Assembly: GCA_026991575.1 (NCBI GenBank)
Contig: JALXBF010000118.1
Span: 1-64,000 of the forward strand
Source of the DNA: Planctomycetota bacterium
Lineage (GTDB): Bacteria; Planctomycetota; Planctomycetia; JALXBF01
Length of the DNA stretch: 64,000 nucleotides
Reading direction: 5' to 3'
Below, in pieces: positions 1-64,000 of this stretch. Position numbers and translations under genes: made by a program. The notes below the pieces were generated by a model. That model was given only the letters and a program-made list of their open reading frames with translations. It made no database searches and had not been told where the DNA came from. Each line of letters begins with the position of its first letter. Positions within the stretch are counted from its first letter, which is position 1.

Positions 1-99
1 TCCCCAGCCAGTAGCCCGTCGCCGCCACGATTCAAAGCGTTGGGTTGCTGAGCGAACCGCAGACCGGACGATGCGCCGGACTAGCCTGGTCGGCCATGA

Positions 100-128
100 G
101 CCCCCCGTGGGTTTTGCCCTGCGGGGGC
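100..128 (-). terminator. Hairpin downstream of the first gene
   Basis: A GCCCCC/GGGGGC outer stem encloses a GGG-CAAAA-CCC inner stem, 22 bases past the stop of the minus-strand gene. There is no T run after it, so it is a possible but non-canonical terminator. Confidence 0.45.
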
Positions 129-150
129 AGGCATCGTGCCAAGATGGCGA

Positions 151-672
151 TCAGGTCAGCACGAGCTGGTTGAGGCGAGCCGGAGCAAGCACGGTGGCAT
201 GTGGGTGGCGTTCCTGCCAGAGCCGCAGCGTCTTCTCGTACATCAGTTGAGCGTACTCCAGCAGCGTTTCCCGGTTCGGTGCTCGTAACCGAAGTGTGAT
301 GTCCTGTTCGTACTGCCGCAGCACCTGGCCTTTTTCCTCGTAGGTCCCCACGACTTTCAGATGCAACGTCCAGCGGAACGGCGGCAGGAACGGCTCTTTG
401 ATGTACAGGCTGCACTCCACACGTAGCGAGCTTCGTGGCTTGGTCATATGTTGTGCGATGGCCCAGCCTGCGCCCACGAGGACTGCCGCTGCAGCTGCCG
501 TAATCGTCAGTGTCAGGGCGGTCGTCCCGAAGTGCCACAGGATCACACTGGGAACGGCAAGCAGCACGATGAGCACGATCAGCAGCACCGACCACGTCCG
601 CCACCGCACCGCGGCCCACATCCGGGAGAACAGACGCCGACTCTTGTGCAGAAGCAACCCTAGCCCAAACAT
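151..672 (-). CDS. Small membrane protein, function unknown
   Basis: This encodes 173 residues. Two hydrophobic segments lie close together near the N-terminus (about residues 27-48 and 52-74), preceded by a basic stretch. A soluble tail of about 100 residues follows, rich in charged and beta-type sequence. The layout suggests an inner-membrane hairpin with a cytoplasmic C-terminal domain. I chose the ATG at 672 over the GTG one codon upstream; a GGAG lies about 9 bases before it. I do not recognise the family. The gene is divergent from apgM, with roughly 180 bases between them that could hold both promoters. Confidence 0.7.
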   Translation of the reverse strand: MFGLGLLLHKSRRLFSRMWAAVRWRTWSVLLIVLIVLLAVPSVILWHFGTTALTLTITAAAAAVLVGAGWAIAQHMTKPRSSLRVECSLYIKEPFLPPFRWTLHLKVVGTYEEKGQVLRQYEQDITLRLRAPNRETLLEYAQLMYEKTLRLWQERHPHATVLAPARLNQLVLT

Positions 673-854
673 CACGTGCTCCGCGCGCTCGATGCTACGA
701 CGGAACCGTACCTTATGATCTTATCGCTGCCGGTGCAGCTGGCCGCAGGATCGGGGGGCCCGCGGTTCGTTGTCCACACCCGACGGTGACGGAAGAATAC
801 TGCGTGCTGTACAGGTTCCTTCGGCACGGTCCCAAGCGAGACGAGGCGTGCGCG

Positions 855-2072
855 ATGAAATTGACACCTTGGCAGGAACTGACTCGGGAACTGCACCAGC
901 CGGCTCCGACGAAGATCATCCTGTTTGTGGCGGACGGACTGGGTGGACTGCCGCTGGAGCCGGATGGCAAGACGGAGTTGGAGACAGCTCGGACCCCGAA
1001 CCTGGATCATCTGGCGGCACAGGGGGTGACCGGTCTAAGTCAGCCTGTAGGACCGGGGATCACGCCGGGCAGTGGGCCGGGGCACATGGCGCTGTTCGGC
1101 TACGATCCGATCGCGAACGAGATCGGCCGCGGGGTGCTGGAGGCGCTGGGGATCGATTTCCCGCTGGAGCGGAGCGATGTGGCGGCGCGGGGCAATTTCT
1201 GCACGGTCGATGAGGCCGGACGAGTGGTCGATCGGCGAGCGGGTCGCATTCCGACGGAGAAGTGCATCGAGCTGTGCCGCTTGCTGCAGGAGAACGTGCG
1301 TGTCGATGAGGCGGAGGTCTTCGTGGCTCCCGTGCGCGAACACCGGTTCGTGCTGGTGATCCGAGGTGAGAATCTCGGTGATCATGTCAGCGACACGGAC
1401 CCGCAGCGAACGGGTGCCGAACCGCTGGATCCGATCGCTGAAGACCCTGCCTCGGAACGTACTGCTCAGATCGTAGCCCGGTTCGTAGCTCAGGCCAAGG
1501 AGCTGCTCAAGGACCACCATCCGGCCAACATGCTCCTGTTGCGCGGCTTTTCCAAGCATCCGGACCTGCCGACGATGACTGAAATCTACGGCCTGCACGC
1601 CGTGGCGCTGGCCGTGTACCCGATGTACCGCGGACTGGCCAAGCTGGTGGGGATGCGCGTGGCCAATGCCGGGAAGTCGCTGGCGGACCAGGTCGCGGCA
1701 CTGAAGCGCGAGTGGGAACAGGGGGATTTCTTCTTCATCCATTACAAGTACACCGACTCGACGGGTGAGGACGGAGATTTTCGGGCCAAGGTCCAACGGA
1801 TCGAAGAGGTGGACGCCGTGATTCCGGAGATCATGGCGTTGAATCCTGACGTGTTCATCTTCACGGGTGACCACTCCACGCCCAGCTTGCTGCGCAGTCA
1901 TAGCTGGCATCCGGTGCCGGTGCTGTTGGTTGCAAAGAGCTGCCGTCCGGATGAGGTGCGTGAATTCGGTGAGCGTGCGTGTGCTCGCGGCGGGCTGGGC
2001 CTGATTCCAGCATGCCAGTTGTTGCCATTGGCTCTGGCGCACGCCGGTCGGCTGCGCAAGTTCGGTGCATGA
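855..2072 (+). CDS. apgM: 2,3-bisphosphoglycerate-independent phosphoglycerate mutase, archaeal type
   Basis: This 405-residue protein is a cytoplasmic glycolysis/gluconeogenesis enzyme that interconverts 3- and 2-phosphoglycerate, of the alkaline-phosphatase superfamily type first described in archaea. The metal-binding Asp sits in VADGLGG (about residue 28). The nucleophile Ser is in TPGSGPGHMALFGYDP (about residue 73). SDTDP, YTDSTGEDGD, TGDHSTP and HSWHPVP supply further metal-site residues towards the C-terminus. Length matches the family (about 400). The reading frame is open upstream to 786, but the ATG at 855 begins the conserved part. A long antisense ORF across the gene is a GC-rich shadow. 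Confidence 0.93.
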   Translation: MKLTPWQELTRELHQPAPTKIILFVADGLGGLPLEPDGKTELETARTPNLDHLAAQGVTGLSQPVGPGITPGSGPGHMALFGYDPIANEIGRGVLEALGIDFPLERSDVAARGNFCTVDEAGRVVDRRAGRIPTEKCIELCRLLQENVRVDEAEVFVAPVREHRFVLVIRGENLGDHVSDTDPQRTGAEPLDPIAEDPASERTAQIVARFVAQAKELLKDHHPANMLLLRGFSKHPDLPTMTEIYGLHAVALAVYPMYRGLAKLVGMRVANAGKSLADQVAALKREWEQGDFFFIHYKYTDSTGEDGDFRAKVQRIEEVDAVIPEIMALNPDVFIFTGDHSTPSLLRSHSWHPVPVLLVAKSCRPDEVREFGERACARGGLGLIPACQLLPLALAHAGRLRKFGA

Positions 2073-2370
2073 CGGGCAAGGGAGCAGACGCTTCAGCGAT
2101 TGGTTCCGTGGCAAGATAGGAAAACTTTGCTGCCTGTCGCAGGTGGACCGATTGCCCGAGCGGTGGTGGTGGGCGCGGCTGAGATCGGCTGACGTGCTAC
2201 GCTGCAGGCAATCGATACAAACGATGGGTTCAGTCCCACCGACGAACGCTGTGCCTGCGATTTCCGACTCACCACACGCCGACCTCTGGGGGAGAAGGCC
2301 CGCTGCGGAGGTGCAGGCAGCAGACCCCAGGGCACGCCAAGAATCAGCCTTGTGCGAGGAGGGACCATTC

Positions 2371-3051
2371 ATGAAATGGTGGACGAAAGGATTCGCAGCG
2401 GCGCTGCTGGCGAGTTGCGCGCTGGTGGTGGCCGACAGCTCGATGCAGCGTACGCTTGTTGCGGCCGAAACTGAAGCGGTGACGAATCAGCAGATCGCGG
2501 AACGGATCGCGACGGCAATCGCTTCGGCCCCGGAGCTGGCCGGCTACGACATCGACATCGAGTATGTCAGGGGCGTGTGCACGCTGCGCGGGACCGTCAG
2601 CCGTCCCGAGGACGTGCAGAAGGTGGTTGCCATCGTCAAGAAGCTGAACGTCGCCAAGAAGATCGTGACCGACCTGAGCGTTCGGGACCGGAGTGTGAAG
2701 CCGGCTGCGTACCGGCCGAACGCTGCGGTCGTGCCGGCCGCCATGATGGCTGGTGAGGCGAAATCGGAGATCCTGGCTCCTCCAGCGCCTGAGTATCGCT
2801 TCCGTGGCCGCGCCAGCCAGTATGAGCAGCCCTATCGGCCGCCTTTCGCCTGGCCGCTGGGGGCGCCCTACCCGAACTACTCGGCCGTCCAGTATCCGCG
2901 TCTGCTACACGGCTGCGAGTTCCCGTACATCGGGCCGTTCTATCCGTTCCCCGAACCGCCGCTCGGCTGGCGCAAGGTGACGCTCACCTGGCATGACGGT
3001 TTCTGGATGGTGAAGTTCGGCGTGGCGCCGTTTGGCCGCTACCACTACTAA
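2371..3051 (+). CDS. Exported BON-domain protein
   Basis: This encodes 226 residues. A signal peptide (KGFAAALLASCALVV, cleavage around residue 30) is followed by one BON domain at about residues 40-110. It has the typical pattern of an N-terminal helix, VRGVCTLRGTVSRPEDV and VAKKIVTDL. BON domains are thought to bind phospholipid or periplasmic surfaces. The C-terminal half is rich in Pro, Tyr, Phe and Trp (PPFAWPLGAPYPNY, FYPFPEPPLGW) and resembles no domain I know. The start is set by GAGGAGGGA eight bases before the ATG. The 300 bases upstream of it show no gene. A GC hairpin follows the stop. Confidence 0.85.
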   Translation: MKWWTKGFAAALLASCALVVADSSMQRTLVAAETEAVTNQQIAERIATAIASAPELAGYDIDIEYVRGVCTLRGTVSRPEDVQKVVAIVKKLNVAKKIVTDLSVRDRSVKPAAYRPNAAVVPAAMMAGEAKSEILAPPAPEYRFRGRASQYEQPYRPPFAWPLGAPYPNYSAVQYPRLLHGCEFPYIGPFYPFPEPPLGWRKVTLTWHDGFWMVKFGVAPFGRYHY

Positions 3052-3088
3052 CGGCACCCTAGCCGGATCCGCGAAGGACGACGACGAG

Positions 3089-3115
3089 ATGCGGGGGCTT
3101 CCACGGCCCCCGCAT
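3089..3115 (+). terminator. Perfect GC hairpin after the BON gene
   Basis: ATGCGGGGGC and GCCCCCGCAT form a ten-base-pair perfect stem with a seven-base loop, 37 bases past the stop codon. No T run follows, so termination would rely on the stem alone or on Rho. Confidence 0.6.
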
Positions 3116-3633
3116 TGCGTGCGCGCCGGCTAGGAGCCGGGCCAGACCAGTTTGCTTCCTACCCGGTGCAGTGCGGCCGGATCGCGTGCGGCCGCGTGTA
3201 CCGGCCTGGTCGAGCGGCGCTGAGGCGGCGTGTCTGGCTCTATCGGAACCATCGTGGCCGTGTTGCCGAGCCGAGGGCCAGGCACGGCGCGCGGGTGCGC
3301 AACCCGCCGGTGACCACCTCGCGGGGCCGATGTGGGCACCGGTGTCGGCACGGCGATTGTGGGCTGCACGGCCTGCTGCTACGCACAATTCGGTCTACCA
3401 CTACTGCCAGCTTGGTCGCTGAAGTACGAAAATCCGCTAAGCAACGCATGGACGTGAGCCGATAGAGAATGGCAGAGAAAGGGACCGGTGACGCGTGGAT
3501 CGGTCCCGGCGCAGCCCTCCCGCTGCTGCGGGAGGCCCGGTACAGAAGCGGACGGAAGCACCAACCTTCATGCACGCTCCCTTTTAGAGAGAAGCCTCGC
3601 AGCGCGGGGGGACGTCTCGCACGGAGGAGAGAA
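3116..3633. other. Intergenic stretch, no supported gene
   Basis: Several GC-rich open frames cross this stretch on both strands. None has a convincing ribosome site, hydrophobic core or recognisable motif. The frame of the following lipoprotein is open back to 3469, but the start belongs at 3634. The last 150 bases probably contain its promoter. Confidence 0.5.
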
Positions 3634-4248
3634 ATGCGGCTTTCCAGGTGGACGCAAGCATTCGGGGGGCTGATCCTTACCCTGACCTTGTTGCCCGGCT
3701 GTCTTGCGCTGGAGAGGTGGGAGTTCAGCGAAATCCCCATCAGTGCCCTCGTGCCAACTCTGGCTCCAATTGCGGCCGAAGGCGGCGCTGGCTACTGGCC
3801 TGTGCCGGTGAGCCCAGCACTTTCGGACGACATCGAACGGCTGATCGACAAGCACGAGAAAGAGGGGGTGCCGGTCCTGGACCCGATCGAGAATCACAAT
3901 GCCCCGATCTTCTGCATGGATCCGCCGTCGGAGAAGGACATCTACGACGCTCTGCCGCCGATTCCGCACGGCATTCCGTTCATTGTCGAGGTGCAGCGCA
4001 ACAACGTCCGGATGACGGTTGAGAAGCTGGTCGATCAGGTGGATGAACCTCGGTTCTACCCGCTGATTGGGCCGGCCCAGGTGCACCACTGCCACTTCAA
4101 GTGCACGGTCTGGTACGACGAGACAATCTACAGTGCTTGGCCCATTCCGTTCAGCTACACGGACCACAAGCAGGAGGTGGTCTACATCGACAAGGACCAT
4201 TTCCATCGCGTGGGCAATCCTGGACGACTGACCGCCGCCGGGCGCTAG
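3634..4248 (+). CDS. Putative lipoprotein of unknown function
   Basis: This encodes 204 residues. The N-terminus has two Arg/Lys, a hydrophobic core and a lipobox (LTLLPGC, Cys about residue 23), so it is probably lipidated and exported. The mature part is acidic in its first half. The second half is beta-rich with several His and Tyr (VHHCHFKCTVWYDE, YIDKDHFHRV). I believe related uncharacterised proteins occur in other planctomycetes, but could not check this. ACGGAGGAGAG just before the ATG decides the start; the longer upstream frame lacks a signal. A strong intrinsic terminator follows. Confidence 0.75.
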   Translation: MRLSRWTQAFGGLILTLTLLPGCLALERWEFSEIPISALVPTLAPIAAEGGAGYWPVPVSPALSDDIERLIDKHEKEGVPVLDPIENHNAPIFCMDPPSEKDIYDALPPIPHGIPFIVEVQRNNVRMTVEKLVDQVDEPRFYPLIGPAQVHHCHFKCTVWYDETIYSAWPIPFSYTDHKQEVVYIDKDHFHRVGNPGRLTAAGR

Positions 4249-4310
4249 TGGTCAGCGGTGCGAGTCTGCTCGCTACCGGCCTCCACCCCTCTAGCACCGG
4301 GACTTCGCCA

Positions 4311-4350
4311 GACGCGTGCGGCTTTGCCCGAGCCGCACGCGTCTTTTCTT
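4311..4350 (+). terminator. Rho-independent terminator
   Basis: GACGCGTGCGGCT and AGCCGCACGCGTC form a perfect 13-base-pair stem with a seven-base loop, followed by TTTTCTT on the plus strand. It ends the lipoprotein transcript and separates it from the convergent minus-strand gene. Confidence 0.9.
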
Positions 4351-4366
4351 CGCCCAGCTGCCTGCG

Positions 4367-5686
4367 TCACTGCTGCTGGGCCACTTCGACGACGGGAGGG
4401 AACGCATAATCGGCGTACCGCGCCGCGGCGGCGACCATCTCTGCGTTGCCGCTGTGGATGCACAGCCGCACACAGAACCGCACCGACTCGCCGGCTGCGA
4501 GTTTCCGCCAGGGAACACCGGCTGGGCCTACCGCTCCCACGGCCAACACGCCTTCCTCCGACAGGAACCATCGCTCGCCGGCGTAGGCACCCGGCGGCAG
4601 AAACACGCTCAGGCCGACCCATCGGCCCCCGGACAGTCCCGACAAGTCCAGCCACGGGGTTGGGTATGGAAGCTGCTCCGCCGTGGTCGCCGCGCCCAGG
4701 CCGCTGTGCAGTCGGGCGCGATGAGCGGGCCACAGAGGGGGAGCGAGCTGGATGTTCACCAGCCCACGGCGCGGATGGTGATACAGTGTTGTGGGACCTT
4801 TGTTGGCCAGAAGCGTGACGGACAGTTCCAAGAGCCACCAGCGGGCCGAGGCGGCATAGATTCGGTAGGTGGTCGTGAGGCGAACGGAGCCGGCGGCCTG
4901 CCATTGTTGATCGAGCCGCAACATGGCGAAGACCGGCCCGTTCTGCCACTGCACCGGACCAAGCATCTCGACGTTTGCCTCCTGTTGCTCTGCCACGACG
5001 GGTGCTGCCGTCCAGAGGCCGGTCGGTCGGGCAACCCCTTCGGCGTCAAGCAGTTCGCCGGGAGCTGGCGTGGCGGTGACCGTGTGACCCGTCGGTGCAC
5101 GCACGGGTGTCCAGAACGGGCAGAGCCAGCCGCGCTCGAGGCGGAGCACCGCGAGCTGCCGCTGCTGCGTCAGGACATGAAGCCGGTGCGGTCCCAGCCG
5201 CTCCACGCGGACGCGGGACTTTGGACGCCGCTGCCTGCCTCCCCGCGTTAGGATGTACGTGGCTGTCGCGCCGGCTTTGAGCCGCTCGACAATCCAGGTG
5301 GCGTAGTTGCGGTGGCCGTCAGACCAAAGCTGGCAGGGTGGCGGGCGCCGCGCCCGCTCCCGGTGAAGCTGTACCAGGCTGTCGGCTGGCCAGGGCACGG
5401 GCAGCGTGACGGGGCAATACTCACGAGAACGTGGGCCGGCATAAACGCGAATCACCAATTGCTCGACGTCGGCTTCCGGCACGATCCGATGCTCCGTGAG
5501 CTGACCGGTCCACCGTTGCCCGATTGTCCCATCCTGGCCGCTTGCTGGCCGGCACACCGTTCGGAGCACAACGGAGCGTCGTGCAGCGCCGACAGAGGAT
5601 GCACGCAGACAGCCGCCGCCGGCGACGCTGCTGCCCGTGACAAGTCGGCCAGCGAGGATTGTTGTGGAGAGCTTTCGGTGCGTCAA
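4367..5686 (-). CDS. Uncharacterised beta-rich protein, possibly exported
   Basis: Up to 439 residues from a TTG start that lies only 24 bases from the divergent kinase start. The true start may be further in. The N-terminal 50 residues are irregular and not a clean signal peptide. The rest alternates short hydrophobic strands with Trp, Pro and Arg-rich turns, as in a beta-sandwich or PmoA-like/glycan-handling fold (for example HRNYATWIVERLK, TLYHHPRRGLVNIQL, GRWVGLSVFLPPGAY). I cannot assign a family. Codon use is typical of its neighbours, and the frame is open for 1.3 kb with many plausible strands, so I regard it as a real gene. Confidence 0.65.
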   Translation of the reverse strand: MTHRKLSTTILAGRLVTGSSVAGGGCLRASSVGAARRSVVLRTVCRPASGQDGTIGQRWTGQLTEHRIVPEADVEQLVIRVYAGPRSREYCPVTLPVPWPADSLVQLHRERARRPPPCQLWSDGHRNYATWIVERLKAGATATYILTRGGRQRRPKSRVRVERLGPHRLHVLTQQRQLAVLRLERGWLCPFWTPVRAPTGHTVTATPAPGELLDAEGVARPTGLWTAAPVVAEQQEANVEMLGPVQWQNGPVFAMLRLDQQWQAAGSVRLTTTYRIYAASARWWLLELSVTLLANKGPTTLYHHPRRGLVNIQLAPPLWPAHRARLHSGLGAATTAEQLPYPTPWLDLSGLSGGRWVGLSVFLPPGAYAGERWFLSEEGVLAVGAVGPAGVPWRKLAAGESVRFCVRLCIHSGNAEMVAAAARYADYAFPPVVEVAQQQ

Positions 5687-5709
5687 CTACGGTAACAGGC
5701 GCGGTCGTG

Positions 5710-7422
5710 ATGGAACCGGAACGGGAGCAGGCTTCAGAGCCCACGCCGAAACGGATCGGCCACTACCTTCTCCGAGAACTCATCGGCACCGGGGGCATGG
5801 GGAAGGTCTACCGCGCGCACGACCCCGTGCACGACCGGGACGTGGCCATCAAGCTGCTTGCGCCCTCCTTGGCTGCTGACCCCAACTCTGTGCGCCGCTT
5901 TGAGCGGGAGATCGAAGTCCTGAAGCGGCTCGATCATCCCAACATCGTCCGGTTGCTTGATTCGGGCAGGCACGGGGGAGTGCCGTACTTCGTGATGGAA
6001 TACGTGGATGGCCAGTCGCTGACCAAGCTCATGCGCCGCCTTGGGCGCGTTCCGTGGCGTCAGGCGGTGCACTGGGCGATCCAGATCTGCGAAGCACTGG
6101 CACACGCCCATGCTCGGCAAGTTATTCACCGCGATCTCAAACCGGGCAACGTGCTGATTGCCCCCGACGGGTGCGTGAAGCTGACCGACTTCGGTGTTGC
6201 CCGGCTCTTCGGTACGGCCACGCTCACAACCGCCGGCAACGTTGTCGGCACGGTCGAGTACATGAGCCCGGAGCAGGCTGCCGGCAAGCGGGCTGATGCC
6301 CGCTCAGACCTGTACAGCCTCGGCGTGCTGCTCTACACGATGGTCACGGGCAGGACGCCGTTCCGCGGCAAGGACTACCTGGAGGTGCTGCAGAAGCACC
6401 GCTTCGGCACCTATGATCCGGCCCGAAAGCTCGTGCCCGAAATCCCGATCTGGTTGGACGACCTGATCGGTGAGCTCTTGGAGAAAGACCCGCAGCGGCG
6501 GCCGCCGAATGCCGAGACGGTGCGCCGCCGACTGAATGCCGTGCTGCGCAAGGTGGACCTACATCGGTCAGCGGAACCGCGGCCGGAACGGTCTGACACG
6601 TTCGTGCTCGAACAGGACGTGGATGACGGGGTGGTGGTCGAGCCAGAGACCGATGAGACGGCTGTGCTCATTCAACAAGCTGGCGGCCCGCGGGCGAAAG
6701 CTACCGTCGCTGGCAGCCCGACGTTGACCATGCGGCTCATGCGGGCGTTGGCCGGTTCGGACGAACGGCCCATCGAACGCCGGCGCAGGCTGTTCGGCCG
6801 GCTCCTGTTGGTGATGGCGGTGGTGATGGTGGTCTATGGCGGCTACCGCTACTGGATGCATGCTGCTGATCCTGGCTATCAGTGGCAGCGGCTTCGGCAG
6901 CGCATCTCGGAGCATCGGGAGGGGGACTTGGCGGTGTTGATTCCCGAACTGCGCAGCTTCGTCGAGCGGTTTGCGGGCACGCCTGAGGCGGAGCAGGCCG
7001 AGGAGGCTTTGGTGCAGCTGGAATTGCGCCGCCGACGGCGTCAACTGCTGCGCTCGCCACTGGTGCGCGCTCTGCGGCCCAGCGGTACGCCGGCGAGCAG
7101 GGCGGAAGAGCAGTACCTGGCAGCCTTGCTCGTCCGGTGGCTTCAGGGCCGTGATGCGGCGCTGGCCGCGTTGGAGGAGTTGCTGGGGTCCGGTTCAGGG
7201 GGGGCGGAGGCGGAACCGGTGCTCGAGATGGCGGCTCAGGACTACATCGCGCTCAGCGTCGAGAAGATCCAGCTTCTTCGCCGCGAGGGGCGAGAGGAGG
7301 AGGCCAACGAGTTGCTGCGCCGGCTCCTTGCACGCTTTCAGCAGCATCCGTCGCCCCGGGTGCGCCGTTTCCTTGCGCAACTTCTCACCAGGACCGGCCT
7401 GCACGGCGAGCTGCGTCGTTGA
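5710..7422 (+). CDS. Transmembrane serine/threonine protein kinase (PknB-like)
   Basis: This 570-residue Hanks-type kinase phosphorylates Ser/Thr of target proteins. Domain order: kinase domain at about residues 18-280, a linker of about 80 residues, one transmembrane helix (about 362-378), and an alpha-helical C-terminal region of about 190 residues outside the membrane. Visible motifs: glycine loop GTGGMGKVY, Lys48 in VAIKLL, HRDLKPGN (Asp142), DFG (160-162) and the P+1 segment GTVEYMSPEQ. The C-terminal region has charged amphipathic helices, perhaps TPR-like, but no PASTA repeats. The ATG at 5710 is preferred over upstream starts because the conserved part begins soon after. Its last 38 bases overlap convergent pyrF. 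Confidence 0.93.
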   Translation: MEPEREQASEPTPKRIGHYLLRELIGTGGMGKVYRAHDPVHDRDVAIKLLAPSLAADPNSVRRFEREIEVLKRLDHPNIVRLLDSGRHGGVPYFVMEYVDGQSLTKLMRRLGRVPWRQAVHWAIQICEALAHAHARQVIHRDLKPGNVLIAPDGCVKLTDFGVARLFGTATLTTAGNVVGTVEYMSPEQAAGKRADARSDLYSLGVLLYTMVTGRTPFRGKDYLEVLQKHRFGTYDPARKLVPEIPIWLDDLIGELLEKDPQRRPPNAETVRRRLNAVLRKVDLHRSAEPRPERSDTFVLEQDVDDGVVVEPETDETAVLIQQAGGPRAKATVAGSPTLTMRLMRALAGSDERPIERRRRLFGRLLLVMAVVMVVYGGYRYWMHAADPGYQWQRLRQRISEHREGDLAVLIPELRSFVERFAGTPEAEQAEEALVQLELRRRRRQLLRSPLVRALRPSGTPASRAEEQYLAALLVRWLQGRDAALAALEELLGSGSGGAEAEPVLEMAAQDYIALSVEKIQLLRREGREEEANELLRRLLARFQQHPSPRVRRFLAQLLTRTGLHGELRR

Positions 7423-8329
7423 GTTCGGCCACCATTTGCTCCGTTGCCTGCCGCACCCCATCCTGCCATGGCTTGCCAACATGCTCTGCCTTCAGACCCC
7501 CCTGAAGGATTGCACGCGAGCTACTGATCAGTGCGCCGAGGCCGTCATCGCGCACGGCCACCACGACATCGTTGGCACCAGCTCCCTGAGCGCCGTAACC
7601 CGGGACCAGGAACCAAGCGTTCGGCATCCGCCGGCGGAGCAACTGCAGCGCTTCCGGCGCGGTGCCGGCCACCACGGCACCGACGGAACCCAACCCGCAG
7701 ACGCCCCTCGTTTCTTCGGCCCAGGCCTGCACCCAGTCCGCAACCAGCGCGGCAACGGTCCGCCCATCCGACAGTGCCGCTTCCTGCAAGGTCGCCGCGC
7801 CGGGATTGCTCGTGCGCACCAGAACGAACACCCCCTTACCGCCGGCCCTGACATGTCGCAGGAACGGCTCGAGAGTGTCCGGCCCCAGGTATGGGCTGAC
7901 CGTCACAGCATCTGCTTGCCACGGGCCAGTGGCGCCGAGCGCGGCCTCAGCGTACGCTTCCGCCGTCGAGCCGATGTCGCCCCGCTTGGCGTCCAGGATG
8001 ACGATCAGGCCAAGCCGCTTGGCGTGCCGAATAACCGCTTGCTGAACCGCGAAGCCCTTTGGACCGAGTGCTTCGAAGAACGCCGATTGCACTTTGACGG
8101 CCGGAACCAGATCGGCCACAACGTCAAGGGTTCCAACACAGAAGGCGTGATACGCTTCGGCGAGCCGCTCACTGGTTGCATCCTCAGGCCGTCTGCCCAG
8201 TCCGAACCGCTCACGTAACTCCCTCGGCAGCAGCGACGGCCTCGGATCCAGGCCCACGATTGCGGGCGTGCCTGCCGTGCGCACGGCGGCAGCGAGCCGG
8301 TCACCGAACCGACTAACCGCTTCGGGCAT
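7385..8329 (-). CDS. pyrF: Orotidine 5'-phosphate decarboxylase, type 2
   Basis: This encodes 314 residues. It decarboxylates OMP to UMP, the last step of de novo pyrimidine synthesis, in the cytoplasm. The signature ILDAKRGDIGSTAEAY carries the catalytic Lys/Asp pair (DAKRGD at 113-118). VGLDPR near the start and VTVSPYLG, followed by FVLVRTSNPGA, fit the type 2 (about 270-310 residue) form. The ATG at 8329 begins the conserved segment; earlier codons to 8395 are open but not conserved. The 3' end runs 38 bases into the kinase gene on the other strand. Confidence 0.93.
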   Translation of the reverse strand: MPEAVSRFGDRLAAAVRTAGTPAIVGLDPRPSLLPRELRERFGLGRRPEDATSERLAEAYHAFCVGTLDVVADLVPAVKVQSAFFEALGPKGFAVQQAVIRHAKRLGLIVILDAKRGDIGSTAEAYAEAALGATGPWQADAVTVSPYLGPDTLEPFLRHVRAGGKGVFVLVRTSNPGAATLQEAALSDGRTVAALVADWVQAWAEETRGVCGLGSVGAVVAGTAPEALQLLRRRMPNAWFLVPGYGAQGAGANDVVVAVRDDGLGALISSSRAILQGGLKAEHVGKPWQDGVRQATEQMVAELNDAARRAGRSW

Positions 8330-8447
8330 GGTGTCTACCTCCAGGGTTGGGGGCCCTACATTATGCGCCACCACCATCCGACGTGGGGCGGGCAACCTGT
8401 GGCACTACAATTCGGTGTGCCGCGTGGACCAGAGGAGCAGTCGATCG

Positions 8448-9560
8448 ATGAGCTGCCAGCAAGGTGCACGGGATCTTACGGAACGAGTGCTCGAGGCGAA
8501 ACGCCGGCTGGACGCGCACGTGCGCGCGATGGTGCGCTGGCATTTTGATCCCGAGACTGGGTGTCCCTTCTGGCTCGAGAAGGCTCGCGAGCTCGGGTTC
8601 GACCCGCGCGAGGAGATTCAGACCTTTGAGGATCTGACGCAGAAGTTCCCGCTCTTCGATGACGAGTGGCTGCGCGGTGGTCCGGTACGCCGGTGGGTGC
8701 CGAAAGCGTACGCCGACCGACCGATCTACGTGTTCGAGACCGGCGGCACCACCGGAACGCCGAAGATCCGAATCAACATTGAAGACTTCAAGATCGACTA
8801 CGAATGGTTCAGCACCACGTTGCCCGATGAGTACTTTCCCCCAGGGAGCGACTGGCTAATGCTCGGGCCCACCGGACCACGCCGGCTGCGGCTGGCTGTG
8901 GAACATCTTGCCCAGTACCGCGGTGGCATCTGTTTCTTCCTTGACCTGGATCCGCGCTGGGTGGTGAAGCTCATCAAGCGCGGATGGCTTGAACACCTCG
9001 AGGCATACAAGCAACACGTCATCGAGCAGGCCATCACGGCGCTGACATCCGGCCACAACATCCAGTGCATGTTCGCGACGCCGAAGCTGATTGAGGCCCT
9101 TTGCCTGGAGCTGGAGCGGCGTGGCACGACGTTACGCAAGCTTGGTGTCCGCGGGATCTTCGGGGGGGGGACTGAGTTCACGCCGCAGTGGACGCGGTTT
9201 GCTGTCGAGGAGCTGCTTGATGGTGTCTACCTTGCGCCCACTTACGGGAACACGCTCATGGGGCTGGCCCCCGCAAAACCGATCTCAGCTGAGGACGGCT
9301 ACAAGATCACGTACTACCCGCCACAGCCCCGGGCTGTCGTGCAAGTGGTCGACTTCGACGACCCGAACCGAGTGGTGGACTACGGCCAGACGGGCCGCGT
9401 GAAGCTGACCACGCTGACGAAGGAGTTTTTTATGCCGAATTTCTTGGAGCGCGACGAAGGCGAGCGTGAGCCGCCGTGCGTGCTCTACCCGTGGGACGGC
9501 GTCAGCGGCGTGCGCCCCTACCGGGGACTGGCGGCCACGACAACAGTTGGGGTCTACTGA
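8448..9560 (+). CDS. LuxE/PaaK-like acyl-adenylating enzyme
   Basis: This 370-residue protein belongs to the AMP-binding superfamily and is expected to activate a carboxylic acid with ATP. The phosphate-binding loop ETGGTTGTPKIR lies at about residues 97-108. LGVRGIFGGGTEF and YLAPTYGNTLMG resemble later acceptor and adenylate motifs. Length is that of LuxE acyl-protein synthetases (about 370), shorter than phenylacetate-CoA ligases (about 430) or full acyl-CoA synthetases. AGAGGAGCAG eight bases before the ATG sets the start. It is followed after two bases by an aldehyde dehydrogenase-like gene, so the pair probably reduces an acid to an aldehyde. The substrate is unknown. Confidence 0.8.
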   Translation: MSCQQGARDLTERVLEAKRRLDAHVRAMVRWHFDPETGCPFWLEKARELGFDPREEIQTFEDLTQKFPLFDDEWLRGGPVRRWVPKAYADRPIYVFETGGTTGTPKIRINIEDFKIDYEWFSTTLPDEYFPPGSDWLMLGPTGPRRLRLAVEHLAQYRGGICFFLDLDPRWVVKLIKRGWLEHLEAYKQHVIEQAITALTSGHNIQCMFATPKLIEALCLELERRGTTLRKLGVRGIFGGGTEFTPQWTRFAVEELLDGVYLAPTYGNTLMGLAPAKPISAEDGYKITYYPPQPRAVVQVVDFDDPNRVVDYGQTGRVKLTTLTKEFFMPNFLERDEGEREPPCVLYPWDGVSGVRPYRGLAATTTVGVY

Positions 9561-9562
9561 CG

Positions 9563-11029
9563 ATGAGCCAGGTACCGGTCAAGATTCCACTGCTGCGGTG
9601 GGGAAAGCCGTACGAGAGCCTGGACGTCGTCGAGCTGCGCGACTTCGAAACCGGCGAACCGGTCGCGCTGTTGAGCCAGGCGAACGCGGCCCTCGTAGAA
9701 CGCGACCTCGCACGCGCAGCGAACGCACAAGCCGCGCTCCGCGCAGTGGGACTCGATCGGCTCTTGGACTGCTTGACCCGGGCAGCGGATCTCTACGAAC
9801 AAGCCACGCTACCGATTGTGCCTGGCGGGGGGCCGGAGCTCGACCCCGCAGCGTTTGTCGAGTTGCAGGCAGCGACGACTGGGCTGCCGGAACGGCTGTG
9901 CCGGACGAATATGACCAAAATCGCCTTCGTGTTGCGTAACCTGCGGGAGATCCTCCAGGCGTTGGCTCTCGGCGTCCGCCTCGACTGGCTCTGGCATGGC
10001 TACGGGCGGGGACCGCGGGGCGAGGTCGTGAGCTTACAGCTGCAGAGCCCCGTTCTAGGTGCGGTTCTGCCGAACAACTCGCCCGGCGTCCACACGCTCT
10101 GGCTGCCTGCTCTCGCCCTCGGTGTGGCCGTGGCCTTGAAGCCGGGAACCCAGGAGCCGTGGACCCCATACCGCGTGGCTGCCGCCATGATCGCCGCGGG
10201 CGTGCCACCGGAGGCGTTCGGGCTGTATCCCGGAGCCCAGGAGCTATCTCACACGTTGCTGGCCCATTGTCCACGGTCGATGATCTTCGGCAGCGCGGCG
10301 ACCGTCCAGCGCTATCGCGGAAATCCGGCCGTGCAGGTTCACGGGCCGGGGTTCAGCAAGATCATCCTGGCGGACGACCAGGTTGATAAGTGGCCGGAGT
10401 ACATCGAGCTGATGACCGAGAGTGTTGTCGCGAACGCAGGCCGCAGCTGTATCAACTGCTCCAGCATCTGGGTGTCGCGGCACGGACGGGCGATTGCCGA
10501 GGCGCTTGCCGAGCGACTGGCCCGCCTGGTTCCACGCGATCGGAACGATCCCGAAGCGAACCTCGCCGCGTTTACCAACCCGGCCGCGGCACGCCAGATC
10601 AACGAACTGATCGAGCAGGGAGTGCGCGAGGGGGCGGAAGACGTGACGGCTCGGTTTCGGAGCGGACCGCGGCTGGACGACCGTGGCAGTCACGCGTACC
10701 TGCTGCCTACCGTGCTCTACTGCGGCAGTCCGGAGCTTCGGCTGGCAAACCAGGAGTTCATGTTTCCGTTTGTGAGCGTGGTGGAATGTCCCCAGGAACG
10801 GATGCTCTCGGCGATCGGCCCCACGCTGGTCTGTACTGCCGTGACCGAGGATGACGGCTTTCGCCGCCGGCTACTGGACTGCACGTCCATTGACCGGTTG
10901 AACCTAGGCCCCGTTCCGACTCATCGGGTGGATTGGCGGCAGCCGCATGAGGGAAACCTGATAGCATTCCTGTTCAAACATCGAGCGCTTCAGTTAGCCG
11001 AGGCACTCGATCAGGTGCTTACTGTCTAA
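9563..11029 (+). CDS. Aldehyde dehydrogenase superfamily protein, acyl-CoA/acyl-protein reductase-like
   Basis: This encodes 488 residues. ALDH features include LGAVLPNNSPGVHTLWLPA and VALKPGTQEPWTPYR (cofactor site). NAGRSCINCSS holds the likely catalytic Cys (296, with a second Cys at 299). FGSAATVQRYRG resembles the Rossmann GS loop. Length and coupling to a LuxE-like partner recall LuxC, which reduces activated fatty acids to aldehydes with NADPH. The acid-to-aldehyde direction is inferred from the neighbour; an ordinary aldehyde dehydrogenase is the alternative. Two bases separate it from the upstream gene and 18 bases from argG, so all three may share a transcript. No luxAB genes are nearby. 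Confidence 0.8.
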   Translation: MSQVPVKIPLLRWGKPYESLDVVELRDFETGEPVALLSQANAALVERDLARAANAQAALRAVGLDRLLDCLTRAADLYEQATLPIVPGGGPELDPAAFVELQAATTGLPERLCRTNMTKIAFVLRNLREILQALALGVRLDWLWHGYGRGPRGEVVSLQLQSPVLGAVLPNNSPGVHTLWLPALALGVAVALKPGTQEPWTPYRVAAAMIAAGVPPEAFGLYPGAQELSHTLLAHCPRSMIFGSAATVQRYRGNPAVQVHGPGFSKIILADDQVDKWPEYIELMTESVVANAGRSCINCSSIWVSRHGRAIAEALAERLARLVPRDRNDPEANLAAFTNPAAARQINELIEQGVREGAEDVTARFRSGPRLDDRGSHAYLLPTVLYCGSPELRLANQEFMFPFVSVVECPQERMLSAIGPTLVCTAVTEDDGFRRRLLDCTSIDRLNLGPVPTHRVDWRQPHEGNLIAFLFKHRALQLAEALDQVLTV

Positions 11030-11047
11030 CGGCGAGTAGCGTTCACC

Positions 11048-12340
11048 ATGGCACGCAAGCGAGTTGTCCTGGCGTATTCGGGTGGTCTGGACACGACCGT
11101 CATCTTGCACTGGCTCAGCCAGCAAGGGTACGAAGTGATTGCGTACCTGTTGAACATCGGTCAGCAGGTGGATGACCTGGACGAAATCGGGCGGCGCGCG
11201 CTGGCGTGCGGCGCGGTGGATTACGTGGCCATCGATGCCCGTGAGGAGTTTCTTCGCGACTTCTTCCTGCCTTGCCTGTGGGGCAACTGCCAGTACGAGG
11301 GTCGGTACCTGCTGGGTACCTCGATCGCGCGGCCACTGATCGCCAAGCACCAGGTAGCCGTAGCCCATCAGACCGGCGCCACTGCGGTAGCCCACGGGGC
11401 GACGGGCAAGGGCAATGACCAGGTCAGATTCGAGCTGAGCTATCAGGCACTGGACGACCGCCTGGAAATCATCTCTCCGTGGAAGGATCCGGAATTCATT
11501 GCGGCCTTCCCGGAGGGGCGCAAGAGCATGCTGGCGTACGTCGCGCGGCACGGACTGAAAGTAAAGGCAACGGCAGAGAAACCGTGGTCGTGCGATGACA
11601 ACTTACTGCATATCTCCTACGAGGCAGGGGTGCTGGAGGACCCGTGGCTGTCGCCGCCCCGCGAGATCTACGAACGGCTGGTGCATCCGACGGCAGCCCC
11701 GGACGAAGTAACCCGGTTTATCATCCACTGGGAACAGGGCGTGCCGGTGCGTGTGTCGGAGGCAGTGGCCAGAACGGAGCAGAGAGGGGGGCTAGAGGTG
11801 ACCGTTTACGAAACTGGCCGGACCTTGGCCGAGGGGCTGTTGGAAACGTTTCTGTACGTGGAGAGGGAGGCCGCGCGCAACGGCGTCGGAGCCCTCGGCA
11901 TGGTCGAGACGCGCTACGTGGGGATGAAGTCTCGCGGTGAGTACCACGCCCCTGGTCACACCGTCCTGCTGGCTGCCCACCGGGATCTGGAAGGCCTTTG
12001 CCTGCCCGGTTCGCTGATCTTGGAAAAGGACCGCCGAATGCCGGACTTTGCCAAGCTCGTCTACGACGGCTACTGGTACGACCCCGTCTGTGAGGCCCAT
12101 CGAGAGTTTGTGCGGCAGACGCAGCGTACCGTGACCGGCCAGACACGTGTGGCGCTGTACAAGGGCAGCGTCTTCGTGGAGGGCCGGCGTTCGCCGCATG
12201 CGCTCTATCTGCCGGAGCTGGCCACCATGGACGGGGAAGGGGAGCTGTATCGCCAGGAGGATGCTCGGGGGTTCATCCGGATCCACGGAGTGCCGCTACG
12301 CGTGTGGCGCCGAGTCCACGGGGCTCCTGAGGACGTCTAG
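11048..12340 (+). CDS. argG: Argininosuccinate synthase
   Basis: This encodes 430 residues. It joins citrulline and aspartate with ATP to form argininosuccinate in arginine synthesis. The N-terminal PP-loop AYSGGLDTTV (SGGLDT at 11-16), GTSIARPLIAK, AHGATGKGNDQVRFE and SPWKDPEF are diagnostic, and the length fits the family. The frame is clean from the ATG. It lies 18 bases after the ALDH-like gene, an unusual neighbour for argG, and no other arginine gene is in the window. Confidence 0.96.
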   Translation: MARKRVVLAYSGGLDTTVILHWLSQQGYEVIAYLLNIGQQVDDLDEIGRRALACGAVDYVAIDAREEFLRDFFLPCLWGNCQYEGRYLLGTSIARPLIAKHQVAVAHQTGATAVAHGATGKGNDQVRFELSYQALDDRLEIISPWKDPEFIAAFPEGRKSMLAYVARHGLKVKATAEKPWSCDDNLLHISYEAGVLEDPWLSPPREIYERLVHPTAAPDEVTRFIIHWEQGVPVRVSEAVARTEQRGGLEVTVYETGRTLAEGLLETFLYVEREAARNGVGALGMVETRYVGMKSRGEYHAPGHTVLLAAHRDLEGLCLPGSLILEKDRRMPDFAKLVYDGYWYDPVCEAHREFVRQTQRTVTGQTRVALYKGSVFVEGRRSPHALYLPELATMDGEGELYRQEDARGFIRIHGVPLRVWRRVHGAPEDV

Positions 12341-13226
12341 CCGGGGCCAGGGACCGACCACTGGTCGCTTAGGACTAGGCACAGCTGCCACCGAGGCATT
12401 GTAGCCCGACCGGAATCACCCGGGTGGTCCAATCTGTCCCGTTCGTACCGGTGCGCAGATGGCGACAGCCCTCTGACGGCGCACGCTCCCAACGCGCAGA
12501 TTCAGCTCATGCGCGGAAGACGCTCGGCCGGTGTCCTGGGGGTGAAAGCCGGCAAGCTCGGTTCGGCTCTGCCGGTACACTCGATCACCCACCGTCAGGG
12601 TGCACAGATCGGGGAATTGTGCAAGATACCCGCCAGAGAGGTGCTATGCTGGCTCCCGCATCGCATCGAGGGGCGGCGAGAGCTGGCCCGTGACGAACTG
12701 GCGCAGGGCCGTGCCACCGCTGGTGGGCAAAGCCGTGGTTCGCGGAAATGGTAGCAGCTGAACGCCGGACCCTCTGGGACGCGGGCCACCGGGAGGATGC
12801 CGGCCGACGGATGGCGGTGCTGTCTCAGGGCATGTGGGAGTCAGCAGCACTAACCGAAGGTCAGGACGCTGGCAGCCGGCGGAGGGAGAGGCTGACACAG
12901 GGCAGTGCGGCAGAGCCGGCGTGAGCGGCAATACCATCGAAGCGGCCCGGGGTACGCGGCAGGAAAGTGCCGCCTTGATGGGGGAGGGGGCCGGGGACAC
13001 GACGATGCAACGAACAAGGGCCGGCCCGCATAGAAGAAGAGCCGGCCCGCATAGAAGAAGGGCCGGCCCTGGGCATAGGGTCAGCGTTCCTTGTCAAGAA
13101 CGGTGTCTGCGCGCGTCGCACTGCGCGGATCGGACGACAACACACAATCTTACCGAGCCGTCGTCTCGGTCGGCAAGCTGCATGATCGCGACCGCCGCGC
13201 GTACCCGCCACGTTCCCATGCGAACG
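12341..13226. other. Gene-free stretch with a short tandem repeat
   Basis: About 890 bases without a supportable gene on either strand. Open frames here are short, rich in Arg, Gly and Pro, and lack ribosome sites. The last 200 bases hold a 21-base tandem repeat. I looked for RNase P, SRP and tmRNA signatures and found none. Confidence 0.5.
13017..13070. repeat. 21-base tandem repeat, about 2.6 copies
   Basis: The unit AGGGCCGGCCCGCATAGAAG plus one A is repeated with a period of exactly 21, with one G-to-A change in copy two and a partial third copy. GGGCCGGCCC is itself palindromic, so each unit can form a small hairpin. It lies about 160 bases from the end of the convergent lipoprotein gene. 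Confidence 0.85.
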
Positions 13227-13646
13227 CTACTCGCCTGACTCTCCCCCCGTTGCTTTCGCCACGTACTCCGCCGGGTTCTCGTCGAACTTCTTCTTGCAAT
13301 GGTCGCAGCAGAGGAACACGACTTTGCCCTCATGCTCGACCTTCACGGGCGTGCCCATCGAGCCGAGTTCTTCACCGCTGACCGGGCACACACCCTGTTT
13401 CTCCGCCAGCGCGCGGTCCTCCGGAGGCAGCGCGGCCAGACCCTCCGAAGACTCGCTGCCGCTGCCACCTTCGGCTCCATGGTCTCCATGCTCCTCGTGG
13501 CCCTGGTGGTCACCACTACTTGCGGCCGGCGTTGCACCGCCTCCGCTGCCGCCACCCGACTCAGACGCACTCTGACCACCACCGCAGCCCAACGACCAGA
13601 TGGCCAAGCCGGCTCCGGCCAGGCAAAGGAAAAGAACTCGTCGCAT
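13227..13646 (-). CDS. Lipoprotein with TRASH/YHS-type metal-binding domain
   Basis: This encodes 139 residues. A lipoprotein signal (lipobox SLGC, Cys about residue 21) is followed by a low-complexity Gly/Ser/His/Glu linker to about residue 85. The C-terminal 50 residues carry a treble-clef metal-binding domain: CPVSGEELG, a Lys/Val beta hairpin and VVFLCCDHCKKKFDENP. The Cys pattern fits the YHS/TRASH family, which binds heavy-metal ions such as copper. The His-rich linker could also bind metal. The ATG at 13646 starts the signal peptide; the upstream nine codons are unlikely. Confidence 0.85.
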   Translation of the reverse strand: MRRVLFLCLAGAGLAIWSLGCGGGQSASESGGGSGGGATPAASSGDHQGHEEHGDHGAEGGSGSESSEGLAALPPEDRALAEKQGVCPVSGEELGSMGTPVKVEHEGKVVFLCCDHCKKKFDENPAEYVAKATGGESGE

Positions 13647-14134
13647 CTCCCGTCTCCTTGCGCATCGCTCCACGCCACAGGCGGGCGACAGCCCCCATCG
13701 GACTGTCCGAACCTTCCCGCAGGCTCTATATCCTATACGACTCCCCTATGCCCTGCGCTGACTCCTGCCAGTCGAAAGTCCCCGAATCCCAGGCGTCGGC
13801 GGCAGCTTCCCAGACGGATCCTCTCCGGGCTCAGCTGACCGACGGGTCAGCGGGGTCGCGCCTGTACCCTGCCCGTTTTTCATCGGGCGGGCCCAGATTG
13901 GTGGATGCGCCGCGGGGCAACGCGCGGAAACTGTGGGCAAGCGTCCATCAAGGCGCTCACCAGCACAAGAGCCGGCGCCGCCCAATCCAGCAGCTGAGCC
14001 ATTCCTGGACAGCACACAGGCTGCTTGCGTTCGGTGCCTAGCCCTACAGCGGAGGCGGCTGTGGGCTCAGCGGGTTGGCCGACCGAAACGGGGACGGCGG
14101 GACGTTGGACTGCGTATGCTTGCAAGGAGGTGAA
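13647..14134. other. Divergent intergenic stretch before the sigma operon
   Basis: No gene is supported here. It separates the minus-strand lipoprotein from the plus-strand sigma operon and must hold both promoters. A short hairpin, GCCCTACAGC...GCTGTGGGC, lies at about 14041-14066. AAGGAGG at 14124-14130 is a very strong Shine-Dalgarno sequence, too far from the sigma ATG to serve it. Confidence 0.5.
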
Positions 14135-14251
14135 GTGAAACGCCGCAAGTGTGTGTTAGGTTTCCCGCGGCTACACGTCATTCTGGTGGACGTGCAGCGG
14201 ACGGATCGAGCAACCGCTTCGGGAGTCACCATCGCGCGATGGAAAAGCTGA
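14135..14251 (+). CDS. Possible 38-residue leader peptide overlapping the sigma gene
   Basis: AAGGAGG lies four bases before a GTG. The frame runs 38 codons and stops at 14251, 12 bases inside the ECF sigma gene in another frame. This arrangement fits translational coupling or a regulatory leader peptide. The peptide is basic (starts VKRRKC) with no known motif. Alternatively the Shine-Dalgarno sequence could serve a longer sigma form starting at the GTG at 14149, but the spacing of about 18 is poor. Confidence 0.35.
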   Translation: MKRRKCVLGFPRLHVILVDVQRTDRATASGVTIARWKS

Positions 14252-14760
14252 CGGACGAGGTCCGTACGAAGCTGGAACGGTTGTACCGTGAGCGGGGACG
14301 GGAGCTCTGGGCCCGCCTGTACGCGGTATGCCTGGATGCGGACCTTGCGATGGACGCGTTGCACGAAGCGTTTGCCCGTTTTGCCCCTGCGGCTCAAAAC
14401 GGCGCACTCCGTAATCCGGCGGCCTGGTTGTACAAGACCGCGCGGAACTGGCTGCTGGACCAGCGGCGAGGCGAGCGACGCGTTCAGCCGGGTCGGCTAC
14501 GCTTGGCCGAGCCGAACGATCCGTCCAGCGAGGTGTTGCGCAGCGAGCTGCACGAGACGGTCCGCGATGCGCTGGCCAGCTTATCTGAAGCGGATCGTGA
14601 ATTACTTGTGCTCCGCTACGCGCTCGGCTGGCCAAGCAAGCGGATTGGCTCGCTACTTGGTATTTCTCCTGCAGCCGTCGACATGCGGTTGAGCCGGGCG
14701 CGCGACCGGCTGGCCGAACGACTGCGACAGCGAGGTGTGCACGATGGCACGGCACGATGA
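14239..14760 (+). CDS. RNA polymerase ECF sigma factor
   Basis: This 173-residue sigma-70 family factor contains only regions 2 and 4. Region 2 covers about residues 8-80 (AMDALHEAF and AAWLYKTARNWLLDQRR). Region 4 covers about 110-165 (SEADRELLVLRYALGWPSKR and helix-turn-helix ISPAAVDMRLSRARDRL). It should direct RNA polymerase to its own regulon. The next gene overlaps its end by 17 bases and encodes a membrane protein placed like an anti-sigma factor. The ATG at 14239 gives the usual length. Confidence 0.88.
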   Translation: MEKLTDEVRTKLERLYRERGRELWARLYAVCLDADLAMDALHEAFARFAPAAQNGALRNPAAWLYKTARNWLLDQRRGERRVQPGRLRLAEPNDPSSEVLRSELHETVRDALASLSEADRELLVLRYALGWPSKRIGSLLGISPAAVDMRLSRARDRLAERLRQRGVHDGTAR

Positions 14761-15274
14761 GAAGACAAGCGGCGGCGATGTGGAGCAGCTTCTGCGGCAG
14801 TTCTTCGCACGCGAGCTGCCCGCGAGCCGTCCCCTGCCGCCAGTGCCCGCCCTGGCACCCGACCACTCGGGCAAGCGGCCGCGGCCCCGGCGCCGACCCG
14901 GACTGCGGACCGTGGCGGGTGTGGCGCTGCTCGCCGCTGCCAGCATTGCTGTCGCGGTCGTGTTGTGGCCCGTCCGGGGACAGCCCGGGCCCGATCGTTC
15001 GACCCCGGCACCGGATCAGGCGAACGCGGTCCCGGTCGGGCCGGCTGATGCCGAGCGGGCGCCGGTGACGGCGAGGGTCGTGCCGTACGTGGTGTTCGAC
15101 GAGCTGGAGGGGAGCCAGGTGGAGCAGGTGCAGCGGGCCGACGGATCGACAATGCTGATCCGTGCCCAGACAGGCTGGCGCCATTTGCTGGTGCGTGACC
15201 AGCGAGAGGGCGTGGCCACATGGTACGCCTTTCCGGTCATCGAGATTGCTGGATCGGTTACCAGCGCGGAATGA
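14744..15274 (+). CDS. Single-pass membrane protein, candidate anti-sigma factor
   Basis: This encodes 176 residues. It has an N-terminal cytoplasmic segment of about 55 residues (acidic, then Pro/Arg-rich), one transmembrane helix (about 57-75, VAGVALLAAASIAVAVVLW) and a C-terminal outer domain. The topology and the 17-base overlap with the ECF sigma gene fit an anti-sigma factor, but there is no zinc-binding HxxxCxxC motif, so the assignment rests on position. A GTG at 14735 is an alternative start. The outer domain ends just before the PDZ protein gene, which may act on it or with it. Confidence 0.7.
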   Translation: MARHDEKTSGGDVEQLLRQFFARELPASRPLPPVPALAPDHSGKRPRPRRRPGLRTVAGVALLAAASIAVAVVLWPVRGQPGPDRSTPAPDQANAVPVGPADAERAPVTARVVPYVVFDELEGSQVEQVQRADGSTMLIRAQTGWRHLLVRDQREGVATWYAFPVIEIAGSVTSAE

Positions 15275-15309
15275 CGACAAGCAAGAGAAACGAACAGCGG
15301 AGGATTGCC

Positions 15310-16623
15310 ATGAAACGGTGGTTGGGTGTTGTGCTAGTCGGTGCGTTGACCGTGCCCGCATGGGCACAGGAGCCGAAGGACCAGCCCGAGCGCAGTGAGG
15401 TTCAGGTCGAGGCGCCCGGCACTCGGGTTCGCAAGGATGCGAAGGGGAACGTCGAGGTCGAGGCTCCGGCGGCTCGGGTGCGGAAGGACGCGAAGGGTAA
15501 CGTCCGGGTCGAAGCGCCGGGCGTGGTCGTGGAGCGAGACGAGCGGGGCGTTCGGGTCCGCACGCCATTCGGCGTCGTGAACGTGCCGCGCGACGAGCAA
15601 CGCGACGGGCAGCGCCGGGAGCGAGGCGGTGAACAGGAGGAAGCTAGGTTTGTCGTCGTCGGCGAACGGCGTGCGTACCTTGGCGTCATGATTGGCCCCG
15701 TGCCCGAGGTGGTGGTGGCTCAGTTTCCTGACGTGTTCAAAGAGGGACGCGGGGCGTTGGTGACAAGCATCGCGGCAGACTCACCGGCTGCCAAGGCGGG
15801 GATCAAGCCGCTGGACATCATCGTGCAAGTGGGTGAGCAGAAGGTCCGCTCGCCGGAGCATCTCAGCGAGCTGATCCGTCAGCACAAGCCAGGTGAGAAG
15901 GTAAGCCTGTGGGTGCTCCGTCGGGGCAAGCTGGAACGCGTCGAAGCGGAGTTGGGCGAGCGGCTCGAGCCGATCCGCCCGTTCGGACACCGGTTCGGTC
16001 CTTCGGGACGACTGCGTCGCATGCCCGGCCGACCGGCGCCATTCCGTCCCGGACCGCCTCATCAGATGCCCCCGCTGCGGCCCTTCCGCGGCTTCGTCCA
16101 GCTGTCGATCCGGACGATCGACGACAACAAGGTCGCGGTACACGCCGAATGGAGCGCCGAAGGGCAGCGCCGTAGCCTGGAGGTAGAAGGTTCGATTGAA
16201 GAAGTGCGTGAGAAGATCGAGCAGGCGGATATCCCCGAGGACGTCAAGAAGATGATCCTCCGCCACCTCGATCGGCCCCGCGGACGCGGGTTCGGGTGGC
16301 GCTTCCGGATGGAGCCGTTCTTCCGTTTTGACGACGAGGACAGTTTCTTCTTCGGGCCCCGCTTCTGGCTCGACCGCGACGGCCGCCGACTGGACATCTG
16401 GATCCAGCCAGGCAGCCCTGACGCTGAGGCCATCGAAGAGTGGCTCGAGGATCTTCCCGACGACCTGCCCCCGGAACTGCGGGAGCGGATCGAGCGGGCG
16501 CTACGCCGGATGTTGAGGCTGTACGGCGGAGACGAAGAGCGGCACGAGCATCGCGAGCAGCACCATGAGCGGCACCGTCACCAACGGCAACGTCGGGAAC
16601 GTGACGAGAACCGCGTCCTCTGA
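15310..16623 (+). CDS. Exported PDZ-domain protein with 17-residue repeats
   Basis: This encodes 437 residues. The signal peptide ends near residue 20 (VPAWAQ). Residues 31-81 hold three repeats of 17 residues with consensus V-x-VEAP-x3-VRKDAKGN. A PDZ domain follows at about 115-215 (YLGVMIGP, VTSIAADSPAAKAGIKPLDI and VRSPEHLSELIRQHKPGEKV), then a Pro/Arg linker, a mixed domain and a His/Arg/Glu-rich tail. No protease domain is visible, so it is probably a periplasmic scaffold or sensor. CGGAGGATTGCC precedes the ATG. It is third in the sigma operon, 35 bases after the previous gene. Confidence 0.82.
   Translation: MKRWLGVVLVGALTVPAWAQEPKDQPERSEVQVEAPGTRVRKDAKGNVEVEAPAARVRKDAKGNVRVEAPGVVVERDERGVRVRTPFGVVNVPRDEQRDGQRRERGGEQEEARFVVVGERRAYLGVMIGPVPEVVVAQFPDVFKEGRGALVTSIAADSPAAKAGIKPLDIIVQVGEQKVRSPEHLSELIRQHKPGEKVSLWVLRRGKLERVEAELGERLEPIRPFGHRFGPSGRLRRMPGRPAPFRPGPPHQMPPLRPFRGFVQLSIRTIDDNKVAVHAEWSAEGQRRSLEVEGSIEEVREKIEQADIPEDVKKMILRHLDRPRGRGFGWRFRMEPFFRFDDEDSFFFGPRFWLDRDGRRLDIWIQPGSPDAEAIEEWLEDLPDDLPPELRERIERALRRMLRLYGGDEERHEHREQHHERHRHQRQRRERDENRVL
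15400..15552 (+). repeat. 51-base in-gene tandem repeat, three copies
   Basis: Three successive 51-base units in the PDZ gene encode the 17-residue repeat. Copies one and two are close at the protein level; copy three diverges in its second half. They probably arose by in-frame duplication. Confidence 0.8.
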
Positions 16624-16653
16624 AGTACGGCCGACGTGAGCGTAGCGACGTCG

Positions 16654-16684
16654 AGGCCGGGGGGCGACCAGGCCGCCCCGGCCT
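16654..16684 (+). terminator. GC hairpin after the PDZ gene
   Basis: AGGCCGGGGGGCG can pair with CGCCCCGGCCT around a short loop, 31 bases past the stop, followed by TCGGTTT. It is a plausible terminator for the sigma operon. Confidence 0.6.
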
Positions 16685-17000
16685 TCGGTTTGCGCTGAAG
16701 GACTACGCGACCGCCTCGTCACACGAGAGCATTCGTAGCCGGTCTTCCAGTACGGCGCTCTACGCCAGCGGCCCGCAGAGAGGTCATCTGTGGACGTTGG
16801 CAACGACGAACCGAGCGCTGGGGAACGGATCGACACTGTGGCCCGGTGGTGCCATCCGGTGTGGGTTGCGTTGTTCAACCGATGCTCCGACGCGAATGCC
16901 CCCGCGCGGGTTTGCTTCGCCTACGTTTGGGCTATGGCCTCGCCGTCGCTGGCGGGTTGGTTTCGCCGGCATAGGACGATCGTTCAACTGGCCAGCCGCC

Positions 17001-17285
17001 GTGAACTCGCGGGAGGGGGCTTGACGCCCCCCTCTTGCCCTGTTGATGGGTAGTGCGGGCAATGCCACTTTTTCTCCCCCCACTTGAAGAATCTCCCTGA
17101 CGCCGCGGACTCTGTCCGCGGCGTCGGCAAGCCGATATTGCGCGCGCTACGGGATCAAGGAAACGCAATCGCCCGAGCCGCGGGCGGGATCGACCCGCCC
17201 GCGGCTCGGCGGCGAAGAATCTTCCTGGGATACGCCGGCGCTATCCATCAACCTTGCGGGAGGGGGGCATAAAGCCCCCCTCCCG
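17001..17285. repeat. Structured repeat element, copy A
   Basis: About 285 bases without coding content. Order: outer hairpin GAGGGGGC-TTGAC-GCCCCCCTC (17013-17034); left terminal repeat TGTTGATGGGTAGTGC (17041-17056); perfect 12-base-pair palindrome GACGCCGCGGAC-TCT-GTCCGCGGCGTC (17099-17125); perfect 15-base-pair palindrome with ATCGA loop (17174-17208); right terminal repeat GCGCTATCCATCAACC (17238-17253), the inverse of the left; outer hairpin CGGGAGGGGGGC-ATAAA-GCCCCCCTCCCG (17257-17285). Copies B, C and D later in the window share this design. It could be a non-autonomous mobile element or a structured RNA. Confidence 0.8.
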
Positions 17286-17699
17286 CCCGTGCAAGCAAGC
17301 TGGCAAGTCCATGTGTTCATTGCCCTCGGCAGGGTTTCGGGTGGGTGTCCTCCCGTGCTCCATCTCGCAGATGGATTCGCACCCCCCGCGCGGGCAAGGG
17401 CACAGGGCTACGGCGCCGACCCCACGGCGGTCTCTCGGCATGTCACCGCCGTGCACTGCCGCAGGGCGAAGCCGCCACCCCATCCGCTTGACGAACACCG
17501 CCTCCCGAGCCCCTGCTTCCCCAGCGGTGGGAGACCGCGGGCAATCGGTTACGCCGACCATTGCCCCCATGCCCCGTTGGCCTGCCAGGCGCTAGGGCCT
17601 CCCTGCGCTCCCGGTGACGCCGCGACCGCCTGCTGCAACCTCCATCGCCGCCTGCCCACGAACCATCGTGCACGAGGCCGCAGCACGTCGCCACGCCCC
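17286..17699. other. Non-coding stretch between element A and the transposase remnant
   Basis: No gene is supported. Long Pro/Arg/Ala-rich open frames on both strands are GC artefacts. The stretch may be decayed downstream sequence of the transposase remnant. Confidence 0.45.
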
Positions 17700-18006
17700 A
17701 ATCCCTCCCCACGAACTTATCCAGGGACGGCTCCTGGCCCAACCGCTCCAATAGCCGCGACAGGTTCCACTTCCGTGGCTCTGCGTCTTCCGACTCAGTG
17801 CCCGCCACTTTCCGCAGTGGCTCGTTCCGCCGCAACTCCTTCAGGCAGCGCTCGATGCTTTGGTGTCGCAATGCCGCAGTCAGGACAAGAATCCGCCACG
17901 CCACCTGCACAGGCACATCATTTCAGCCACGACCGCGACGTTTCGCCGACGATGCCACCGACCGCTCGTCGGGGATGCCTTCCAGAAACTTGCGGATCGT
18001 TTGCAT
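17700..18006 (-). pseudogene. N-terminal remnant of a transposase-like gene
   Basis: Read on the minus strand, an ATG at 18006 opens MQTIRKFLEGIPDERSV. After a stop or frameshift near 17920 the sequence continues in another frame with VPVQVAWRILVLTAALRHQS, CLKELRRNEPLRKVAG, then EPRKWNLSRLLERLGQEP. This resembles the N-terminal domain of IS4-like transposases common in planctomycetes. The DDE catalytic part is missing, and homology fades near 17700. It is a decayed fragment. The family call is from memory of similar proteins, not a search. Confidence 0.5.
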
Positions 18007-18341
18007 CGTGAGACCGTCCTCCAGGTCCTTCGGGCAAACAGCCGACCGTCGTGTTCCAGGCTATCGCGCTTCCCGTGATGTCAGTGGCTTTCTCAAGGCG
18101 AGGGCCGCGTCCGACACAGCCTGGACGGCAACACATCCCCTTACCACGACCTCCGTGGTCGAGAATCGCTACCGCTCGGGGATTCGTACTTTTCGTTCCG
18201 GATACGCAAACACGGGCTCGCAACGCCACTCAGACAGCCCTTCTGCGGGGAAAGCCTTCTCCCCACCGACGCCCGGACTTGACCAGCCAACAGCTTGCGG
18301 ACATCGCAACCGCCTCCGTCACCAGGCTCCAGGGGTTGACA

Positions 18342-18362
18342 GAGAAGAAGAAGAAGAAGAAG
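18342..18362 (+). repeat. AAG trinucleotide tract
   Basis: Seven successive GAA/AAG triplets lie 65 bases upstream of the Cys-rich peptide gene. A tract like this between promoter and gene could be length-variable and affect expression, but nothing here shows that. Confidence 0.7.
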
Positions 18363-18426
18363 ATAATGCATGCAGATCGGTCTGAGTCGGTTGTATCGAT
18401 GGTATGACTAACGGGGAGGACCTGTC

Positions 18427-18846
18427 ATGAGGCTGTGCATCCACATCCTCGCCTCAGTGTGCCTCGGGGCGCTCGCCGCGACTCTGTCCGACCTTGGCCT
18501 GGGACGCCTCCATCGTCCAGCTCGGGCGGAGCTCGAACGGGTGACCGGCAGCTCGTTCTACGAGACCGGGGCCTATCTGGTCATGTGTCCCGATCCGTTC
18601 AACTGCTTGGGCCAGGGCAACTGCGCGTCTCGATCCTGCCTGAGATGTCCGGTTGTCCTGAACATGCAAGTGGCCAGCGGCGGGTTCAACCGTATCATCG
18701 TGACTACCCAGCAATGTCCGCCGGGCGTGCAGCGGGGTGTCTGTGTCACTGGTCCCAATGGCTGCATGTGCGACGGTCCTACTTTCTCGAACGTGCCCTG
18801 CGGCTCGTACAACCAGATCGTGATGTTTGATGATCAGTCAGGCTAA
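18427..18846 (+). CDS. Exported Cys-rich protein with ten mature cysteines
   Basis: This encodes 139 residues. A hydrophobic N-terminus (residues 1-30) acts as signal or anchor. The rest contains ten Cys, including CPDPFNCLGQGNC, SCLRC, QQCPPG and a terminal group VCVTGPNGCMC. No known domain is recognised. GGGGAGGACC before the ATG is a strong ribosome site. It is first in a four-gene plus-strand run with a C39-like peptidase/DUF1573 fusion, an anchored protein and a PMT glycosyltransferase. A second locus at 53.5-58.6 kb has an equivalent gene, also with ten mature Cys. I infer it is the substrate of the locus. Confidence 0.8.
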   Translation: MRLCIHILASVCLGALAATLSDLGLGRLHRPARAELERVTGSSFYETGAYLVMCPDPFNCLGQGNCASRSCLRCPVVLNMQVASGGFNRIIVTTQQCPPGVQRGVCVTGPNGCMCDGPTFSNVPCGSYNQIVMFDDQSG

Positions 18847-18899
18847 GGTCTGCAAGACGAACGGGGACCGCCTCTGGACTGGTGCGTGAGGTAAGGTGC

Positions 18900-20291
18900 A
18901 TGTCCGGAATAGCGCTACCTTTTGTTTTGTGTGCGTTGGCGTTGGTGCCGGCAGGGCAGTTTGTCTTGAGATCCGAGGGGAAGGAGTCGAACTGCGCGGT
19001 GGTGGCGTTAACCGTGTGCCTACGCCTGTGGGGACACGACGTCAGCTGTGCGGCCGTGGCGAAGGAACTGGGCTTGTCCGATGGGAGTCGCGGCAGTGCG
19101 GATGCGGTGTCGCTTGCAGACCTTGAGCGTGCGGCAAGGCGTTGGGAGCCAAACGTGGAAGCACGGAAGGCAGGCCTGGCCACGCTTGCACGCGTCCCAC
19201 TCCCGGCCGTCGCACATGGCGTAATCACCGCCGACGGTCAGCCAGAACGACTAACCGGCGGGCATTACGTCGTTCTGCTGCGGCTTGACGCAGAGCAGGC
19301 GGTCGTGGCAGATCCGCTTACGATGCAGGTGGCCACGGTGCCGAGGTCTAGATTTGCTGCCTTCTACGACGGGTATGTGCTGGCGAGGGAGCGAAGGGGG
19401 GCCCGCTGGGCTATCCTCTTCGTATGTTTCACCACACTGGCCGCCGTTCTGCTGAGGCTGGCAAGACGTCTCGGGATCAGGGAAACCATATCCATCGTGC
19501 TTGCGTCCGGCCTCGCCCTTGGTACGACTGCCGGCTGCAGCCGGGAGCCGACACCGTTCTCGCCAGCGGAGGAAGGGGAGAGCCCACTTGAAGCGCTCCC
19601 CGCACAGCTTGATCTGGGGACAGTGTCGATCGGTGAGACCGTGACCAGGAGTGTTCGCCTGCGGAACGTCAGCTCAAAGCGGCTGCGTCTGAAACTGGTC
19701 GATCCCGGCTGCGCATCGTGCACGGCAGAACTGGTCCAGACGGAGCTGTCACCGGGAGAAACGACGGAGCTGCGTGTCAGTGTGGCATCGGACCGCGCGC
19801 CGGCTGGCCCATTCTACCGGACGATCGGGGTGGCGACCCGGGAAGGTAAGGCAGTACTGACGATCGAAGTCTCTGCCCTTGTGGAAGGATTGAAAACGGA
19901 GCCGTACACCTTCCGCTGCGGCTCGAACGCGGAGACACCACCGCCTCTCAAGGGCAAACTTATCCTGGCCGAGCGACTTGCGTCAGACTCCGTCTCCCTG
20001 CCCGAGGTCGAACTGGAGGACCTGTTGGCCAAGCAGACGTCGACGTTCAAGCCCTGCATGGCCGTGGGTGGAGAAGCCACCTGGGGGCCGTGGCAGAAAG
20101 TGCGTCTGCCCATGCCTTGCTATGAGCGGGAGTTTACGGTCCCACTTGTCTGGGTCAAGGACGCTGCGTGTGTTCCCAGACAGGTCCTGGCCCACGTCGA
20201 ATGTACGGTACGCGGTCAGCGAATACGCCACCAGACACTACTGCGGATCGTTCCCGCTGTAACCGTGACGGCTCGCCCCGCGGACCGATGA
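18900..20291 (+). CDS. C39-like cysteine peptidase fused to a DUF1573 lipoprotein
   Basis: This encodes 463 residues. After an N-terminal hydrophobic segment (1-22), residues 28-162 resemble a C39 papain-like peptidase: Cys32 in ESNCAVVAL, His122 in TGGHYVVLL and Asp138 in VVADPL. One transmembrane helix follows (about 170-187). Residues 191-213 then read like an internal lipoprotein signal (VLASGLALGTTAGC). A DUF1573 domain (about 235-330) has paired Cys in DPGCASC, followed by a further beta domain. The composition suggests fusion of two exported proteins. C39 domains cleave leader peptides after double Gly, but no GG site is obvious in the neighbouring peptide. GAGGTAAGG sets the ATG. Confidence 0.75.
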   Translation: MSGIALPFVLCALALVPAGQFVLRSEGKESNCAVVALTVCLRLWGHDVSCAAVAKELGLSDGSRGSADAVSLADLERAARRWEPNVEARKAGLATLARVPLPAVAHGVITADGQPERLTGGHYVVLLRLDAEQAVVADPLTMQVATVPRSRFAAFYDGYVLARERRGARWAILFVCFTTLAAVLLRLARRLGIRETISIVLASGLALGTTAGCSREPTPFSPAEEGESPLEALPAQLDLGTVSIGETVTRSVRLRNVSSKRLRLKLVDPGCASCTAELVQTELSPGETTELRVSVASDRAPAGPFYRTIGVATREGKAVLTIEVSALVEGLKTEPYTFRCGSNAETPPPLKGKLILAERLASDSVSLPEVELEDLLAKQTSTFKPCMAVGGEATWGPWQKVRLPMPCYEREFTVPLVWVKDAACVPRQVLAHVECTVRGQRIRHQTLLRIVPAVTVTARPADR

Positions 20292-20317
20292 GCCGGCACG
20301 TCGGGGAGGTAGACGAG

Positions 20318-21436
20318 ATGAGTGGAAGCGAGGCTGTGGACAAGATCGACCGAAGGGCCGCTTGCCACATGCTATGGGTCACCGTGTGGACCCTCGGGAC
20401 GGGGTTGGCGATTGCGAGCCAGGCGCTGGCTGCCGAAACCGGGCCAAGACCTACCAACAAGCCAGCGAAGCTGTCGCTCGAACAACTGCGTGACTGTCTG
20501 TCGCGGTTCTACGCCCAACTGCACGCCTTGGACGTTGAGTACGAAGTCCTGGACAGCCCGGACTCAGAACCTCATCGGGTGCGATACGCCTTCAAGGGTG
20601 ACAAACGCTACACGGCGCGCACCGGTCCTGGCCAGGAGGAGCCGGAATTTGTTGGCGGCATCGTCAACGGCACGTACTGGTATCTGCAGCCGGAGCAGCT
20701 TACGGCCGGCATCGTGCCTGTCGAGCAGGCAGGCGACGCACTTCACTACGACGCATTTGTGGATGCCCTGCACATTGCCTTGGCGGATGAGGCGAAGTCG
20801 GAGGCGTACCTTCGTCCCCGGTTTCTGCCGCTGGCGCTGGACGCACCAACAGCGCAATGGAAGGTCCGCCCGAAGCTGGAAGAAGTCGATGGACATCTGT
20901 GCCATGTGCTGGAGGGCAAGGCTCTCACGCTGTGGGTCGACACGGAGCTCGGTTGTGCTCCGCGTTATGCCGAGTTGTACACGGAAGTGGATGGCACCAG
21001 GCGGCTTGTGGGATCGTACCACTACGCCGATCTGGCCGACGCTGGTAGCGGGGTCTATTTGCCACGGCTGGTGGAGATCACTGCGTACTCGGTTAGCGGC
21101 AAGGAGAGCAGGCCGAGCAGACGGCAGACCCTCAAAGTGTTACGTATCGCCGTCGGGGACGATGTGCATGACGATCTTTTCGAACCGGCGTTTCCCCGGG
21201 GCACGACGGTGCTCGATGCGACGAAAGGGGAACGGTACATCGCCGGGCCGGCCGACGCGGGCGTGACACGATTGACTGAACAGGCGCGCGACGCGCTGAC
21301 GCGTCCGGGCGCACGAGGGCCTGTCGGCCCCCGGCCGACTACGTGGATCGTTCTCGGGGCCGGTGTAGCGGTCGTGGCCATCGGGTTGCTGGCGCTGTGG
21401 ATCCGAAGCCGAGCCGGCGCTAGGGGCGGCTCGTAA
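20318..21436 (+). CDS. Exported protein with C-terminal membrane anchor (paralogue 1)
   Basis: This encodes 372 residues. A signal peptide (about 18-38) is followed by an ectodomain of about 290 residues and a C-terminal helix with a basic tail (WIVLGAGVAVVAIGLLALWIRSR). The ectodomain has LolA-like alternating strands (EYEVLDSPDSEPHRVRYAF, GTYWYLQPEQL, ALTLWVDTELGC), which may mean lipid or lipopeptide binding, but this is uncertain. CGGGGAGGTAGACG favours the ATG at 20318; an ATG at 20288 overlapping the previous stop is the alternative. Proteins of the same layout lie at 24837, 56039 and 60560, and the one at 56039 again precedes a PMT gene. Confidence 0.75.
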   Translation: MSGSEAVDKIDRRAACHMLWVTVWTLGTGLAIASQALAAETGPRPTNKPAKLSLEQLRDCLSRFYAQLHALDVEYEVLDSPDSEPHRVRYAFKGDKRYTARTGPGQEEPEFVGGIVNGTYWYLQPEQLTAGIVPVEQAGDALHYDAFVDALHIALADEAKSEAYLRPRFLPLALDAPTAQWKVRPKLEEVDGHLCHVLEGKALTLWVDTELGCAPRYAELYTEVDGTRRLVGSYHYADLADAGSGVYLPRLVEITAYSVSGKESRPSRRQTLKVLRIAVGDDVHDDLFEPAFPRGTTVLDATKGERYIAGPADAGVTRLTEQARDALTRPGARGPVGPRPTTWIVLGAGVAVVAIGLLALWIRSRAGARGGS

Positions 21437-21484
21437 CGCGCATCCGGGGTGAGAACGGGCTGGCATCGCGGGGGATTGGTCAGC

Positions 21485-23554
21485 ATGTACGGGGAGTGGC
21501 GTCTTGCAAGAACGGTGATCTTTACGGCGGCCGTCGCCCTGCCGTTCTACTGGTGGTGGTTTGGACCTGTTGTCTCGTCGGACCAGTGGGTGGTCCGCGG
21601 CTTACTGGCGGGGGCGGTGTACGGCGCCGTGGCCTGGTACGCGTGGGTCCGTCGGTCGAGTTCCGGCTCTGGTCCGGATAACGATATCGTCGAGGGAGAA
21701 CGCGACGCCGATGCTCAGGCAAGTACGGCCATGCGGCTGGGTAGGCGGTTCGCCATTGGTGTTGCCGTATTGCACGTGCTGCTCGTTGTCTGGATTGCCT
21801 GGGCACACAGCCCCACAGCGCACGAGACGCGCTATCTCGTGGCCGGTCTGAGCCACTGGGAGACGGGTCATTTCGATGTAGCCCGCGTGAACCCACCACT
21901 GGTACGGCTGTGGCAGGCTCTTTTTCCCCTTCTGGCGGGCGCTAAGACGGACTGGTCTGTGTATCCAGCCGATGAGCCGACCGCTGGCCTTGGTGGCTAT
22001 CGGCCCGACCTGGTGATGACAGCACGCTGGATCAGGCTCAATGGTGAAGCAAGCCACTGGTATGTCTTTCTTGGCCGCTGCGCGAACATACCGTTGTCAC
22101 TGCTGGGGGCGTGGGTATGTTGGCGGTGGGCGTTGGAGCTCTTCGGGCTGCGCGCCGCATGCTGCGCGGTGACGCTGTGGTGCCTGTGCCCGTTCATGCT
22201 CACTTACGCTGCACTGACGAGCCCGGATCTTGGCGGCGCTGCACTCGGAATCGCAGCAGCCTACGTGTGCTGGCGCTGGGCACGCGTGCCCAACTGGTCC
22301 CGTGCCCTGGCGTTCGGCGGTGCGCTCGGTGCCGCGATCGCTGCACGCACGACGAACATTGCGCTGTTGCCCGCCTGCGTTGCCTGTGTCTTCACGTCGA
22401 GCCGACCGCGGCGGCGTCGGGCTCTGGAGCTTGCGGCTGCCATGGGCGTCGCACTGCTGGTGCTCAACGCAACCTACGGGTTCGAAGGCACGTTTCGGCC
22501 GCTGGGCTCGTACCAGTTCATCAGTCGCTTCTTCGCCGGGCATAACTTTTCCAGACCGGTGGTGGGCAATCGCTTCCGAGACCTGATCGGTTGGCTGCCG
22601 GTGCCCCTGCCAGAGGATTTCGTCAAGGGTGTTGATCTGCAGAAGGCCGACTTCGAGGGCGTATCGCACTGGCCATGGTCCTACATGGCTGGGGTCTGGC
22701 GCGAACAGGCGTGGTGGTACTTTTACCTGTATGCCCTTGCTGTCAAGCTGCCGGCGGGGTCGCTGATCCTCCTGGCGGCTGCCGTGATTGGATTTCTTGT
22801 CCGAAAGACGGCACGGTCGGATGTGATAGCAGAGGTACTGCTCGCCTGCGCCATTGCGGCCTTTTTCCTGTTGGTTAGCAGCCAAGCTGGGTTCAGCAGG
22901 GAATCACGTTACATCGTGGGGGTGATCCCGTTTCTCTATGTGTGGGGTAGCCGCCTCGCGATCAATCCATTGCGTCGATCAAAGGAGCCGGTGCTGTGGC
23001 CAGTTCTGGTGACGGTCACTGCCGTCAGCGTGCTCACCGTCTACCCGCACTGCTATTCCTATTTCAATGCCTTCGTAGGAGGTCCATTCGGTGGTCCCCG
23101 CTGTCTTTGGGGCGGTAATATCGACTCGGGCCAAGATGCGGTGTATTTGTCACGCTGGGCCAAAGCCCACCCGGAGGCTCGGCCACTGTTCGTTGTTGTC
23201 CAAGGGCAGACGGTCTATCCGATCCATTTAAGCGGCCTGCGTGACTGGCAACCGATCCCGGCCGACCCGCGCAGCCCGGAGCCACACCCGAAATACCCTC
23301 CCCGCCCGGGCTGGTACGCGATCAGCGTCAGCGAACTGTACTATCCATCGGATGCGTACGCATACCTGCGGCAGCTCAAGCCCGTCGCCTATGCCGGCTA
23401 CTCGATCTACATCTTTCACCTGACCGAGCGCGACGTTGAAGCGCTAAGGCCGCTGTTTGCTATGATCGAGTCGCAGTCCGAACCAGATGAGCCTCCCGGC
23501 TCGGACAGTGCGTCCGACACCGGCGATTCGCCGTCCGACACGTCGCGGGATTGA
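21485..23554 (+). CDS. PMT/GT39-like membrane glycosyltransferase
   Basis: This encodes 689 residues with about 11-12 hydrophobic helices and a soluble C-terminal domain. The first outer loop (HETRYLVAGLSHWETG, then ARVNPPLVRLW) matches the acidic-loop region of GT-C enzymes that use polyprenyl-linked sugars. GSYQF and LPVPLPEDFVKGVDLQ recur in the second PMT gene at 54012, so the two are paralogues. The expected role is transfer of a sugar to an exported protein or glycan. It is last in the Cys-rich peptide locus, 49 bases after the anchored protein. The ATG at 21485 begins the first helix. Confidence 0.82.
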   Translation: MYGEWRLARTVIFTAAVALPFYWWWFGPVVSSDQWVVRGLLAGAVYGAVAWYAWVRRSSSGSGPDNDIVEGERDADAQASTAMRLGRRFAIGVAVLHVLLVVWIAWAHSPTAHETRYLVAGLSHWETGHFDVARVNPPLVRLWQALFPLLAGAKTDWSVYPADEPTAGLGGYRPDLVMTARWIRLNGEASHWYVFLGRCANIPLSLLGAWVCWRWALELFGLRAACCAVTLWCLCPFMLTYAALTSPDLGGAALGIAAAYVCWRWARVPNWSRALAFGGALGAAIAARTTNIALLPACVACVFTSSRPRRRRALELAAAMGVALLVLNATYGFEGTFRPLGSYQFISRFFAGHNFSRPVVGNRFRDLIGWLPVPLPEDFVKGVDLQKADFEGVSHWPWSYMAGVWREQAWWYFYLYALAVKLPAGSLILLAAAVIGFLVRKTARSDVIAEVLLACAIAAFFLLVSSQAGFSRESRYIVGVIPFLYVWGSRLAINPLRRSKEPVLWPVLVTVTAVSVLTVYPHCYSYFNAFVGGPFGGPRCLWGGNIDSGQDAVYLSRWAKAHPEARPLFVVVQGQTVYPIHLSGLRDWQPIPADPRSPEPHPKYPPRPGWYAISVSELYYPSDAYAYLRQLKPVAYAGYSIYIFHLTERDVEALRPLFAMIESQSEPDEPPGSDSASDTGDSPSDTSRD

Positions 23555-23839
23555 GCCAGAACCGAGCCTGGCAGTCGCAGCGAAGCCTGGGCGCAGGCCG
23601 AATTCGGTTCAACCGATTCCCCGGCTGGCAAGTTACCCCGGCGAGGCGCCGGGTCGGAGGAAGTCTGGTGCTTGGTCGCATCTGAACCGGCAACTCGTCA
23701 GCCGTCTCGGCGGTCACGAAATGCCTTTGCCCTGACGCTTTTCCTGGCGGGCAGGGTGTGAATCACCCGCCGAGCCGGAGCAACCGTCGTGCAGCGACTC
23801 TCGCGACAGCTATGCGAATGCTGCTCTTGCGAGTAGCTC

Positions 23840-24296
23840 AGAGGGTCTGGTTCCCCGAGACCGAAAGCCTGCACGCCCGATTTCCGTCATGATCGTCAAC
23901 GGCACGAACGATCCAATTGTTCCTTTCAACGGAGGTCACGTGCGATTGTTTCGCTTTGGTCATAGCCGGGGGCGGGTCCTGTCGACGGCCGCAACTGTCG
24001 AATGGTTTCGGCGGCACAATGCGTGTACGCCTACACCCATCAGAACACGGCTCGAGGATGAAGACGCGACGGACGGAGCGACGGTGGAGGTGGAAACGTA
24101 TGGCGGAGGCATGGAGGGGACGGAAGTGGTCCTGGTGAAGGTAGTCGGTGGCGGACATACCTGGCCCGGGGGCAGGCAGTATTTGCCTCGGCGGCTTGTC
24201 GGAGGCGTTTGCCGGGACATCAATGCCAGCGAAATGATTCTGGATTTCTTCTTGCGCCACGCGCGGAAGCGGATGCCTGTTGCGAAGCCCAGGTGA
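23840..24296 (+). pseudogene. C-terminal fragment of a PHB-depolymerase/feruloyl-esterase-like hydrolase
   Basis: Readable from about 23840, with VMIVNGTNDPIVPFNGG as the typical mid-to-late alpha/beta-hydrolase segment (Asp region). TAATVEWFRRHNAC and KVVGGGHTWPGG (catalytic His) follow, then a normal C-terminus. The first two thirds, including the GxSxG nucleophile elbow, are absent upstream. It therefore cannot be a working esterase of this family and is a remnant. The preceding 280 bases (23555-23839) show no gene. Confidence 0.65.
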
Positions 24297-24836
24297 GTCC
24301 GAGATTAGCTGCAGCGCCAGAGGGGCTGGCAGCCGACCGACGCAGAGAGCTCTTCGCCATTTGGCGGTACGGCACTCCTGATTCCGGCTTTCGAGTACCC
24401 TCCCGACCGATCGTCTCGATCCGCCGTCCGACCCGCCGCGCGGGTACAGATTAGGAAGATCGGCCCACGACGTGTTGGATGTCCCTGGCAAGAACTCCGG
24501 ATTGTGCCCGGCTGGCGCGAGGGAACAGATCAGATCGCGGAGTCCGATTCGCTCGGGCAGGTCCCCTCTGTTTCGCCAACCGGTTGACCGGGACCTCTAG
24601 TTCCGCGTCCGACTGGCCAACGGTTGCTGCGTATCTCCCAAGAACGCAGCCTCCTTTGTTATGAGCTGGCTGCGCGTGCACCTGCCGAAGCACCTTCAGC
24701 CAGCCACGCGTGATTTCTTGGCCTGTCGCCGGGGCCCGAACGTTCCGTGGATGTTCCTATCTCCTTGTCCGCTGCGGTCTTTTCTTCTCCAGCAAGGAGA
24801 GCCCAACCGTACCTACCGTGCGCTGGCAGGCAATGG
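24297..24836. other. Stretch without a supported gene
   Basis: About 540 bases between the hydrolase remnant and the convergent end of the anchored protein gene. Open frames are short and lack ribosome sites or motifs. Confidence 0.45.
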
Positions 24837-25859
24837 TTATCCCTGCTGCTCGTTGCACGCTTGTCTTCGCTGGACCAAGCGGTATCTCAGCCACCACAGC
24901 ACTGCAGACAGCGCCGTAGCCAGGATGCCAAGCCACAACCATCTGCCCCGGTCGGCAGGCGGCTGGTGAATCCTTGCGTGGTCGATCCCGAACGCAGCGA
25001 GCGTGAACTCTTCGTCGCTGGGTGGTTGCTCCGGAATTCGGAACTCAAACTCACTACGCCACCAGGCATAGCCGTCCAATTCTTCGTTCTTCACCCTCCA
25101 GCGCATGTGGACTAACTTGGGGACGGGAGCCGGACGGAACGTTTCGTCATATTCGATAGTGAGCATGGCAGGTTCACCGGTGTCACCTTCCCGCCACTCC
25201 TCGCCTTTAACGATCGCCCACATCCGCTCGGGATCGACCCAGACGGAGCCGACGCGGCGCCTGAGCGGGTGGTTGATCTTGTACTCGGCCTTGAGCAGAG
25301 AGGCATCCTCTAATCCAGTCCATTCGATCGATTGAATTTCCACCGAGTCGGACCACCACGAGAAGGCGACGGACCAATCGGGACCGGGCTTGATGAAGTA
25401 CGCCCGCGCCGTGTAGTGGGAAAGTATCCAGCACGATTCTCGCACCTCGCTCACGCCGGCAGCGTACTCGGATACATACCATCGTCCGTCAGTCGCCTTG
25501 CCCAGAAGGGCCGAGCCCCGTGGCCCGTACAGCAAAGCCTTCCACGTTGGACCGGATAGACCACGGTCCCAACGTCGCTCGATCATGTAGCCATGTCGCC
25601 CGTTTTGTTTGATCTGAATCGTTGCGTCCACCCACAGTTTGTCTGTTCCTTCCGCGCCCAATCGCTCTCGCACCGTACCACAGAGGCGCGTGCCGACGCG
25701 CAGGTATTCTTCCATCGCGCTGCGGATCGTCCGTGCCAATACCTCCGGGGACTTAATTGCTTGCGCGTCTTGCGCGGGTAGGCTGTCAACAACGAGGACA
25801 GCGATGGTGGTGGCCAAGCCGATACACAATGCCGACTTTGGTGTGCTGGCAGACGCCAC
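24837..25859 (-). CDS. Exported protein with C-terminal membrane anchor (paralogue 2)
   Basis: This encodes 340 residues from a GTG preceded by GGGGGGAGA. The signal peptide (about 10-30) is followed by a beta-rich ectodomain. A C-terminal helix with basic tail (WLWLGILATALSAVLWWLRYR) ends the protein. The ectodomain ends with EEFTLAAFGI just before the anchor, a feature I associate with planctomycete LolA-like exported proteins. It has the same plan as the genes at 20318, 56039 and 60560. A degenerate Cys-rich peptide reading frame lies 205 bases upstream on the same strand, reproducing the peptide/anchored-protein order of the full loci. Confidence 0.75.
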   Translation of the reverse strand: MASASTPKSALCIGLATTIAVLVVDSLPAQDAQAIKSPEVLARTIRSAMEEYLRVGTRLCGTVRERLGAEGTDKLWVDATIQIKQNGRHGYMIERRWDRGLSGPTWKALLYGPRGSALLGKATDGRWYVSEYAAGVSEVRESCWILSHYTARAYFIKPGPDWSVAFSWWSDSVEIQSIEWTGLEDASLLKAEYKINHPLRRRVGSVWVDPERMWAIVKGEEWREGDTGEPAMLTIEYDETFRPAPVPKLVHMRWRVKNEELDGYAWWRSEFEFRIPEQPPSDEEFTLAAFGIDHARIHQPPADRGRWLWLGILATALSAVLWWLRYRLVQRRQACNEQQG

Positions 25860-26063
25860 GGTTTGGTCTCCCCCCTGACAAGGTGCCTGCTGCTTAGCTG
25901 GGCGGCGCGTGGGGGAGTGACCCTGCGTCTTTGCCCAGATTCAGCAGGACGGACAAATCAACGGGCCGATTTCACTCGTTGTACTCTCAGCCACTAGCCA
26001 ACCGAGGAAGCCTACGCATCAGAGTCTGACGTCCTCGGTACGGCAACATCACCGGAGGCCGGC

Positions 26064-26213
26064 TCACGGCTGTGGTTGACACAAGCACTCGTTGGCAACT
26101 GCTTTGCAAAAGCATCCGACGCAGTCGTCGCCTCCGATGGCCGCACATCCCGCGTAGACCGGACACCCAGGCGGGGCTACTCCGGAGCAATCGTCCCGGC
26201 TTGTTTCGGCACA
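26064..26213 (-). pseudogene. Degenerate Cys-rich peptide reading frame
   Basis: This frame gives 49 residues with nine Cys, ending CVGCFCKAVANECLCQPQP before a TGA. The spacing C-x2-C-x-C-x6-C-x-C matches the end of the 98-residue peptide at 57417 (C-x2-C-x-C-x7-C-x-C). No start codon is present. TAA and TAG interrupt the same frame upstream, where a hydrophobic leader-like run (VLAVCLCILVV) is still visible. It is either a decayed gene or one read through frameshifts. Its position just upstream of an anchored-protein gene supports homology with the two complete loci. Confidence 0.5.
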
Positions 26214-26730
26214 TTATCGGCCCTGTTGAGCGTTGGCCTACGCCCGGGGCTCTTTGACTACAAGAATACACAGACACACAGCCAGGACCGGATTTCATGC
26301 ACCCGGTTTACCGGTAGGTTGCTCGCTGTGCGTGCCGGCGAGACGTTGACGGCGACGTTTGCTAGGCCAAGCGAGCCGGGCCCGGGTCAACCGATCGCAC
26401 AGCGCGACGTCGAACCACCGACCAGGTTATCCCGGTGCGCTGCCGAGTCTGAAGTCCACTCTACCACGTAGCTCTAGCCCGAGTATCGCCTGGATTCTGG
26501 CTGGCCGATCCTTGCAACCGGCCGCTGCACCCGGCTCACAAGAAACGCGCGCGAGACGATCGAGGCGCACAGCGTGCCTCCCCAATGTCAACGCGGTCGC
26601 GACCGGAAGATCTTCAGGACCTGCCGTACACCGCATCCAGCCAGGAGACTCTCGTCGGGCTAACATGGTTCGTGTTGGGTGGACTTCGGGAGCGTTGGTT
26701 CTGACGTTCCTGGTGCCGTGGGAGTAGCGT
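26214..26730. other. Intergenic stretch before the large secreted protein
   Basis: No gene is supported. It holds the decayed leader of the Cys-rich frame at its left end and presumably the promoter of the plus-strand gene at its right end. Confidence 0.45.
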
Positions 26731-29700
26731 ATGTGCATTGACGACCGCACAGCACCCGCCGCTACCGGTGAGGTCACAGCTGCCGCTTTTGGCCCGGTGG
26801 GAGAAGGACCCAGCCGAGGGCTCCGGCCGGTGCCCCTGCTGATGCTGGCGTTGACGATCCTGTCCGTGCCGGTGTGCACAGGCCGAGCCTGGAGCCAGGA
26901 CGCCAAGCCGTTGGTCGACCCACGCTCACCCTGGGGCACGGACTACTACGCTCAGGGGGGTGTCGTCGTCGATGGCATCGCGTACTTCACGGCAAACGAC
27001 CAGTGTCGGCGCCCCGGCGTCGTGCGCACCGATCGGTTCCCCAGTGTTGTGGCATTCGATCTTGCGACGCTCCGGACACTTCGGACCTACCCGTTCCATC
27101 ACACCTATGACAGTTCGCCGCTCGTGTATCGCCGCAAGGACGGATCGTGGGTCGTGGTCGCACACGAGTGGCAGAAAGCCCGTACCCGCGCACTGGAGCG
27201 AGACACCGGCAGGGAAGTCTGGCAAAGCCCCGCCAACCAGCCTGGGATGTACTTTTTCGGCTACAGCTACTACGAGCGCTCGGACGGATCCAAGATCCTC
27301 TTCGTTGCCTCGGCGAACGGCCTGCACGCCCTCTGCGGCGAAACGGGGCAAGAGCTGTGGTGGCTACGGCAGCGAACCACAGGTGGCGTGACTCCGTGCG
27401 TCGACCAGGAGAATGGCTGGGTGTATTACCAGTGCGACGGGAAGCTGTTCAAGCTGGACGCACGTCGCGGCACAGTGCTCAGGCAGGTCCGAGTCCCTGC
27501 CCCCAACCGTTGCATTTCGTGGAACACCGTCCTGGTCAACGATGAGCACGGCTACTACGTCGCCACTCGGTGGTATGGTCGACCGGAATGGGACTCGGCC
27601 ATCCGCGTGTACGATCAGGATCTGCGCCTGGTGTGGGAACGCACCGGTTTACCTCACGGCAAGAAGGACACGCTCACGTACGCCGACGGATTGCTGGTCT
27701 GCGGCAGCGGCAATTCGTGGAGTGACCGGTACCATGGCGATGACTGGAAGTACCTGGCTGCGTATTCCGTGCGCGACGGACGGGTCGTGTGGCGATGTGA
27801 CCTGTCGCACATTGCTTACCGGGATATCCTCAATGTGCCCTACGCGGACGGGCACTTCTACGCCGAGACGGCGTGCAGTCCGCCGCTGACATCGAAGTGC
27901 CTGCGGATCGACGCTCGGTCGGGCAAGCTGGTCGAGATCCTTGACTATGGTCGCCCCGTTACCTCCTGTGCCACCCATATCCTTGCCCGCGGCTTGCTAC
28001 TCAGCGGCGACCTCTGGCAGGACGAGATCGTTGTGGTTCGCTACGCGAAGCGTGCGATCAACGACTGGCCAGGTCCTTTCGGCGACCCTCAGACGAACCA
28101 GATGGCAGCTCCGCGAAGCCCCGCCGCAGAACTCGTGCCGTTGCGGCTGGTGGGGCGGCCAGTTTCATCGAAACGTGCCACGAAGTCGAACCTGGCGATG
28201 GCTGCGCGCATCACGGCAGGGGGGCCGAATCGCGTGCCGTACGGGGCGCTGGAGCAGCTGACCGATGGCGACCTGCGCACCTGGTGGACGTCCGGGCCGG
28301 GCGATCTAGCGGTCAGTCCGGCTGATGTCGACTTGAGCTGGCAGCAGCCCGTTGTCGTGGACCATGTCGAACTGGTGACGACTCGGCTCAAAGGGTGCCT
28401 GCGGCTCACGGACTTCGACCTGTACGGCGGGATCGATGGGCAGTGGGACGGGGCAGAGCCGCTGGCGGTCGTCCGAGGCAATGCGGTGGAGCGGATCGAG
28501 GTCCGCTTTCCGGCTGTGCGCCTGGACCGCCTGCGCATTCGCATCTGGGGTACGGCCCGTCCGGACAACGCGTTTGCGCACATTGCGGAACTGGCCGTGT
28601 ATCCAGCCGGCGGTGCGCCGCAACGCGAACTGCGGCCCCGGCCCTTTCCAGCGTGGCAGCGTGCCCTGGGCGAGCACGACCCGAAGCGGCTCCGTGAGTT
28701 GCTTGGCCAGGCGGCCACCGTCGGTGACGCTTCAGCGCCACCCGAGCGGCTGATCCGCGGCTTGCGTCGCAGGCTTGAACTTGCTGAGGAAGCCGACCGC
28801 TATCGCAAGCGGCTGGAGCAGATTACCCGGGATACGCGTCGCTACGAGTCCTTGAACGCTCCCCGGTGGGCGGTCGCTCAGCAGGACGCCATGCGTCGGC
28901 TCCGGCAGTGGGCATACTACTGGATCGACCACCAACAAGAGGACGGACAGTTCGGGGCCGGGTATGAGGACGATGTGGAACTCGTATGCAGTTGGCCAGT
29001 GCTGGTGGTTGCACAAGACGACCAAAGGGTGGCCGACGCACTGCGACGCCTGGCAGAAGGCGCATGGCATAGCCGGTCGTTTGTACCGCGATACGGCTAT
29101 GACCGACTGTCCGACGTCGAACACTCGGCTGAGTTGATCGGCTACGGGCAGACGCCGATGGTCATTGTCGAACCAGATGAAACACGCTGGCTTCGGCGGT
29201 GCCGACTGTCGAGCGAAACGGTGGCACGGTACTTTCTCGGGCGTAACAAACAGGGGAGGCTCCAGTTCCGCAGCGACTATTTCGGCATCGATCCCCGGAC
29301 CGGTCGGCCGGCCGTCTTGGATGAGAAACGACCGTTTGACATTCCGGAAGGGGCCAAGGCGCTGAAACCGGCTGTCTACGTGGCGTGGGCAAGCAACGAT
29401 GAGTTTGCCAGACGGTTGGTTCTCGACTACGGCAGAACGTGGGTTGACGCGGCACGCGACGAGCGGGGGCCGGGACGCATCCGAGGCTTTCTGCCTGCCC
29501 GGATCGACTGGCCGAGTGGCCGAGCGGTGGGCACGCACGGCGTGCTATCGTCGATGCGTGCGACCCACTTCCACTTACTCGCCTGCTACGCGTTGACTCG
29601 CGATCAGCAGTTCCTGGAGCCGGTCCGAACGCTGCTGCGGACGGCGCTACTGAAGTGGACCAGGGGACAGATGCCGTGGGTTCGCTGCTCCGGTTGGACT

Positions 29701-30579
29701 GGTCCCCTGGGAGACGTGCGATCGTTCACCCGGGACCGCTTTGCTCGCCGCGATGGGCCTGAGCAGACGCAACTGTTTGAGCAACTGGCAGTGATCGCGC
29801 TGCTGTATCGACAGCTTACCGGTGATCGATCCTTCGACGATGCCCTGGCGCGCTGGACGGTCCGGGTGCGGAACAGTCTGGTAGAGGGGCGAAAGAGCTA
29901 TGTGTTCCTCGATCCGGATCTGCCAAAGCTGTGGCTGGTTGATCGTCCCCTTACCGTCGGTGCCTACCTCGAGAGCCGCTGTGCGGTTGGGGCTCAGCTT
30001 TACCTTGGCTGGCAGGTGACCGGGGATGAGGACTTTCTGGCTCGTGTTGGCTGGAACCTCAGCTCGTGCTTGACCGACAAGTGGGGGGCATTTACGTATT
30101 GGTTCTACGACGACACGGAGCCCCGTGTCACCTCCAATGACCACCTTGCGCACAAGATCCAGTACGCGGCCATGGCGCTGGCCTGGATGTACACGGGGGG
30201 GCCTGGTCCTGTGGAGGGGATCTGGCCCGGTCTGGTAGTGACCTGGGCTGGAGTGGACGAAACGTTCTGTGCGCTGGTCAGGGAGGCCGCTCACCGGCGC
30301 GTACGCGTGTCCTTGTACAGCTTTGCGCCCGAGCACCGGAATGTCACCGCCCGGTTCTGGTCGCTGGCCGAGGGAAAGTATCGCGTGTGGCTCGTGGGCC
30401 AAGAAGGCGAGGGGGACGCATCGGCACAACGTCGAAACGGTACGGTGTGGACAGGTGAGTTCGTCGTGCAACCGACCGGCGGCAGACGCAGGCCGGTCGA
30501 AGTCGCTGTACCGCTGCCGGCTCGACGGCGACTGGAACTAATCGTCTGCCCCACAGGGGAGGTGGGCGGCGATTCGTGA
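26731..30579 (+). CDS. Very large exported protein: PQQ-like propeller, discoidin-like domain, helical-barrel region
   Basis: This encodes 1282 residues. The signal or anchor is at about 33-52 (LLMLALTILSVPVCTG). Residues 60-440 show propeller-like repeats (VVAFDLATLRTLRTYPF, TRALERDTGREVW, LHALCGETGQELWW, LFKLDARRGTVL), as in PQQ-type quinoprotein or sensor propellers. Residues 490-640 resemble an F5/8 (discoidin) carbohydrate-binding domain (ALEQLTDGDLRTWW, then DHVELVTTRLKG). Residues 700-1180 are helical with many Trp/Tyr, as in (alpha/alpha)6 glycoside hydrolases or lyases. A role in binding and processing a polysaccharide is inferred. GGGAG five bases upstream supports the ATG. Confidence 0.75.
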   Translation: MCIDDRTAPAATGEVTAAAFGPVGEGPSRGLRPVPLLMLALTILSVPVCTGRAWSQDAKPLVDPRSPWGTDYYAQGGVVVDGIAYFTANDQCRRPGVVRTDRFPSVVAFDLATLRTLRTYPFHHTYDSSPLVYRRKDGSWVVVAHEWQKARTRALERDTGREVWQSPANQPGMYFFGYSYYERSDGSKILFVASANGLHALCGETGQELWWLRQRTTGGVTPCVDQENGWVYYQCDGKLFKLDARRGTVLRQVRVPAPNRCISWNTVLVNDEHGYYVATRWYGRPEWDSAIRVYDQDLRLVWERTGLPHGKKDTLTYADGLLVCGSGNSWSDRYHGDDWKYLAAYSVRDGRVVWRCDLSHIAYRDILNVPYADGHFYAETACSPPLTSKCLRIDARSGKLVEILDYGRPVTSCATHILARGLLLSGDLWQDEIVVVRYAKRAINDWPGPFGDPQTNQMAAPRSPAAELVPLRLVGRPVSSKRATKSNLAMAARITAGGPNRVPYGALEQLTDGDLRTWWTSGPGDLAVSPADVDLSWQQPVVVDHVELVTTRLKGCLRLTDFDLYGGIDGQWDGAEPLAVVRGNAVERIEVRFPAVRLDRLRIRIWGTARPDNAFAHIAELAVYPAGGAPQRELRPRPFPAWQRALGEHDPKRLRELLGQAATVGDASAPPERLIRGLRRRLELAEEADRYRKRLEQITRDTRRYESLNAPRWAVAQQDAMRRLRQWAYYWIDHQQEDGQFGAGYEDDVELVCSWPVLVVAQDDQRVADALRRLAEGAWHSRSFVPRYGYDRLSDVEHSAELIGYGQTPMVIVEPDETRWLRRCRLSSETVARYFLGRNKQGRLQFRSDYFGIDPRTGRPAVLDEKRPFDIPEGAKALKPAVYVAWASNDEFARRLVLDYGRTWVDAARDERGPGRIRGFLPARIDWPSGRAVGTHGVLSSMRATHFHLLACYALTRDQQFLEPVRTLLRTALLKWTRGQMPWVRCSGWTGPLGDVRSFTRDRFARRDGPEQTQLFEQLAVIALLYRQLTGDRSFDDALARWTVRVRNSLVEGRKSYVFLDPDLPKLWLVDRPLTVGAYLESRCAVGAQLYLGWQVTGDEDFLARVGWNLSSCLTDKWGAFTYWFYDDTEPRVTSNDHLAHKIQYAAMALAWMYTGGPGPVEGIWPGLVVTWAGVDETFCALVREAAHRRVRVSLYSFAPEHRNVTARFWSLAEGKYRVWLVGQEGEGDASAQRRNGTVWTGEFVVQPTGGRRRPVEVAVPLPARRRLELIVCPTGEVGGDS

Positions 30580-31252
30580 GCACCTGGCAGCAGGCATTCC
30601 GCGGCGGGCGGCTACCGCGGGGCCGATCGAGCGATCGGTCGCTGTGACCGACAACCGGATGGATGCCTGTATACCCGTGTGACCGGAAACGCGAGGCGTT
30701 TACAGTCAGACTGGTCGACCGGACTTTCCCCTGTGCCTGCGCCAGGTCGATGCGGCGAGCAGACGGGCGTATGGGTTCGCAAGCCCCCGCGTGTGGGTGC
30801 ACGCGGCCGCGGCCCCGGCCCACCGCGCTGTTTCGGCGCACCCGGCAGCGCACTGGCGCGGCGCGGAGTTGTTAACCCACGCGCGTGCGGAACAGCGTCC
30901 CGGCGCTTCCGCTTCCCTCCCGCCGGGCGACAATCGCCCATGCACGGCGCGAAGCGATTCTTGCTGCGAGGCGATTCCTGCTCTGAGAGCAAGCGTCAAT
31001 GACCGCAGGTTCTACCGGCTCTGGGAGCAACACGTCCGGCCCGCCGCCCGATGCCACAGGAAATCGTCCGCACCCGAGCGTACCGGCGCCCTTGTTCACA
31101 CGCGACGCGTGCGGCTAGAATGGGGTGCTTTCTGCTTGGTTGCCTGGCCTTTACGGTGGCGGCCAACGCCGTGTCATCAGGGACTGCGTTCGATCGGGAG
31201 TATCGGTTGGCTACGGGAGGCAGGTGGATCAGAGGCAACGGAGTGCGAGGAA
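30580..31252. other. GC-rich intergenic stretch
   Basis: About 670 bases with no supported gene. The helicase frame is open through most of it without a good start. A competing ORF with an ATG at 31120 and a short hydrophobic run (MGCFLLGCLAFTVAANAV) ends at 31263; it lacks a clear ribosome site and I do not call it. Confidence 0.45.
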
Positions 31253-33943
31253 TTGGCGGTTGAGGTAAGGCTCACACCACACGGACGTCTTCTGGTCACA
31301 CGTGCGACGGGCAGTGACGACTTGTCAGCAGACCCCTGGTTGAAGCGCGTCCTGGCCGGGTTTTCGAAGTGCCAGGCGGCAGGTCTTTTCGCGCTCGCTT
31401 CCCATCGGCCTGAGCTTCCCCCTCCGATCGACTTGGCCTTCTGGCGCGACTTCGCCTGTCGGTACCTCACCGCACTATGCCGGACGCCACCGGAGGCTGA
31501 CGAAGTTCTCCCTTCAATTCCCCCGCCGTCGGACGAAGAGTTGGCTGCGCTGGTCAGCGCGGCTCCGCCTATGACGGGTGGCGAGTACCTCAACGAGGCC
31601 GTGCTTCGTTCACTTTGGCAGGAGCTGGACGCGTGGGTGAGGCAGCAGGTGGCCGGTGCCAGCAGCCTGCACGCATGGCTCAAGCAGCATGCTCCGGTCT
31701 GGCACCGGGTCGGTCGCGTCTGCTTCCACCTTGCCGAGCGGCGAGATTCGGAAGACTACCCGTTCGCTTTCCTTGCCACCTATACGACGCGTTTGTCAAA
31801 GGCGGGCCGCGTTCAGCACCAACCGTTGAGCAGAGCGCTGAAGGAGTGCGCCGGTAACCGTCGCGCGTTGCTGAATCTGTTGATGCCGGTGCAGCGGGCT
31901 GCGCAGCGCGTTCCGTTCGTAAAGGAACTGGTCGACTCGGGCGACATTTTCCACCCGCTTGCCTGGACGCCGCGGGAAGCGTTCCGGTTTCTGAAGAGTG
32001 TCCCCGAGCTGGAAGAGTGTGGCATTCTGGTCCGCGTACCCGACTGGTGGTCGAAACGGCCGCGGGTACGGGTGAATGTGACCGTGGGCGAACAGCGGCA
32101 GGCGCGGCTCGGGGCCGACGCACTGCTCGATTTCGACGTCCAGGTGGCCGTCGGCGACCAGACCCTCAGCAACAAAGAACTGCGGCAAATCCTCAAAGGC
32201 GGCGAAGGCCTGGTGTACATCAGGGGCCAGTGGGTCGAGGTGAACGCGGAGAAGTTGCGGCAAGCACTTGATCACTGGCGGCGGGTGCAGGAAAGCGCTG
32301 AGAGGACGGCACTCAGCTTCGTTGAGGCAATGCGGCTACTCGCCGGCGCACCGGCTGACCTGCACGCAGACCAGGAGTTCGATCGGGAACTGCGTGAATG
32401 GTCACTGGTCCGGGCCGGCAACTGGCTTTCTCGCGTGCTGAAGGAACTTCGCCAGCCTGACGGTTCCATCCGTTTCGAGCTCAACGGCGCCTTCCGCGGA
32501 ACCCTGCGGCCCTACCAGAAGGTCGGCTGTCGGTGGCTTTGGTTGCTGGCAAACCTTGGGCTCGGCGGCTGCCTGGCAGATGACATGGGATTGGGCAAGA
32601 CCGTTCAGGTGCTCGCGCTGTTGCAGGCACTCAAGGAGCAGAAGCCTTCGCCCAAACCGTCGCTTCTGGTCGTACCCGCCTCCCTTCTGGCGAACTGGAA
32701 AGCCGAGATTGCTCGCTTTACACCAGAACTGCAGACCTGCTTCGTGCATCCATCAGAGCTGGATCGCCGTGCCATGTCCGCTCTGGCGCGGTCTCCTGGC
32801 CGTAGACTCAAGGACGTCGATCTTGTGATCACAACCTACACCATGCTCCTGCGGCAACAGTGGCTGCAGGACGTCGATTGGCGGCTCGTGATCCTGGACG
32901 AAGCTCAGGCGATCAAGAACCCGTCAGCTCGACAGACGCGAGCCGTGAAACGGCTGAAAGCGGAAGCCCGGTTCGCTCTCACCGGCACGCCGCTGGAAAA
33001 CCGCCTCACCGACCTGTGGTCGCTCTTCGATTTCCTCTGTCCCGGACTGCTTGGGTCGGCGAGGCAGTTCAAGGAGTTTGTCCGCGCCCTGCAGGCTCGA
33101 GAGCAAGAGCGTTACGCGCCACTGCGGAACCTCGTCCGCCCGTACATCCTGCGTCGCCTGAAGACAGACAAATCCGTCATTAGCGACTTGCCCGAAAAGA
33201 CGGAGATGAAGGTCTACTGCGGGCTGACCCGGAAGCAGGCCACCCTCTACGCTCAAACGGTCAAGGAGCTGGCCCACCGCCTGCAGCACACCAGCGGCAT
33301 CGAACGCCGCGGCACGGTCCTGGCCTACCTCATGCGGTTCAAGCAGATCTGCAATCATCCGAGTCAGTTCTGCGGCGACGGCGCGTATGAGCCGGGCGAC
33401 AGTGGCAAGTTCGAGCGGTTGGGCGCGATCTGCGAGGAGATCGCATCGCGGCAGGAGAAGGCACTCGTCTTCACTCAATTCCGTGAAATGACCGAGCCAC
33501 TGGCAGCATTCCTTGAAGAGATCTTCGGACGACCCGGACTGATCCTGCACGGTGGGACCCCCGTGAAACGGAGAAGGAAGCTGATAGAAGCATTCCAGAA
33601 GGATGACGGACCGCCGTTCTTCGTCCTATCGCTGAAGGCCGGAGGCACGGGACTGAACCTGACGGCTGCCACCCATGTCATCCACTTCGATCGGTGGTGG
33701 AACCCGGCCGTGGAGAATCAGGCGACCGACCGTGCGTTCCGAATCGGCCAACGCCGCAACGTTCTGGTACACAAGTTCGTTTGCCGGGGCACGGTTGAAG
33801 AGAAGATCGACGCCCTGATCGACGAGAAGTCTCAGCTTGCGGAGGACATCCTTCAAGGTGGCGCGGAGGTGCTTCTGACGGAAATGACAGACGAGGAGCT
33901 GTTGCAAACGGTGGCTTTGGACATCACCCGAGCTGTTATGTAG
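31253..33943 (+). CDS. SNF2-family DEAD/DEAH-box helicase
   Basis: About 896 residues from a TTG at 31253; the frame is open upstream, so the start is uncertain. The N-terminal 400 residues are the helical, SNF2-associated region of bacterial Swi2/Snf2 proteins (QVAVGDQTLSNKELRQIL, VYIRGQWVEVN). The motor follows: LADDMGLGKTVQ (Walker A), LVVPASLLANW, LDEAQAIKN (Walker B), LTGTPLENR, ALVFTQFREM, SLKAGGTGLNL and ATDRAFRIGQ (motif VI). It should be an ATP-driven DNA translocase. It is followed after nine bases by a SWIM zinc-finger gene, a pairing found in other bacteria and suggesting a two-protein complex. Confidence 0.92.
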   Translation: MAVEVRLTPHGRLLVTRATGSDDLSADPWLKRVLAGFSKCQAAGLFALASHRPELPPPIDLAFWRDFACRYLTALCRTPPEADEVLPSIPPPSDEELAALVSAAPPMTGGEYLNEAVLRSLWQELDAWVRQQVAGASSLHAWLKQHAPVWHRVGRVCFHLAERRDSEDYPFAFLATYTTRLSKAGRVQHQPLSRALKECAGNRRALLNLLMPVQRAAQRVPFVKELVDSGDIFHPLAWTPREAFRFLKSVPELEECGILVRVPDWWSKRPRVRVNVTVGEQRQARLGADALLDFDVQVAVGDQTLSNKELRQILKGGEGLVYIRGQWVEVNAEKLRQALDHWRRVQESAERTALSFVEAMRLLAGAPADLHADQEFDRELREWSLVRAGNWLSRVLKELRQPDGSIRFELNGAFRGTLRPYQKVGCRWLWLLANLGLGGCLADDMGLGKTVQVLALLQALKEQKPSPKPSLLVVPASLLANWKAEIARFTPELQTCFVHPSELDRRAMSALARSPGRRLKDVDLVITTYTMLLRQQWLQDVDWRLVILDEAQAIKNPSARQTRAVKRLKAEARFALTGTPLENRLTDLWSLFDFLCPGLLGSARQFKEFVRALQAREQERYAPLRNLVRPYILRRLKTDKSVISDLPEKTEMKVYCGLTRKQATLYAQTVKELAHRLQHTSGIERRGTVLAYLMRFKQICNHPSQFCGDGAYEPGDSGKFERLGAICEEIASRQEKALVFTQFREMTEPLAAFLEEIFGRPGLILHGGTPVKRRRKLIEAFQKDDGPPFFVLSLKAGGTGLNLTAATHVIHFDRWWNPAVENQATDRAFRIGQRRNVLVHKFVCRGTVEEKIDALIDEKSQLAEDILQGGAEVLLTEMTDEELLQTVALDITRAVM

Positions 33944-33952
33944 GAGGCTCCC

Positions 33953-34885
33953 ATGTGGTGGTATGAATGGAAGCGCCGACCAACTGCGGCGGAGAGGAGT
34001 CTACTGGCGGGTAAGGCAATCCGCCAATTGCGGCAGCGTGGGATCGAACCCAAACCGGTCGTGATCGACGGGCGCAGGATCGTACATACGTTCTGGGGGC
34101 TCGCGTGGTGCGAACATTTCGAGTCGTTCCACGCTGATGATAATCGGCTGGCACGTGGGCGGACCTACGCGCGCACGGGGTCGGTTTGCCACCTGGACGT
34201 GACCGAAGGAGAGATCATCGCGATCGTCGCCGGTAGCGAGCTGTACGATGTGAGCATTCTGGTCGATCCTCTGCCCAAAGAGAAATGGGCTGCGTTGAAG
34301 AAGCGGTGTGCCGGGCAGATCGGCTCAGTCGTCGAGTTGCTGCAGGGGCAGTTGTCGGACGAGGTCATGAAGGTGGTTACCGACCCGCTGGACGGCCTCT
34401 TCCCGCGGCCCGAAGAGGTCAGCGCGGCCTGCACATGCCCCGACTGGACCGTGATGTGCAAGCATGTCGCCGCGGTGCTGTACGGCGTCGGCGCGCGGCT
34501 GGACTCCGAGCCAGAGTTGCTCTTCCGGTTACGAGGCGTTGATCACATGGAGCTGATCTCCGAATGCGTCTCGCAGGAGGCTCTGGTGCCGGGAACGACC
34601 GGCCGGAGCGAAAAGCTGGAAGAGGTGGACCTCTCTGAGGTGTTCGGCATCGAGCTCGAAGAGGAACCCGCAGAGGAAAGGAACGGAAAACCCGCACGCA
34701 ACACCGCGGAGAAGAAGACAGCAAAGCGGTCGCGCGAGGCGTCGAACGGCTCGGCAACTAGTGCGAACGCAAAGCGCACCACCGCACGCCGGCTGGTCAA
34801 GACCGGGGCGTTGAAGAAGCGGTCCAGCCGCAGGAAACGGGCCAGTCTGGCTACCGCAGCGTCCACAGCAGTCCGGAAACGCTGA
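33953..34885 (+). CDS. SWIM zinc-finger protein with Lys/Arg-rich tail
   Basis: This encodes 310 residues. Residues 1-200 hold the SWIM-associated domain and the finger CTCPDWTVMCKH at about 160-171 (C-x-C-xn-C-x-H). The middle has an acidic stretch (LEEVDLSEVFGIELEEEPAEE). The last 75 residues are rich in Lys, Arg, Ala, Ser and Thr (KRTTARRLVKTGALKKRSSR), like histone H1-type tails in other bacterial DNA-binding proteins. It probably binds DNA and assists the SNF2 motor upstream. TAGGAGGC sets the ATG and overlaps the helicase stop. Confidence 0.88.
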   Translation: MWWYEWKRRPTAAERSLLAGKAIRQLRQRGIEPKPVVIDGRRIVHTFWGLAWCEHFESFHADDNRLARGRTYARTGSVCHLDVTEGEIIAIVAGSELYDVSILVDPLPKEKWAALKKRCAGQIGSVVELLQGQLSDEVMKVVTDPLDGLFPRPEEVSAACTCPDWTVMCKHVAAVLYGVGARLDSEPELLFRLRGVDHMELISECVSQEALVPGTTGRSEKLEEVDLSEVFGIELEEEPAEERNGKPARNTAEKKTAKRSREASNGSATSANAKRTTARRLVKTGALKKRSSRRKRASLATAASTAVRKR

Positions 34886-34987
34886 GCGCATGCGCGTGCG
34901 GGCCCCGCGCAGCCTGTCACGGACCGGGCGTGCCGGATCGTCCCGATCCACGCGGATGCCTTCTGTCCGAGCGTGCGTGGTCGGCGG

Positions 34988-36382
34988 TTAAGGACTGTGG
35001 GCCGGGGCGGGGCGCGTCGCGGCGCGGCGGTTGTCCGGGGCTGTCTCTTTCAGCATCTGGTCGATGGCTGAGAGTATTCGTTGTTCGATGCCCGGTTGGA
35101 AAGGGCCGTGCCAGCCGAAGTATCGCATCGCGCCACCACCTTCGTAACCGCCTTCGGCCAGCACCCGTTCCGACGGGACGTAGGCGAAGACTTCATCGCA
35201 GTAGGCGGCAACCCATAGCCGCAGGTCGGGGTAGTCCTTCTTCAGTCGCAACGCGTAGTCGACGACGACTTCTCCGCCCAGGGCAACCAGCGTCAGGTCC
35301 GTGCCGAAACGGATCACGTGAACCGGCATCGGATAGGACCGTTCGAGGAATCCCTGCCGCCGGAACCGTTCCAGGAGGACTTCGGTCAGACGCTGATCGT
35401 ACCGGTCTCCCTGGCCGCGGCGTGCGAGCAGTTCCTCCCGAGTCGGCGGATCGACGAAGGGCAGTGCCACGCGCCGGAAAGCCGCACGGAGCGGGGGGCG
35501 CACCGGATGCATCGGGCCGGTCAGCACGTCGTGAACCGCTTGGGCCAGCGTTTCTCCATGCTGGCGCGCCAGTTCGACCGTGCCCCTGGGTGCCGGATTG
35601 ATGTCCCCGCCGCAGCCTGCCACGAACATCGCTGTTGCGCCGGGAAGTTGCTGCTCGAGGGCTATTTGAGCAAACCCTGGGTAGTCGCCGTTGTATTGGT
35701 AGCAGTCCGGTCCGAGCGTCGTTGCGTGGCAGGCATAGCCAAAGACAACCGCGATGGCTTTGCCCTGTTCGTTGGCGACTTTGAGCACTGGCACACTGTG
35801 GTCGACTGGCCCGTTCGGGCGGATGTACGTTCTGCGATTCGCTGCGAACGTGGCTCGGCCTGTGCCAAACCAGATCGACACGGGCTGCAAGGTCGTGGCA
35901 GCCTGCTGAACTGCATGCACAATCTTCGACTCGACGTCCTTGGAGTACTGGGCGATCAGCGCCCGCTGCCGCTCATCAAGTGGGTAGGTTACCTTCGCGC
36001 CGTCCGTGACCCGGCTGACTGGTCCGCAATGCGTATGAGAGAAGTTCAGTACCAGGTGACTGCGCGCAATGCCGGTGCGGCGTGCCACGGCGTCCGCGAT
36101 CGATTCGCTGAGTTGGCGGCCAAAGTTGTCACCTACCAGGTCCAGTGTCACCAGCGCGAAGCGGTTGCCGTGACCGTCGTCCAGCACGAGCGCTTTGGCC
36201 CACAGCGGGTGCAGGCTGCCCTCGGCCTGCCGCGAGCGAGCCGCGTAGCCGGCCAACCAGATCGGCTGCTCCGGGGTGATGTCGACGCGCGCTACTCCAC
36301 CGCGCCACGGTAACACCTGACCCCAAGCAACCCCAGCCCAGCATGCGACAAGGATCAGCGGGAAAACTCTCCAACCAGTCAT
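34988..36382 (-). CDS. Neutral/alkaline non-lysosomal ceramidase-like exported hydrolase
   Basis: This encodes 464 residues with a signal peptide (about 1-21). The N-terminal catalytic domain is recognisable: RVDITPEQPIWLAGYAARS, then NFSHTHCGP (metal-binding His). GYACHATTLG, NGDYPGFAQ and AGCGGDINP follow. These match the neutral ceramidase family, which hydrolyses N-acyl bonds in ceramide. Many planctomycete members lack the C-terminal domain, as here, and their natural substrate is unknown. GAGGAGG before the ATG at 36382 sets the start. Confidence 0.88.
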   Translation of the reverse strand: MTGWRVFPLILVACWAGVAWGQVLPWRGGVARVDITPEQPIWLAGYAARSRQAEGSLHPLWAKALVLDDGHGNRFALVTLDLVGDNFGRQLSESIADAVARRTGIARSHLVLNFSHTHCGPVSRVTDGAKVTYPLDERQRALIAQYSKDVESKIVHAVQQAATTLQPVSIWFGTGRATFAANRRTYIRPNGPVDHSVPVLKVANEQGKAIAVVFGYACHATTLGPDCYQYNGDYPGFAQIALEQQLPGATAMFVAGCGGDINPAPRGTVELARQHGETLAQAVHDVLTGPMHPVRPPLRAAFRRVALPFVDPPTREELLARRGQGDRYDQRLTEVLLERFRRQGFLERSYPMPVHVIRFGTDLTLVALGGEVVVDYALRLKKDYPDLRLWVAAYCDEVFAYVPSERVLAEGGYEGGGAMRYFGWHGPFQPGIEQRILSAIDQMLKETAPDNRRAATRPAPAHSP

Positions 36383-36460
36383 GGCAGCCTCCTCGATAAG
36401 AGGCGGTGCACCGAAGATGACCTCCTGCGGTGCGCCGCTCCGCAGGATGTTCACAACTGG

Positions 36461-38407
36461 TCACCGTGAACCAGGGACTGGGGCTGGATCTACGGTGACT
36501 GCTATTGATTCCACCAGGAATCCTGCAGGATCGGGCCGTTCAGCGGTGGAGCGGAGCCGCAGGTAGCTGATGCCGTTCACAGTGGGCTGATTAACATTGA
36601 GAGTCTTCACATGACGGTCGTCCACCTTTACATCACAGCCCTTCGTCTCGAGATCCCAGTTCAGCGTGAGCGTGTGCCACTGGCCGGGTTCCAGGCGGAG
36701 GTCGTCCCGTTTGGGGGTGGGGCCGGCAGCGAAATGCAGCAGGAATACTGCCTGTCGGCTCCCCTGTGGGTCAGCGGGATCGAAGAAACGGTCCGCTAGC
36801 GCTATGCTCGCCCGTTGGAACCCTCTCCGCGGCATGATCCGAATGGACAATTCGCCACGATATCCCATCGGAAAATTCCAAACAGCCCCGTCACCTTCTC
36901 GCCCGGCTGCTCTGCGGACTAGCAGGACGCGACGCCCTTTCCTCGTGGGGTGCGGAATCAGCTTTGGGCCCTGAATCCGGTCGCGCCAGACATGCTCCAG
37001 GGGACCAACCGCATGGAAAACAGACCATCGCTCGAGTCCGTGGGAGAAATCTTCGAACTGGGAGGTTTCGCAGAGCCAGTCCGGGTGAAATCGGACAACG
37101 GCCCGCCGCCCCTCTCCTTGTCCGGTAACCACGACGACGAAACCGTTTGTGGTCGCTGTCGCATGCGGATATGCCGTTCCGCGGTCGCCGTGACGAGGGG
37201 GCGTTTGGTTACGCTTCGGATCACGGAAGATCTCGCGAAAGCCACGCCACGTACGTCCCTCGTCGTCGGAAATCGCCGCGTGAAGTACATCGCGTCCGCT
37301 ATAAGCCGCGTAGCGCCGGCCAGGCGGCGGGAGCAGTTCCTGGCAATTGTTCCAGATGAGAACGATACGTTGGTCTGGCAAACGCAGCAGAGTCGCCGGC
37401 GACTCGGACGAGGTGAAGCGCGAGGGCTTTGCCGGTGTCCAGACAACGCCGTCCCGGGAGAAAGCTTCGTACAGTCGCCCGGTATCAGTACGTATCAGCA
37501 TCCATATTGTGCCATCCTTCAACTGCAACGCGGTAGGTTCGACGGCGCCAATCTGGCCTCCGTGTGGACGCACGGGGGCGGTCAACGCTGCTGGCGCTTC
37601 GTGCCAGGTCGTTCCCCCGTCGTCTGAATACAGGATGCGCACTTCGTTCGAACCTGTTGCTGGCTTCCGCTCGGCTGGTGGGAGCCACTTGCCGAATGGC
37701 AGAAGGATGCGTCCGTCCTTCAACTGAAGCATGCATCGCAACGCGCCCACATACCCGGCATAGATCCGCCTGGCAGGCAGCCACTTCGACCGGTCATCGA
37801 CTGTTTTCGTATGCCAGATGTCGTAAAACAGGTCGACAGCAGGCCTGCGGTTCCCAACGCCGCGGCCGACGAGGAAGCAGACATGAATCTCGCCGTCTCG
37901 GTCTACCAGTGCCTGCGTGGTGACGTACGCATGTTCCGGCACGGAGAACTCGATCACAGGCCTGCTCCACGTCTTGCCATGGTCACGCGAACGCATCGAT
38001 GCGCAGTACTTGCCCTGGACAATCCAGAAGATTCGGAGCGTTCCGTCAGGCAAGCGAACGATAGAGGCTTCGTTCGCGGGACTTGCAGTGACGACTTCCG
38101 GAGCCCAGGGGCGCATGCCCCCGGAGCCAACTACAGGTCTGTGCTTCTCGGCGCGTTGCCGGCGGAGCAGTCTTGCCTCCGCAGTGCCAGCCATTCCGGT
38201 GCTGATCAGGGGCGAAGGGCCGCGCAGGGCAGTTACGAGGGGCTTCCGCCCGCTCGGGAGGTGCCACGCCGCTATCGCCGGGTACGGGTTGGAGCCCGAA
38301 TCGTGGGCGGACGCCGTCGTGGTCAGGCCGGAACCGGAGAGCACTGCTACCAAGATAGTACCTAGCGAGCGTTGGATTAGCAGGCGTAGCTGTCGGAACC
38401 GAGGCAT
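36461..38407 (-). CDS. Exported BNR-repeat (sialidase-fold) protein
   Basis: This encodes 648 residues. A signal peptide ends near residue 33 (TTTASAH). The six-bladed sialidase-like propeller (about 90-420) has Asp boxes SRDHGKTWSRP, SDDGGTTWHE, SRDGVVWTP and SDDEGRTWRG. The last 200 residues form a separate beta domain, possibly concanavalin-like (GYRGELSIRIMPRRG and PGQWHTLTLNWD). Whether it is a true sialidase or another glycosidase of this fold cannot be told. The ATG at 38407 starts the basic-hydrophobic leader; 27 extra upstream codons are unlikely. It lies 78 bases upstream of the ceramidase gene on the same strand. Confidence 0.85.
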   Translation of the reverse strand: MPRFRQLRLLIQRSLGTILVAVLSGSGLTTTASAHDSGSNPYPAIAAWHLPSGRKPLVTALRGPSPLISTGMAGTAEARLLRRQRAEKHRPVVGSGGMRPWAPEVVTASPANEASIVRLPDGTLRIFWIVQGKYCASMRSRDHGKTWSRPVIEFSVPEHAYVTTQALVDRDGEIHVCFLVGRGVGNRRPAVDLFYDIWHTKTVDDRSKWLPARRIYAGYVGALRCMLQLKDGRILLPFGKWLPPAERKPATGSNEVRILYSDDGGTTWHEAPAALTAPVRPHGGQIGAVEPTALQLKDGTIWMLIRTDTGRLYEAFSRDGVVWTPAKPSRFTSSESPATLLRLPDQRIVLIWNNCQELLPPPGRRYAAYSGRDVLHAAISDDEGRTWRGFREIFRDPKRNQTPPRHGDRGTAYPHATATTNGFVVVVTGQGEGRRAVVRFHPDWLCETSQFEDFSHGLERWSVFHAVGPLEHVWRDRIQGPKLIPHPTRKGRRVLLVRRAAGREGDGAVWNFPMGYRGELSIRIMPRRGFQRASIALADRFFDPADPQGSRQAVFLLHFAAGPTPKRDDLRLEPGQWHTLTLNWDLETKGCDVKVDDRHVKTLNVNQPTVNGISYLRLRSTAERPDPAGFLVESIAVTVDPAPVPGSR

Positions 38408-38559
38408 CGTCGTTCTGCTACAGCGGTCGCTTTCTAAGACGGAGCAGTGTCTGCACCACAAGTCTGTGGTCTTGCTTTTCCAGTAGGTGCTCGCCGTGCT
38501 TGGTGCCAATTTGGTTCGGCTGGGTTCCAGCGCCTCTATGCCGCTGGCGTAAGCAGGCC

Positions 38560-39603
38560 CTACGAGCCGAGCCTCTTCTTGCTAAGCGTCTTCTCGAGCT
38601 CGAAGAACGGGTCCCCATCGAGCAGCCGGGCCAGATCCGAGTCCGTCAGGCAGTGTACCTTCGTCTCCAAACCGTCCCGGTAAACGGCAAGTACGTGGAG
38701 TTCCGCAGCAGGCGTTTTTTCGACCAAGGCTGTGAACATGTACGGGTTGTGTGTCGTGAGAAAATACTGTTTGCCATGGTCTAGGGCGATCTGTTTGCCG
38801 AGAAATCGGACGTAATCGGGGAAAGCGTGGACTTCTGGTTCCTCAAAGACGAGTGTTGCGTTCCCAGCTGTTTCGATCGCGGTCTGGTAGAAGAGGGTCC
38901 GCCGCAGGGTTTCGGAGGCTGCATGCAGTGGATAGGAGATAGCGATCTCCCCGGTTTGCTCCAACAATTCGATCTCGCCCGTGGCTGGTTTGAACAGGGG
39001 CTGCAGCCGAAACGGACCACAGAGCTCCCGAAACCACTTCCGCAGTTCATTGGACGTGAAGACGACCTCAAACAGGTTACTGCCGTCCGGCGGCAGGAGC
39101 GGCCTCGTAGGCGTGCGGCGGTTGGGCGGTGCTGCTCGAAACCGGTAGAAGAGAACAGGCGGTACGGCGTCATGGATGCAGAGGTCGACGGAAATGACCT
39201 GCCCGTCCGGTCCCAAGTGACCGCAGGGGGTGTCGTCGAGCTTTAGTTCGAACAACCCGTTTCGATAAACGATCTGCAGCGTTTGACTGTTGGGCGTTTG
39301 AAGCGTGACCGACACCGGCTCATCGAGCGTTCCGCGGTAGAACAGGTCGGTGACCGTGTTCATCCTGACAAAATCGCTCAACGGGCGACGCTCCGGTGCG
39401 CCAAGCCATGACCAGAGTGCGAGCGCCTCCAGCAGGTTGGACTTCCCCGTGTTGGGACCACCGATCAAGACGTTTACGCGGCGGCAGTTCAACGAGACGT
39501 CTCGGATCGACTTGAAGCGGCAGATTCGCAAATGCTGGATCGTGGCCGGCCCCGTTCCGGTGCAATCACGTCTCGTGCCGTTCGATACACCGTGCCGCGG
39601 CAC
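38560..39603 (-). CDS. AAA/RecF-like ATPase (AAA_15/AAA_21 type)
   Basis: About 347 residues from a GTG at 39603; the frame is open to 39774 and no ATG lies near the core. The ATPase begins IQHLRICRFKSIRDVSLN, with Walker A GGPNTGKSN and, near the C-terminus, Walker B ATLVFEEPEVHAFP and the H-loop LTTHNPYMF. These are typical of SMC/RecF-like stand-alone ATPases, found in anti-phage systems and DNA repair. No nuclease or TOPRIM partner is adjacent. The C-terminal LTDSDLARLLDGDPFFELEK is common in this group. The function is unknown. Confidence 0.82.
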   Translation of the reverse strand: MPRHGVSNGTRRDCTGTGPATIQHLRICRFKSIRDVSLNCRRVNVLIGGPNTGKSNLLEALALWSWLGAPERRPLSDFVRMNTVTDLFYRGTLDEPVSVTLQTPNSQTLQIVYRNGLFELKLDDTPCGHLGPDGQVISVDLCIHDAVPPVLFYRFRAAPPNRRTPTRPLLPPDGSNLFEVVFTSNELRKWFRELCGPFRLQPLFKPATGEIELLEQTGEIAISYPLHAASETLRRTLFYQTAIETAGNATLVFEEPEVHAFPDYVRFLGKQIALDHGKQYFLTTHNPYMFTALVEKTPAAELHVLAVYRDGLETKVHCLTDSDLARLLDGDPFFELEKTLSKKRLGS

Positions 39604-40007
39604 GGCGGCACCCGGATACGATATCGCAACCGCGCCACGTCGTCCATGCGTGCAGTACGTCTGATTGTCTCGATCGGCCCCAATTCCGTCCGTCCGGCGG
39701 TTCTGACCTGTCGTTTGGCGCGCCACTCGAGCCGAGCTGGGCACCCGGGTTAGGTCCGGATACGCTCGGTACAAGACCTGGCCTGCTCAACTTGCGTGGG
39801 ACCGTTGGAATGTCGACGAAGAGCCGGCGGACGCGCATCCGACGACGCCGCCAGCGCCAGCCGCTGCGACGAAACCATACAGGGGGACCCGCGGGCGCCG
39901 GCACGTGCCCGACAGCCCAAGGTGACCGCGGCTGGTCCGGGCTGCGCTACCGTAGCGTGTCCTGAGGCCAAAGCAGGAGAGCGGTTCGCATTCCGTTCCG
40001 CAAGCAG

Positions 40008-40093
40008 TGCCGAAGGCGGGAGTCGAACCCGCACGGGGGGTGAACCCCACCGGATTTTGAATCCGGCGCGTCTGCCAATTCCGCCACTTCGGC
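40008..40093 (-). tRNA. tRNA-Leu (CAA)
   Basis: Read on the minus strand it starts GCCGAAGTGGCGGAATTGGC and ends with the complementary CTTCGGC and discriminator A. The anticodon loop TTCAAAA in stem CCGGA/TCCGG gives CAA, decoding TTG. A long variable arm and T-arm GGTTCGACTCC fit class II tRNA-Leu. Size is 86 bases, without encoded CCA. It lies between the ATPase and the oxidoreductase genes; tRNA genes are common integration sites, but no attachment repeat is obvious here. Confidence 0.96.
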
Positions 40094-40124
40094 CCGTTTC
40101 CATTATAGTTCTGCCCGTCCTGCT

Positions 40125-41441
40125 TCAGATGCCAGGACGGGCGATGGGGTAACGACCATCGGCGTCGGGCTGAACTGGCGGCGGCGTCTCCCACGCCATC
40201 CGGTCCACATCAGGGGCCAGCCGCTGATCGGAAGCCAGCAGCTCGTCCCGCCGCACCAACTTGCCTGTCCACGCTGCCGTTCGTCCCATCAGCACCGTCA
40301 GGCAGGCATACGCGCAGCGTTCCGCTTCGTTGTGCGGTTTGTCGGACCGGATCGCCTCGACGAGCACGTCCAGCTCACGCTGGTACGGATTCGGCCTGGG
40401 CCCTTCGTACGTCCAGACCAGATCTTCCCGACGCATGCGGTGGTCCTTGAACAGGGCGGAAGCGGGGCGGGCGAAGTTGAGCATGATGCGGGCAGCGCCG
40501 CGAGTTCCGTGCGCGTAGTCTCCGGCCTGATTCCAACACCCGGGCATGTGACGCGCGAACACGAACAGTTTCGTCCCGTCGGCAAAGGTGTACTCCACCG
40601 AATAGTGGTCCCACATCTGATCGGGTTCATCACGGACGATGCGACCGCCCATGCCGTGCGCCTCCACGGGCCACGCCCCTTTAGCCCAGCAGGCCACGTC
40701 GACGTGGTGGATGGCCCAGTCCACGAAATAGCCGCCGTTGAGCCAACTGAAGCTGTAGAAGTTGCGGATCTGATGCGCCAGCTCCGACTCACCGGGTCGT
40801 CGCTTCGGCGAGCGGACCGGTCCCTGCATCCGATAGCTGCGCAGGCAAGTCACCTGACCGATGGCCCCGTCATGGATCCGCTTGATGACTTCCTGCCGCG
40901 GCACGGACTGGCGCCAGACGAGTCCGCCCATGATCTTCAGGTTCTTCTCAGCCGCGATCCGGCCAGCGGCCAGCACGCGGCGGACGCCCGGAGGATCAAC
41001 GGCGAACGCTTTCTCCATGAACACGTGGACAGCTTGCTGCACGGCATATTCAAGGTGGAGCGGCCGGAACACGGGCGGGGTGGCCAGCAGTACGAGCCCG
41101 CCCGGCGCGACGCAGTCGATGGCGTGCCGGTATGCGTCGAAGCCGAGAAACTGCCGTTCGGGCGGAACATCAACCGAGGATTCGAACCGGCGCTTGAGGA
41201 TCTGCAGGCTTGCGCTCAGCCGGTCGCGGAACACATCAGCCATTGCCACGAGCTTCACGGGGCCGGCAGTGGACAAAGCGTTGGCAGCGGCTCCGGTTCC
41301 ACGAGAGCCGCAACCGACCAGAGCCACGCGAAGCACGTTCTGTTCATGGATCGCTGCGTTCGATCGCAAGGGGTAAGCGGTGGCCGCAGCTGCGGTCGCA
41401 AGGAACCGGCGACGAGACAGAGTCGTACGTTCCTGCCGCAT
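40125..41441 (-). CDS. Tat-exported Gfo/Idh/MocA-family oxidoreductase
   Basis: This encodes 438 residues. The N-terminus has a twin-arginine signal (LSRRRFLATAAAATA). A Rossmann fold follows (VALVGCGSRGTGAAANA), then MEKAFAVDPPGVRRVL, the usual EKP segment with Ala for Pro. SWLNGGYFVDWAIHHVDVAC and GTRGAARIMLN belong to the substrate-binding domain. Planctomycetes encode many such exported dehydrogenase-like proteins, thought to act on sugars with bound NAD(P). The ATG at 41441 gives the complete Tat signal. The substrate is not predictable. Confidence 0.9.
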   Translation of the reverse strand: MRQERTTLSRRRFLATAAAATAYPLRSNAAIHEQNVLRVALVGCGSRGTGAAANALSTAGPVKLVAMADVFRDRLSASLQILKRRFESSVDVPPERQFLGFDAYRHAIDCVAPGGLVLLATPPVFRPLHLEYAVQQAVHVFMEKAFAVDPPGVRRVLAAGRIAAEKNLKIMGGLVWRQSVPRQEVIKRIHDGAIGQVTCLRSYRMQGPVRSPKRRPGESELAHQIRNFYSFSWLNGGYFVDWAIHHVDVACWAKGAWPVEAHGMGGRIVRDEPDQMWDHYSVEYTFADGTKLFVFARHMPGCWNQAGDYAHGTRGAARIMLNFARPASALFKDHRMRREDLVWTYEGPRPNPYQRELDVLVEAIRSDKPHNEAERCAYACLTVLMGRTAAWTGKLVRRDELLASDQRLAPDVDRMAWETPPPVQPDADGRYPIARPGI

Positions 41442-41734
41442 CGGTTCGCCTCCAAGGTTGAGGACTGGCTATAGAAGATAAACCAGCGCTTGATTATAAA
41501 CAATTGCCAGCACCCCCCACAATCGGACCCCAGCTGGCGCCTGTGGGCGGTACGTCCGATCGTCGGGAACGGGCTGCCGCCCGCTGCGCGGTCCCCGAGC
41601 GGGAGACGATCGCGGCCGACGGTGTTCTCGAACGCTCCCGATACGAGAGCCACATTGCCCCCCGAAGAGACGGGCACGATCCTCTGGGGAGCCGCTACGA
41701 TAGACACTCGGACATTCCACCGGAGGAGTGGGGC

Positions 41735-42766
41735 ATGAGCCGGCGCGCCTTCCGTTCCCAACGCCTTTTGCCAAACGCCGTGTTTGTCGTGCTGCTGCTG
41801 GTCGCCGGACCGAACGGCGGTGTGGCTTGCGCTCAGACCGGCAAGCCGGTCATCACAAAGCTGGGGACGATCGATTGTGACCTTGTCGAGACGACGCCGG
41901 TCGTGTTTCGCGGCCGTCTGTACCGGTTCGAGTACGTGCGGACGCGCTATCGGCACAATCTGCTGGGCAAACCGTACTTTCGGCTGGTCGATGTGAAGCA
42001 GGGCAGGGCAGGACGGCCGTTTGGGATCGGCCTGGAGCTGGGTTGTGCGTTTGCCAGCCGTGACCAACTTTTCTGTTACGGGGTGCGCGGATGGGGGACG
42101 GACACGATCTACGGTTGCGTCAATTCCGACCTGGAGCGTTGGACGGTGTGGCCCGCGCTCCGTTTGCCGGGCTGGAAGATCTTCAACACGTCGGTAACCG
42201 CGGGGGATCGTGGCTACGTGATGGCGATCGAGATCGGCGAGCCACGCTCCGTGGCAGGAGTGCCATTCACGGTGGTATTTGCCCGTTCAGAGGACCTGCG
42301 CCACTGGGAGCTGCTCCCGACCGAACGGTTTTCTTTCGGAGTGGATCGCTATACGGCGTGTCCGACGCTGCGGTACCTCGACGGCTGGTACTACATGACC
42401 TACCTGGAGCGGCGGCCGGGGAGGCGCTACGAGACGTGGCTTGCTCGTTCGCGCGACCTGACCGCCTGGCAGCTCAGCCCGCTGAACCCGTTCTTGTCCG
42501 CTGACGAGGCCGACCGACGCATCGCAAACCCCAGGTTGACCGCCGAAGAGAGGAGGCGGATCCGATCGGCAGTGAACATCAACAATTCGGACGTCGACTT
42601 TTGCGAGTACGGCGGCCAGGTCTACATCTACTACAGCTGGGGCAACCAACGCGGCGTGGAGTTCTTGGCCGAGGCCCGCTACGAGGGCAGCTTGAATCAG
42701 TTACTAGCTGGGTTTTTTGGGGCAGCGAACGGACGGGCGCATGATCCGGGGAAGGCTGGGCCCTGA
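41735..42766 (+). CDS. Exported GH43-like five-bladed propeller protein
   Basis: This encodes 343 residues. The signal peptide ends near residue 34 (GGVACAQ). Strand patterns such as FARSEDLRHWELLP, LRYLDGWYYMTYLER, LARSRDLTAWQLSP and YGGQVYIYYSWGN are typical of GH43/GH32/GH130-type propellers, in which each blade shows a reported source and a day-to-day dwell of Trp and Tyr. It probably binds or cleaves an oligosaccharide. The catalytic acids cannot be assigned safely by eye. CGGAGGAGTGGGG before the ATG at 41735 sets the start and rules out the longer frame to 41504. Confidence 0.75.
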   Translation: MSRRAFRSQRLLPNAVFVVLLLVAGPNGGVACAQTGKPVITKLGTIDCDLVETTPVVFRGRLYRFEYVRTRYRHNLLGKPYFRLVDVKQGRAGRPFGIGLELGCAFASRDQLFCYGVRGWGTDTIYGCVNSDLERWTVWPALRLPGWKIFNTSVTAGDRGYVMAIEIGEPRSVAGVPFTVVFARSEDLRHWELLPTERFSFGVDRYTACPTLRYLDGWYYMTYLERRPGRRYETWLARSRDLTAWQLSPLNPFLSADEADRRIANPRLTAEERRRIRSAVNINNSDVDFCEYGGQVYIYYSWGNQRGVEFLAEARYEGSLNQLLAGFFGAANGRAHDPGKAGP

Positions 42767-42864
42767 GTGGCACAACCTGCGCGCTGGGTTCGGCCATGGG
42801 CAAGCGGGTGTCCGCGAAACTTGTGTCCGTCGGGAACAAAGCGTGACGTGAAGGGGAGCCCTAA

Positions 42865-43653
42865 ATGATGGCCCGGGGCGCACCACACAAAGAAGACAGA
42901 GAAGACGTAGACGTCTTGGCCGTTGCCATTGTTCTGGCGCCATGCGCCGCGGCCATAGCTTTCTTCTTCCCGGGGATTTTTGCTGTGCTCACGGGAGCCG
43001 TTGTCTTCGGCACGTTCTTCACCCTGATGCGCCAAAAGGAACAGGGTGTTGTCAGGGCGATCTATGGGCCAGAGCCACCCAAGAGACAGCAAACTTATGC
43101 AGTCGTGACGGCCTTGATCTGCTCAGTTGGTCTCATGTTCGTCGCAATCGTGTGGTCGCTGCTGCTTTACCTCGGTCGATCGCGGTTGCGGTCGGCTCTG
43201 GGCATCGTTTGCTTCGTGGCGTCTTTGATGGTCCTGGCTTGGCGTGCGGAGCGAGTGTACCGGATGGGGGGCGACGGGCGTAGGTGGATACTTCACCGGG
43301 GGGTACCGCTTGCTGCGATCCTCTCGTCGCTCGTTTTTGCCTTCACGAATCCAGAACCTGAGCTCCCGTCCTTTTGGGAGACGATTTCTCGCTGGCTGAA
43401 GGGAGAGGGGCGGACGCTTAGCGATGTGGTCGAGGGTGCTTACTGGACGCTCTACAAGGTGAACGAGTTGATCGAGGAGGTGATATCGCAGTTCCTCTCC
43501 TGGTTCCTCCCAGAGCGGTTAGCAGCGCTGCTGACCCGCGTCATTGCATTTCTGGTTTCGGTGAACAGCGGACACGGGGTCATTGCCGCGGCGTATGCCA
43601 TAGTTGCGTGCCCCGGTCACAGGCCTCTGGGAAAGTCGGCCGCCCTTCACTAG
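42865..43653 (+). CDS. Polytopic membrane protein, function unknown
   Basis: This encodes 262 residues with four to five hydrophobic helices: two near residues 18-53, one at about 78-100, one at about 108-126 and one at about 147-163. A final hydrophobic run lies near 220-250. The segment at 170-215 is amphipathic. I do not recognise the family. AAGGGGAG precedes two successive ATGs; the first is used. It is 98 bases after the GH43-like gene and may share its transcript. Confidence 0.6.
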   Translation: MMARGAPHKEDREDVDVLAVAIVLAPCAAAIAFFFPGIFAVLTGAVVFGTFFTLMRQKEQGVVRAIYGPEPPKRQQTYAVVTALICSVGLMFVAIVWSLLLYLGRSRLRSALGIVCFVASLMVLAWRAERVYRMGGDGRRWILHRGVPLAAILSSLVFAFTNPEPELPSFWETISRWLKGEGRTLSDVVEGAYWTLYKVNELIEEVISQFLSWFLPERLAALLTRVIAFLVSVNSGHGVIAAAYAIVACPGHRPLGKSAALH

Positions 43654-44227
43654 CTACCACAGTCGGTTTCAGACGAGCGTTGACGCGCACGCTAGCCGAC
43701 GTCGGTTGACGTCCCGCGGTGCCTTTGGGGCTGGCCGCTCCCTGCGCGGTGGCTCATGAGCACAAGGACTTACGTTGAAGTACCGCTGACCGAACTTGAT
43801 CCTATTGTTCGACCCACGCACAATCGTTTGGTTCTTCTCAGTCGGCAGACACGGTTCGGGATTCGTGGTTTGCGGACCTGGGCAAGAGACTAGCCGGCCC
43901 GAACTGTTCTTCCGGCTCCCCCAATCGCCGAGTCCACAGGACCGTTCCTGCGAAGCGACCACGGGGGGCACGGCCACGAACCAGAACCAGCCAACGTAGG
44001 GCGAGGCCGTGGCCAAAGGTCCAAGGGATGTTCAGCTTTGTGTTAGGACAGGCCAATGCGTGGTGGACCGAGAATGTCGGCAGCTCCGGCCCAACCGGGC
44101 AGGAGGATCGGGCGGCCGGTTCCAGGTGCTGCATCGGGGCAGAGGCTGAATCGGTCCGTGGCTAGGTTCGCAAACGAGAGGCACGTTGCGATAGACTTTT
44201 TGCTTGGCTCCATTGGAGACGGCTGTC
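43654..44227. other. Intergenic stretch before the sulfatase
   Basis: About 570 bases with no supported gene. Short frames here have no ribosome site or domain. It presumably contains the promoter for the sulfatase/FG-GAP pair. Confidence 0.45.
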
Positions 44228-45799
44228 ATGTTGTGGAGCAAGATCATGATGACGAGCAGAGCGGGACGCGCACTTGGGCTGGTTGTCTGCCTGGTGGTTG
44301 TGAACCGGCTGGCGGCAGCGCAGGAGAGGATCGAGCCGCTGCAGCGGATTCCGGGGGCGAAACCGCGCAATGTGATCTTCATCCTCACGGACGATCACCG
44401 CTGGGACGCGTTCGGCTTCATGGGGCATCCGTTCCTGGAGACACCTCAGATGGACCGGCTTGCGCGCGAGGGAGTCCACTGTGCGAATGCGTTCGTCACG
44501 ACTTCGCTCTGCTCGCCCAGCCGGGCGTCGATCCTGACCGGCCTCTACGCGCACAACCACCGGGTGATCAACAACAACGAGCCGCTGCCGCCCGGTCTGA
44601 TCTACTTCCCGCAGTACCTTCAGAAGGCTGGCTACCAGACGGCATTCGTCGGCAAGTGGCACATGGGGCATACCGATGACAGTCCGAAGCCTGGGTTCGA
44701 CTTCTGGCTGAGTTTTCGGGGCCAGGGCTTCTACAACTCACCGCGGCCGAACTACACGCTGAACCTCAACGGCAAGCGGGTGCCTCAGACCGACTACATC
44801 ACCGACTTTCTCACGGACCACGCGATCGAATGGCTCAAGCAGCGAGACCGCTCGCGGCCGTTTTTCCTGTACCTCTCACACAAAGCCGTCCACGGTCCGT
44901 TCGAGCCAGCCAAGCGGCATCGCGGCCGGTACGCCAACCAACCGATGCCACGGCCGGTGACGCTGCACGAGACACCGGCCAACTATCTGCTCAAGCCACG
45001 CTGGGTACGGGATCAGCGGAATAGCTGGCACGGTGTGGACTTCCCGTACCACGGCCGACTCGGTTCTCTGGAGGAGCTCTACCGGCGATACTGCGAGACG
45101 CTGCTGGCGGTGGACGAGAGCGTTGGTCGGATCATGGACTATCTCAAGCAGGAAGGCATTCTGGACAGCACGATCATCATGTACATGGGCGACAACGGGT
45201 TCGGCTGGGGCGAGCACGGGCTGATCGACAAGCGCACGGCGTACGAATGGTCGATGCGTGTGCCGCTGTTGGTGCGCTGTCCGGAGCTGTTCAAGCCTGG
45301 CACGAAGCTGGAGCAGCTTGTAGCCAACATCGACATTGCGCCGACGATCCTTGAGGCTGCGGGGCTGCGAGCTCCGGAGCACATGGACGGCCGAAGCTTC
45401 CTGCCGCTGTTGCGCGGCGAGGAGGTGGCCTGGCGCGATGCGCTTCTGTACGAGTACTACTGGGAGCGGAACTTCCCGCAAACCCCGACCATGCACGCCA
45501 TTCGCACCGACCGGTTCAAGTACATCCACTACTATGGGATCTGGGACGTTGACGAACTGTACGATCTGAAGAACGACCCGCACGAACGGGTCAACCTGGC
45601 GTACGATCCGAAGTATCGCTCGGTTGTCCAGAGGCTTAATCGGCGGCTGTTTGAGCTCCTGGAGCAGACTGGCGGCATGTACATTCCGCTGTACCGCGAC
45701 CGAGGAGGCCAGCTGAATCTTCGGTCTCCCGAGGGCAGGGAGGCGGCCTCGTTTCCCAACCAGCTCATGGCTCCGTCTGTGCCGGACCGGCGCCGCTGA
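44228..45799 (+). CDS. Exported type I sulfatase
   Basis: This encodes 523 residues with a signal peptide (about 10-30, LGLVVCLVVVNRLAAA). The formylglycine motif is intact: SLCSPSRASILTGLY, where CSPSR is the maturase target. RNVIFILTDDHRWD gives the first metal-binding Asp pair, GKWHMG a catalytic Lys/His region, and MGDNGFGWGEHG the second metal site. It should hydrolyse a sulfate ester, probably on a polysaccharide. The specificity is unknown. Planctomycete genomes are rich in such genes. No anaerobic sulfatase-maturating enzyme is in the window. Confidence 0.95.
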   Translation: MLWSKIMMTSRAGRALGLVVCLVVVNRLAAAQERIEPLQRIPGAKPRNVIFILTDDHRWDAFGFMGHPFLETPQMDRLAREGVHCANAFVTTSLCSPSRASILTGLYAHNHRVINNNEPLPPGLIYFPQYLQKAGYQTAFVGKWHMGHTDDSPKPGFDFWLSFRGQGFYNSPRPNYTLNLNGKRVPQTDYITDFLTDHAIEWLKQRDRSRPFFLYLSHKAVHGPFEPAKRHRGRYANQPMPRPVTLHETPANYLLKPRWVRDQRNSWHGVDFPYHGRLGSLEELYRRYCETLLAVDESVGRIMDYLKQEGILDSTIIMYMGDNGFGWGEHGLIDKRTAYEWSMRVPLLVRCPELFKPGTKLEQLVANIDIAPTILEAAGLRAPEHMDGRSFLPLLRGEEVAWRDALLYEYYWERNFPQTPTMHAIRTDRFKYIHYYGIWDVDELYDLKNDPHERVNLAYDPKYRSVVQRLNRRLFELLEQTGGMYIPLYRDRGGQLNLRSPEGREAASFPNQLMAPSVPDRRR

Positions 45800-45895
45800 A
45801 CGGGTAGCGTGCCGGGACGTACTAACAGCAGTGAATCCGGCACAACCTCCAGATGACAGGCGCGCCTGGGCGCGTTCTGAGCGACGGCGAGAGAG

Positions 45896-47686
45896 ATGCC
45901 GCGCATGTTCTCGGACAAGGGGACTGTGCTCTCGCTAGCCATTGGGGCGCTACTGGCCGTAGGGGGCTGCTCGGCCGAGCCGCCACCTCGGGTGGACGAC
46001 TCGGCCGAGCCTCGCGCGGCCGCCGCGCCGGTGGCCGCGGCCACAGGCCGAGTGGCGCGGCGTGGTGCCGGCACGGTCCAGACGGAAACGAGCAATCCGG
46101 CGCCGTGGGTCCGGTTCCGGGACGAGGCGCGGCAGCGCGGCCTGACGTACGCCTGGCCGCGCAAGCCCCGTCCGATGCGCAACTTGGAGGCGTTTGGCAC
46201 AGGCTGCGCGGTGTTCGACTACGACAACGACGGCTGGCAGGACGTGCTGTTGGTTGGCGAACCCGCGCCGCTTTTGTATCGAAACCTGGGGCAGGGCCAG
46301 TTTGAGGACGTCAGTGAGGCGACGGGCCTGGCCCGCTTGCGCACGAACAACTGGAAAGGCGTGGCTATCGGTGATTACGACGGTGACGGCTGGTTGGACG
46401 TGTTCCTGGCCGGCTACCGTTGCCTGGCGCTGTTGCGAAACGTCGAGGGGAAGCGGTTTGAGGACGTCACCACAGCGGCAGGTTTTGACCGCGAGAACCG
46501 CAAGCATTGGGGAAGCGGAGCGGGCTTCATGGACCTGGACAACGACGGCGACCTGGACCTGGTGCTGCTGAACTACGTTGTGTTTGGCCCGAACGAGCGG
46601 CAGTACTGCGACTTTGGCGGCGTCAAATCGGGCTGTCCGCCTCAGACCTACCGACCGGAGTTCCCCGAGCTGTGGAAGAACGAGGGGGGAAGATTCGTCG
46701 AATGGACGGCACAGTCCGGGCTGGACGGGGCCCACGGCAAAGCACTGGTGCTGGCGTTCGCTGACATCGACAACGATGGCCTGATGGATTTCTACATCGG
46801 CAACGATGGCGAACCGGCCGAGTTGTGGATGAACAAGGGGGGATTGCGGTTCGAGGACATGGGGGCGCTCAGCGGGGTGTCTGCCGGAATGTACGGCAAC
46901 GCCATGGCCGCGATGTGTGCCGATTGGGGAGACTTCGACCGCGACGGTCATCTGGACTTGATCGTCAGCGACTTTAGCGGCGCACCCTACGCGGTGTTTC
47001 GCAACACAGGCGTCGGCCTGTTCCAGGAATACAGCGCGGCCGTCGGCGTGCGGAACGCTACGATGAACGCGCTGGGGTTCGGCGGTAAGTGGATCGATTT
47101 CGACAACGATGGCTGGCTGGACATCTCCTTCGTAAACGGTCATGTGTACGACAACGTGGAGGAGTTCGATCCGAGCACCCGGTTCCGGCAGCCGGTGATG
47201 CTGTTCTACAGCCATCAGGGCAAGCGGTTCACCGACCTCGTGCCGTTCATGCCGTCCGACGTAGGACGGCCTATCCTGGGACGCGGCCTCGCCAGCGGCG
47301 ATCTGGACAACGACGGTCGCGTGGATCTGGTTGCGGTCGATTACGAAGGACCGGTAATGGTGCTGTGGAACCACACCGAGACGGAGAACAACTGGATCAT
47401 GCTGGACGTGCGTGGGGAGGCTCCGAACACATTCGCGTACGGGGCGAAGGTGACCGTGGAGACGGACCAGGGGAGCTGCCTAGCATTTGTCTCGCCTGCG
47501 TCGAGTTATCTGTCGTCTTCAGATCCTCGCCTACACTTCGGGCTTGGCACGGCGTCCATTCGCAAGGTGCGGATCGAGTGGCGCAGCGGTACGGTACGCG
47601 AATTCGAGAACCTCACACCCAACCTGATCTACATCGTGCACGAGAACGGAGAGATCAAGCCCGCTGCCACTGGCGACCGCCGCTGA
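45896..47686 (+). CDS. CRTAC1-type FG-GAP/ASPIC-UnbV lipoprotein
   Basis: This encodes 596 residues. A lipoprotein signal (lipobox AVGGC, about residue 25) leads into an FG-GAP/VCBS propeller. It has repeated calcium-type loops: FDYDNDGWQDVLL, GDYDGDGWLDVFL, MDLDNDGDLDLVL, ADIDNDGLMDFYI, GDFDRDGHLDLIV, IDFDNDGWLDISF and GDLDNDGRVDLVA. The C-terminal 100 residues are an ASPIC/UnbV domain (VSPASSYLSSSDPRLHFGLG). Such proteins are surface-exposed in planctomycetes, with roles unknown, perhaps adhesion. It lies 96 bases after the sulfatase on the same strand. Confidence 0.92.
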   Translation: MPRMFSDKGTVLSLAIGALLAVGGCSAEPPPRVDDSAEPRAAAAPVAAATGRVARRGAGTVQTETSNPAPWVRFRDEARQRGLTYAWPRKPRPMRNLEAFGTGCAVFDYDNDGWQDVLLVGEPAPLLYRNLGQGQFEDVSEATGLARLRTNNWKGVAIGDYDGDGWLDVFLAGYRCLALLRNVEGKRFEDVTTAAGFDRENRKHWGSGAGFMDLDNDGDLDLVLLNYVVFGPNERQYCDFGGVKSGCPPQTYRPEFPELWKNEGGRFVEWTAQSGLDGAHGKALVLAFADIDNDGLMDFYIGNDGEPAELWMNKGGLRFEDMGALSGVSAGMYGNAMAAMCADWGDFDRDGHLDLIVSDFSGAPYAVFRNTGVGLFQEYSAAVGVRNATMNALGFGGKWIDFDNDGWLDISFVNGHVYDNVEEFDPSTRFRQPVMLFYSHQGKRFTDLVPFMPSDVGRPILGRGLASGDLDNDGRVDLVAVDYEGPVMVLWNHTETENNWIMLDVRGEAPNTFAYGAKVTVETDQGSCLAFVSPASSYLSSSDPRLHFGLGTASIRKVRIEWRSGTVREFENLTPNLIYIVHENGEIKPAATGDRR

Positions 47687-47952
47687 TCCCAAACAGACCC
47701 CAGGCGGGCAGCCGACCCTGCGCACGTGAGTCGGCGCTTGCCTTCCTCGCGGCGCCCCTCGTCATACGAACGCGACCTGCGACACCCAGCAACTGCTTCC
47801 GGTAGCATGGGAAGGCTCAGCGTTTGCATTGCACCAGAGCTAGCCAGGCAGTGCTTCGGAATCGCGTCGTCTCATCTGTTGGAGCATGGTCGGCGTGGCG
47901 TTGGCGGCAGGCGAACCGGAAGACGAACTGATCCGCCAGCCTACATCAAAAG

Positions 47953-48146
47953 GGTAGGGGGGGGCTTTACGCTCCCCCTGCCGCAGGTTGATTGGATAGC
48001 GCCGCGGTATCCTTGCGAATCTCTCCCTGTCCTGCCGCCGCGAGCGCAGGCCGCGGCGACAGGACGGCAGAGACGCCGTGCTCGAGCCGCGGCGCTATCC
48101 ACTTGACCGGGCGGAACGGGGCCCGAAGCCCTCCTCGGTGCGAGTT
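47953..48146. repeat. Structured repeat element, copy B
   Basis: About 190 bases with the same plan as copy A. The left outer hairpin is at 47953-47982. Terminal repeats are GGTTGATTGGATAGCGCCGCGG (47986-48007) and its inverse at 48087-48108, with 14 perfect pairs (GGATAGCGCCGCGG). An interior imperfect palindrome is built on CTGTCCTGCCGCCGCG. The right outer hairpin is weaker (CTCGGT...ACCGAG). The interior differs from A and C, so the termini are the conserved part. Confidence 0.75.
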
Positions 48147-49172
48147 GAGACCGAGCGCAGGGCCGAGGCGGTGATAGCACCTGGTAGGTAAGAGTGGCCG
48201 GCTCGAGGTGCCTTTGCTCAGCAACCTGGAGTCTCTGTTCTTGAAGCATGTCCCGGTGTGTCGTGAAGGGATCACGCGCGCCACCATGCGACACTCGCCC
48301 CTGAAGCACGCACGGTGGTGGATCAGAGAACTGCTTAAGCAGGGGGCACGACTGAAGTGTGCCAGGACCGCGGCGACGTGCCCATCCCTCCTCCCGCACG
48401 GGCCGTCGTTGTCGGTGTTGTTGCACCACGACGGCGTTGAGCAGACCAACGATCGAGCAAGCACTGCGGCCTGCGGTGATCTGGGGGAAGATCAGCTTCG
48501 CGAACGAAAGCAAATGTGGTGCTTGCCGTACGGAATGGCGGCTGAGCGTCGCCGAGACGTGCCGACTAATCGAACGCTGCATCCGGACCTTCTGCACGGA
48601 ATGACTGGTTGCCTACCGCCAAGGAAGACAACGTGCACGCCTCCTCCCTGAACCTGCCACATGACGGCTGCGACTTCTCCCGTGTCCCTTCAAGCATTAC
48701 CCACGCCGCCGAACCCCGCCTCGATGCTGGCCCCACGCCATCCATCTGCGCCCCTTGAACGGTTGCGCCCCGGACGGAGTTCCGCATGATCCCGAATCGC
48801 CTCTGGTACTGCGCCCGTTCCAAACGTGCCGCGGCTCGACATTGCACCGTCGCAGCACGCGGTGCCTGGCACAGGGCATCGCGGCTCATCGGTGGTTCGG
48901 TCATGTGGTAAAGGCGTGAGCGCTCGAACTGGGTTCCGGCACCTCCGCTGCGCGCAGAAAACTTCCAATCCAAACTGACCGAAACGTCCTGCACGGCAGC
49001 CGCCTATCATGGGGACTCCGCAAGAAGTTCCGGTTGAATCGGGGCTACCGCCACCAGTTCGCGCGAGCAGTCGACACCGCCGTAAGCGGTTACGTTCTGG
49101 GGGAATCCACGAACTACGCGATGTCAGCGTCAGCGCGTGTCGCGTTTACGTCCGGAAACCGTGTGGTCGCGT
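48147..49172. other. Gene-poor stretch in the island
   Basis: About 1 kb with no supported gene. Overlapping short frames on both strands lack ribosome sites. Base composition is slightly less GC-rich than the flanks, as for decayed accessory DNA. Confidence 0.45.
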
Positions 49173-49610
49173 TCACTGCTTATCGGCGAGCCACGTTGCG
49201 ATGGCAGAGATCCGCTCTACCCAGAGCCATACCGAAAGTCTTGGTCGCATCATGAGGACCAGGGTAGTTCCACGCCGCTCGACTCCGATTAGCTCGAGGC
49301 ACACTCCGGACTCGTCGAGCGTGCGCGCGGATCTATGTCGACAGACGAATCTGCATTCGACGACGGACTCCAGCACCACGTCCAGGAAGCGGGTGTAGGC
49401 ATGCTTGCGACGCAGCGATCCCAGAGCCCACCAGACGGTCTTTGCATGCCCACCCCTACCGGGGTCTGCACGTCTCCAAAGCCGCATGTGAAACGCACGC
49501 CGCGATGGAGAGTAACGCATCTCATCGATTCCAGTGTACAACCGGGTCGGACCGACCAAGATTCGCTCGAGCTCATCCACCGAGGACAGCACCTGACTTT
49601 TTCTCGGCAT
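49173..49610 (-). CDS. Small hypothetical protein (possible relative of the gene at 50260)
   Basis: This encodes 145 residues; CCGGAGGCGAGAC precedes the ATG, a strong ribosome site, so I accept it as real. The sequence is mixed alpha/beta without membrane segments. The second half (TRFLDVVLESVVECRFVC, then LELIGVERRGTTLVLMM) resembles TDRFELVLMDVEDCKIIC and FEFSRVEQGAPGVLW in the 151-residue protein at 50260. LYTGIDEMRYSPSRRAF also resembles LYDANFGLHDIAYDDQTGVF. The two look like diverged paralogues. Size and Rhs context suggest an immunity-type protein, but this is inference. Confidence 0.55.
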   Translation of the reverse strand: MPRKSQVLSSVDELERILVGPTRLYTGIDEMRYSPSRRAFHMRLWRRADPGRGGHAKTVWWALGSLRRKHAYTRFLDVVLESVVECRFVCRHRSARTLDESGVCLELIGVERRGTTLVLMMRPRLSVWLWVERISAIATWLADKQ

Positions 49611-50259
49611 GTCTCGCCTCCGGGCGCGAAGGCTTCAGTCGGAGTCATCCAGGTAGCACAACTCTTCGAGATCGGTTCTGTCCCGGATGCTGGAAGGAGA
49701 ACCAGGCAATCGCCCGCCCGTTCGCACGACATAGGCCAGAACGAGGCGGCCGTATAGGCTCCTCCGGCCCTGGCTGAGGCCGTACCAGGTAGACGTACTT
49801 TGCCAGGGAAGGCTTCTTTCTCCCAGCGTGGCCGCAGAGCTTCTGTTGACGCGGTCGCCTGAGGCCGTCATAGCGATGTTGCAATGTTCCGCCCCCACAC
49901 GAGGACAGGTTCAGCCCGGAGCCGCCTACAGCGAAACGGGGCCGGACCGGTGCACGGAGCCTACCTCTGGGATCAAGTACGCCACAAGGGAGCGATTGGC
50001 GCTCGTCCGCGGGGGTTGGGCGTGCGCGTGCACGGGTGGCAGCACCTCCCCCGGCAACCCGTACCCGAAACAGCCACAACCGGCGATCCCCTAGCTGGTG
50101 AGGGCATGCGTTTGCCGCCGCGGACACTCGACCGGCCGGGAAGTCGCTCTTACAGCGACGAGTTTCGTGCGCACGCGGTCTATCCCATTCCGGTCGATGT
50201 GCCGCCGAGGGCCACAACCTCCTCGCACGCCGTCCCATACGCCCATCCAACCATTGACC
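49611..50259. other. Possible decayed gene end upstream of the small hypothetical
   Basis: On the minus strand an 87-codon frame (49635-49898) ends IRDRTDLEELCYLDDSD 24 bases before the small gene. Its tail looks protein-like, but the frame is closed upstream and has no ribosome site. It may be the tail of a decayed toxin or other gene. Nothing else is supported here. Confidence 0.3.
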
Positions 50260-50715
50260 TCACTCGCTGGCTGGTGCACGGGGGAACGGTTCCTCCGGAC
50301 GGCAGGCAACCAACTTGGCGCGGATGCTACGCACCCGCAGCCGAATGGAGACAACGTAGTGTGTCAGCAGCCAGAGCACTCCCGGTGCGCCCTGTTCAAC
50401 CCGGCTGAACTCGAAGCTAGCGTACTGTTCGAGAAAGGGCTCGTCACAGATGATCTTGCAGTCCTCCACGTCCATGAGTACCAACTCGAACCGGTCAGTG
50501 GCCGTTTCCCGTGACCGACCACGCTCCGGCACGGCCTTGGCACGTGCGCGCCCCTCAAGCAGATCGGCAAGCCACGGCGCCCTGAGCCGTAGTCGAAATA
50601 CGCCAGTTTGATCGTCATAGGCAATGTCGTGTAACCCAAAGTTCGCGTCGTATAATGGTGCGACTTCTCGTGCCAGCGTCGGAAAGTCTGCGTACGCGCC
50701 AAGAATCCAACCCAC
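50260..50715 (-). CDS. Small hypothetical protein, candidate Rhs immunity protein
   Basis: This encodes 151 residues from a GTG preceded by GCGGAGACGGGACC, right after a TGA in the same frame. It is soluble, with alternating strands (TGVFRLRLRAPWLADLLEG, RFELVLMDVEDCKIIC, GVLWLLTHYVVSIRLRV), and has no known domain. It begins 45 bases downstream of a fragment that looks like an Rhs C-terminal toxin tip, the place where immunity genes sit. The protein at 49173 looks related. The immunity role is inferred from position only. Confidence 0.6.
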   Translation of the reverse strand: MGWILGAYADFPTLAREVAPLYDANFGLHDIAYDDQTGVFRLRLRAPWLADLLEGRARAKAVPERGRSRETATDRFELVLMDVEDCKIICDEPFLEQYASFEFSRVEQGAPGVLWLLTHYVVSIRLRVRSIRAKLVACRPEEPFPRAPASE

Positions 50716-50759
50716 TGGTCCCGTCTCCGCTCACAGCCGGTTTCATCTTTCCCACTTGA

Positions 50760-50963
50760 TTATCTGCCCCATGGCCAATGCTTGATATTGAGTGCGTGTA
50801 TGCCAATGTGGGGGCACGGTCGACCGCCAAGTCGCACGGGGTGATAATCAATGCGGGCCCGCGGCTTCATGTTGCCTGGCCCGATCTGGATGAGACCACC
50901 GCTGCCCATCCTTCCACCTACCGAAACTCCCTCTACAAGTATTGACCAGTTTCCCAGCAGACA
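50760..50963 (-). pseudogene. Rhs C-terminal (toxin tip-like) fragment
   Basis: The minus-strand frame ends MGSGGLIQIGPGNMKPRARI, then DYHPVRLGGRPCPHIGIHAL and NIKHWPWGR. The combination R-I-D-Y-H-P, a central PHI and a terminal KHWPW is, from memory, like the ends of polymorphic-toxin and Rhs proteins. It lies in a different frame directly after YD-repeat sequence (next entry), so the original gene has frameshifts. A ribosome site is lacking. I treat it as the remains of the variable C-terminal domain. Confidence 0.5.
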
Positions 50964-50974
50964 CAAGTCGATAC

Positions 50975-51142
50975 CTACGACGACGCAAGCCGCCGCGGGC
51001 CGATGATTGCGATGACTTCGTCGGCTGCGTTGTCAAGCGTCTGCCAGACGGGGTTGTTTGTCGGGGCGGTGTCCTCATCGGGATCGATCACCTTCACCGG
51101 CCGGTGCAACAGGTCGTACTCATAGCGCACCGTGTCGCCGAA
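50975..51142 (-). pseudogene. Rhs/YD-repeat core fragment
   Basis: The minus-strand frame reads FGDTVRYEYDLLHRPVKVID, then NPVWQTLDNAADEVIAI and GPRRLAS before a TAG. YEYDLLHRPVKVIDPD is a typical YD repeat (Y-x-YD-x2-R-x4-x-D). Only about one and a half repeats survive; the large upstream core is missing, and element C lies just before it. An intact Rhs protein would need more than 1000 residues. Confidence 0.6.
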
Positions 51143-51227
51143 GGTAGCTGCGTGCTTGCGAAGGGGGTGGAGAGCAACACCCTGCCGAAGGGATGGGCGA
51201 ACCGAGCTTGCAGCTTGCGTTGGTAGA

Positions 51228-51535
51228 CGGCAGGGGCGGGGTTTATGGCCCCCTGCCGCTCCGTTGATGGGTAGCACCGGCGGTACGGGGTTTGTTTTTC
51301 TTCCCCGTTAAGAATCGCCGGACGTCGCGGACGCTGTCCGCGGCGTCGCGGGGTGGCATCGGGCCCCCCCCGGGACGACAGCGCAGTCTCTCTGTGCACA
51401 GCCCCCGCCCAGGGGAATCCGACCACGGGGGCCGCGGGCGGGATCGACCCGCGCGCGGGGGGCAGGGGAAAATCTTTTGGAGATGGGCCTGCGCTATCCA
51501 TCAACCTTGCGGGCGCAGGGCATAAAGCCCCCTGC
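51228..51535. repeat. Structured repeat element, copy C
   Basis: About 308 bases. Left outer hairpin CGGCAGGGGC...GCCCCCTGCCG (51228-51258). Left terminal repeat CCGTTGATGGGTAGCACC (51261-51278). A palindrome GACGTCGCGGAC-GCT-GTCCGCGGCGTC (51321-51347) is nearly identical to the one in copy A. GCCGCGGGCGGGATCGACCCGC (51431-51452) is shared with A's second palindrome. The right terminal repeat GCGCTATCCATCAACC is at 51491-51506, and the right hairpin has loop ATAAA (51515-51535). A and C are clear homologues with a longer spacer in C. Confidence 0.8.
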
Positions 51536-51805
51536 CTGCCGATTGAAGCAGGCTGCTGGGTTGATTCGGCAATTCCGGACGCAGCATCCGGGCCACTCGT
51601 CGTCGAGTGCTGTGGCGTGCGGGGCTGAACCATCCGCTGGTCGGCACACGCGCGGGTCCTGCCCCTCGCCGCAACCACACCGGCCGCGACCGTCTCCGCA
51701 CCTGTCGCTGGAATACCGATCTGCTCGCCTGGCGGCTGGGGGCGCCGGCAAAGCCGCCTGGGCGCCGGTTTGGTCGGCCTGCGTCCGAGAACCGTTTACC
51801 CCGCC

Positions 51806-51850
51806 GGCTACCGTGAACTCGCGGGAGGGGGGCATAAAGCCCCCGCCGCC
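51806..51850. repeat. Half element, copy D
   Basis: CGTGAACTCGCGGGAGGGGG here is identical over 20 bases to the left edge of copy A (17000-17019). It is followed by GGGGGGC-ATAAA-GCCCCCG, the outer hairpin seen at the right end of A and C. No partner end or internal palindromes were found upstream, so this looks like a single end left from a larger element. Confidence 0.7.
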
Positions 51851-52541
51851 GGTTTACGGAGGCTGTCGGGTTGAAGGGGGCCCCAGCGCAGGCGAAAGCA
51901 AGCGGCGTGAGGCGGGTCACGACGCTGGGCCGAGCGACCGCCCGGCTGTCGCCCGGTGTGCCGCGAAAAGCACCTGGCCCACGGAGTGCGTTTCGGCTCT
52001 TGCGCGCATTCTCCCGGTGGCCCACTTGCTGTGCGTGCTGCCGAGGCGGGGGCGGAGACGCTCACCGTGTCACTGGCGTATTGCTCCGGTTCGAGGGCTT
52101 GCAGGCCCATCCGTTTGGTTGATGCGACGAGTTTAGGGCCCCCGACAGCAAAAGCGGTTCAATAGCGCGGTGGATCGGGACAAATTCCTTCTGAGGGTGC
52201 CACGGGCGGCCGTCCCCCCCGCGGCGCGGCTTCCGGGGGGCTGCCCGGCAGGCGAAGTCGACGGCGCTCGGCGGCAGGGTAGGAGGAAACGCTGCCACGC
52301 GTCACTCGATGTGGAATGGACGGCAAGCTGTGTCCTTCGGCCGGGGAATCTGCGACCGCCGCCGTCCCCGCATTCTTCTGCCTGTTGGTTCTGCGGCAGA
52401 CGGCCGTCCCGGTCACCTGACTCGGAAGAGCTGCCCTGGGGCCGCTGGGCCATTCAAGCGACCCAAGACGGAGCGTGAGGCCTTCACTCGTTTCGTTGCC
52501 AGGCCGCAGATGGTCGGCCTGTCATTCCGGCGGGCAGCAGC
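51851..52541. other. Gene-free right edge of the island
   Basis: About 690 bases with no supported gene. Open frames are Arg/Pro-rich artefacts. A run of eight C at about 51363-51371 and several G/C tracts nearby mark low-complexity sequence around copies C and D. Confidence 0.45.
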
Positions 52542-53036
52542 CTACTGTTCTGCCGGGAGTCGTCGCCAGACGAGCACACTGAACTCGCCCTCTTCGCCGG
52601 GGAACATGCCGTGCACCTCGTAAAAAGTGTCCCGTGTGACGCGATAGACGTAGCGGCCCCCGGCCGCATTCTTGACGATCCCGGCTCCTGGCCCCTCGAG
52701 GACGGTGTAGTCGAAGTAATGGTAAATCGTCACATCACCCACTCGCTCCAGCCGAAAGCGATTTCTGTGCGCCCGGATCTTCTCGCCAGTGTGGTACATG
52801 TAGTACTCAACGATTTCTGTGTCTCCGCGCACCGTCTTCACGACGCGAATCACCCCACCCATGATCCAGTTGCCCGTGTACGTCTCCCACCGCCCCTGCA
52901 ACAGGTCGAAGTCTTGCTTGAGCTGGGCGTCCTCAGGTGGAGCCGCTCGGTGAGCCTGGTGAGCCGCCGACAGGATGCCCGCAATGCACGCTGCCCCGAA
53001 AAGAGTAGCCACCAAGCTCTTGATGGGCAGATACAT
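52542..53036 (-). CDS. Small exported protein, lipocalin-like
   Basis: This encodes 164 residues. The signal peptide ends near residue 32 (GILSAAHQAHRAA). The mature part starts with a helix and DFDLLQGRWETYTGNW, resembling the D-x-LQG-x-W opening of planctomycete lipocalin-like proteins (TIGR03067-type). A beta barrel-like pattern follows (RVVKTVRGDTEIVEYYMYH, RFRLERVGDVTIYHYFDY, VYRVTRDTFYEVHGM). The ligand is unknown. CCGGGAGGTTGTC precedes the ATG. It stands alone between gene-free stretches. Confidence 0.7.
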   Translation of the reverse strand: MYLPIKSLVATLFGAACIAGILSAAHQAHRAAPPEDAQLKQDFDLLQGRWETYTGNWIMGGVIRVVKTVRGDTEIVEYYMYHTGEKIRAHRNRFRLERVGDVTIYHYFDYTVLEGPGAGIVKNAAGGRYVYRVTRDTFYEVHGMFPGEEGEFSVLVWRRLPAEQ

Positions 53037-53494
53037 GTGACAACCTCCCGGACAGATCTTTTCTTGGTTGCTCGACGACTGTCGAGCATTAATCTAGCAG
53101 TCGTCTGCCGCGGCTGCAACCAGCCTACAAGTCGGCAAGACAGTTGAGCCGTCGTCCCCGAGTCCGCCCGAACACTCCGCTGGCTTCTACTGTCCCTGGG
53201 GCTGGGCCGCACAGTCGGTCGAGACGGCCCGCCAAATGGAGTTGGGGGCCAATCGAGACGGTCGGAGGCACTGAAGCTCCGCAATAGACAGTTTCCGCTA
53301 CGGGCAAAGGCACGGACGGCTCAGCAAGACGCACGGCGCGAGCAATCCGTGCCACTGCGGGCGGCGAATCGAAGGTGTGGCAACACAGGATGATACCCTC
53401 GGCTACGTCCCTAAGCGTGTTGTTCTACCGCCCTGAACTGCGGGCAGGAACCACAGCTCGCCAGGAAACGGGCCACCGCCCGTCGGGCTGCCCT
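53037..53494. other. Intergenic stretch
   Basis: About 460 bases between the lipocalin-like gene and the end of the second Cys-rich locus. No gene, clear terminator or repeat was seen. Confidence 0.45.
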
Positions 53495-54025
53495 CTACCT
53501 GCGCTTCGCCTCCGCGCCGGCGGCCGCCGCATCAGCGGGCTGCTCGCTGTCATTGCCGCCCTGGCCCCCACTCCGAGCTTCCGATGTCACGTCATCGGAC
53601 GTTGGTCCCTCGGCGGCAGTCACCACGATCGTCCCCTGAACCACGTACAGCTTCCGCCCGTCGGTCACATAGACCTCCACAGGGTACGAAAAGCTCTCCC
53701 CAGCACGCGGCGTATGAACACGAAAGCGGATCGCCGTACTTTGTTGCGGAGCGAGCCGGACCGGCACGCTGCTCACCCTCCGCATTGCTCACCCGCCGTT
53801 CGTCCCGACCACCACAACCTCCTCCTCGGCCACGTTCCGCACGGTCAGCTCCACCACCATCGGTTCCTCCGGAACCGGCGCACGCACTTGTACCTCAGAC
53901 GGGTCAAGCACAGCGGGCAGCAAGCTGCTCGGCAGCCAGGCTGCCACACCGGCAACGAACACGCCAGCCAAAACCATCGCCGCCCAACCGGGTATCGACT
54001 GGATCAGAAAGTTAACCCTCCGCAT
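53495..54025 (-). CDS. DUF1573-like exported protein interrupted by an in-frame TGA
   Basis: Read through, this gives 176 residues. The N-terminal anchor (about 9-32, GWAAMVLAGVFVAGVAAWL) is followed by a DUF1573-like immunoglobulin domain. VVELTVRNVAEEEVVVVGTN leads to GG, then TGA (53789-53791), then in the same frame AMRRVSSVPVRLAPQQST and FRVHTPRAGESFSYPVEVYV. The TGA falls where DUF1573 proteins carry their first conserved Cys (compare DPGCASC in the protein at 18900). It could be a nonsense mutation of TGC/TGT or a selenocysteine codon. The ATG at 54025 overlaps the end of the PMT gene by 14 bases. Confidence 0.65.
53746..53783 (-). promoter_or_regulatory. Stem-loop just after the in-frame TGA (SECIS-like candidate)
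   Basis: Starting six bases after the TGA, GCGGAG pairs with CTCCGC and GAGC with GCTC. The 14-base apical part contains GGTC at 27-30 bases from the TGA. Bacterial SECIS elements lie at this distance with a G near the apical loop. Any GC-rich gene can form such stems, so this is suggestive only. Confidence 0.3.
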
Positions 54026-55892
54026 CGTAACGCACCTCCAATACACGCCTCGAACCCTTCTGCACCGAATCGCCCGGAGCAGACTCTTGCGTCTGACGGG
54101 GCTTCGCTGTCCCCCACAGGATCCGGGCCAGGCGGGCCGATTCTTCAGGCGTAACCTCGTAGACTAGCACGGCTGCTCCCAACGTCGCAATGGGACGCAT
54201 GTGGCGCGTGTACTCGATCACACGAGACGTCGGCACGTTGGGATAAAGTGGCATGTATCGGTGGGGATCGATGATGTAGATCCCCGCCGGCGGTCCCTCG
54301 CCCCGGAACTCATCCGGCGGCAGCGGCCGCGGCACATCGATCGGCCAGTGGCTTCCTAGCCCGCAGGGATCCTGAAACAGTGCGTACACTGTGCGGCCTG
54401 CATCGCGGTAGCGCTGCACCAACTCTCGTATGAAAAAGTAGTCTTCCCCACCAGAAACCGACGGGCCGGCGAGCTGCAGATAGCCGGACTTGCTGCCGCC
54501 CACCAACTCGTTCAGATGTCCGTGAAAGTGCGGCGCTACACTGGCCACGGACCAGATCTGCCAGCTGAGCAGCCCGGCCAGCGCCAACGGGCGCCACAGC
54601 CCGAGGCGCCAGCCGGCGGCCAGCCCGCTCGTCCACACGATGAGGTACGGCAGCACCGGTGTCGTATACCGCAAGTGAACAGTGAGCGTCTTGTGGTACG
54701 AAAGCGTAGCCAGGACCAGCAAGACGGGGCCAAGTTCCAGCAACGTGGCACGTAGGGTGCCACCGCGCGGGCATAGTAACGCCGCGATCGTTCTCCACGC
54801 AAAGCACAGCCAGAACGCAACCGGCAACTTCGCCATCAGTCCGTACAGGTAGAAATACCATACACCTCCGTTGTGACGTCTACCTGCCACCCACGTGTCC
54901 CGAGGCACCCTGGTATCATGCAGTTGGAGATCCAGCCCAAGCACATAAGCATCGGGCAGCGGCACCGGGAGCCTGTTTACGACACCGCCCGTCACCGTTG
55001 CAGCCAGCGTTTGCAACCGGCGCAGCGAATCGCTACGAAACTGGTACGACCCCAGCGTTTGCAGGCGAGCGGTCCCCGCGTAACCGCAATACACGACCGT
55101 GCAGGCAACAGCCGCGGCAAAGACCAGCAGCACTGTACGCTCCAGTGCCCGTTGACGCTGGCGGCGCACCACGGCGATCCCTACCTCAACCAGCTCAACA
55201 ACCAGGTAAAACACTGCCAGCAACAGCACGGTGAACTTGGTCAACAGCCCCAGACCAACGGTGAGCCCGAACGCAGCCGCTCGCCCCGTACCAGGCTGTT
55301 CTCGGTAGCGGAAGTACGCCCAGCCGGCTGCCGCCGCCATCGCCGCCGTCAGACCGTCCGGGTTCAGGCACCCGGACCAATGCAGCAGTTCGGGATTCAG
55401 CACGTAGAACAAGACAGCTAGCAGGCCCGCTGCAGGCCCATGCGCTTTCCTGCTCCAAGACCACACGGCAATCGGCCCGATCCCGCAGGCAAGGGCAAGC
55501 GCGACGCGCGCCCACCTGAGCCAGCTCAGCGACTCGGGCAGGTTAGCCGAAAACGTAGCAATGGCAAACGGGAAGACGGTGTACGCATCCGGTCGGTCGA
55601 CGTAGGTGGTCCAGCTTTCCCAGAGGTTCTTTCCCTCCGGCACGAGCCAGACCGAACCCAGCCCGGCCACGATCCGTGACAGCGGTGGGTTAACCGGGTA
55701 AATGTCAAACCGGCTCAACTGGTAAATCGCGTAGGCCGAACACAGGTGCGCCGGCTCATTTACGTTCGGCGCGTGGACGGTTGCTGACCAGAGCACCGCA
55801 GCAAGCCACAGGGCCACCAATGTGCCGACGGTCACCCGCTCAAGAACGGACGGCTGTGCTACAGTTCCTCGTGCGCCTGCGTCAGGGCTCAT
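54012..55892 (-). CDS. PMT/GT39-like membrane glycosyltransferase (second copy)
   Basis: This encodes 626 residues with about 11 hydrophobic helices and a C-terminal outer domain. The first loop, NEPAHLCSAYAIYQLSRFDI then PVNPPLSRI, gives the acidic residue and NPPL also seen in the protein at 21485. GSYQFRSDS and NRLPVPLPDAYVLGLDLQ match GSYQFIS and GWLPVPLPEDFVKGVDLQ there. The two are paralogues. It should transfer a sugar from a lipid carrier to an exported acceptor. GAGGAGG before the ATG at 55892 sets the start. It follows an anchored-protein gene, as in the first locus. Confidence 0.82.
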   Translation of the reverse strand: MSPDAGARGTVAQPSVLERVTVGTLVALWLAAVLWSATVHAPNVNEPAHLCSAYAIYQLSRFDIYPVNPPLSRIVAGLGSVWLVPEGKNLWESWTTYVDRPDAYTVFPFAIATFSANLPESLSWLRWARVALALACGIGPIAVWSWSRKAHGPAAGLLAVLFYVLNPELLHWSGCLNPDGLTAAMAAAAGWAYFRYREQPGTGRAAAFGLTVGLGLLTKFTVLLLAVFYLVVELVEVGIAVVRRQRQRALERTVLLVFAAAVACTVVYCGYAGTARLQTLGSYQFRSDSLRRLQTLAATVTGGVVNRLPVPLPDAYVLGLDLQLHDTRVPRDTWVAGRRHNGGVWYFYLYGLMAKLPVAFWLCFAWRTIAALLCPRGGTLRATLLELGPVLLVLATLSYHKTLTVHLRYTTPVLPYLIVWTSGLAAGWRLGLWRPLALAGLLSWQIWSVASVAPHFHGHLNELVGGSKSGYLQLAGPSVSGGEDYFFIRELVQRYRDAGRTVYALFQDPCGLGSHWPIDVPRPLPPDEFRGEGPPAGIYIIDPHRYMPLYPNVPTSRVIEYTRHMRPIATLGAAVLVYEVTPEESARLARILWGTAKPRQTQESAPGDSVQKGSRRVLEVRYDAEG

Positions 55893-56038
55893 GTTGCCCC
55901 TCCTCGCGTGCAGGCTCGTCCGACTGGCTGGCGCGGCTACCACAGGTGATTTGCCGGCCGTTTGGTCATGCCCACCTCAGACCCGTGGCCTGGGCCGCGA
56001 TCGCCGCTTTGTCCATCGCGTGTCCTGAGCCCGACGGT

Positions 56039-57163
56039 TCAGGACGTCTTGAGGGACCGTAGCCAACGGCCCAGTCCGATACCAGCCAGCAACAGCGCGA
56101 TCGCGGCCAACGCCAGCTTGATCGGACGAAGGCTCCCAGGCTCCGGTGGCCCCGTGACAACGTCGTCCGGCAATCCAAAGTGCCGCAGCGAAAGTGCGTC
56201 TGCACTCAGCTCGGTGCCAAGCACCTCGTACTCTACCTCCTCCTTCGATACGTAGTAGTGCCTTGCGTCGGAGCTCTCCAGCAGCATCTCAAAGGACACC
56301 GACTTCGCCAGCGGGATACGCGCGACCTCCACGTACGAGACCGCTCGCTCAATGTTCGACACGCCGCCATCGACAACCTCTCCGCGGTACGTTTCTTGCA
56401 AAGGCAAGTACGGCGGTGTGGTCTGCAGCACGAAGCGTCCAGACTTGTAAGGAAGCAGATCTAGTCTTTCTGGCTCTGGAAGTGCCGACAGATCCAGTTT
56501 CCATTCAACAATCACCCCCTCATCCTTGGCCTCCACCCGATCAAAACAAATATGGCCTCCCTTCGCCTGGCGCAGCCACATTCGAACGCCCCGAGGCACG
56601 GGCGTGCAAAACGGTCTCTGGCTGCCGTGACACCCCAAGACGTGTTGCGTCAGGTAGTCGACGAGACTCGGCGGATCATCCGGATCGTACACGTTGCGGA
56701 GCACATTCGTGATGATCCAGCCCCCGCCGCCGCTTCCGCTGAGTAGGAACGCCTTCCCGTTCCGCACGACCCCAGCCCTCCTCCTCGTGGCTGCGTTGAC
56801 TTCCCCGTCCCGGACCGGTACAACCTTCGTCTCCTGCTCCTCCCATCGTACTTCCGGCCACTTTCCCACGAATCGTTCGATCACCGTCCATCGCTCGTGC
56901 CGGACGACCCTCAGCGGTTTTTCCTCAGTATGAGCTGCGGCACTGTGGCTAGGTGCCGTTCGCACCGAGATGATCCGCTCGCTCTGGAAGCGCCGCTCGC
57001 CAGATAGCGCGAGCCTTTCGAGCTCCCGGCACCAGTCTCTCCAGGCTGCCAGGATAGCGTCCGGCGAAACAGAAGCCTGTCCGCTGTTTGGTGCAGGTGG
57101 TCCAGTCGCATGACACAGGAGTACCAGACCGCAGCATACTCCGGTCACTGCAGTGACAGGCAT
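56039..57163 (-). CDS. Exported protein with C-terminal membrane anchor (paralogue 3)
   Basis: This encodes 374 residues. A signal peptide (about 1-20) precedes an ectodomain of about 325 residues and a terminal helix with basic tail (LALAAIALLLAGIGLGRWL). The ectodomain has a Gly loop (FLLSGSGGGGWII), several Cys and beta strands; no enzyme motif is visible. ADALSLRHFGLP before the anchor recalls EEFTLAAFGI at the same place in the protein at 24837. GGAGGTGATGA is an excellent ribosome site for the ATG at 57163. It lies between the Cys-rich peptide and PMT genes. Confidence 0.75.
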   Translation of the reverse strand: MPVTAVTGVCCGLVLLCHATGPPAPNSGQASVSPDAILAAWRDWCRELERLALSGERRFQSERIISVRTAPSHSAAAHTEEKPLRVVRHERWTVIERFVGKWPEVRWEEQETKVVPVRDGEVNAATRRRAGVVRNGKAFLLSGSGGGGWIITNVLRNVYDPDDPPSLVDYLTQHVLGCHGSQRPFCTPVPRGVRMWLRQAKGGHICFDRVEAKDEGVIVEWKLDLSALPEPERLDLLPYKSGRFVLQTTPPYLPLQETYRGEVVDGGVSNIERAVSYVEVARIPLAKSVSFEMLLESSDARHYYVSKEEVEYEVLGTELSADALSLRHFGLPDDVVTGPPEPGSLRPIKLALAAIALLLAGIGLGRWLRSLKTS

Positions 57164-57416
57164 TTCATCACCTCCACCCTAACTGCGCGCTCGACCCGCA
57201 TCATCCCTGCGAAGCGCCCCAAGCCTCCGCTGCCCACACAGCCGAACTGTGGTCCATGTCCCGTATAGCGTACCTCGCTTCGGCGGCGCGGACGTGGCTC
57301 CAACGGGGGCAACGCGCCGTCTGCCGCGCGTCGACGGCGTCACCTCGGCGGTGGCGTTGTCGTTAGCCCCGTGGCAACAGCGTGCGTCAGCTCGGTTTCG
57401 AAAGACGACAAGGTAC

Positions 57417-57713
57417 CTAGGATCCAGGGACTGTGGCACCCTGAGGGAGTTCGCAGACACATTCGTCCCGGCTTCCAATGTCACATACACAGTCGGTGCA
57501 TTTCTTGTCCTCGGTCCGGCAGCCTCCTCTACAAGCGCGGACAGCAAGTGTGCAGTCGCGATCGCAGACTGCATTACCCTCGCAAACCGGATCGCGTGGA
57601 TTGGGGTTCTGGCCATACAGAGGGCGCTCCCACGGCAAGAAGGATCCGATCGCGATCCCGATGGAAACGCACGCCAACGCCTCGACGACCATCGAAACGC
57701 TCTTGCGCAGCAT
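57417..57713 (-). CDS. Exported Cys-rich peptide with ten mature cysteines
   Basis: This encodes 98 residues. A hydrophobic leader (about 1-27, VVEALACVSIGIAIGSF) is followed by a mature part of about 65 residues with ten Cys in DPVCEGNAVCDRDC, RACRGGC, KKCTDCVCDIGSRDECVC. No known toxin or metallothionein pattern was matched. The terminal C-x2-C-x-C-x7-C-x-C recurs in the degenerate frame at 26064 and, in part, in the protein at 18427, which also has ten mature Cys. GTCGGAGGATTGGC sets the ATG. It lies between a MauE-thioredoxin gene and an anchored-protein gene, suggesting it is oxidised and displayed or exported. Confidence 0.8.
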   Translation of the reverse strand: MLRKSVSMVVEALACVSIGIAIGSFLPWERPLYGQNPNPRDPVCEGNAVCDRDCTLAVRACRGGCRTEDKKCTDCVCDIGSRDECVCELPQGATVPGS

Positions 57714-57788
57714 AGCCAATCCTCCGACACTTTGCCACATTGCGCTGGATCCTTAGAATGGCTGCCCAGAAGTCTGCGTAAAGCGACA

Positions 57789-58641
57789 CTATTTTCCTGT
57801 TGGGAAGCGGAACGGGCAGCGGGGTGGGGCTCGTCCGCGTCCCGGTTCGGGGCTCGAAAAATGCCATACGCGGCGAACTCGCCCGCCGGGCCCAACCAGG
57901 AACGCACTCGGCGATTGGCCCGGGCACAGGGCAAGCTCCTCATTCTGCACGGTCACACGGTCTCGGCCTACGTAGAGTAGCCGGACCGGGTACCCTTCGC
58001 GCTCTGCCCGATCGCCCAACCGGCGAGCCCACGCCACACATCTTGGACACCAGTCGCGCACTAACACGTAGAGTGCTGGCCCATCTGGTCGGTCGTCGAC
58101 CAGCCGTACCGGGAGACTCTTCCCAGACCAGCTATCGGGATCAACGTGAACAACAGGTGCCTCCAAATGTTTCCACACGCCTTGCCCCAGTGCCAGCAGC
58201 TGCGCGGGAGGTGGTTGCAGCGCCCACACGGCCAGAACCATTCCCAACAGCAGCGCTGCCGTAGGCGGAAACGCTTGACGGATACGGCGTGCCAATGTAC
58301 CAACTAGCGCGGCAAGCACCAACGCATCGATGGTGGCAATGGCTGGCGGCGGAACACGCAGCCGGCCAAAGCACCCGCAAGAAGGGTACCCCTGGTAGGT
58401 CAACCACAGGGCTACGAGGAAAAGAAGTCCGTAGACGGCGAGGACCAGAGCATGCACTGCGCGCGCCTGGCTTCGGTACAGGGCAGCTGCGCCGACAGCT
58501 AGTTCCACAAACGGCCATACGCCCTGGGCCGCGCGGAGGGACCACCACTCAAAGTATACCCCCCCCAACTCCACCGACGACCTTTGTTAGGCCGGCCACA
58601 ACCAGAAGGAAACCCGCAACCTTGGTCACGATAGACGACAT
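57789..58641 (-). CDS. MauE/DoxX-like membrane protein fused to thioredoxin domain, frameshift at a G8 run
   Basis: The first 25 codons (MSSIVTKVAGFLLVVAGLTK) are in one frame. After eight Gs (58559-58566 on the plus strand as C) the protein continues in another: VYFEWWSLRAAQGVWPFVE. Together they give a MauE-like four-helix domain with PSCGCFGRL, then a periplasmic thioredoxin domain with active site VRDWCPRCVAW. Such fusions pass reducing or oxidising equivalents across the membrane to form or reduce disulfides. A GTG at 58574 would give a shortened protein lacking most of helix one. A sequencing error, mutation or slippage at G8 could explain the break. It precedes the Cys-rich peptide gene by 75 bases. 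Confidence 0.7.
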
Positions 58642-58647
58642 TGGCAT

Positions 58648-60559
58648 GGGTACTTCCCACTGGCACGAAGGCCATTCGTCTGCAACCGCGCATACTTTAC
58701 CCGGTGCGTCACGTCGCGTCAAGAAGCTTCGCAGCACAGGGGAACGCTTCCGCTTTCGAATGGGACCGTTCGAACACGCCGTGCGATCGGATCGTCCTTC
58801 GCTTGGGCCCTGCGCAGTAGGCGCAGCACCCGGTGGGGACAACCGGGCAAAAGGAATTCGGGCCGAACGAGGCGACCGGATGCTGTAGCCAGGCGCGAAG
58901 GGTCAGTTGGTACGCCCACGTACTACCGGTCCAAAGCGGCAGGAAGTCCACCGGCGTACACGCGTCATCCGCGTTGGCGGGCAGCCGTGCTAACGCAAGC
59001 GCAGGTAGCGGGAGGGTCACGCCTGGAGTTGATGGCGATGGCGAGCTTTCACAAAAGGCGCCTCCGTGCCGTAGCTCAGGAAAACAAGAGCACAGGCGCG
59101 GGGGCGACCCATGAGCCGAGAAGACCGGAGGCTGACGGATGTGTGTTGTGAGGCATCGTGGCAGTTCGCACCGGATCTGGCGAGACCAATTCTGGCCGGG
59201 AGGTATCGCTGCCGCCGCATGCATCTGCGATAAGTTCGAGGCGCCTGGGCGCTGACTGTGGCCGCCATCACGCTGTACGGAGCCTGCCAGTGCGGTTTAC
59301 TGCGACAGATATGCTCCTGGCCAGAGCCATTTGCATGAACACCAGTGCCACGGACTCGGCTCTGGAACGCCTCGGCGCCGTATCCTGGATCCTGTCGGCC
59401 TGGTCCTTCTCGTACTCGTTCACGCATGCCTTACGGGCCCTCACTCCCCAGGCGAGGCGTGATTACGTGCTGCTTGTTGCTACAAAGCTTGGAAGAACCT
59501 CTCCGACGGCTGCTGACTCGCGGTCGTCACAAACTCTTGGCCCGCTGCAAAGAAGAGGCCGATAAGATCATCGGCTATCTACGCAGGATCTCCAAACACG
59601 CGGGCGGCGGCGCTACGGTCGATATTGGTGGTGCTTCAGTCCGGTGGCCGCCCGACAGCGAGTAGTTCGCGGCGATAGCCCTCGCATACCGAACAACGCC
59701 TACGGACCGGCTGCCCGCGTTGTTGCATGTCCACGACGGTTCCACGTTGATGCTGAGTTGGACACGGGGACGGAAGGTCCAAGTGCGGGCCAACGGGGCG
59801 GCTGAGTTATCGGTCGGAATTTGTGGCATGGAGTGACGCGAGATTGGCAGCGTGGTGTGTCCGTCTTACGTAGTTCTGAGACGCCACTGGGACGAATGGT
59901 CTCGTGCGCAAAAGAGACGACCATGCCCCGGAGGCGGCGTCAGCCAGTTACTGTTCGCTGTGCGGCATACAAGATATGGCCTTCGGATCGGCGTCGTCGG
60001 AGTGGCGAGCCTACCTGCTCCCAGGTGTGCCGTGGCAGGCGACAGGTGTCGGAGGCAGAGATGGGACCCGGCCGGCAACATCGGTCGCCAGATTTCCCCA
60101 ACTGTGACCCCGGCCGGCGGGGACTGGTCCCGGCGTGTACAGGAGCAGAGGGGCGCCGGTTTTCCAGGCGGCGGTGGCTTCTATGTCGCGGCGCCTGTTT
60201 GCACGGGACGCTATCCGGCAAAGTGGGGTGGGCAAGAGACAGCTCCGGTGGGGGCTGGCTGGCTTTCTTCGGCCAGGGGGCGGACAGAATCGTCCGTTCG
60301 GCTTGGGATCCGGCATACGGCATTGACGAGGGTCCCAGGGTGTGGACCATCAGGCACAGTCTCAGGCTGGCCGGAGTGGTCCGTCCAGTGCATGGACGCA
60401 TTCCTAAGACCAACGTGGAGATGGTCGTTAGGATGACCGTCTCCAGTGGGCCGTACCGATGGTGCGGTGAGTGCCGGGTGAGACGGACCGAGCGGAAGTA
60501 GACGTGTATGCAATCGGAGACTTGCACAAGAGGAACAGGCGATCTGCGAGGAGGTCGCT
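58648..60559. other. Low-coding stretch, 1.9 kb
   Basis: No gene is supported with confidence. On the minus strand a frame from about 59038 to 58709 reads PADFLPLWTGSTWAYQL-like sequence (DFLPLWTGSTWAYQLTLR), recalling the start of exported lipoproteins, but no ribosome site or clear signal is seen. On the plus strand a frame ending at 60501 has a protein-like tail (VEMVVRMTVSSGPYRWCGEC) that runs out upstream. Both may be gene remnants. Confidence 0.4.
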
Positions 60560-61702
60560 ATGCCATGGGTTGCCATCGTAGGTATGATCTTCAGCGTGTG
60601 GTGGACCGGCCAGCAGGGGCAGGCAGAGTTTCCCCCGCCAGAGCCTCAATGGCGGGTGGTCCCGGCGGCGAAGTATTTCGGTCTCCTGAGGGAAGCTCGC
60701 CAAACGCTCGCTAACGCGGTAGATCCCGCGGCATGCTGGATGTGGCGAGCCATGGGGACAGAGTTGCCGCGGGAGCCAGAGCGCGGCGTGCTGCCACTAC
60801 TGCGGGTGCTCCACATGAACGGGCGCGTGCGGGTGGACTTCTTTCCTCCAGGAACGCAAGCCACAAAGGATGGATCGTTGTTGCCGATAGTGAAGCAGCT
60901 AAGGTACTCGCTCGTTGTGGCCGGTGACCGCGTGACACGCATCGAGTATCTCCACGACACGGAACGTGTTTTGCCCGAGGATATGTCGGATAGGCCCGGC
61001 TATGCTGAGGGAATGCGCCGCTTCGTGGACAGTCTACTGATGGGACTGGAGTCGGCTTTCCGCCTCTATGAGCACCAATTGGATGAACTTGCTCAGCTGC
61101 CGGGCGCGAGGCTCTATGTCGATCAAGCGGAAAACCCCGTATACATCACGGTGTCGCTGACGCCGCCCGGCGGAGGAAGGGTTGCGTGGGGGCTCCGGCT
61201 AGATCCGTCGCGCGGATACGCCCTGTCTGAGGGCGTCGGCTGGGAGTCAGTTGATGGCGCACGAACGATTTTTAGATTCCGGGTCGCGCTTGAGCGACAT
61301 CACGATTCCTGGCGACCGGTGCAATTCACGGCGGAGGTCGCCCCGGCCGACAGCTTAAGGACTGGATTGGGTATACGGAGTCAGCCAGGTCCCTGGCGAT
61401 TATGGTGGACTGCCCAGTATGTGCCACTGGTAGCGGACGCCCGACTGTTCACGGCTGATGGCATTGCAGACGAGATTGGCTACACCGTTGTGGTGCCGCG
61501 TGGGGCAACCGATCTCGCACGGCGCGGTGGCGGGTTAAGCCGCCGACAGCTGACCACCTCGCCACATGGTTGGGACACTGGGAACCATCGGTGGGGCCTG
61601 CTCGCAGTGGCGGCGGTCGGGTGTTTGCTTGCGGCTGCTGTGGTTGTGGGCTTCTACTGGTACCGGCGCAATTCTGCTCACGGTCCTGATCGGAGCCATT
61701 GA
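60560..61702 (+). CDS. Exported protein with C-terminal membrane anchor (paralogue 4)
   Basis: This encodes 380 residues. A signal peptide (about 1-22) leads to an ectodomain of about 310 residues. A C-terminal helix with basic tail follows (WGLLAVAAVGCLLAAAVVV, then GFYWYRR). The ectodomain is beta-rich (RVRVDFFPPGTQA, YSLVVAGDRVTRIEYLHD) without enzyme motifs. GCGAGGAGGTC sets the ATG. The plan matches the proteins at 20318, 24837 and 56039, but the sequences have diverged too far to align confidently by eye. No intact Cys-rich peptide or PMT gene is adjacent. Confidence 0.72.
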   Translation: MPWVAIVGMIFSVWWTGQQGQAEFPPPEPQWRVVPAAKYFGLLREARQTLANAVDPAACWMWRAMGTELPREPERGVLPLLRVLHMNGRVRVDFFPPGTQATKDGSLLPIVKQLRYSLVVAGDRVTRIEYLHDTERVLPEDMSDRPGYAEGMRRFVDSLLMGLESAFRLYEHQLDELAQLPGARLYVDQAENPVYITVSLTPPGGGRVAWGLRLDPSRGYALSEGVGWESVDGARTIFRFRVALERHHDSWRPVQFTAEVAPADSLRTGLGIRSQPGPWRLWWTAQYVPLVADARLFTADGIADEIGYTVVVPRGATDLARRGGGLSRRQLTTSPHGWDTGNHRWGLLAVAAVGCLLAAAVVVGFYWYRRNSAHGPDRSH

Positions 61703-63113
61703 GCAGGCTGCGGGCTTGTACGCGTACGGACGCTTCGCCCGTTGAGACGATGCCGACGGCCGCTTGGCATGCCACGCTCACTTGGGTTTTGTGCGCGGGC
61801 GGCACATGCCAGTGATCTTCTTGAGACTTACCCGCTCGTGGGTCGCCCGTTGGCAGGTGGGCACTCTCTGCGAGTCGGGCTGGTGGGGTGAATAGCAGAA
61901 ACCACCGGAAACCGGCGACACGTTGTTTCTTCAACGGTCCCCTGCCTGTGGCGGCGTGCTTCGCACCGGCACCCGGAATCGTCACGAGGGCTGCTCGGGC
62001 CCCGATCATCCGCGCAGCGGCCATCGCACGACAGGGTGCCTTACTTGAGCAGGACACCGATCTTCCTGTATGTCCTTAAGGCACGGTTCCGCTCAGCGAC
62101 AGTAGCTCTGCGCGTAGTCATACTGAGGTGCCTTAGCCCTGGCAGAGGATGCGAAAACGGATGCCATGTCCGGAAGACGCTGGTCGGGAGGTTTGGTTAG
62201 CGCTCATGCGGTGTACCATCGAGACAAGCTGCCATCCGATTTGCTGGCTGGTCAACTCGCATCCAGAAGCAATGCCTGCCTTGGCATCTGGCTCGGCACG
62301 GATGGGCCAGGCGCGTCAGGGGCTCGGAATGCAGCCCTGGTGACAGCGCCGGTAGCGCTCGACCCAGGGTACCTGGTCGTCATTACGACAGAAAGTGGGA
62401 TACGTGTGGGGCCTGAGATGGTCCTACCGGAAAACCGTTACAGCGTCGTGCCAGGGCTGGCGCGCGCCACGTGGCACACGACAATTGTAGCAGGAATGTT
62501 GCTTGCAGCATGCCAGCGGTTCCAGTTCACAACGACGGCGTTTGTGGTGCCAGGTACACTGGTTAGACCTACGTCGCTTGCCTATCGACGAAGCGCGGTC
62601 ACGCCGTCAATGTGGTACGCATCGTTCTTGTTGGCTCTCCTACGCATGAAGCCAGTCCATATGAGGGCAACTTCCCGTCGCATCCCGGATCGCCTACGCT
62701 GCATGAGCGTGGGCACGGCTGGCCAAGTGTCCGACCTGGGGGAGTTGCAGGCATAAGGAGCCTGTGCGTGGTGGCTCGTCGCATGCAGACTACTGCGTGG
62801 TCCCAACAGTTTGTGGAAGGGCGACATTCCGGGACGGGGACAGGCCCTCGTTGGGCACAGAGTGTGTGTCTGTGCTTTGCGTCATGCGGCGGTCTTCAAG
62901 ACTTCCAGTCCACGGCGGGTTAACCATGATGCTGGCCCGTAGTGAGGCGAGGCACCAACAGGGCGGTGTTCGCTGTGATTGGGCGTCGGCGCGCTTTCAG
63001 CTGGGCGCCGTCGCACGGATGCCGTCAACGATGCTTAGCCTATTCGTGCGTAGAGTTTCGGGAGGGTGGGGCATATCCGTGGCATGATTGGGCATTCTCC
63101 GAGAACTGCCCGT
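61703..63113. other. Low-coding stretch, 1.4 kb
   Basis: No gene is supported with confidence. A 196-codon plus-strand frame (62166-62756) has some protein-like segments (DPGYLVVITTESGIRVGPEM) but no ribosome site. Another frame from 62707 contains six spaced Cys (KCPTWGSC, DYCVVPTVCG, TECVSVLC) without a start or leader. Either may be a remnant. Confidence 0.4.
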
Positions 63114-63890
63114 TCATGCGGCGGGCCGGTGCACGCGGCGGCGGCGGTGGCAGCGGATGGCCCAGGCCGCGGGAAGCAAGGCCCACAGCAGCACGCTCGA
63201 AGGCTCAGGATTCACGTAGAACTTCACGTCCGCGAAGTGGCCGCGACCGGTGTCCGGGCTCGAACCAGCTCCCCAGAACACGTACGTGCCGCTGTACGAG
63301 AAGCCTTTGTAACCGCTGTGCAGCAACGACCCGTTCACGTACAGGTCGGCCTCAGCCCGGACCGGATCGTAAATCAGTTCGTAAAGGTTGTACTGTCCGC
63401 CGAGTCCGGTTAACGTGTAGTCCACAGAAGGCCCGCTGGGGCCGCCATACAGGCGGACGATCGGATCACCGCCTGTTGTCGTGCCAAAATGTAGCTGCCA
63501 ACTCTTCGTTCCATCCCGGTACAGCACCATGGGAGATCCGCCCGCGGTACCCGAGCCCGATAGCACCCGTATGTACGCACTCAGCTTCCACCCGTAAACG
63601 TTCCCAAGAGCCACCAGCGTTGCCGAAACTGGTGCCGAGTAGCCGCCCAGATCGCCCAGGGCAGTCCCAGTGTCGTATACGTACCAGGCGTCGATTCCCG
63701 TGCCCAGATCGTTCACGACGGGCCCGGCGGTTACCGCTGCTGAGCCGAAATACACCTGAGTCCAGCCTTCGGTGAGCGGATCAGTTGCGCCGGAGTGCGC
63801 TGCGACCAGAATCGAACCACCGTAGACCTGAGGGGCAAGAAAAAGCGGTAGGAGGAACCAAGCACCGAAGAGCAACCGACGTCCGCGCAT
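63114..63890 (-). CDS. PEP-CTERM exported protein with LamG/concanavalin-like fold
   Basis: This encodes 258 residues. A signal peptide (about 1-25) precedes a beta-sandwich of LamG-like type (GWKLSAYIRVLSGSG, YELIYDPVRAEADLYVNGSL, then YVFWGAGSS). The C-terminus is a complete PEP-CTERM signal: NPEPSSVLLWALLPAAWAI followed by a basic cluster (RCHRRRR). EpsH/exosortase should cut this signal and attach or release the protein at the cell surface. No exosortase is in the window. The ATG at 63890 is preferred to the GTG one codon before. Confidence 0.88.
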   Translation of the reverse strand: MRGRRLLFGAWFLLPLFLAPQVYGGSILVAAHSGATDPLTEGWTQVYFGSAAVTAGPVVNDLGTGIDAWYVYDTGTALGDLGGYSAPVSATLVALGNVYGWKLSAYIRVLSGSGTAGGSPMVLYRDGTKSWQLHFGTTTGGDPIVRLYGGPSGPSVDYTLTGLGGQYNLYELIYDPVRAEADLYVNGSLLHSGYKGFSYSGTYVFWGAGSSPDTGRGHFADVKFYVNPEPSSVLLWALLPAAWAIRCHRRRRVHRPAA

Positions 63891-64000
63891 CACACCGACT
63901 CTCCGTCGGCGTCGGGCAGCGGTCCCATCTGCGACATTATCCTATCGACAAGGCGGCTGCCCCGGCAAGCCGAAACGCACCCGGGGTGTGTTCCAGCCTT

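What the first reader, a model, noticed from the sequence alone, without database searches (positions are those of the whole stretch)
18427..23554. Four-gene locus around an exported Cys-rich peptide
A ten-Cys exported protein is followed in tight order by a C39-like peptidase/DUF1573 fusion, a signal-peptide/C-terminal-anchor protein and a PMT-family glycosyltransferase, all on one strand with strong ribosome sites. Peptidase plus glycosyltransferase around a Cys-rich substrate suggests an undescribed maturation and display pathway. I know of no named system with this composition.
Basis: partly seen in the sequence, partly recalled or inferred. Interest (0 to 1): 0.82.

Follow-up and report, generated by a model that had tools for sequence, protein, structure and literature searches.

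The report
Exported cysteine-rich peptide maturation gene cluster
This is one copy of a gene neighbourhood, apparently undescribed and recurrent in planctomycete bacteria, in which a small disulfide-type peptide is exported and then probably trimmed outside the cytoplasm by a bacteriocin-type protease, beside a membrane-anchored carrier-like partner.

Summary
In detail: four same-strand genes at 18427-23554 encode a Sec-type Cys-rich peptide (10 Cys after the signal), an exported C39 peptidase-DUF1573 fusion, an anchored LolA-fold protein and a PMT_2 glycosyltransferase.

The neighbourhood is recurrent. Of 53 stand-alone C39 loci in the class, chosen by the peptidase alone (window included), 36 have a LolA-like gene within 4 kb, 33 a same-strand exported Cys-rich peptide within 2.5 kb (about 1.7 expected) and 21 an unnamed alpha/alpha-toroid protein; five ABC-type C39 loci have none. 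PMT is only a loose partner (11 of 53).

Relatives' peptides carry a signal sequence followed by a bacteriocin-like double-glycine leader (VSxxEAxxIxGG). Best reading: a Sec-exported peptide matured by a periplasmic C39 peptidase, not primarily a glycosylation/display pathway. The window's own leader (AELERVTGS) fits the anchor positions, but not significantly.

In two genomes, the window's included, repeated peptide-LolA cassettes share near-identical leaders and LolA C-termini while peptide core and LolA N-terminus diverge together, suggesting cognate pairs (chaperone, immunity or receptor). What the peptide does is unknown. No description was found in the literature searched. Rated a new variant of double-glycine peptide processing.

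The parts
18427..18846 (+). Cys-rich exported peptide precursor, 139 aa: signal-type N-terminus, candidate double-glycine-type leader ending AELERVTGS, core with 10 Cys
   Evidence: no Pfam or NCBIfam family above cut-off; core fits the Cys motif of six peptides beside C39 genes elsewhere, shuffle frequency 0.002, motif bounds partly post hoc
18547..18552 (+). codons of Gly41-Ser42, candidate cleavage site after Ser42, by analogy with GG/GA/GS sites of C39 substrates
   Evidence: best position of the leader matrix, but score 0.5 is not above background (6 of 21 control ORFs as high)
18900..20291 (+). exported C39 peptidase - membrane helix - DUF1573 fusion; Cys/His/Asp triad intact
   Evidence: the C39 profile's best solved relative is the double-glycine protease domain 6MPZ, 4.8e-16; same fusion in L192, L211, L216, L217 and, judged from its sequence and alignment to gene 2, L037
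20318..21436 (+). LolA-fold protein with N-terminal signal sequence and C-terminal membrane anchor (372 aa from ATG 20318; ORF can start at 20288)
   Evidence: AlphaFold model mean pLDDT 65 (much of residues 190-290 above 80), Foldseek best 3buu LolA superfamily 8.4e-8; start choice
21485..23554 (+). PMT_2 (GT-C type) membrane glycosyltransferase, loosely associated
   Evidence: Pfam PMT_2 29.9 bits against cut-off 26.1; 15 paralogous hits in this genome

Best explanation
An exported-peptide maturation module restricted, as far as tested, to one class of Planctomycetota. (1) The precursor crosses the inner membrane by Sec (inferred from its signal sequence). (2) A stand-alone, membrane-anchored C39 peptidase, itself exported, cuts the precursor after a double-glycine-type leader in the periplasm and frees a Cys-rich, presumably disulfide-bonded core (leader shown in relatives; cleavage inferred). 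(3) A LolA-fold protein anchored by its C-terminus binds the cognate core as chaperone, immunity or receptor protein; inferred from pairing and from joint divergence of core and LolA ectodomain in repeated cassettes. (4) A toroid protein present in many copies, though not in the window cluster, may modify or fold the core; the PMT enzyme may glycosylate it or the cell surface; both roles are open. My preferred use for the product is a secreted peptide acting between cells (bacteriocin-like or recognition) with the LolA-like protein as cognate partner; about 0.35 for that last step.
For: Gene content recurs: 36/53, 33/53 and 21/53 stand-alone C39 loci carry LolA, peptide and toroid, against 0/5 ABC-type loci. 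Strict GG-leader peptides: 22 in 339 kb within 3 kb of C39 against 4 in 2.02 Mb elsewhere, three of those 4 (L043, L051 twice) still in loci of the system. Leader matrix of 32 peptides: G-2 in 32, [LIV]-4 in 30, E-8 in 25, A-7 in 24. C39 relation to double-glycine proteases, triad intact in the window and most others. Cassette mosaics: L182 (own genome) leader 99% / core 67% nt, L068 98% / 52%, identity returning to about 95-100% in the C-terminal part of LolA; milder leader-over-core conservation in L051, L038 and, in a one-contig genome, L237. Precedent that a Sec-exported periplasmic C39 is active: FapD (PMC5557850).
Against: The window peptide's leader is not above background by the matrix and its core homology is suggestive only. 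The Gln six residues before the catalytic Cys, seen in ABC-type C39 (L207, L213), is not kept in the stand-alone family (mostly Trp; Glu in the window by reading the sequence). 17 of 53 C39 loci lack a detected LolA and 20 lack a detected peptide, some at contig ends. The two sharp mosaics are in draft genomes. No experiment supports any step.
Confidence: 0.65

Rival explanations
1. Antagonism: the matured peptide is a bacteriocin-like toxin and the anchored LolA-like protein its immunity protein; cassette exchange swaps toxin-immunity pairs. This is a more specific form of the best explanation.
For: Conserved leader, divergent core and a co-diverging membrane-anchored partner; more LolA-like genes than detected peptides in some clusters, like orphan immunity genes (L050, L060).
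Against: No toxin homology; Cys-rich cores are also typical of structural and signalling peptides; a chaperone or receptor would co-diverge too.
Confidence: 0.35
2. Structural or display role: the disulfide-rich core is built into the Cys-rich planctomycete wall, matrix or holdfast, the LolA-like protein ferries it across the periplasm and PMT glycosylates it.
For: Planctomycete cell walls are reported to hold Cys-rich proteins (PMC8567305); LolA proteins are carriers; PMT lies beside some clusters more than chance (6 against 0.43 expected); FapD matures a surface fibre system.
Against: PMT in only 11 of 53 loci; no anchor or sorting signal noticed in the peptides; patchy occurrence and fast core divergence do not suit a housekeeping wall component.
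Confidence: 0.25
3. The C39 peptidase and peptide are a real pair, but LolA-like and PMT genes are neighbours of other function (e.g. envelope stress sensing, as the fold is shared with RseB) and the pairing reflects co-regulation.
For: Foldseek also lists RseB and MucB; 17 of 53 C39 loci have no detected LolA.
Against: Peptide-LolA units are duplicated together and diverge together.
Confidence: 0.15
4. In the window itself the peptide is not the substrate: it has lost or never had the leader, and the cluster is a decayed or repurposed copy.
For: Leader score at background; clear sequence matches to the peptide found in no other genome.
Against: Intact triad, reading frames, ribosome sites and codon pattern; same kind of C39-DUF1573 fusion beside Cys-rich exported peptides in L037, L192, L216, L217; anchor residues E-8, L-7, V-4, G-2, S-1 present.
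Confidence: 0.12

Closest known systems
Double-glycine peptides with peptidase-containing ABC transporters (PCAT; ComA, LanT type)
   Same: C39 cysteine protease domain; leader with G-2, [GAS]-1, hydrophobic -4, E-8; small, often Cys-rich cores
   Different: No ABC transporter; precursor carries its own Sec-type signal; protease is exported and stand-alone; -6 Gln not conserved; LolA-like and toroid partners
FapD, periplasmic C39 peptidase of the Pseudomonas Fap amyloid system
   Same: Sec-exported stand-alone C39 peptidase acting in the periplasm; that class of C39 was described as yet to be characterised (PMC5557850)
   Different: Substrates here are short GG-leader Cys-rich peptides; no Fap-type gene matched in the window cluster; NCBIfam FapD model only E 0.0028, 17 bits against cut-off 330, for L049 and none for the window
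LolA/LolB/RseB fold superfamily
   Same: Predicted fold (3buu 8.4e-8)
   Different: C-terminal membrane anchor, about 340-440 aa, variable N-terminal part, paired with a peptide gene; Pfam LolA_like reaches only 1 of 16 members
Alpha/alpha-toroid enzymes and binders (transcobalamin, GH88/GH105, terpene cyclases)
   Same: Toroid protein of related clusters has this general fold
   Different: No Foldseek hit below 0.001; invariant His/Cys set not tied to a known active site; no Pfam or NCBIfam family; absent from the window cluster

Membership tests
C39 double-glycine peptidase | C39 domain with Cys-His-Asp triad | tested here: met
   PF03412 50.1 bits against cut-off 22; C/H/D in alignment
C39 double-glycine peptidase | oxyanion-type Gln six residues before the Cys | tested here: not met
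   Glu in the window (read), mostly Trp in the stand-alone family, Gln in ABC-type L207 and L213; that this Gln is the oxyanion residue is from general knowledge
PCAT export system | C39 domain fused to an ABC transporter | tested here: not met
   Gene 2 is C39 + helix + DUF1573, 463 aa; no ABC gene among the four
Double-glycine leader peptide | leader consensus ending G-[GAS] before the core | tested here: inconclusive
   clear in relatives; window peptide matches anchor positions but scores at background
FapD / Fap amyloid system | match to the FapD model | tested here: not met
   no NCBIfam FapD hit for the window protein; weak, far below cut-off, for L049
LolA lipoprotein carrier | LolA fold | tested here: met
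   Foldseek 3buu 8.4e-8 on a model of moderate confidence
LolA lipoprotein carrier | soluble periplasmic carrier without membrane anchor | tested here: not met
   C-terminal hydrophobic helix in the model and in relatives
PMT/GT-C glycosyltransferase | PMT_2 domain above curated cut-off | tested here: met
   29.9 against 26.1 bits; activity not testable here
Lanthipeptide-type RiPP | LanC-like cyclase or other known RiPP enzyme in the cluster | tested here: not met
   no such family in the window genes; no LanC among the listed Foldseek matches of the toroid of relatives

The most novel reading that the evidence does not exclude
A new class of polymorphic exported-peptide system: Sec-exported double-glycine Cys-rich peptides matured in the periplasm, each inherited with a cognate LolA-fold membrane partner, whose core and ectodomain are exchanged as one cassette between a fixed leader and a fixed membrane anchor.
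Probability: 0.35. Interest if true: 0.88.

Novelty: new variant of a known kind. Interest (0 to 1): 0.72.

Why it matters
It would give the poorly understood class of periplasmic C39 peptidases (FapD being the known case, its target called unclear in PMC5557850) a large set of likely natural substrates with a readable cleavage site. It also exposes a peptide repertoire in planctomycetes that family libraries do not name, with a testable hypothesis of cognate peptide-partner pairs.

Tried and rejected
Single-sequence search with the window peptide in 298 class genomes: only marginal hits (E about 5e-4), none beside C39 genes. Pairwise shuffles and a profile of six similar peptides: window peptide not significant; a Cys-spacing motif fits at shuffle frequency 0.002, but its bounds were widened to include the window and one of 35 other peptides also fits. 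The genome-contig scan with the toroid profile mostly returned a second toroid subfamily without C39 or LolA. PMT as core component: rejected as loose. Tblastn of gene 2 against plasmids: none. Strict C39 search at phylum level: only three genomes, all in the window's class. Literature searches found no description; the library holds open-licence papers only. Order-level search was uninformative: the order holds one genome.

Full report
The four genes are as described. Window 18427-18846 encodes a 139-residue protein with a signal-type start and ten Cys after it; 18900-20291 an exported C39 peptidase joined through a membrane helix to DUF1573; 20318-21436 a protein with a signal sequence and a C-terminal anchor; 21485-23554 a PMT_2 glycosyltransferase. 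Start sites are chosen from ribosome-binding sites, and codon-position composition supports the peptide gene as coding. No family model names genes 1 or 3.

The window's order holds only this genome. Searching 298 genomes of its class with gene 3 gave distant hits, and the DNA around them showed the same neighbourhood with very different gene sequences: a short exported Cys-rich peptide, a stand-alone C39 protein, one or more LolA-like anchored proteins, sometimes PMT, and often an unnamed alpha/alpha-toroid protein.

To avoid circularity, loci were then chosen with a C39 profile alone (DNA). Of 53 stand-alone C39 loci including the window, 36 have a LolA-like gene within 4 kb, 21 a toroid within 4 kb, 33 a same-strand exported Cys-rich peptide within 2.5 kb, and 11 a PMT within 6 kb; five loci whose C39 lies in a long, ABC-transporter-size frame have none. 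The peptide criterion is met by chance about 0.03 times per such stretch, so about 1.7 of 53 would be expected. In 12 genomes 35 of 61 LolA-like hits lie within 3 kb of a C39 hit against 0.22 expected, although the profiles and genome choice favour this; PMT gives 6 of 55 within 6 kb against 0.43. At E <= 1e-27 the C39 type was found in only three of 294 genomes drawn across the phylum, all in the window's class.

The relatives' peptides explain the peptidase. After the signal sequence comes a leader with G at -2 in 32 of 32, G or A at -1 in 28, L/I/V at -4 in 30, E at -8 in 25 and A at -7 in 24, the arrangement of double-glycine leaders cut by C39 domains of bacteriocin exporters (general knowledge). 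G at -2 was in part a selection criterion; the other positions were only loosely constrained. The C39 profile's best solved relative is a double-glycine protease domain (6MPZ, 4.8e-16). Strict leader-bearing peptides are 33 times denser near C39 than elsewhere (22 in 339 kb against 4 in 2.02 Mb). The catalytic Cys, His and Asp are intact in the window and in most relatives; eight loci carry a second C39 domain in which both Cys and His are replaced, so an inactive partner copy recurs. One residue differs: the Gln at -6, kept in ABC-type C39 but not here.

The window's own peptide is the weak point. The matrix places its best site at AELERVTGS, which has E-8, L-7, V-4, G-2 and S-1, but the score is within background, and sequence similarity of its core to other cluster peptides is not significant. 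A Cys-spacing motif drawn from six peptides beside C39 genes, one of them in the window's own genome (L184), fits with shuffle frequency 0.002, with partly post hoc bounds. The window belongs to a C39-DUF1573 branch also seen in L192, L211, L216 and L217 and, from its sequence, L037.

The strongest functional clue lies in repeated cassettes. In the window's own genome (L182, contig 74) and in L068, peptide-LolA units occur more than once. Upstream DNA, signal and leader are about 95-100% identical between copies, with no synonymous change in signal and leader; within about five codons after the cleavage site identity falls to roughly 40-70%, stays low through the core and the N-terminal part of the LolA-like gene, and returns to about 90-100% towards its C-terminus. 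Leaders are also more conserved than cores in L051, L038 and the L237 array, the last in a one-contig genome. Joint divergence of core and LolA ectodomain, between homogenised ends, is what a cognate pair would show. It does not say whether the pair is toxin-immunity, substrate-chaperone or ligand-receptor.

Structure: the window's gene 3 model (mean pLDDT 65) matches the LolA superfamily (3buu, 8.4e-8). The toroid of a related cluster models well (pLDDT 87) but matches nothing closely; it keeps invariant His, Cys and Glu residues. The window's own genome has a C39-toroid fusion in L182.

Known relatives: PCAT systems share leader and protease but not the compartment or transporter; FapD shares the compartment and shows that an exported C39 can be active (PMC5557850), but its model does not match. 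No paper found describes the combination. I rate it a new variant of double-glycine peptide processing with unusual partners; calling it categorically new needs the pairing model shown by experiment.

Noticed in passing
L069-L147, e.g. L117:7787-10714: A second, larger subfamily of the toroid protein has no C39 or LolA nearby; in L117, L125 and L085 it follows a roughly 530-aa membrane protein (no Pfam family in L117), and in L117 a rhomboid-family gene lies upstream.
   Followed up: partly
L047, L050, L051, L182, L195, L198, L201, L219: Second C39 domains beside an active one have lost both catalytic Cys and His; a recurrent inactive partner, reminiscent of the C39-like domain of HlyB.
   Followed up: partly
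window 24837-25859 (-): Signal-sequence protein with a C-terminal anchor, topologically like gene 3; only a 19-column profile match to the LolA-like family (E 1.7e-4).
   Followed up: partly
window 54015-55976 (-): Another PMT-family protein; this genome has about 15 such hits.
   Followed up: no
window 18344-18363: Short GAA-type repeat about 65 bases upstream of the peptide gene.
   Followed up: no
window 23889-24296 (+): Short ORF that looks by eye like a fragment of an esterase or PHB-depolymerase; no Pfam match.
   Followed up: partly
window 14149-16623 (+): ECF-type sigma factor followed by a small protein and a PDZ-domain protein.
   Followed up: no
L224:3047-6726: Two nearly identical peptide-LolA units with no C39 found within the 14 kb fetched.
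   Followed up: no
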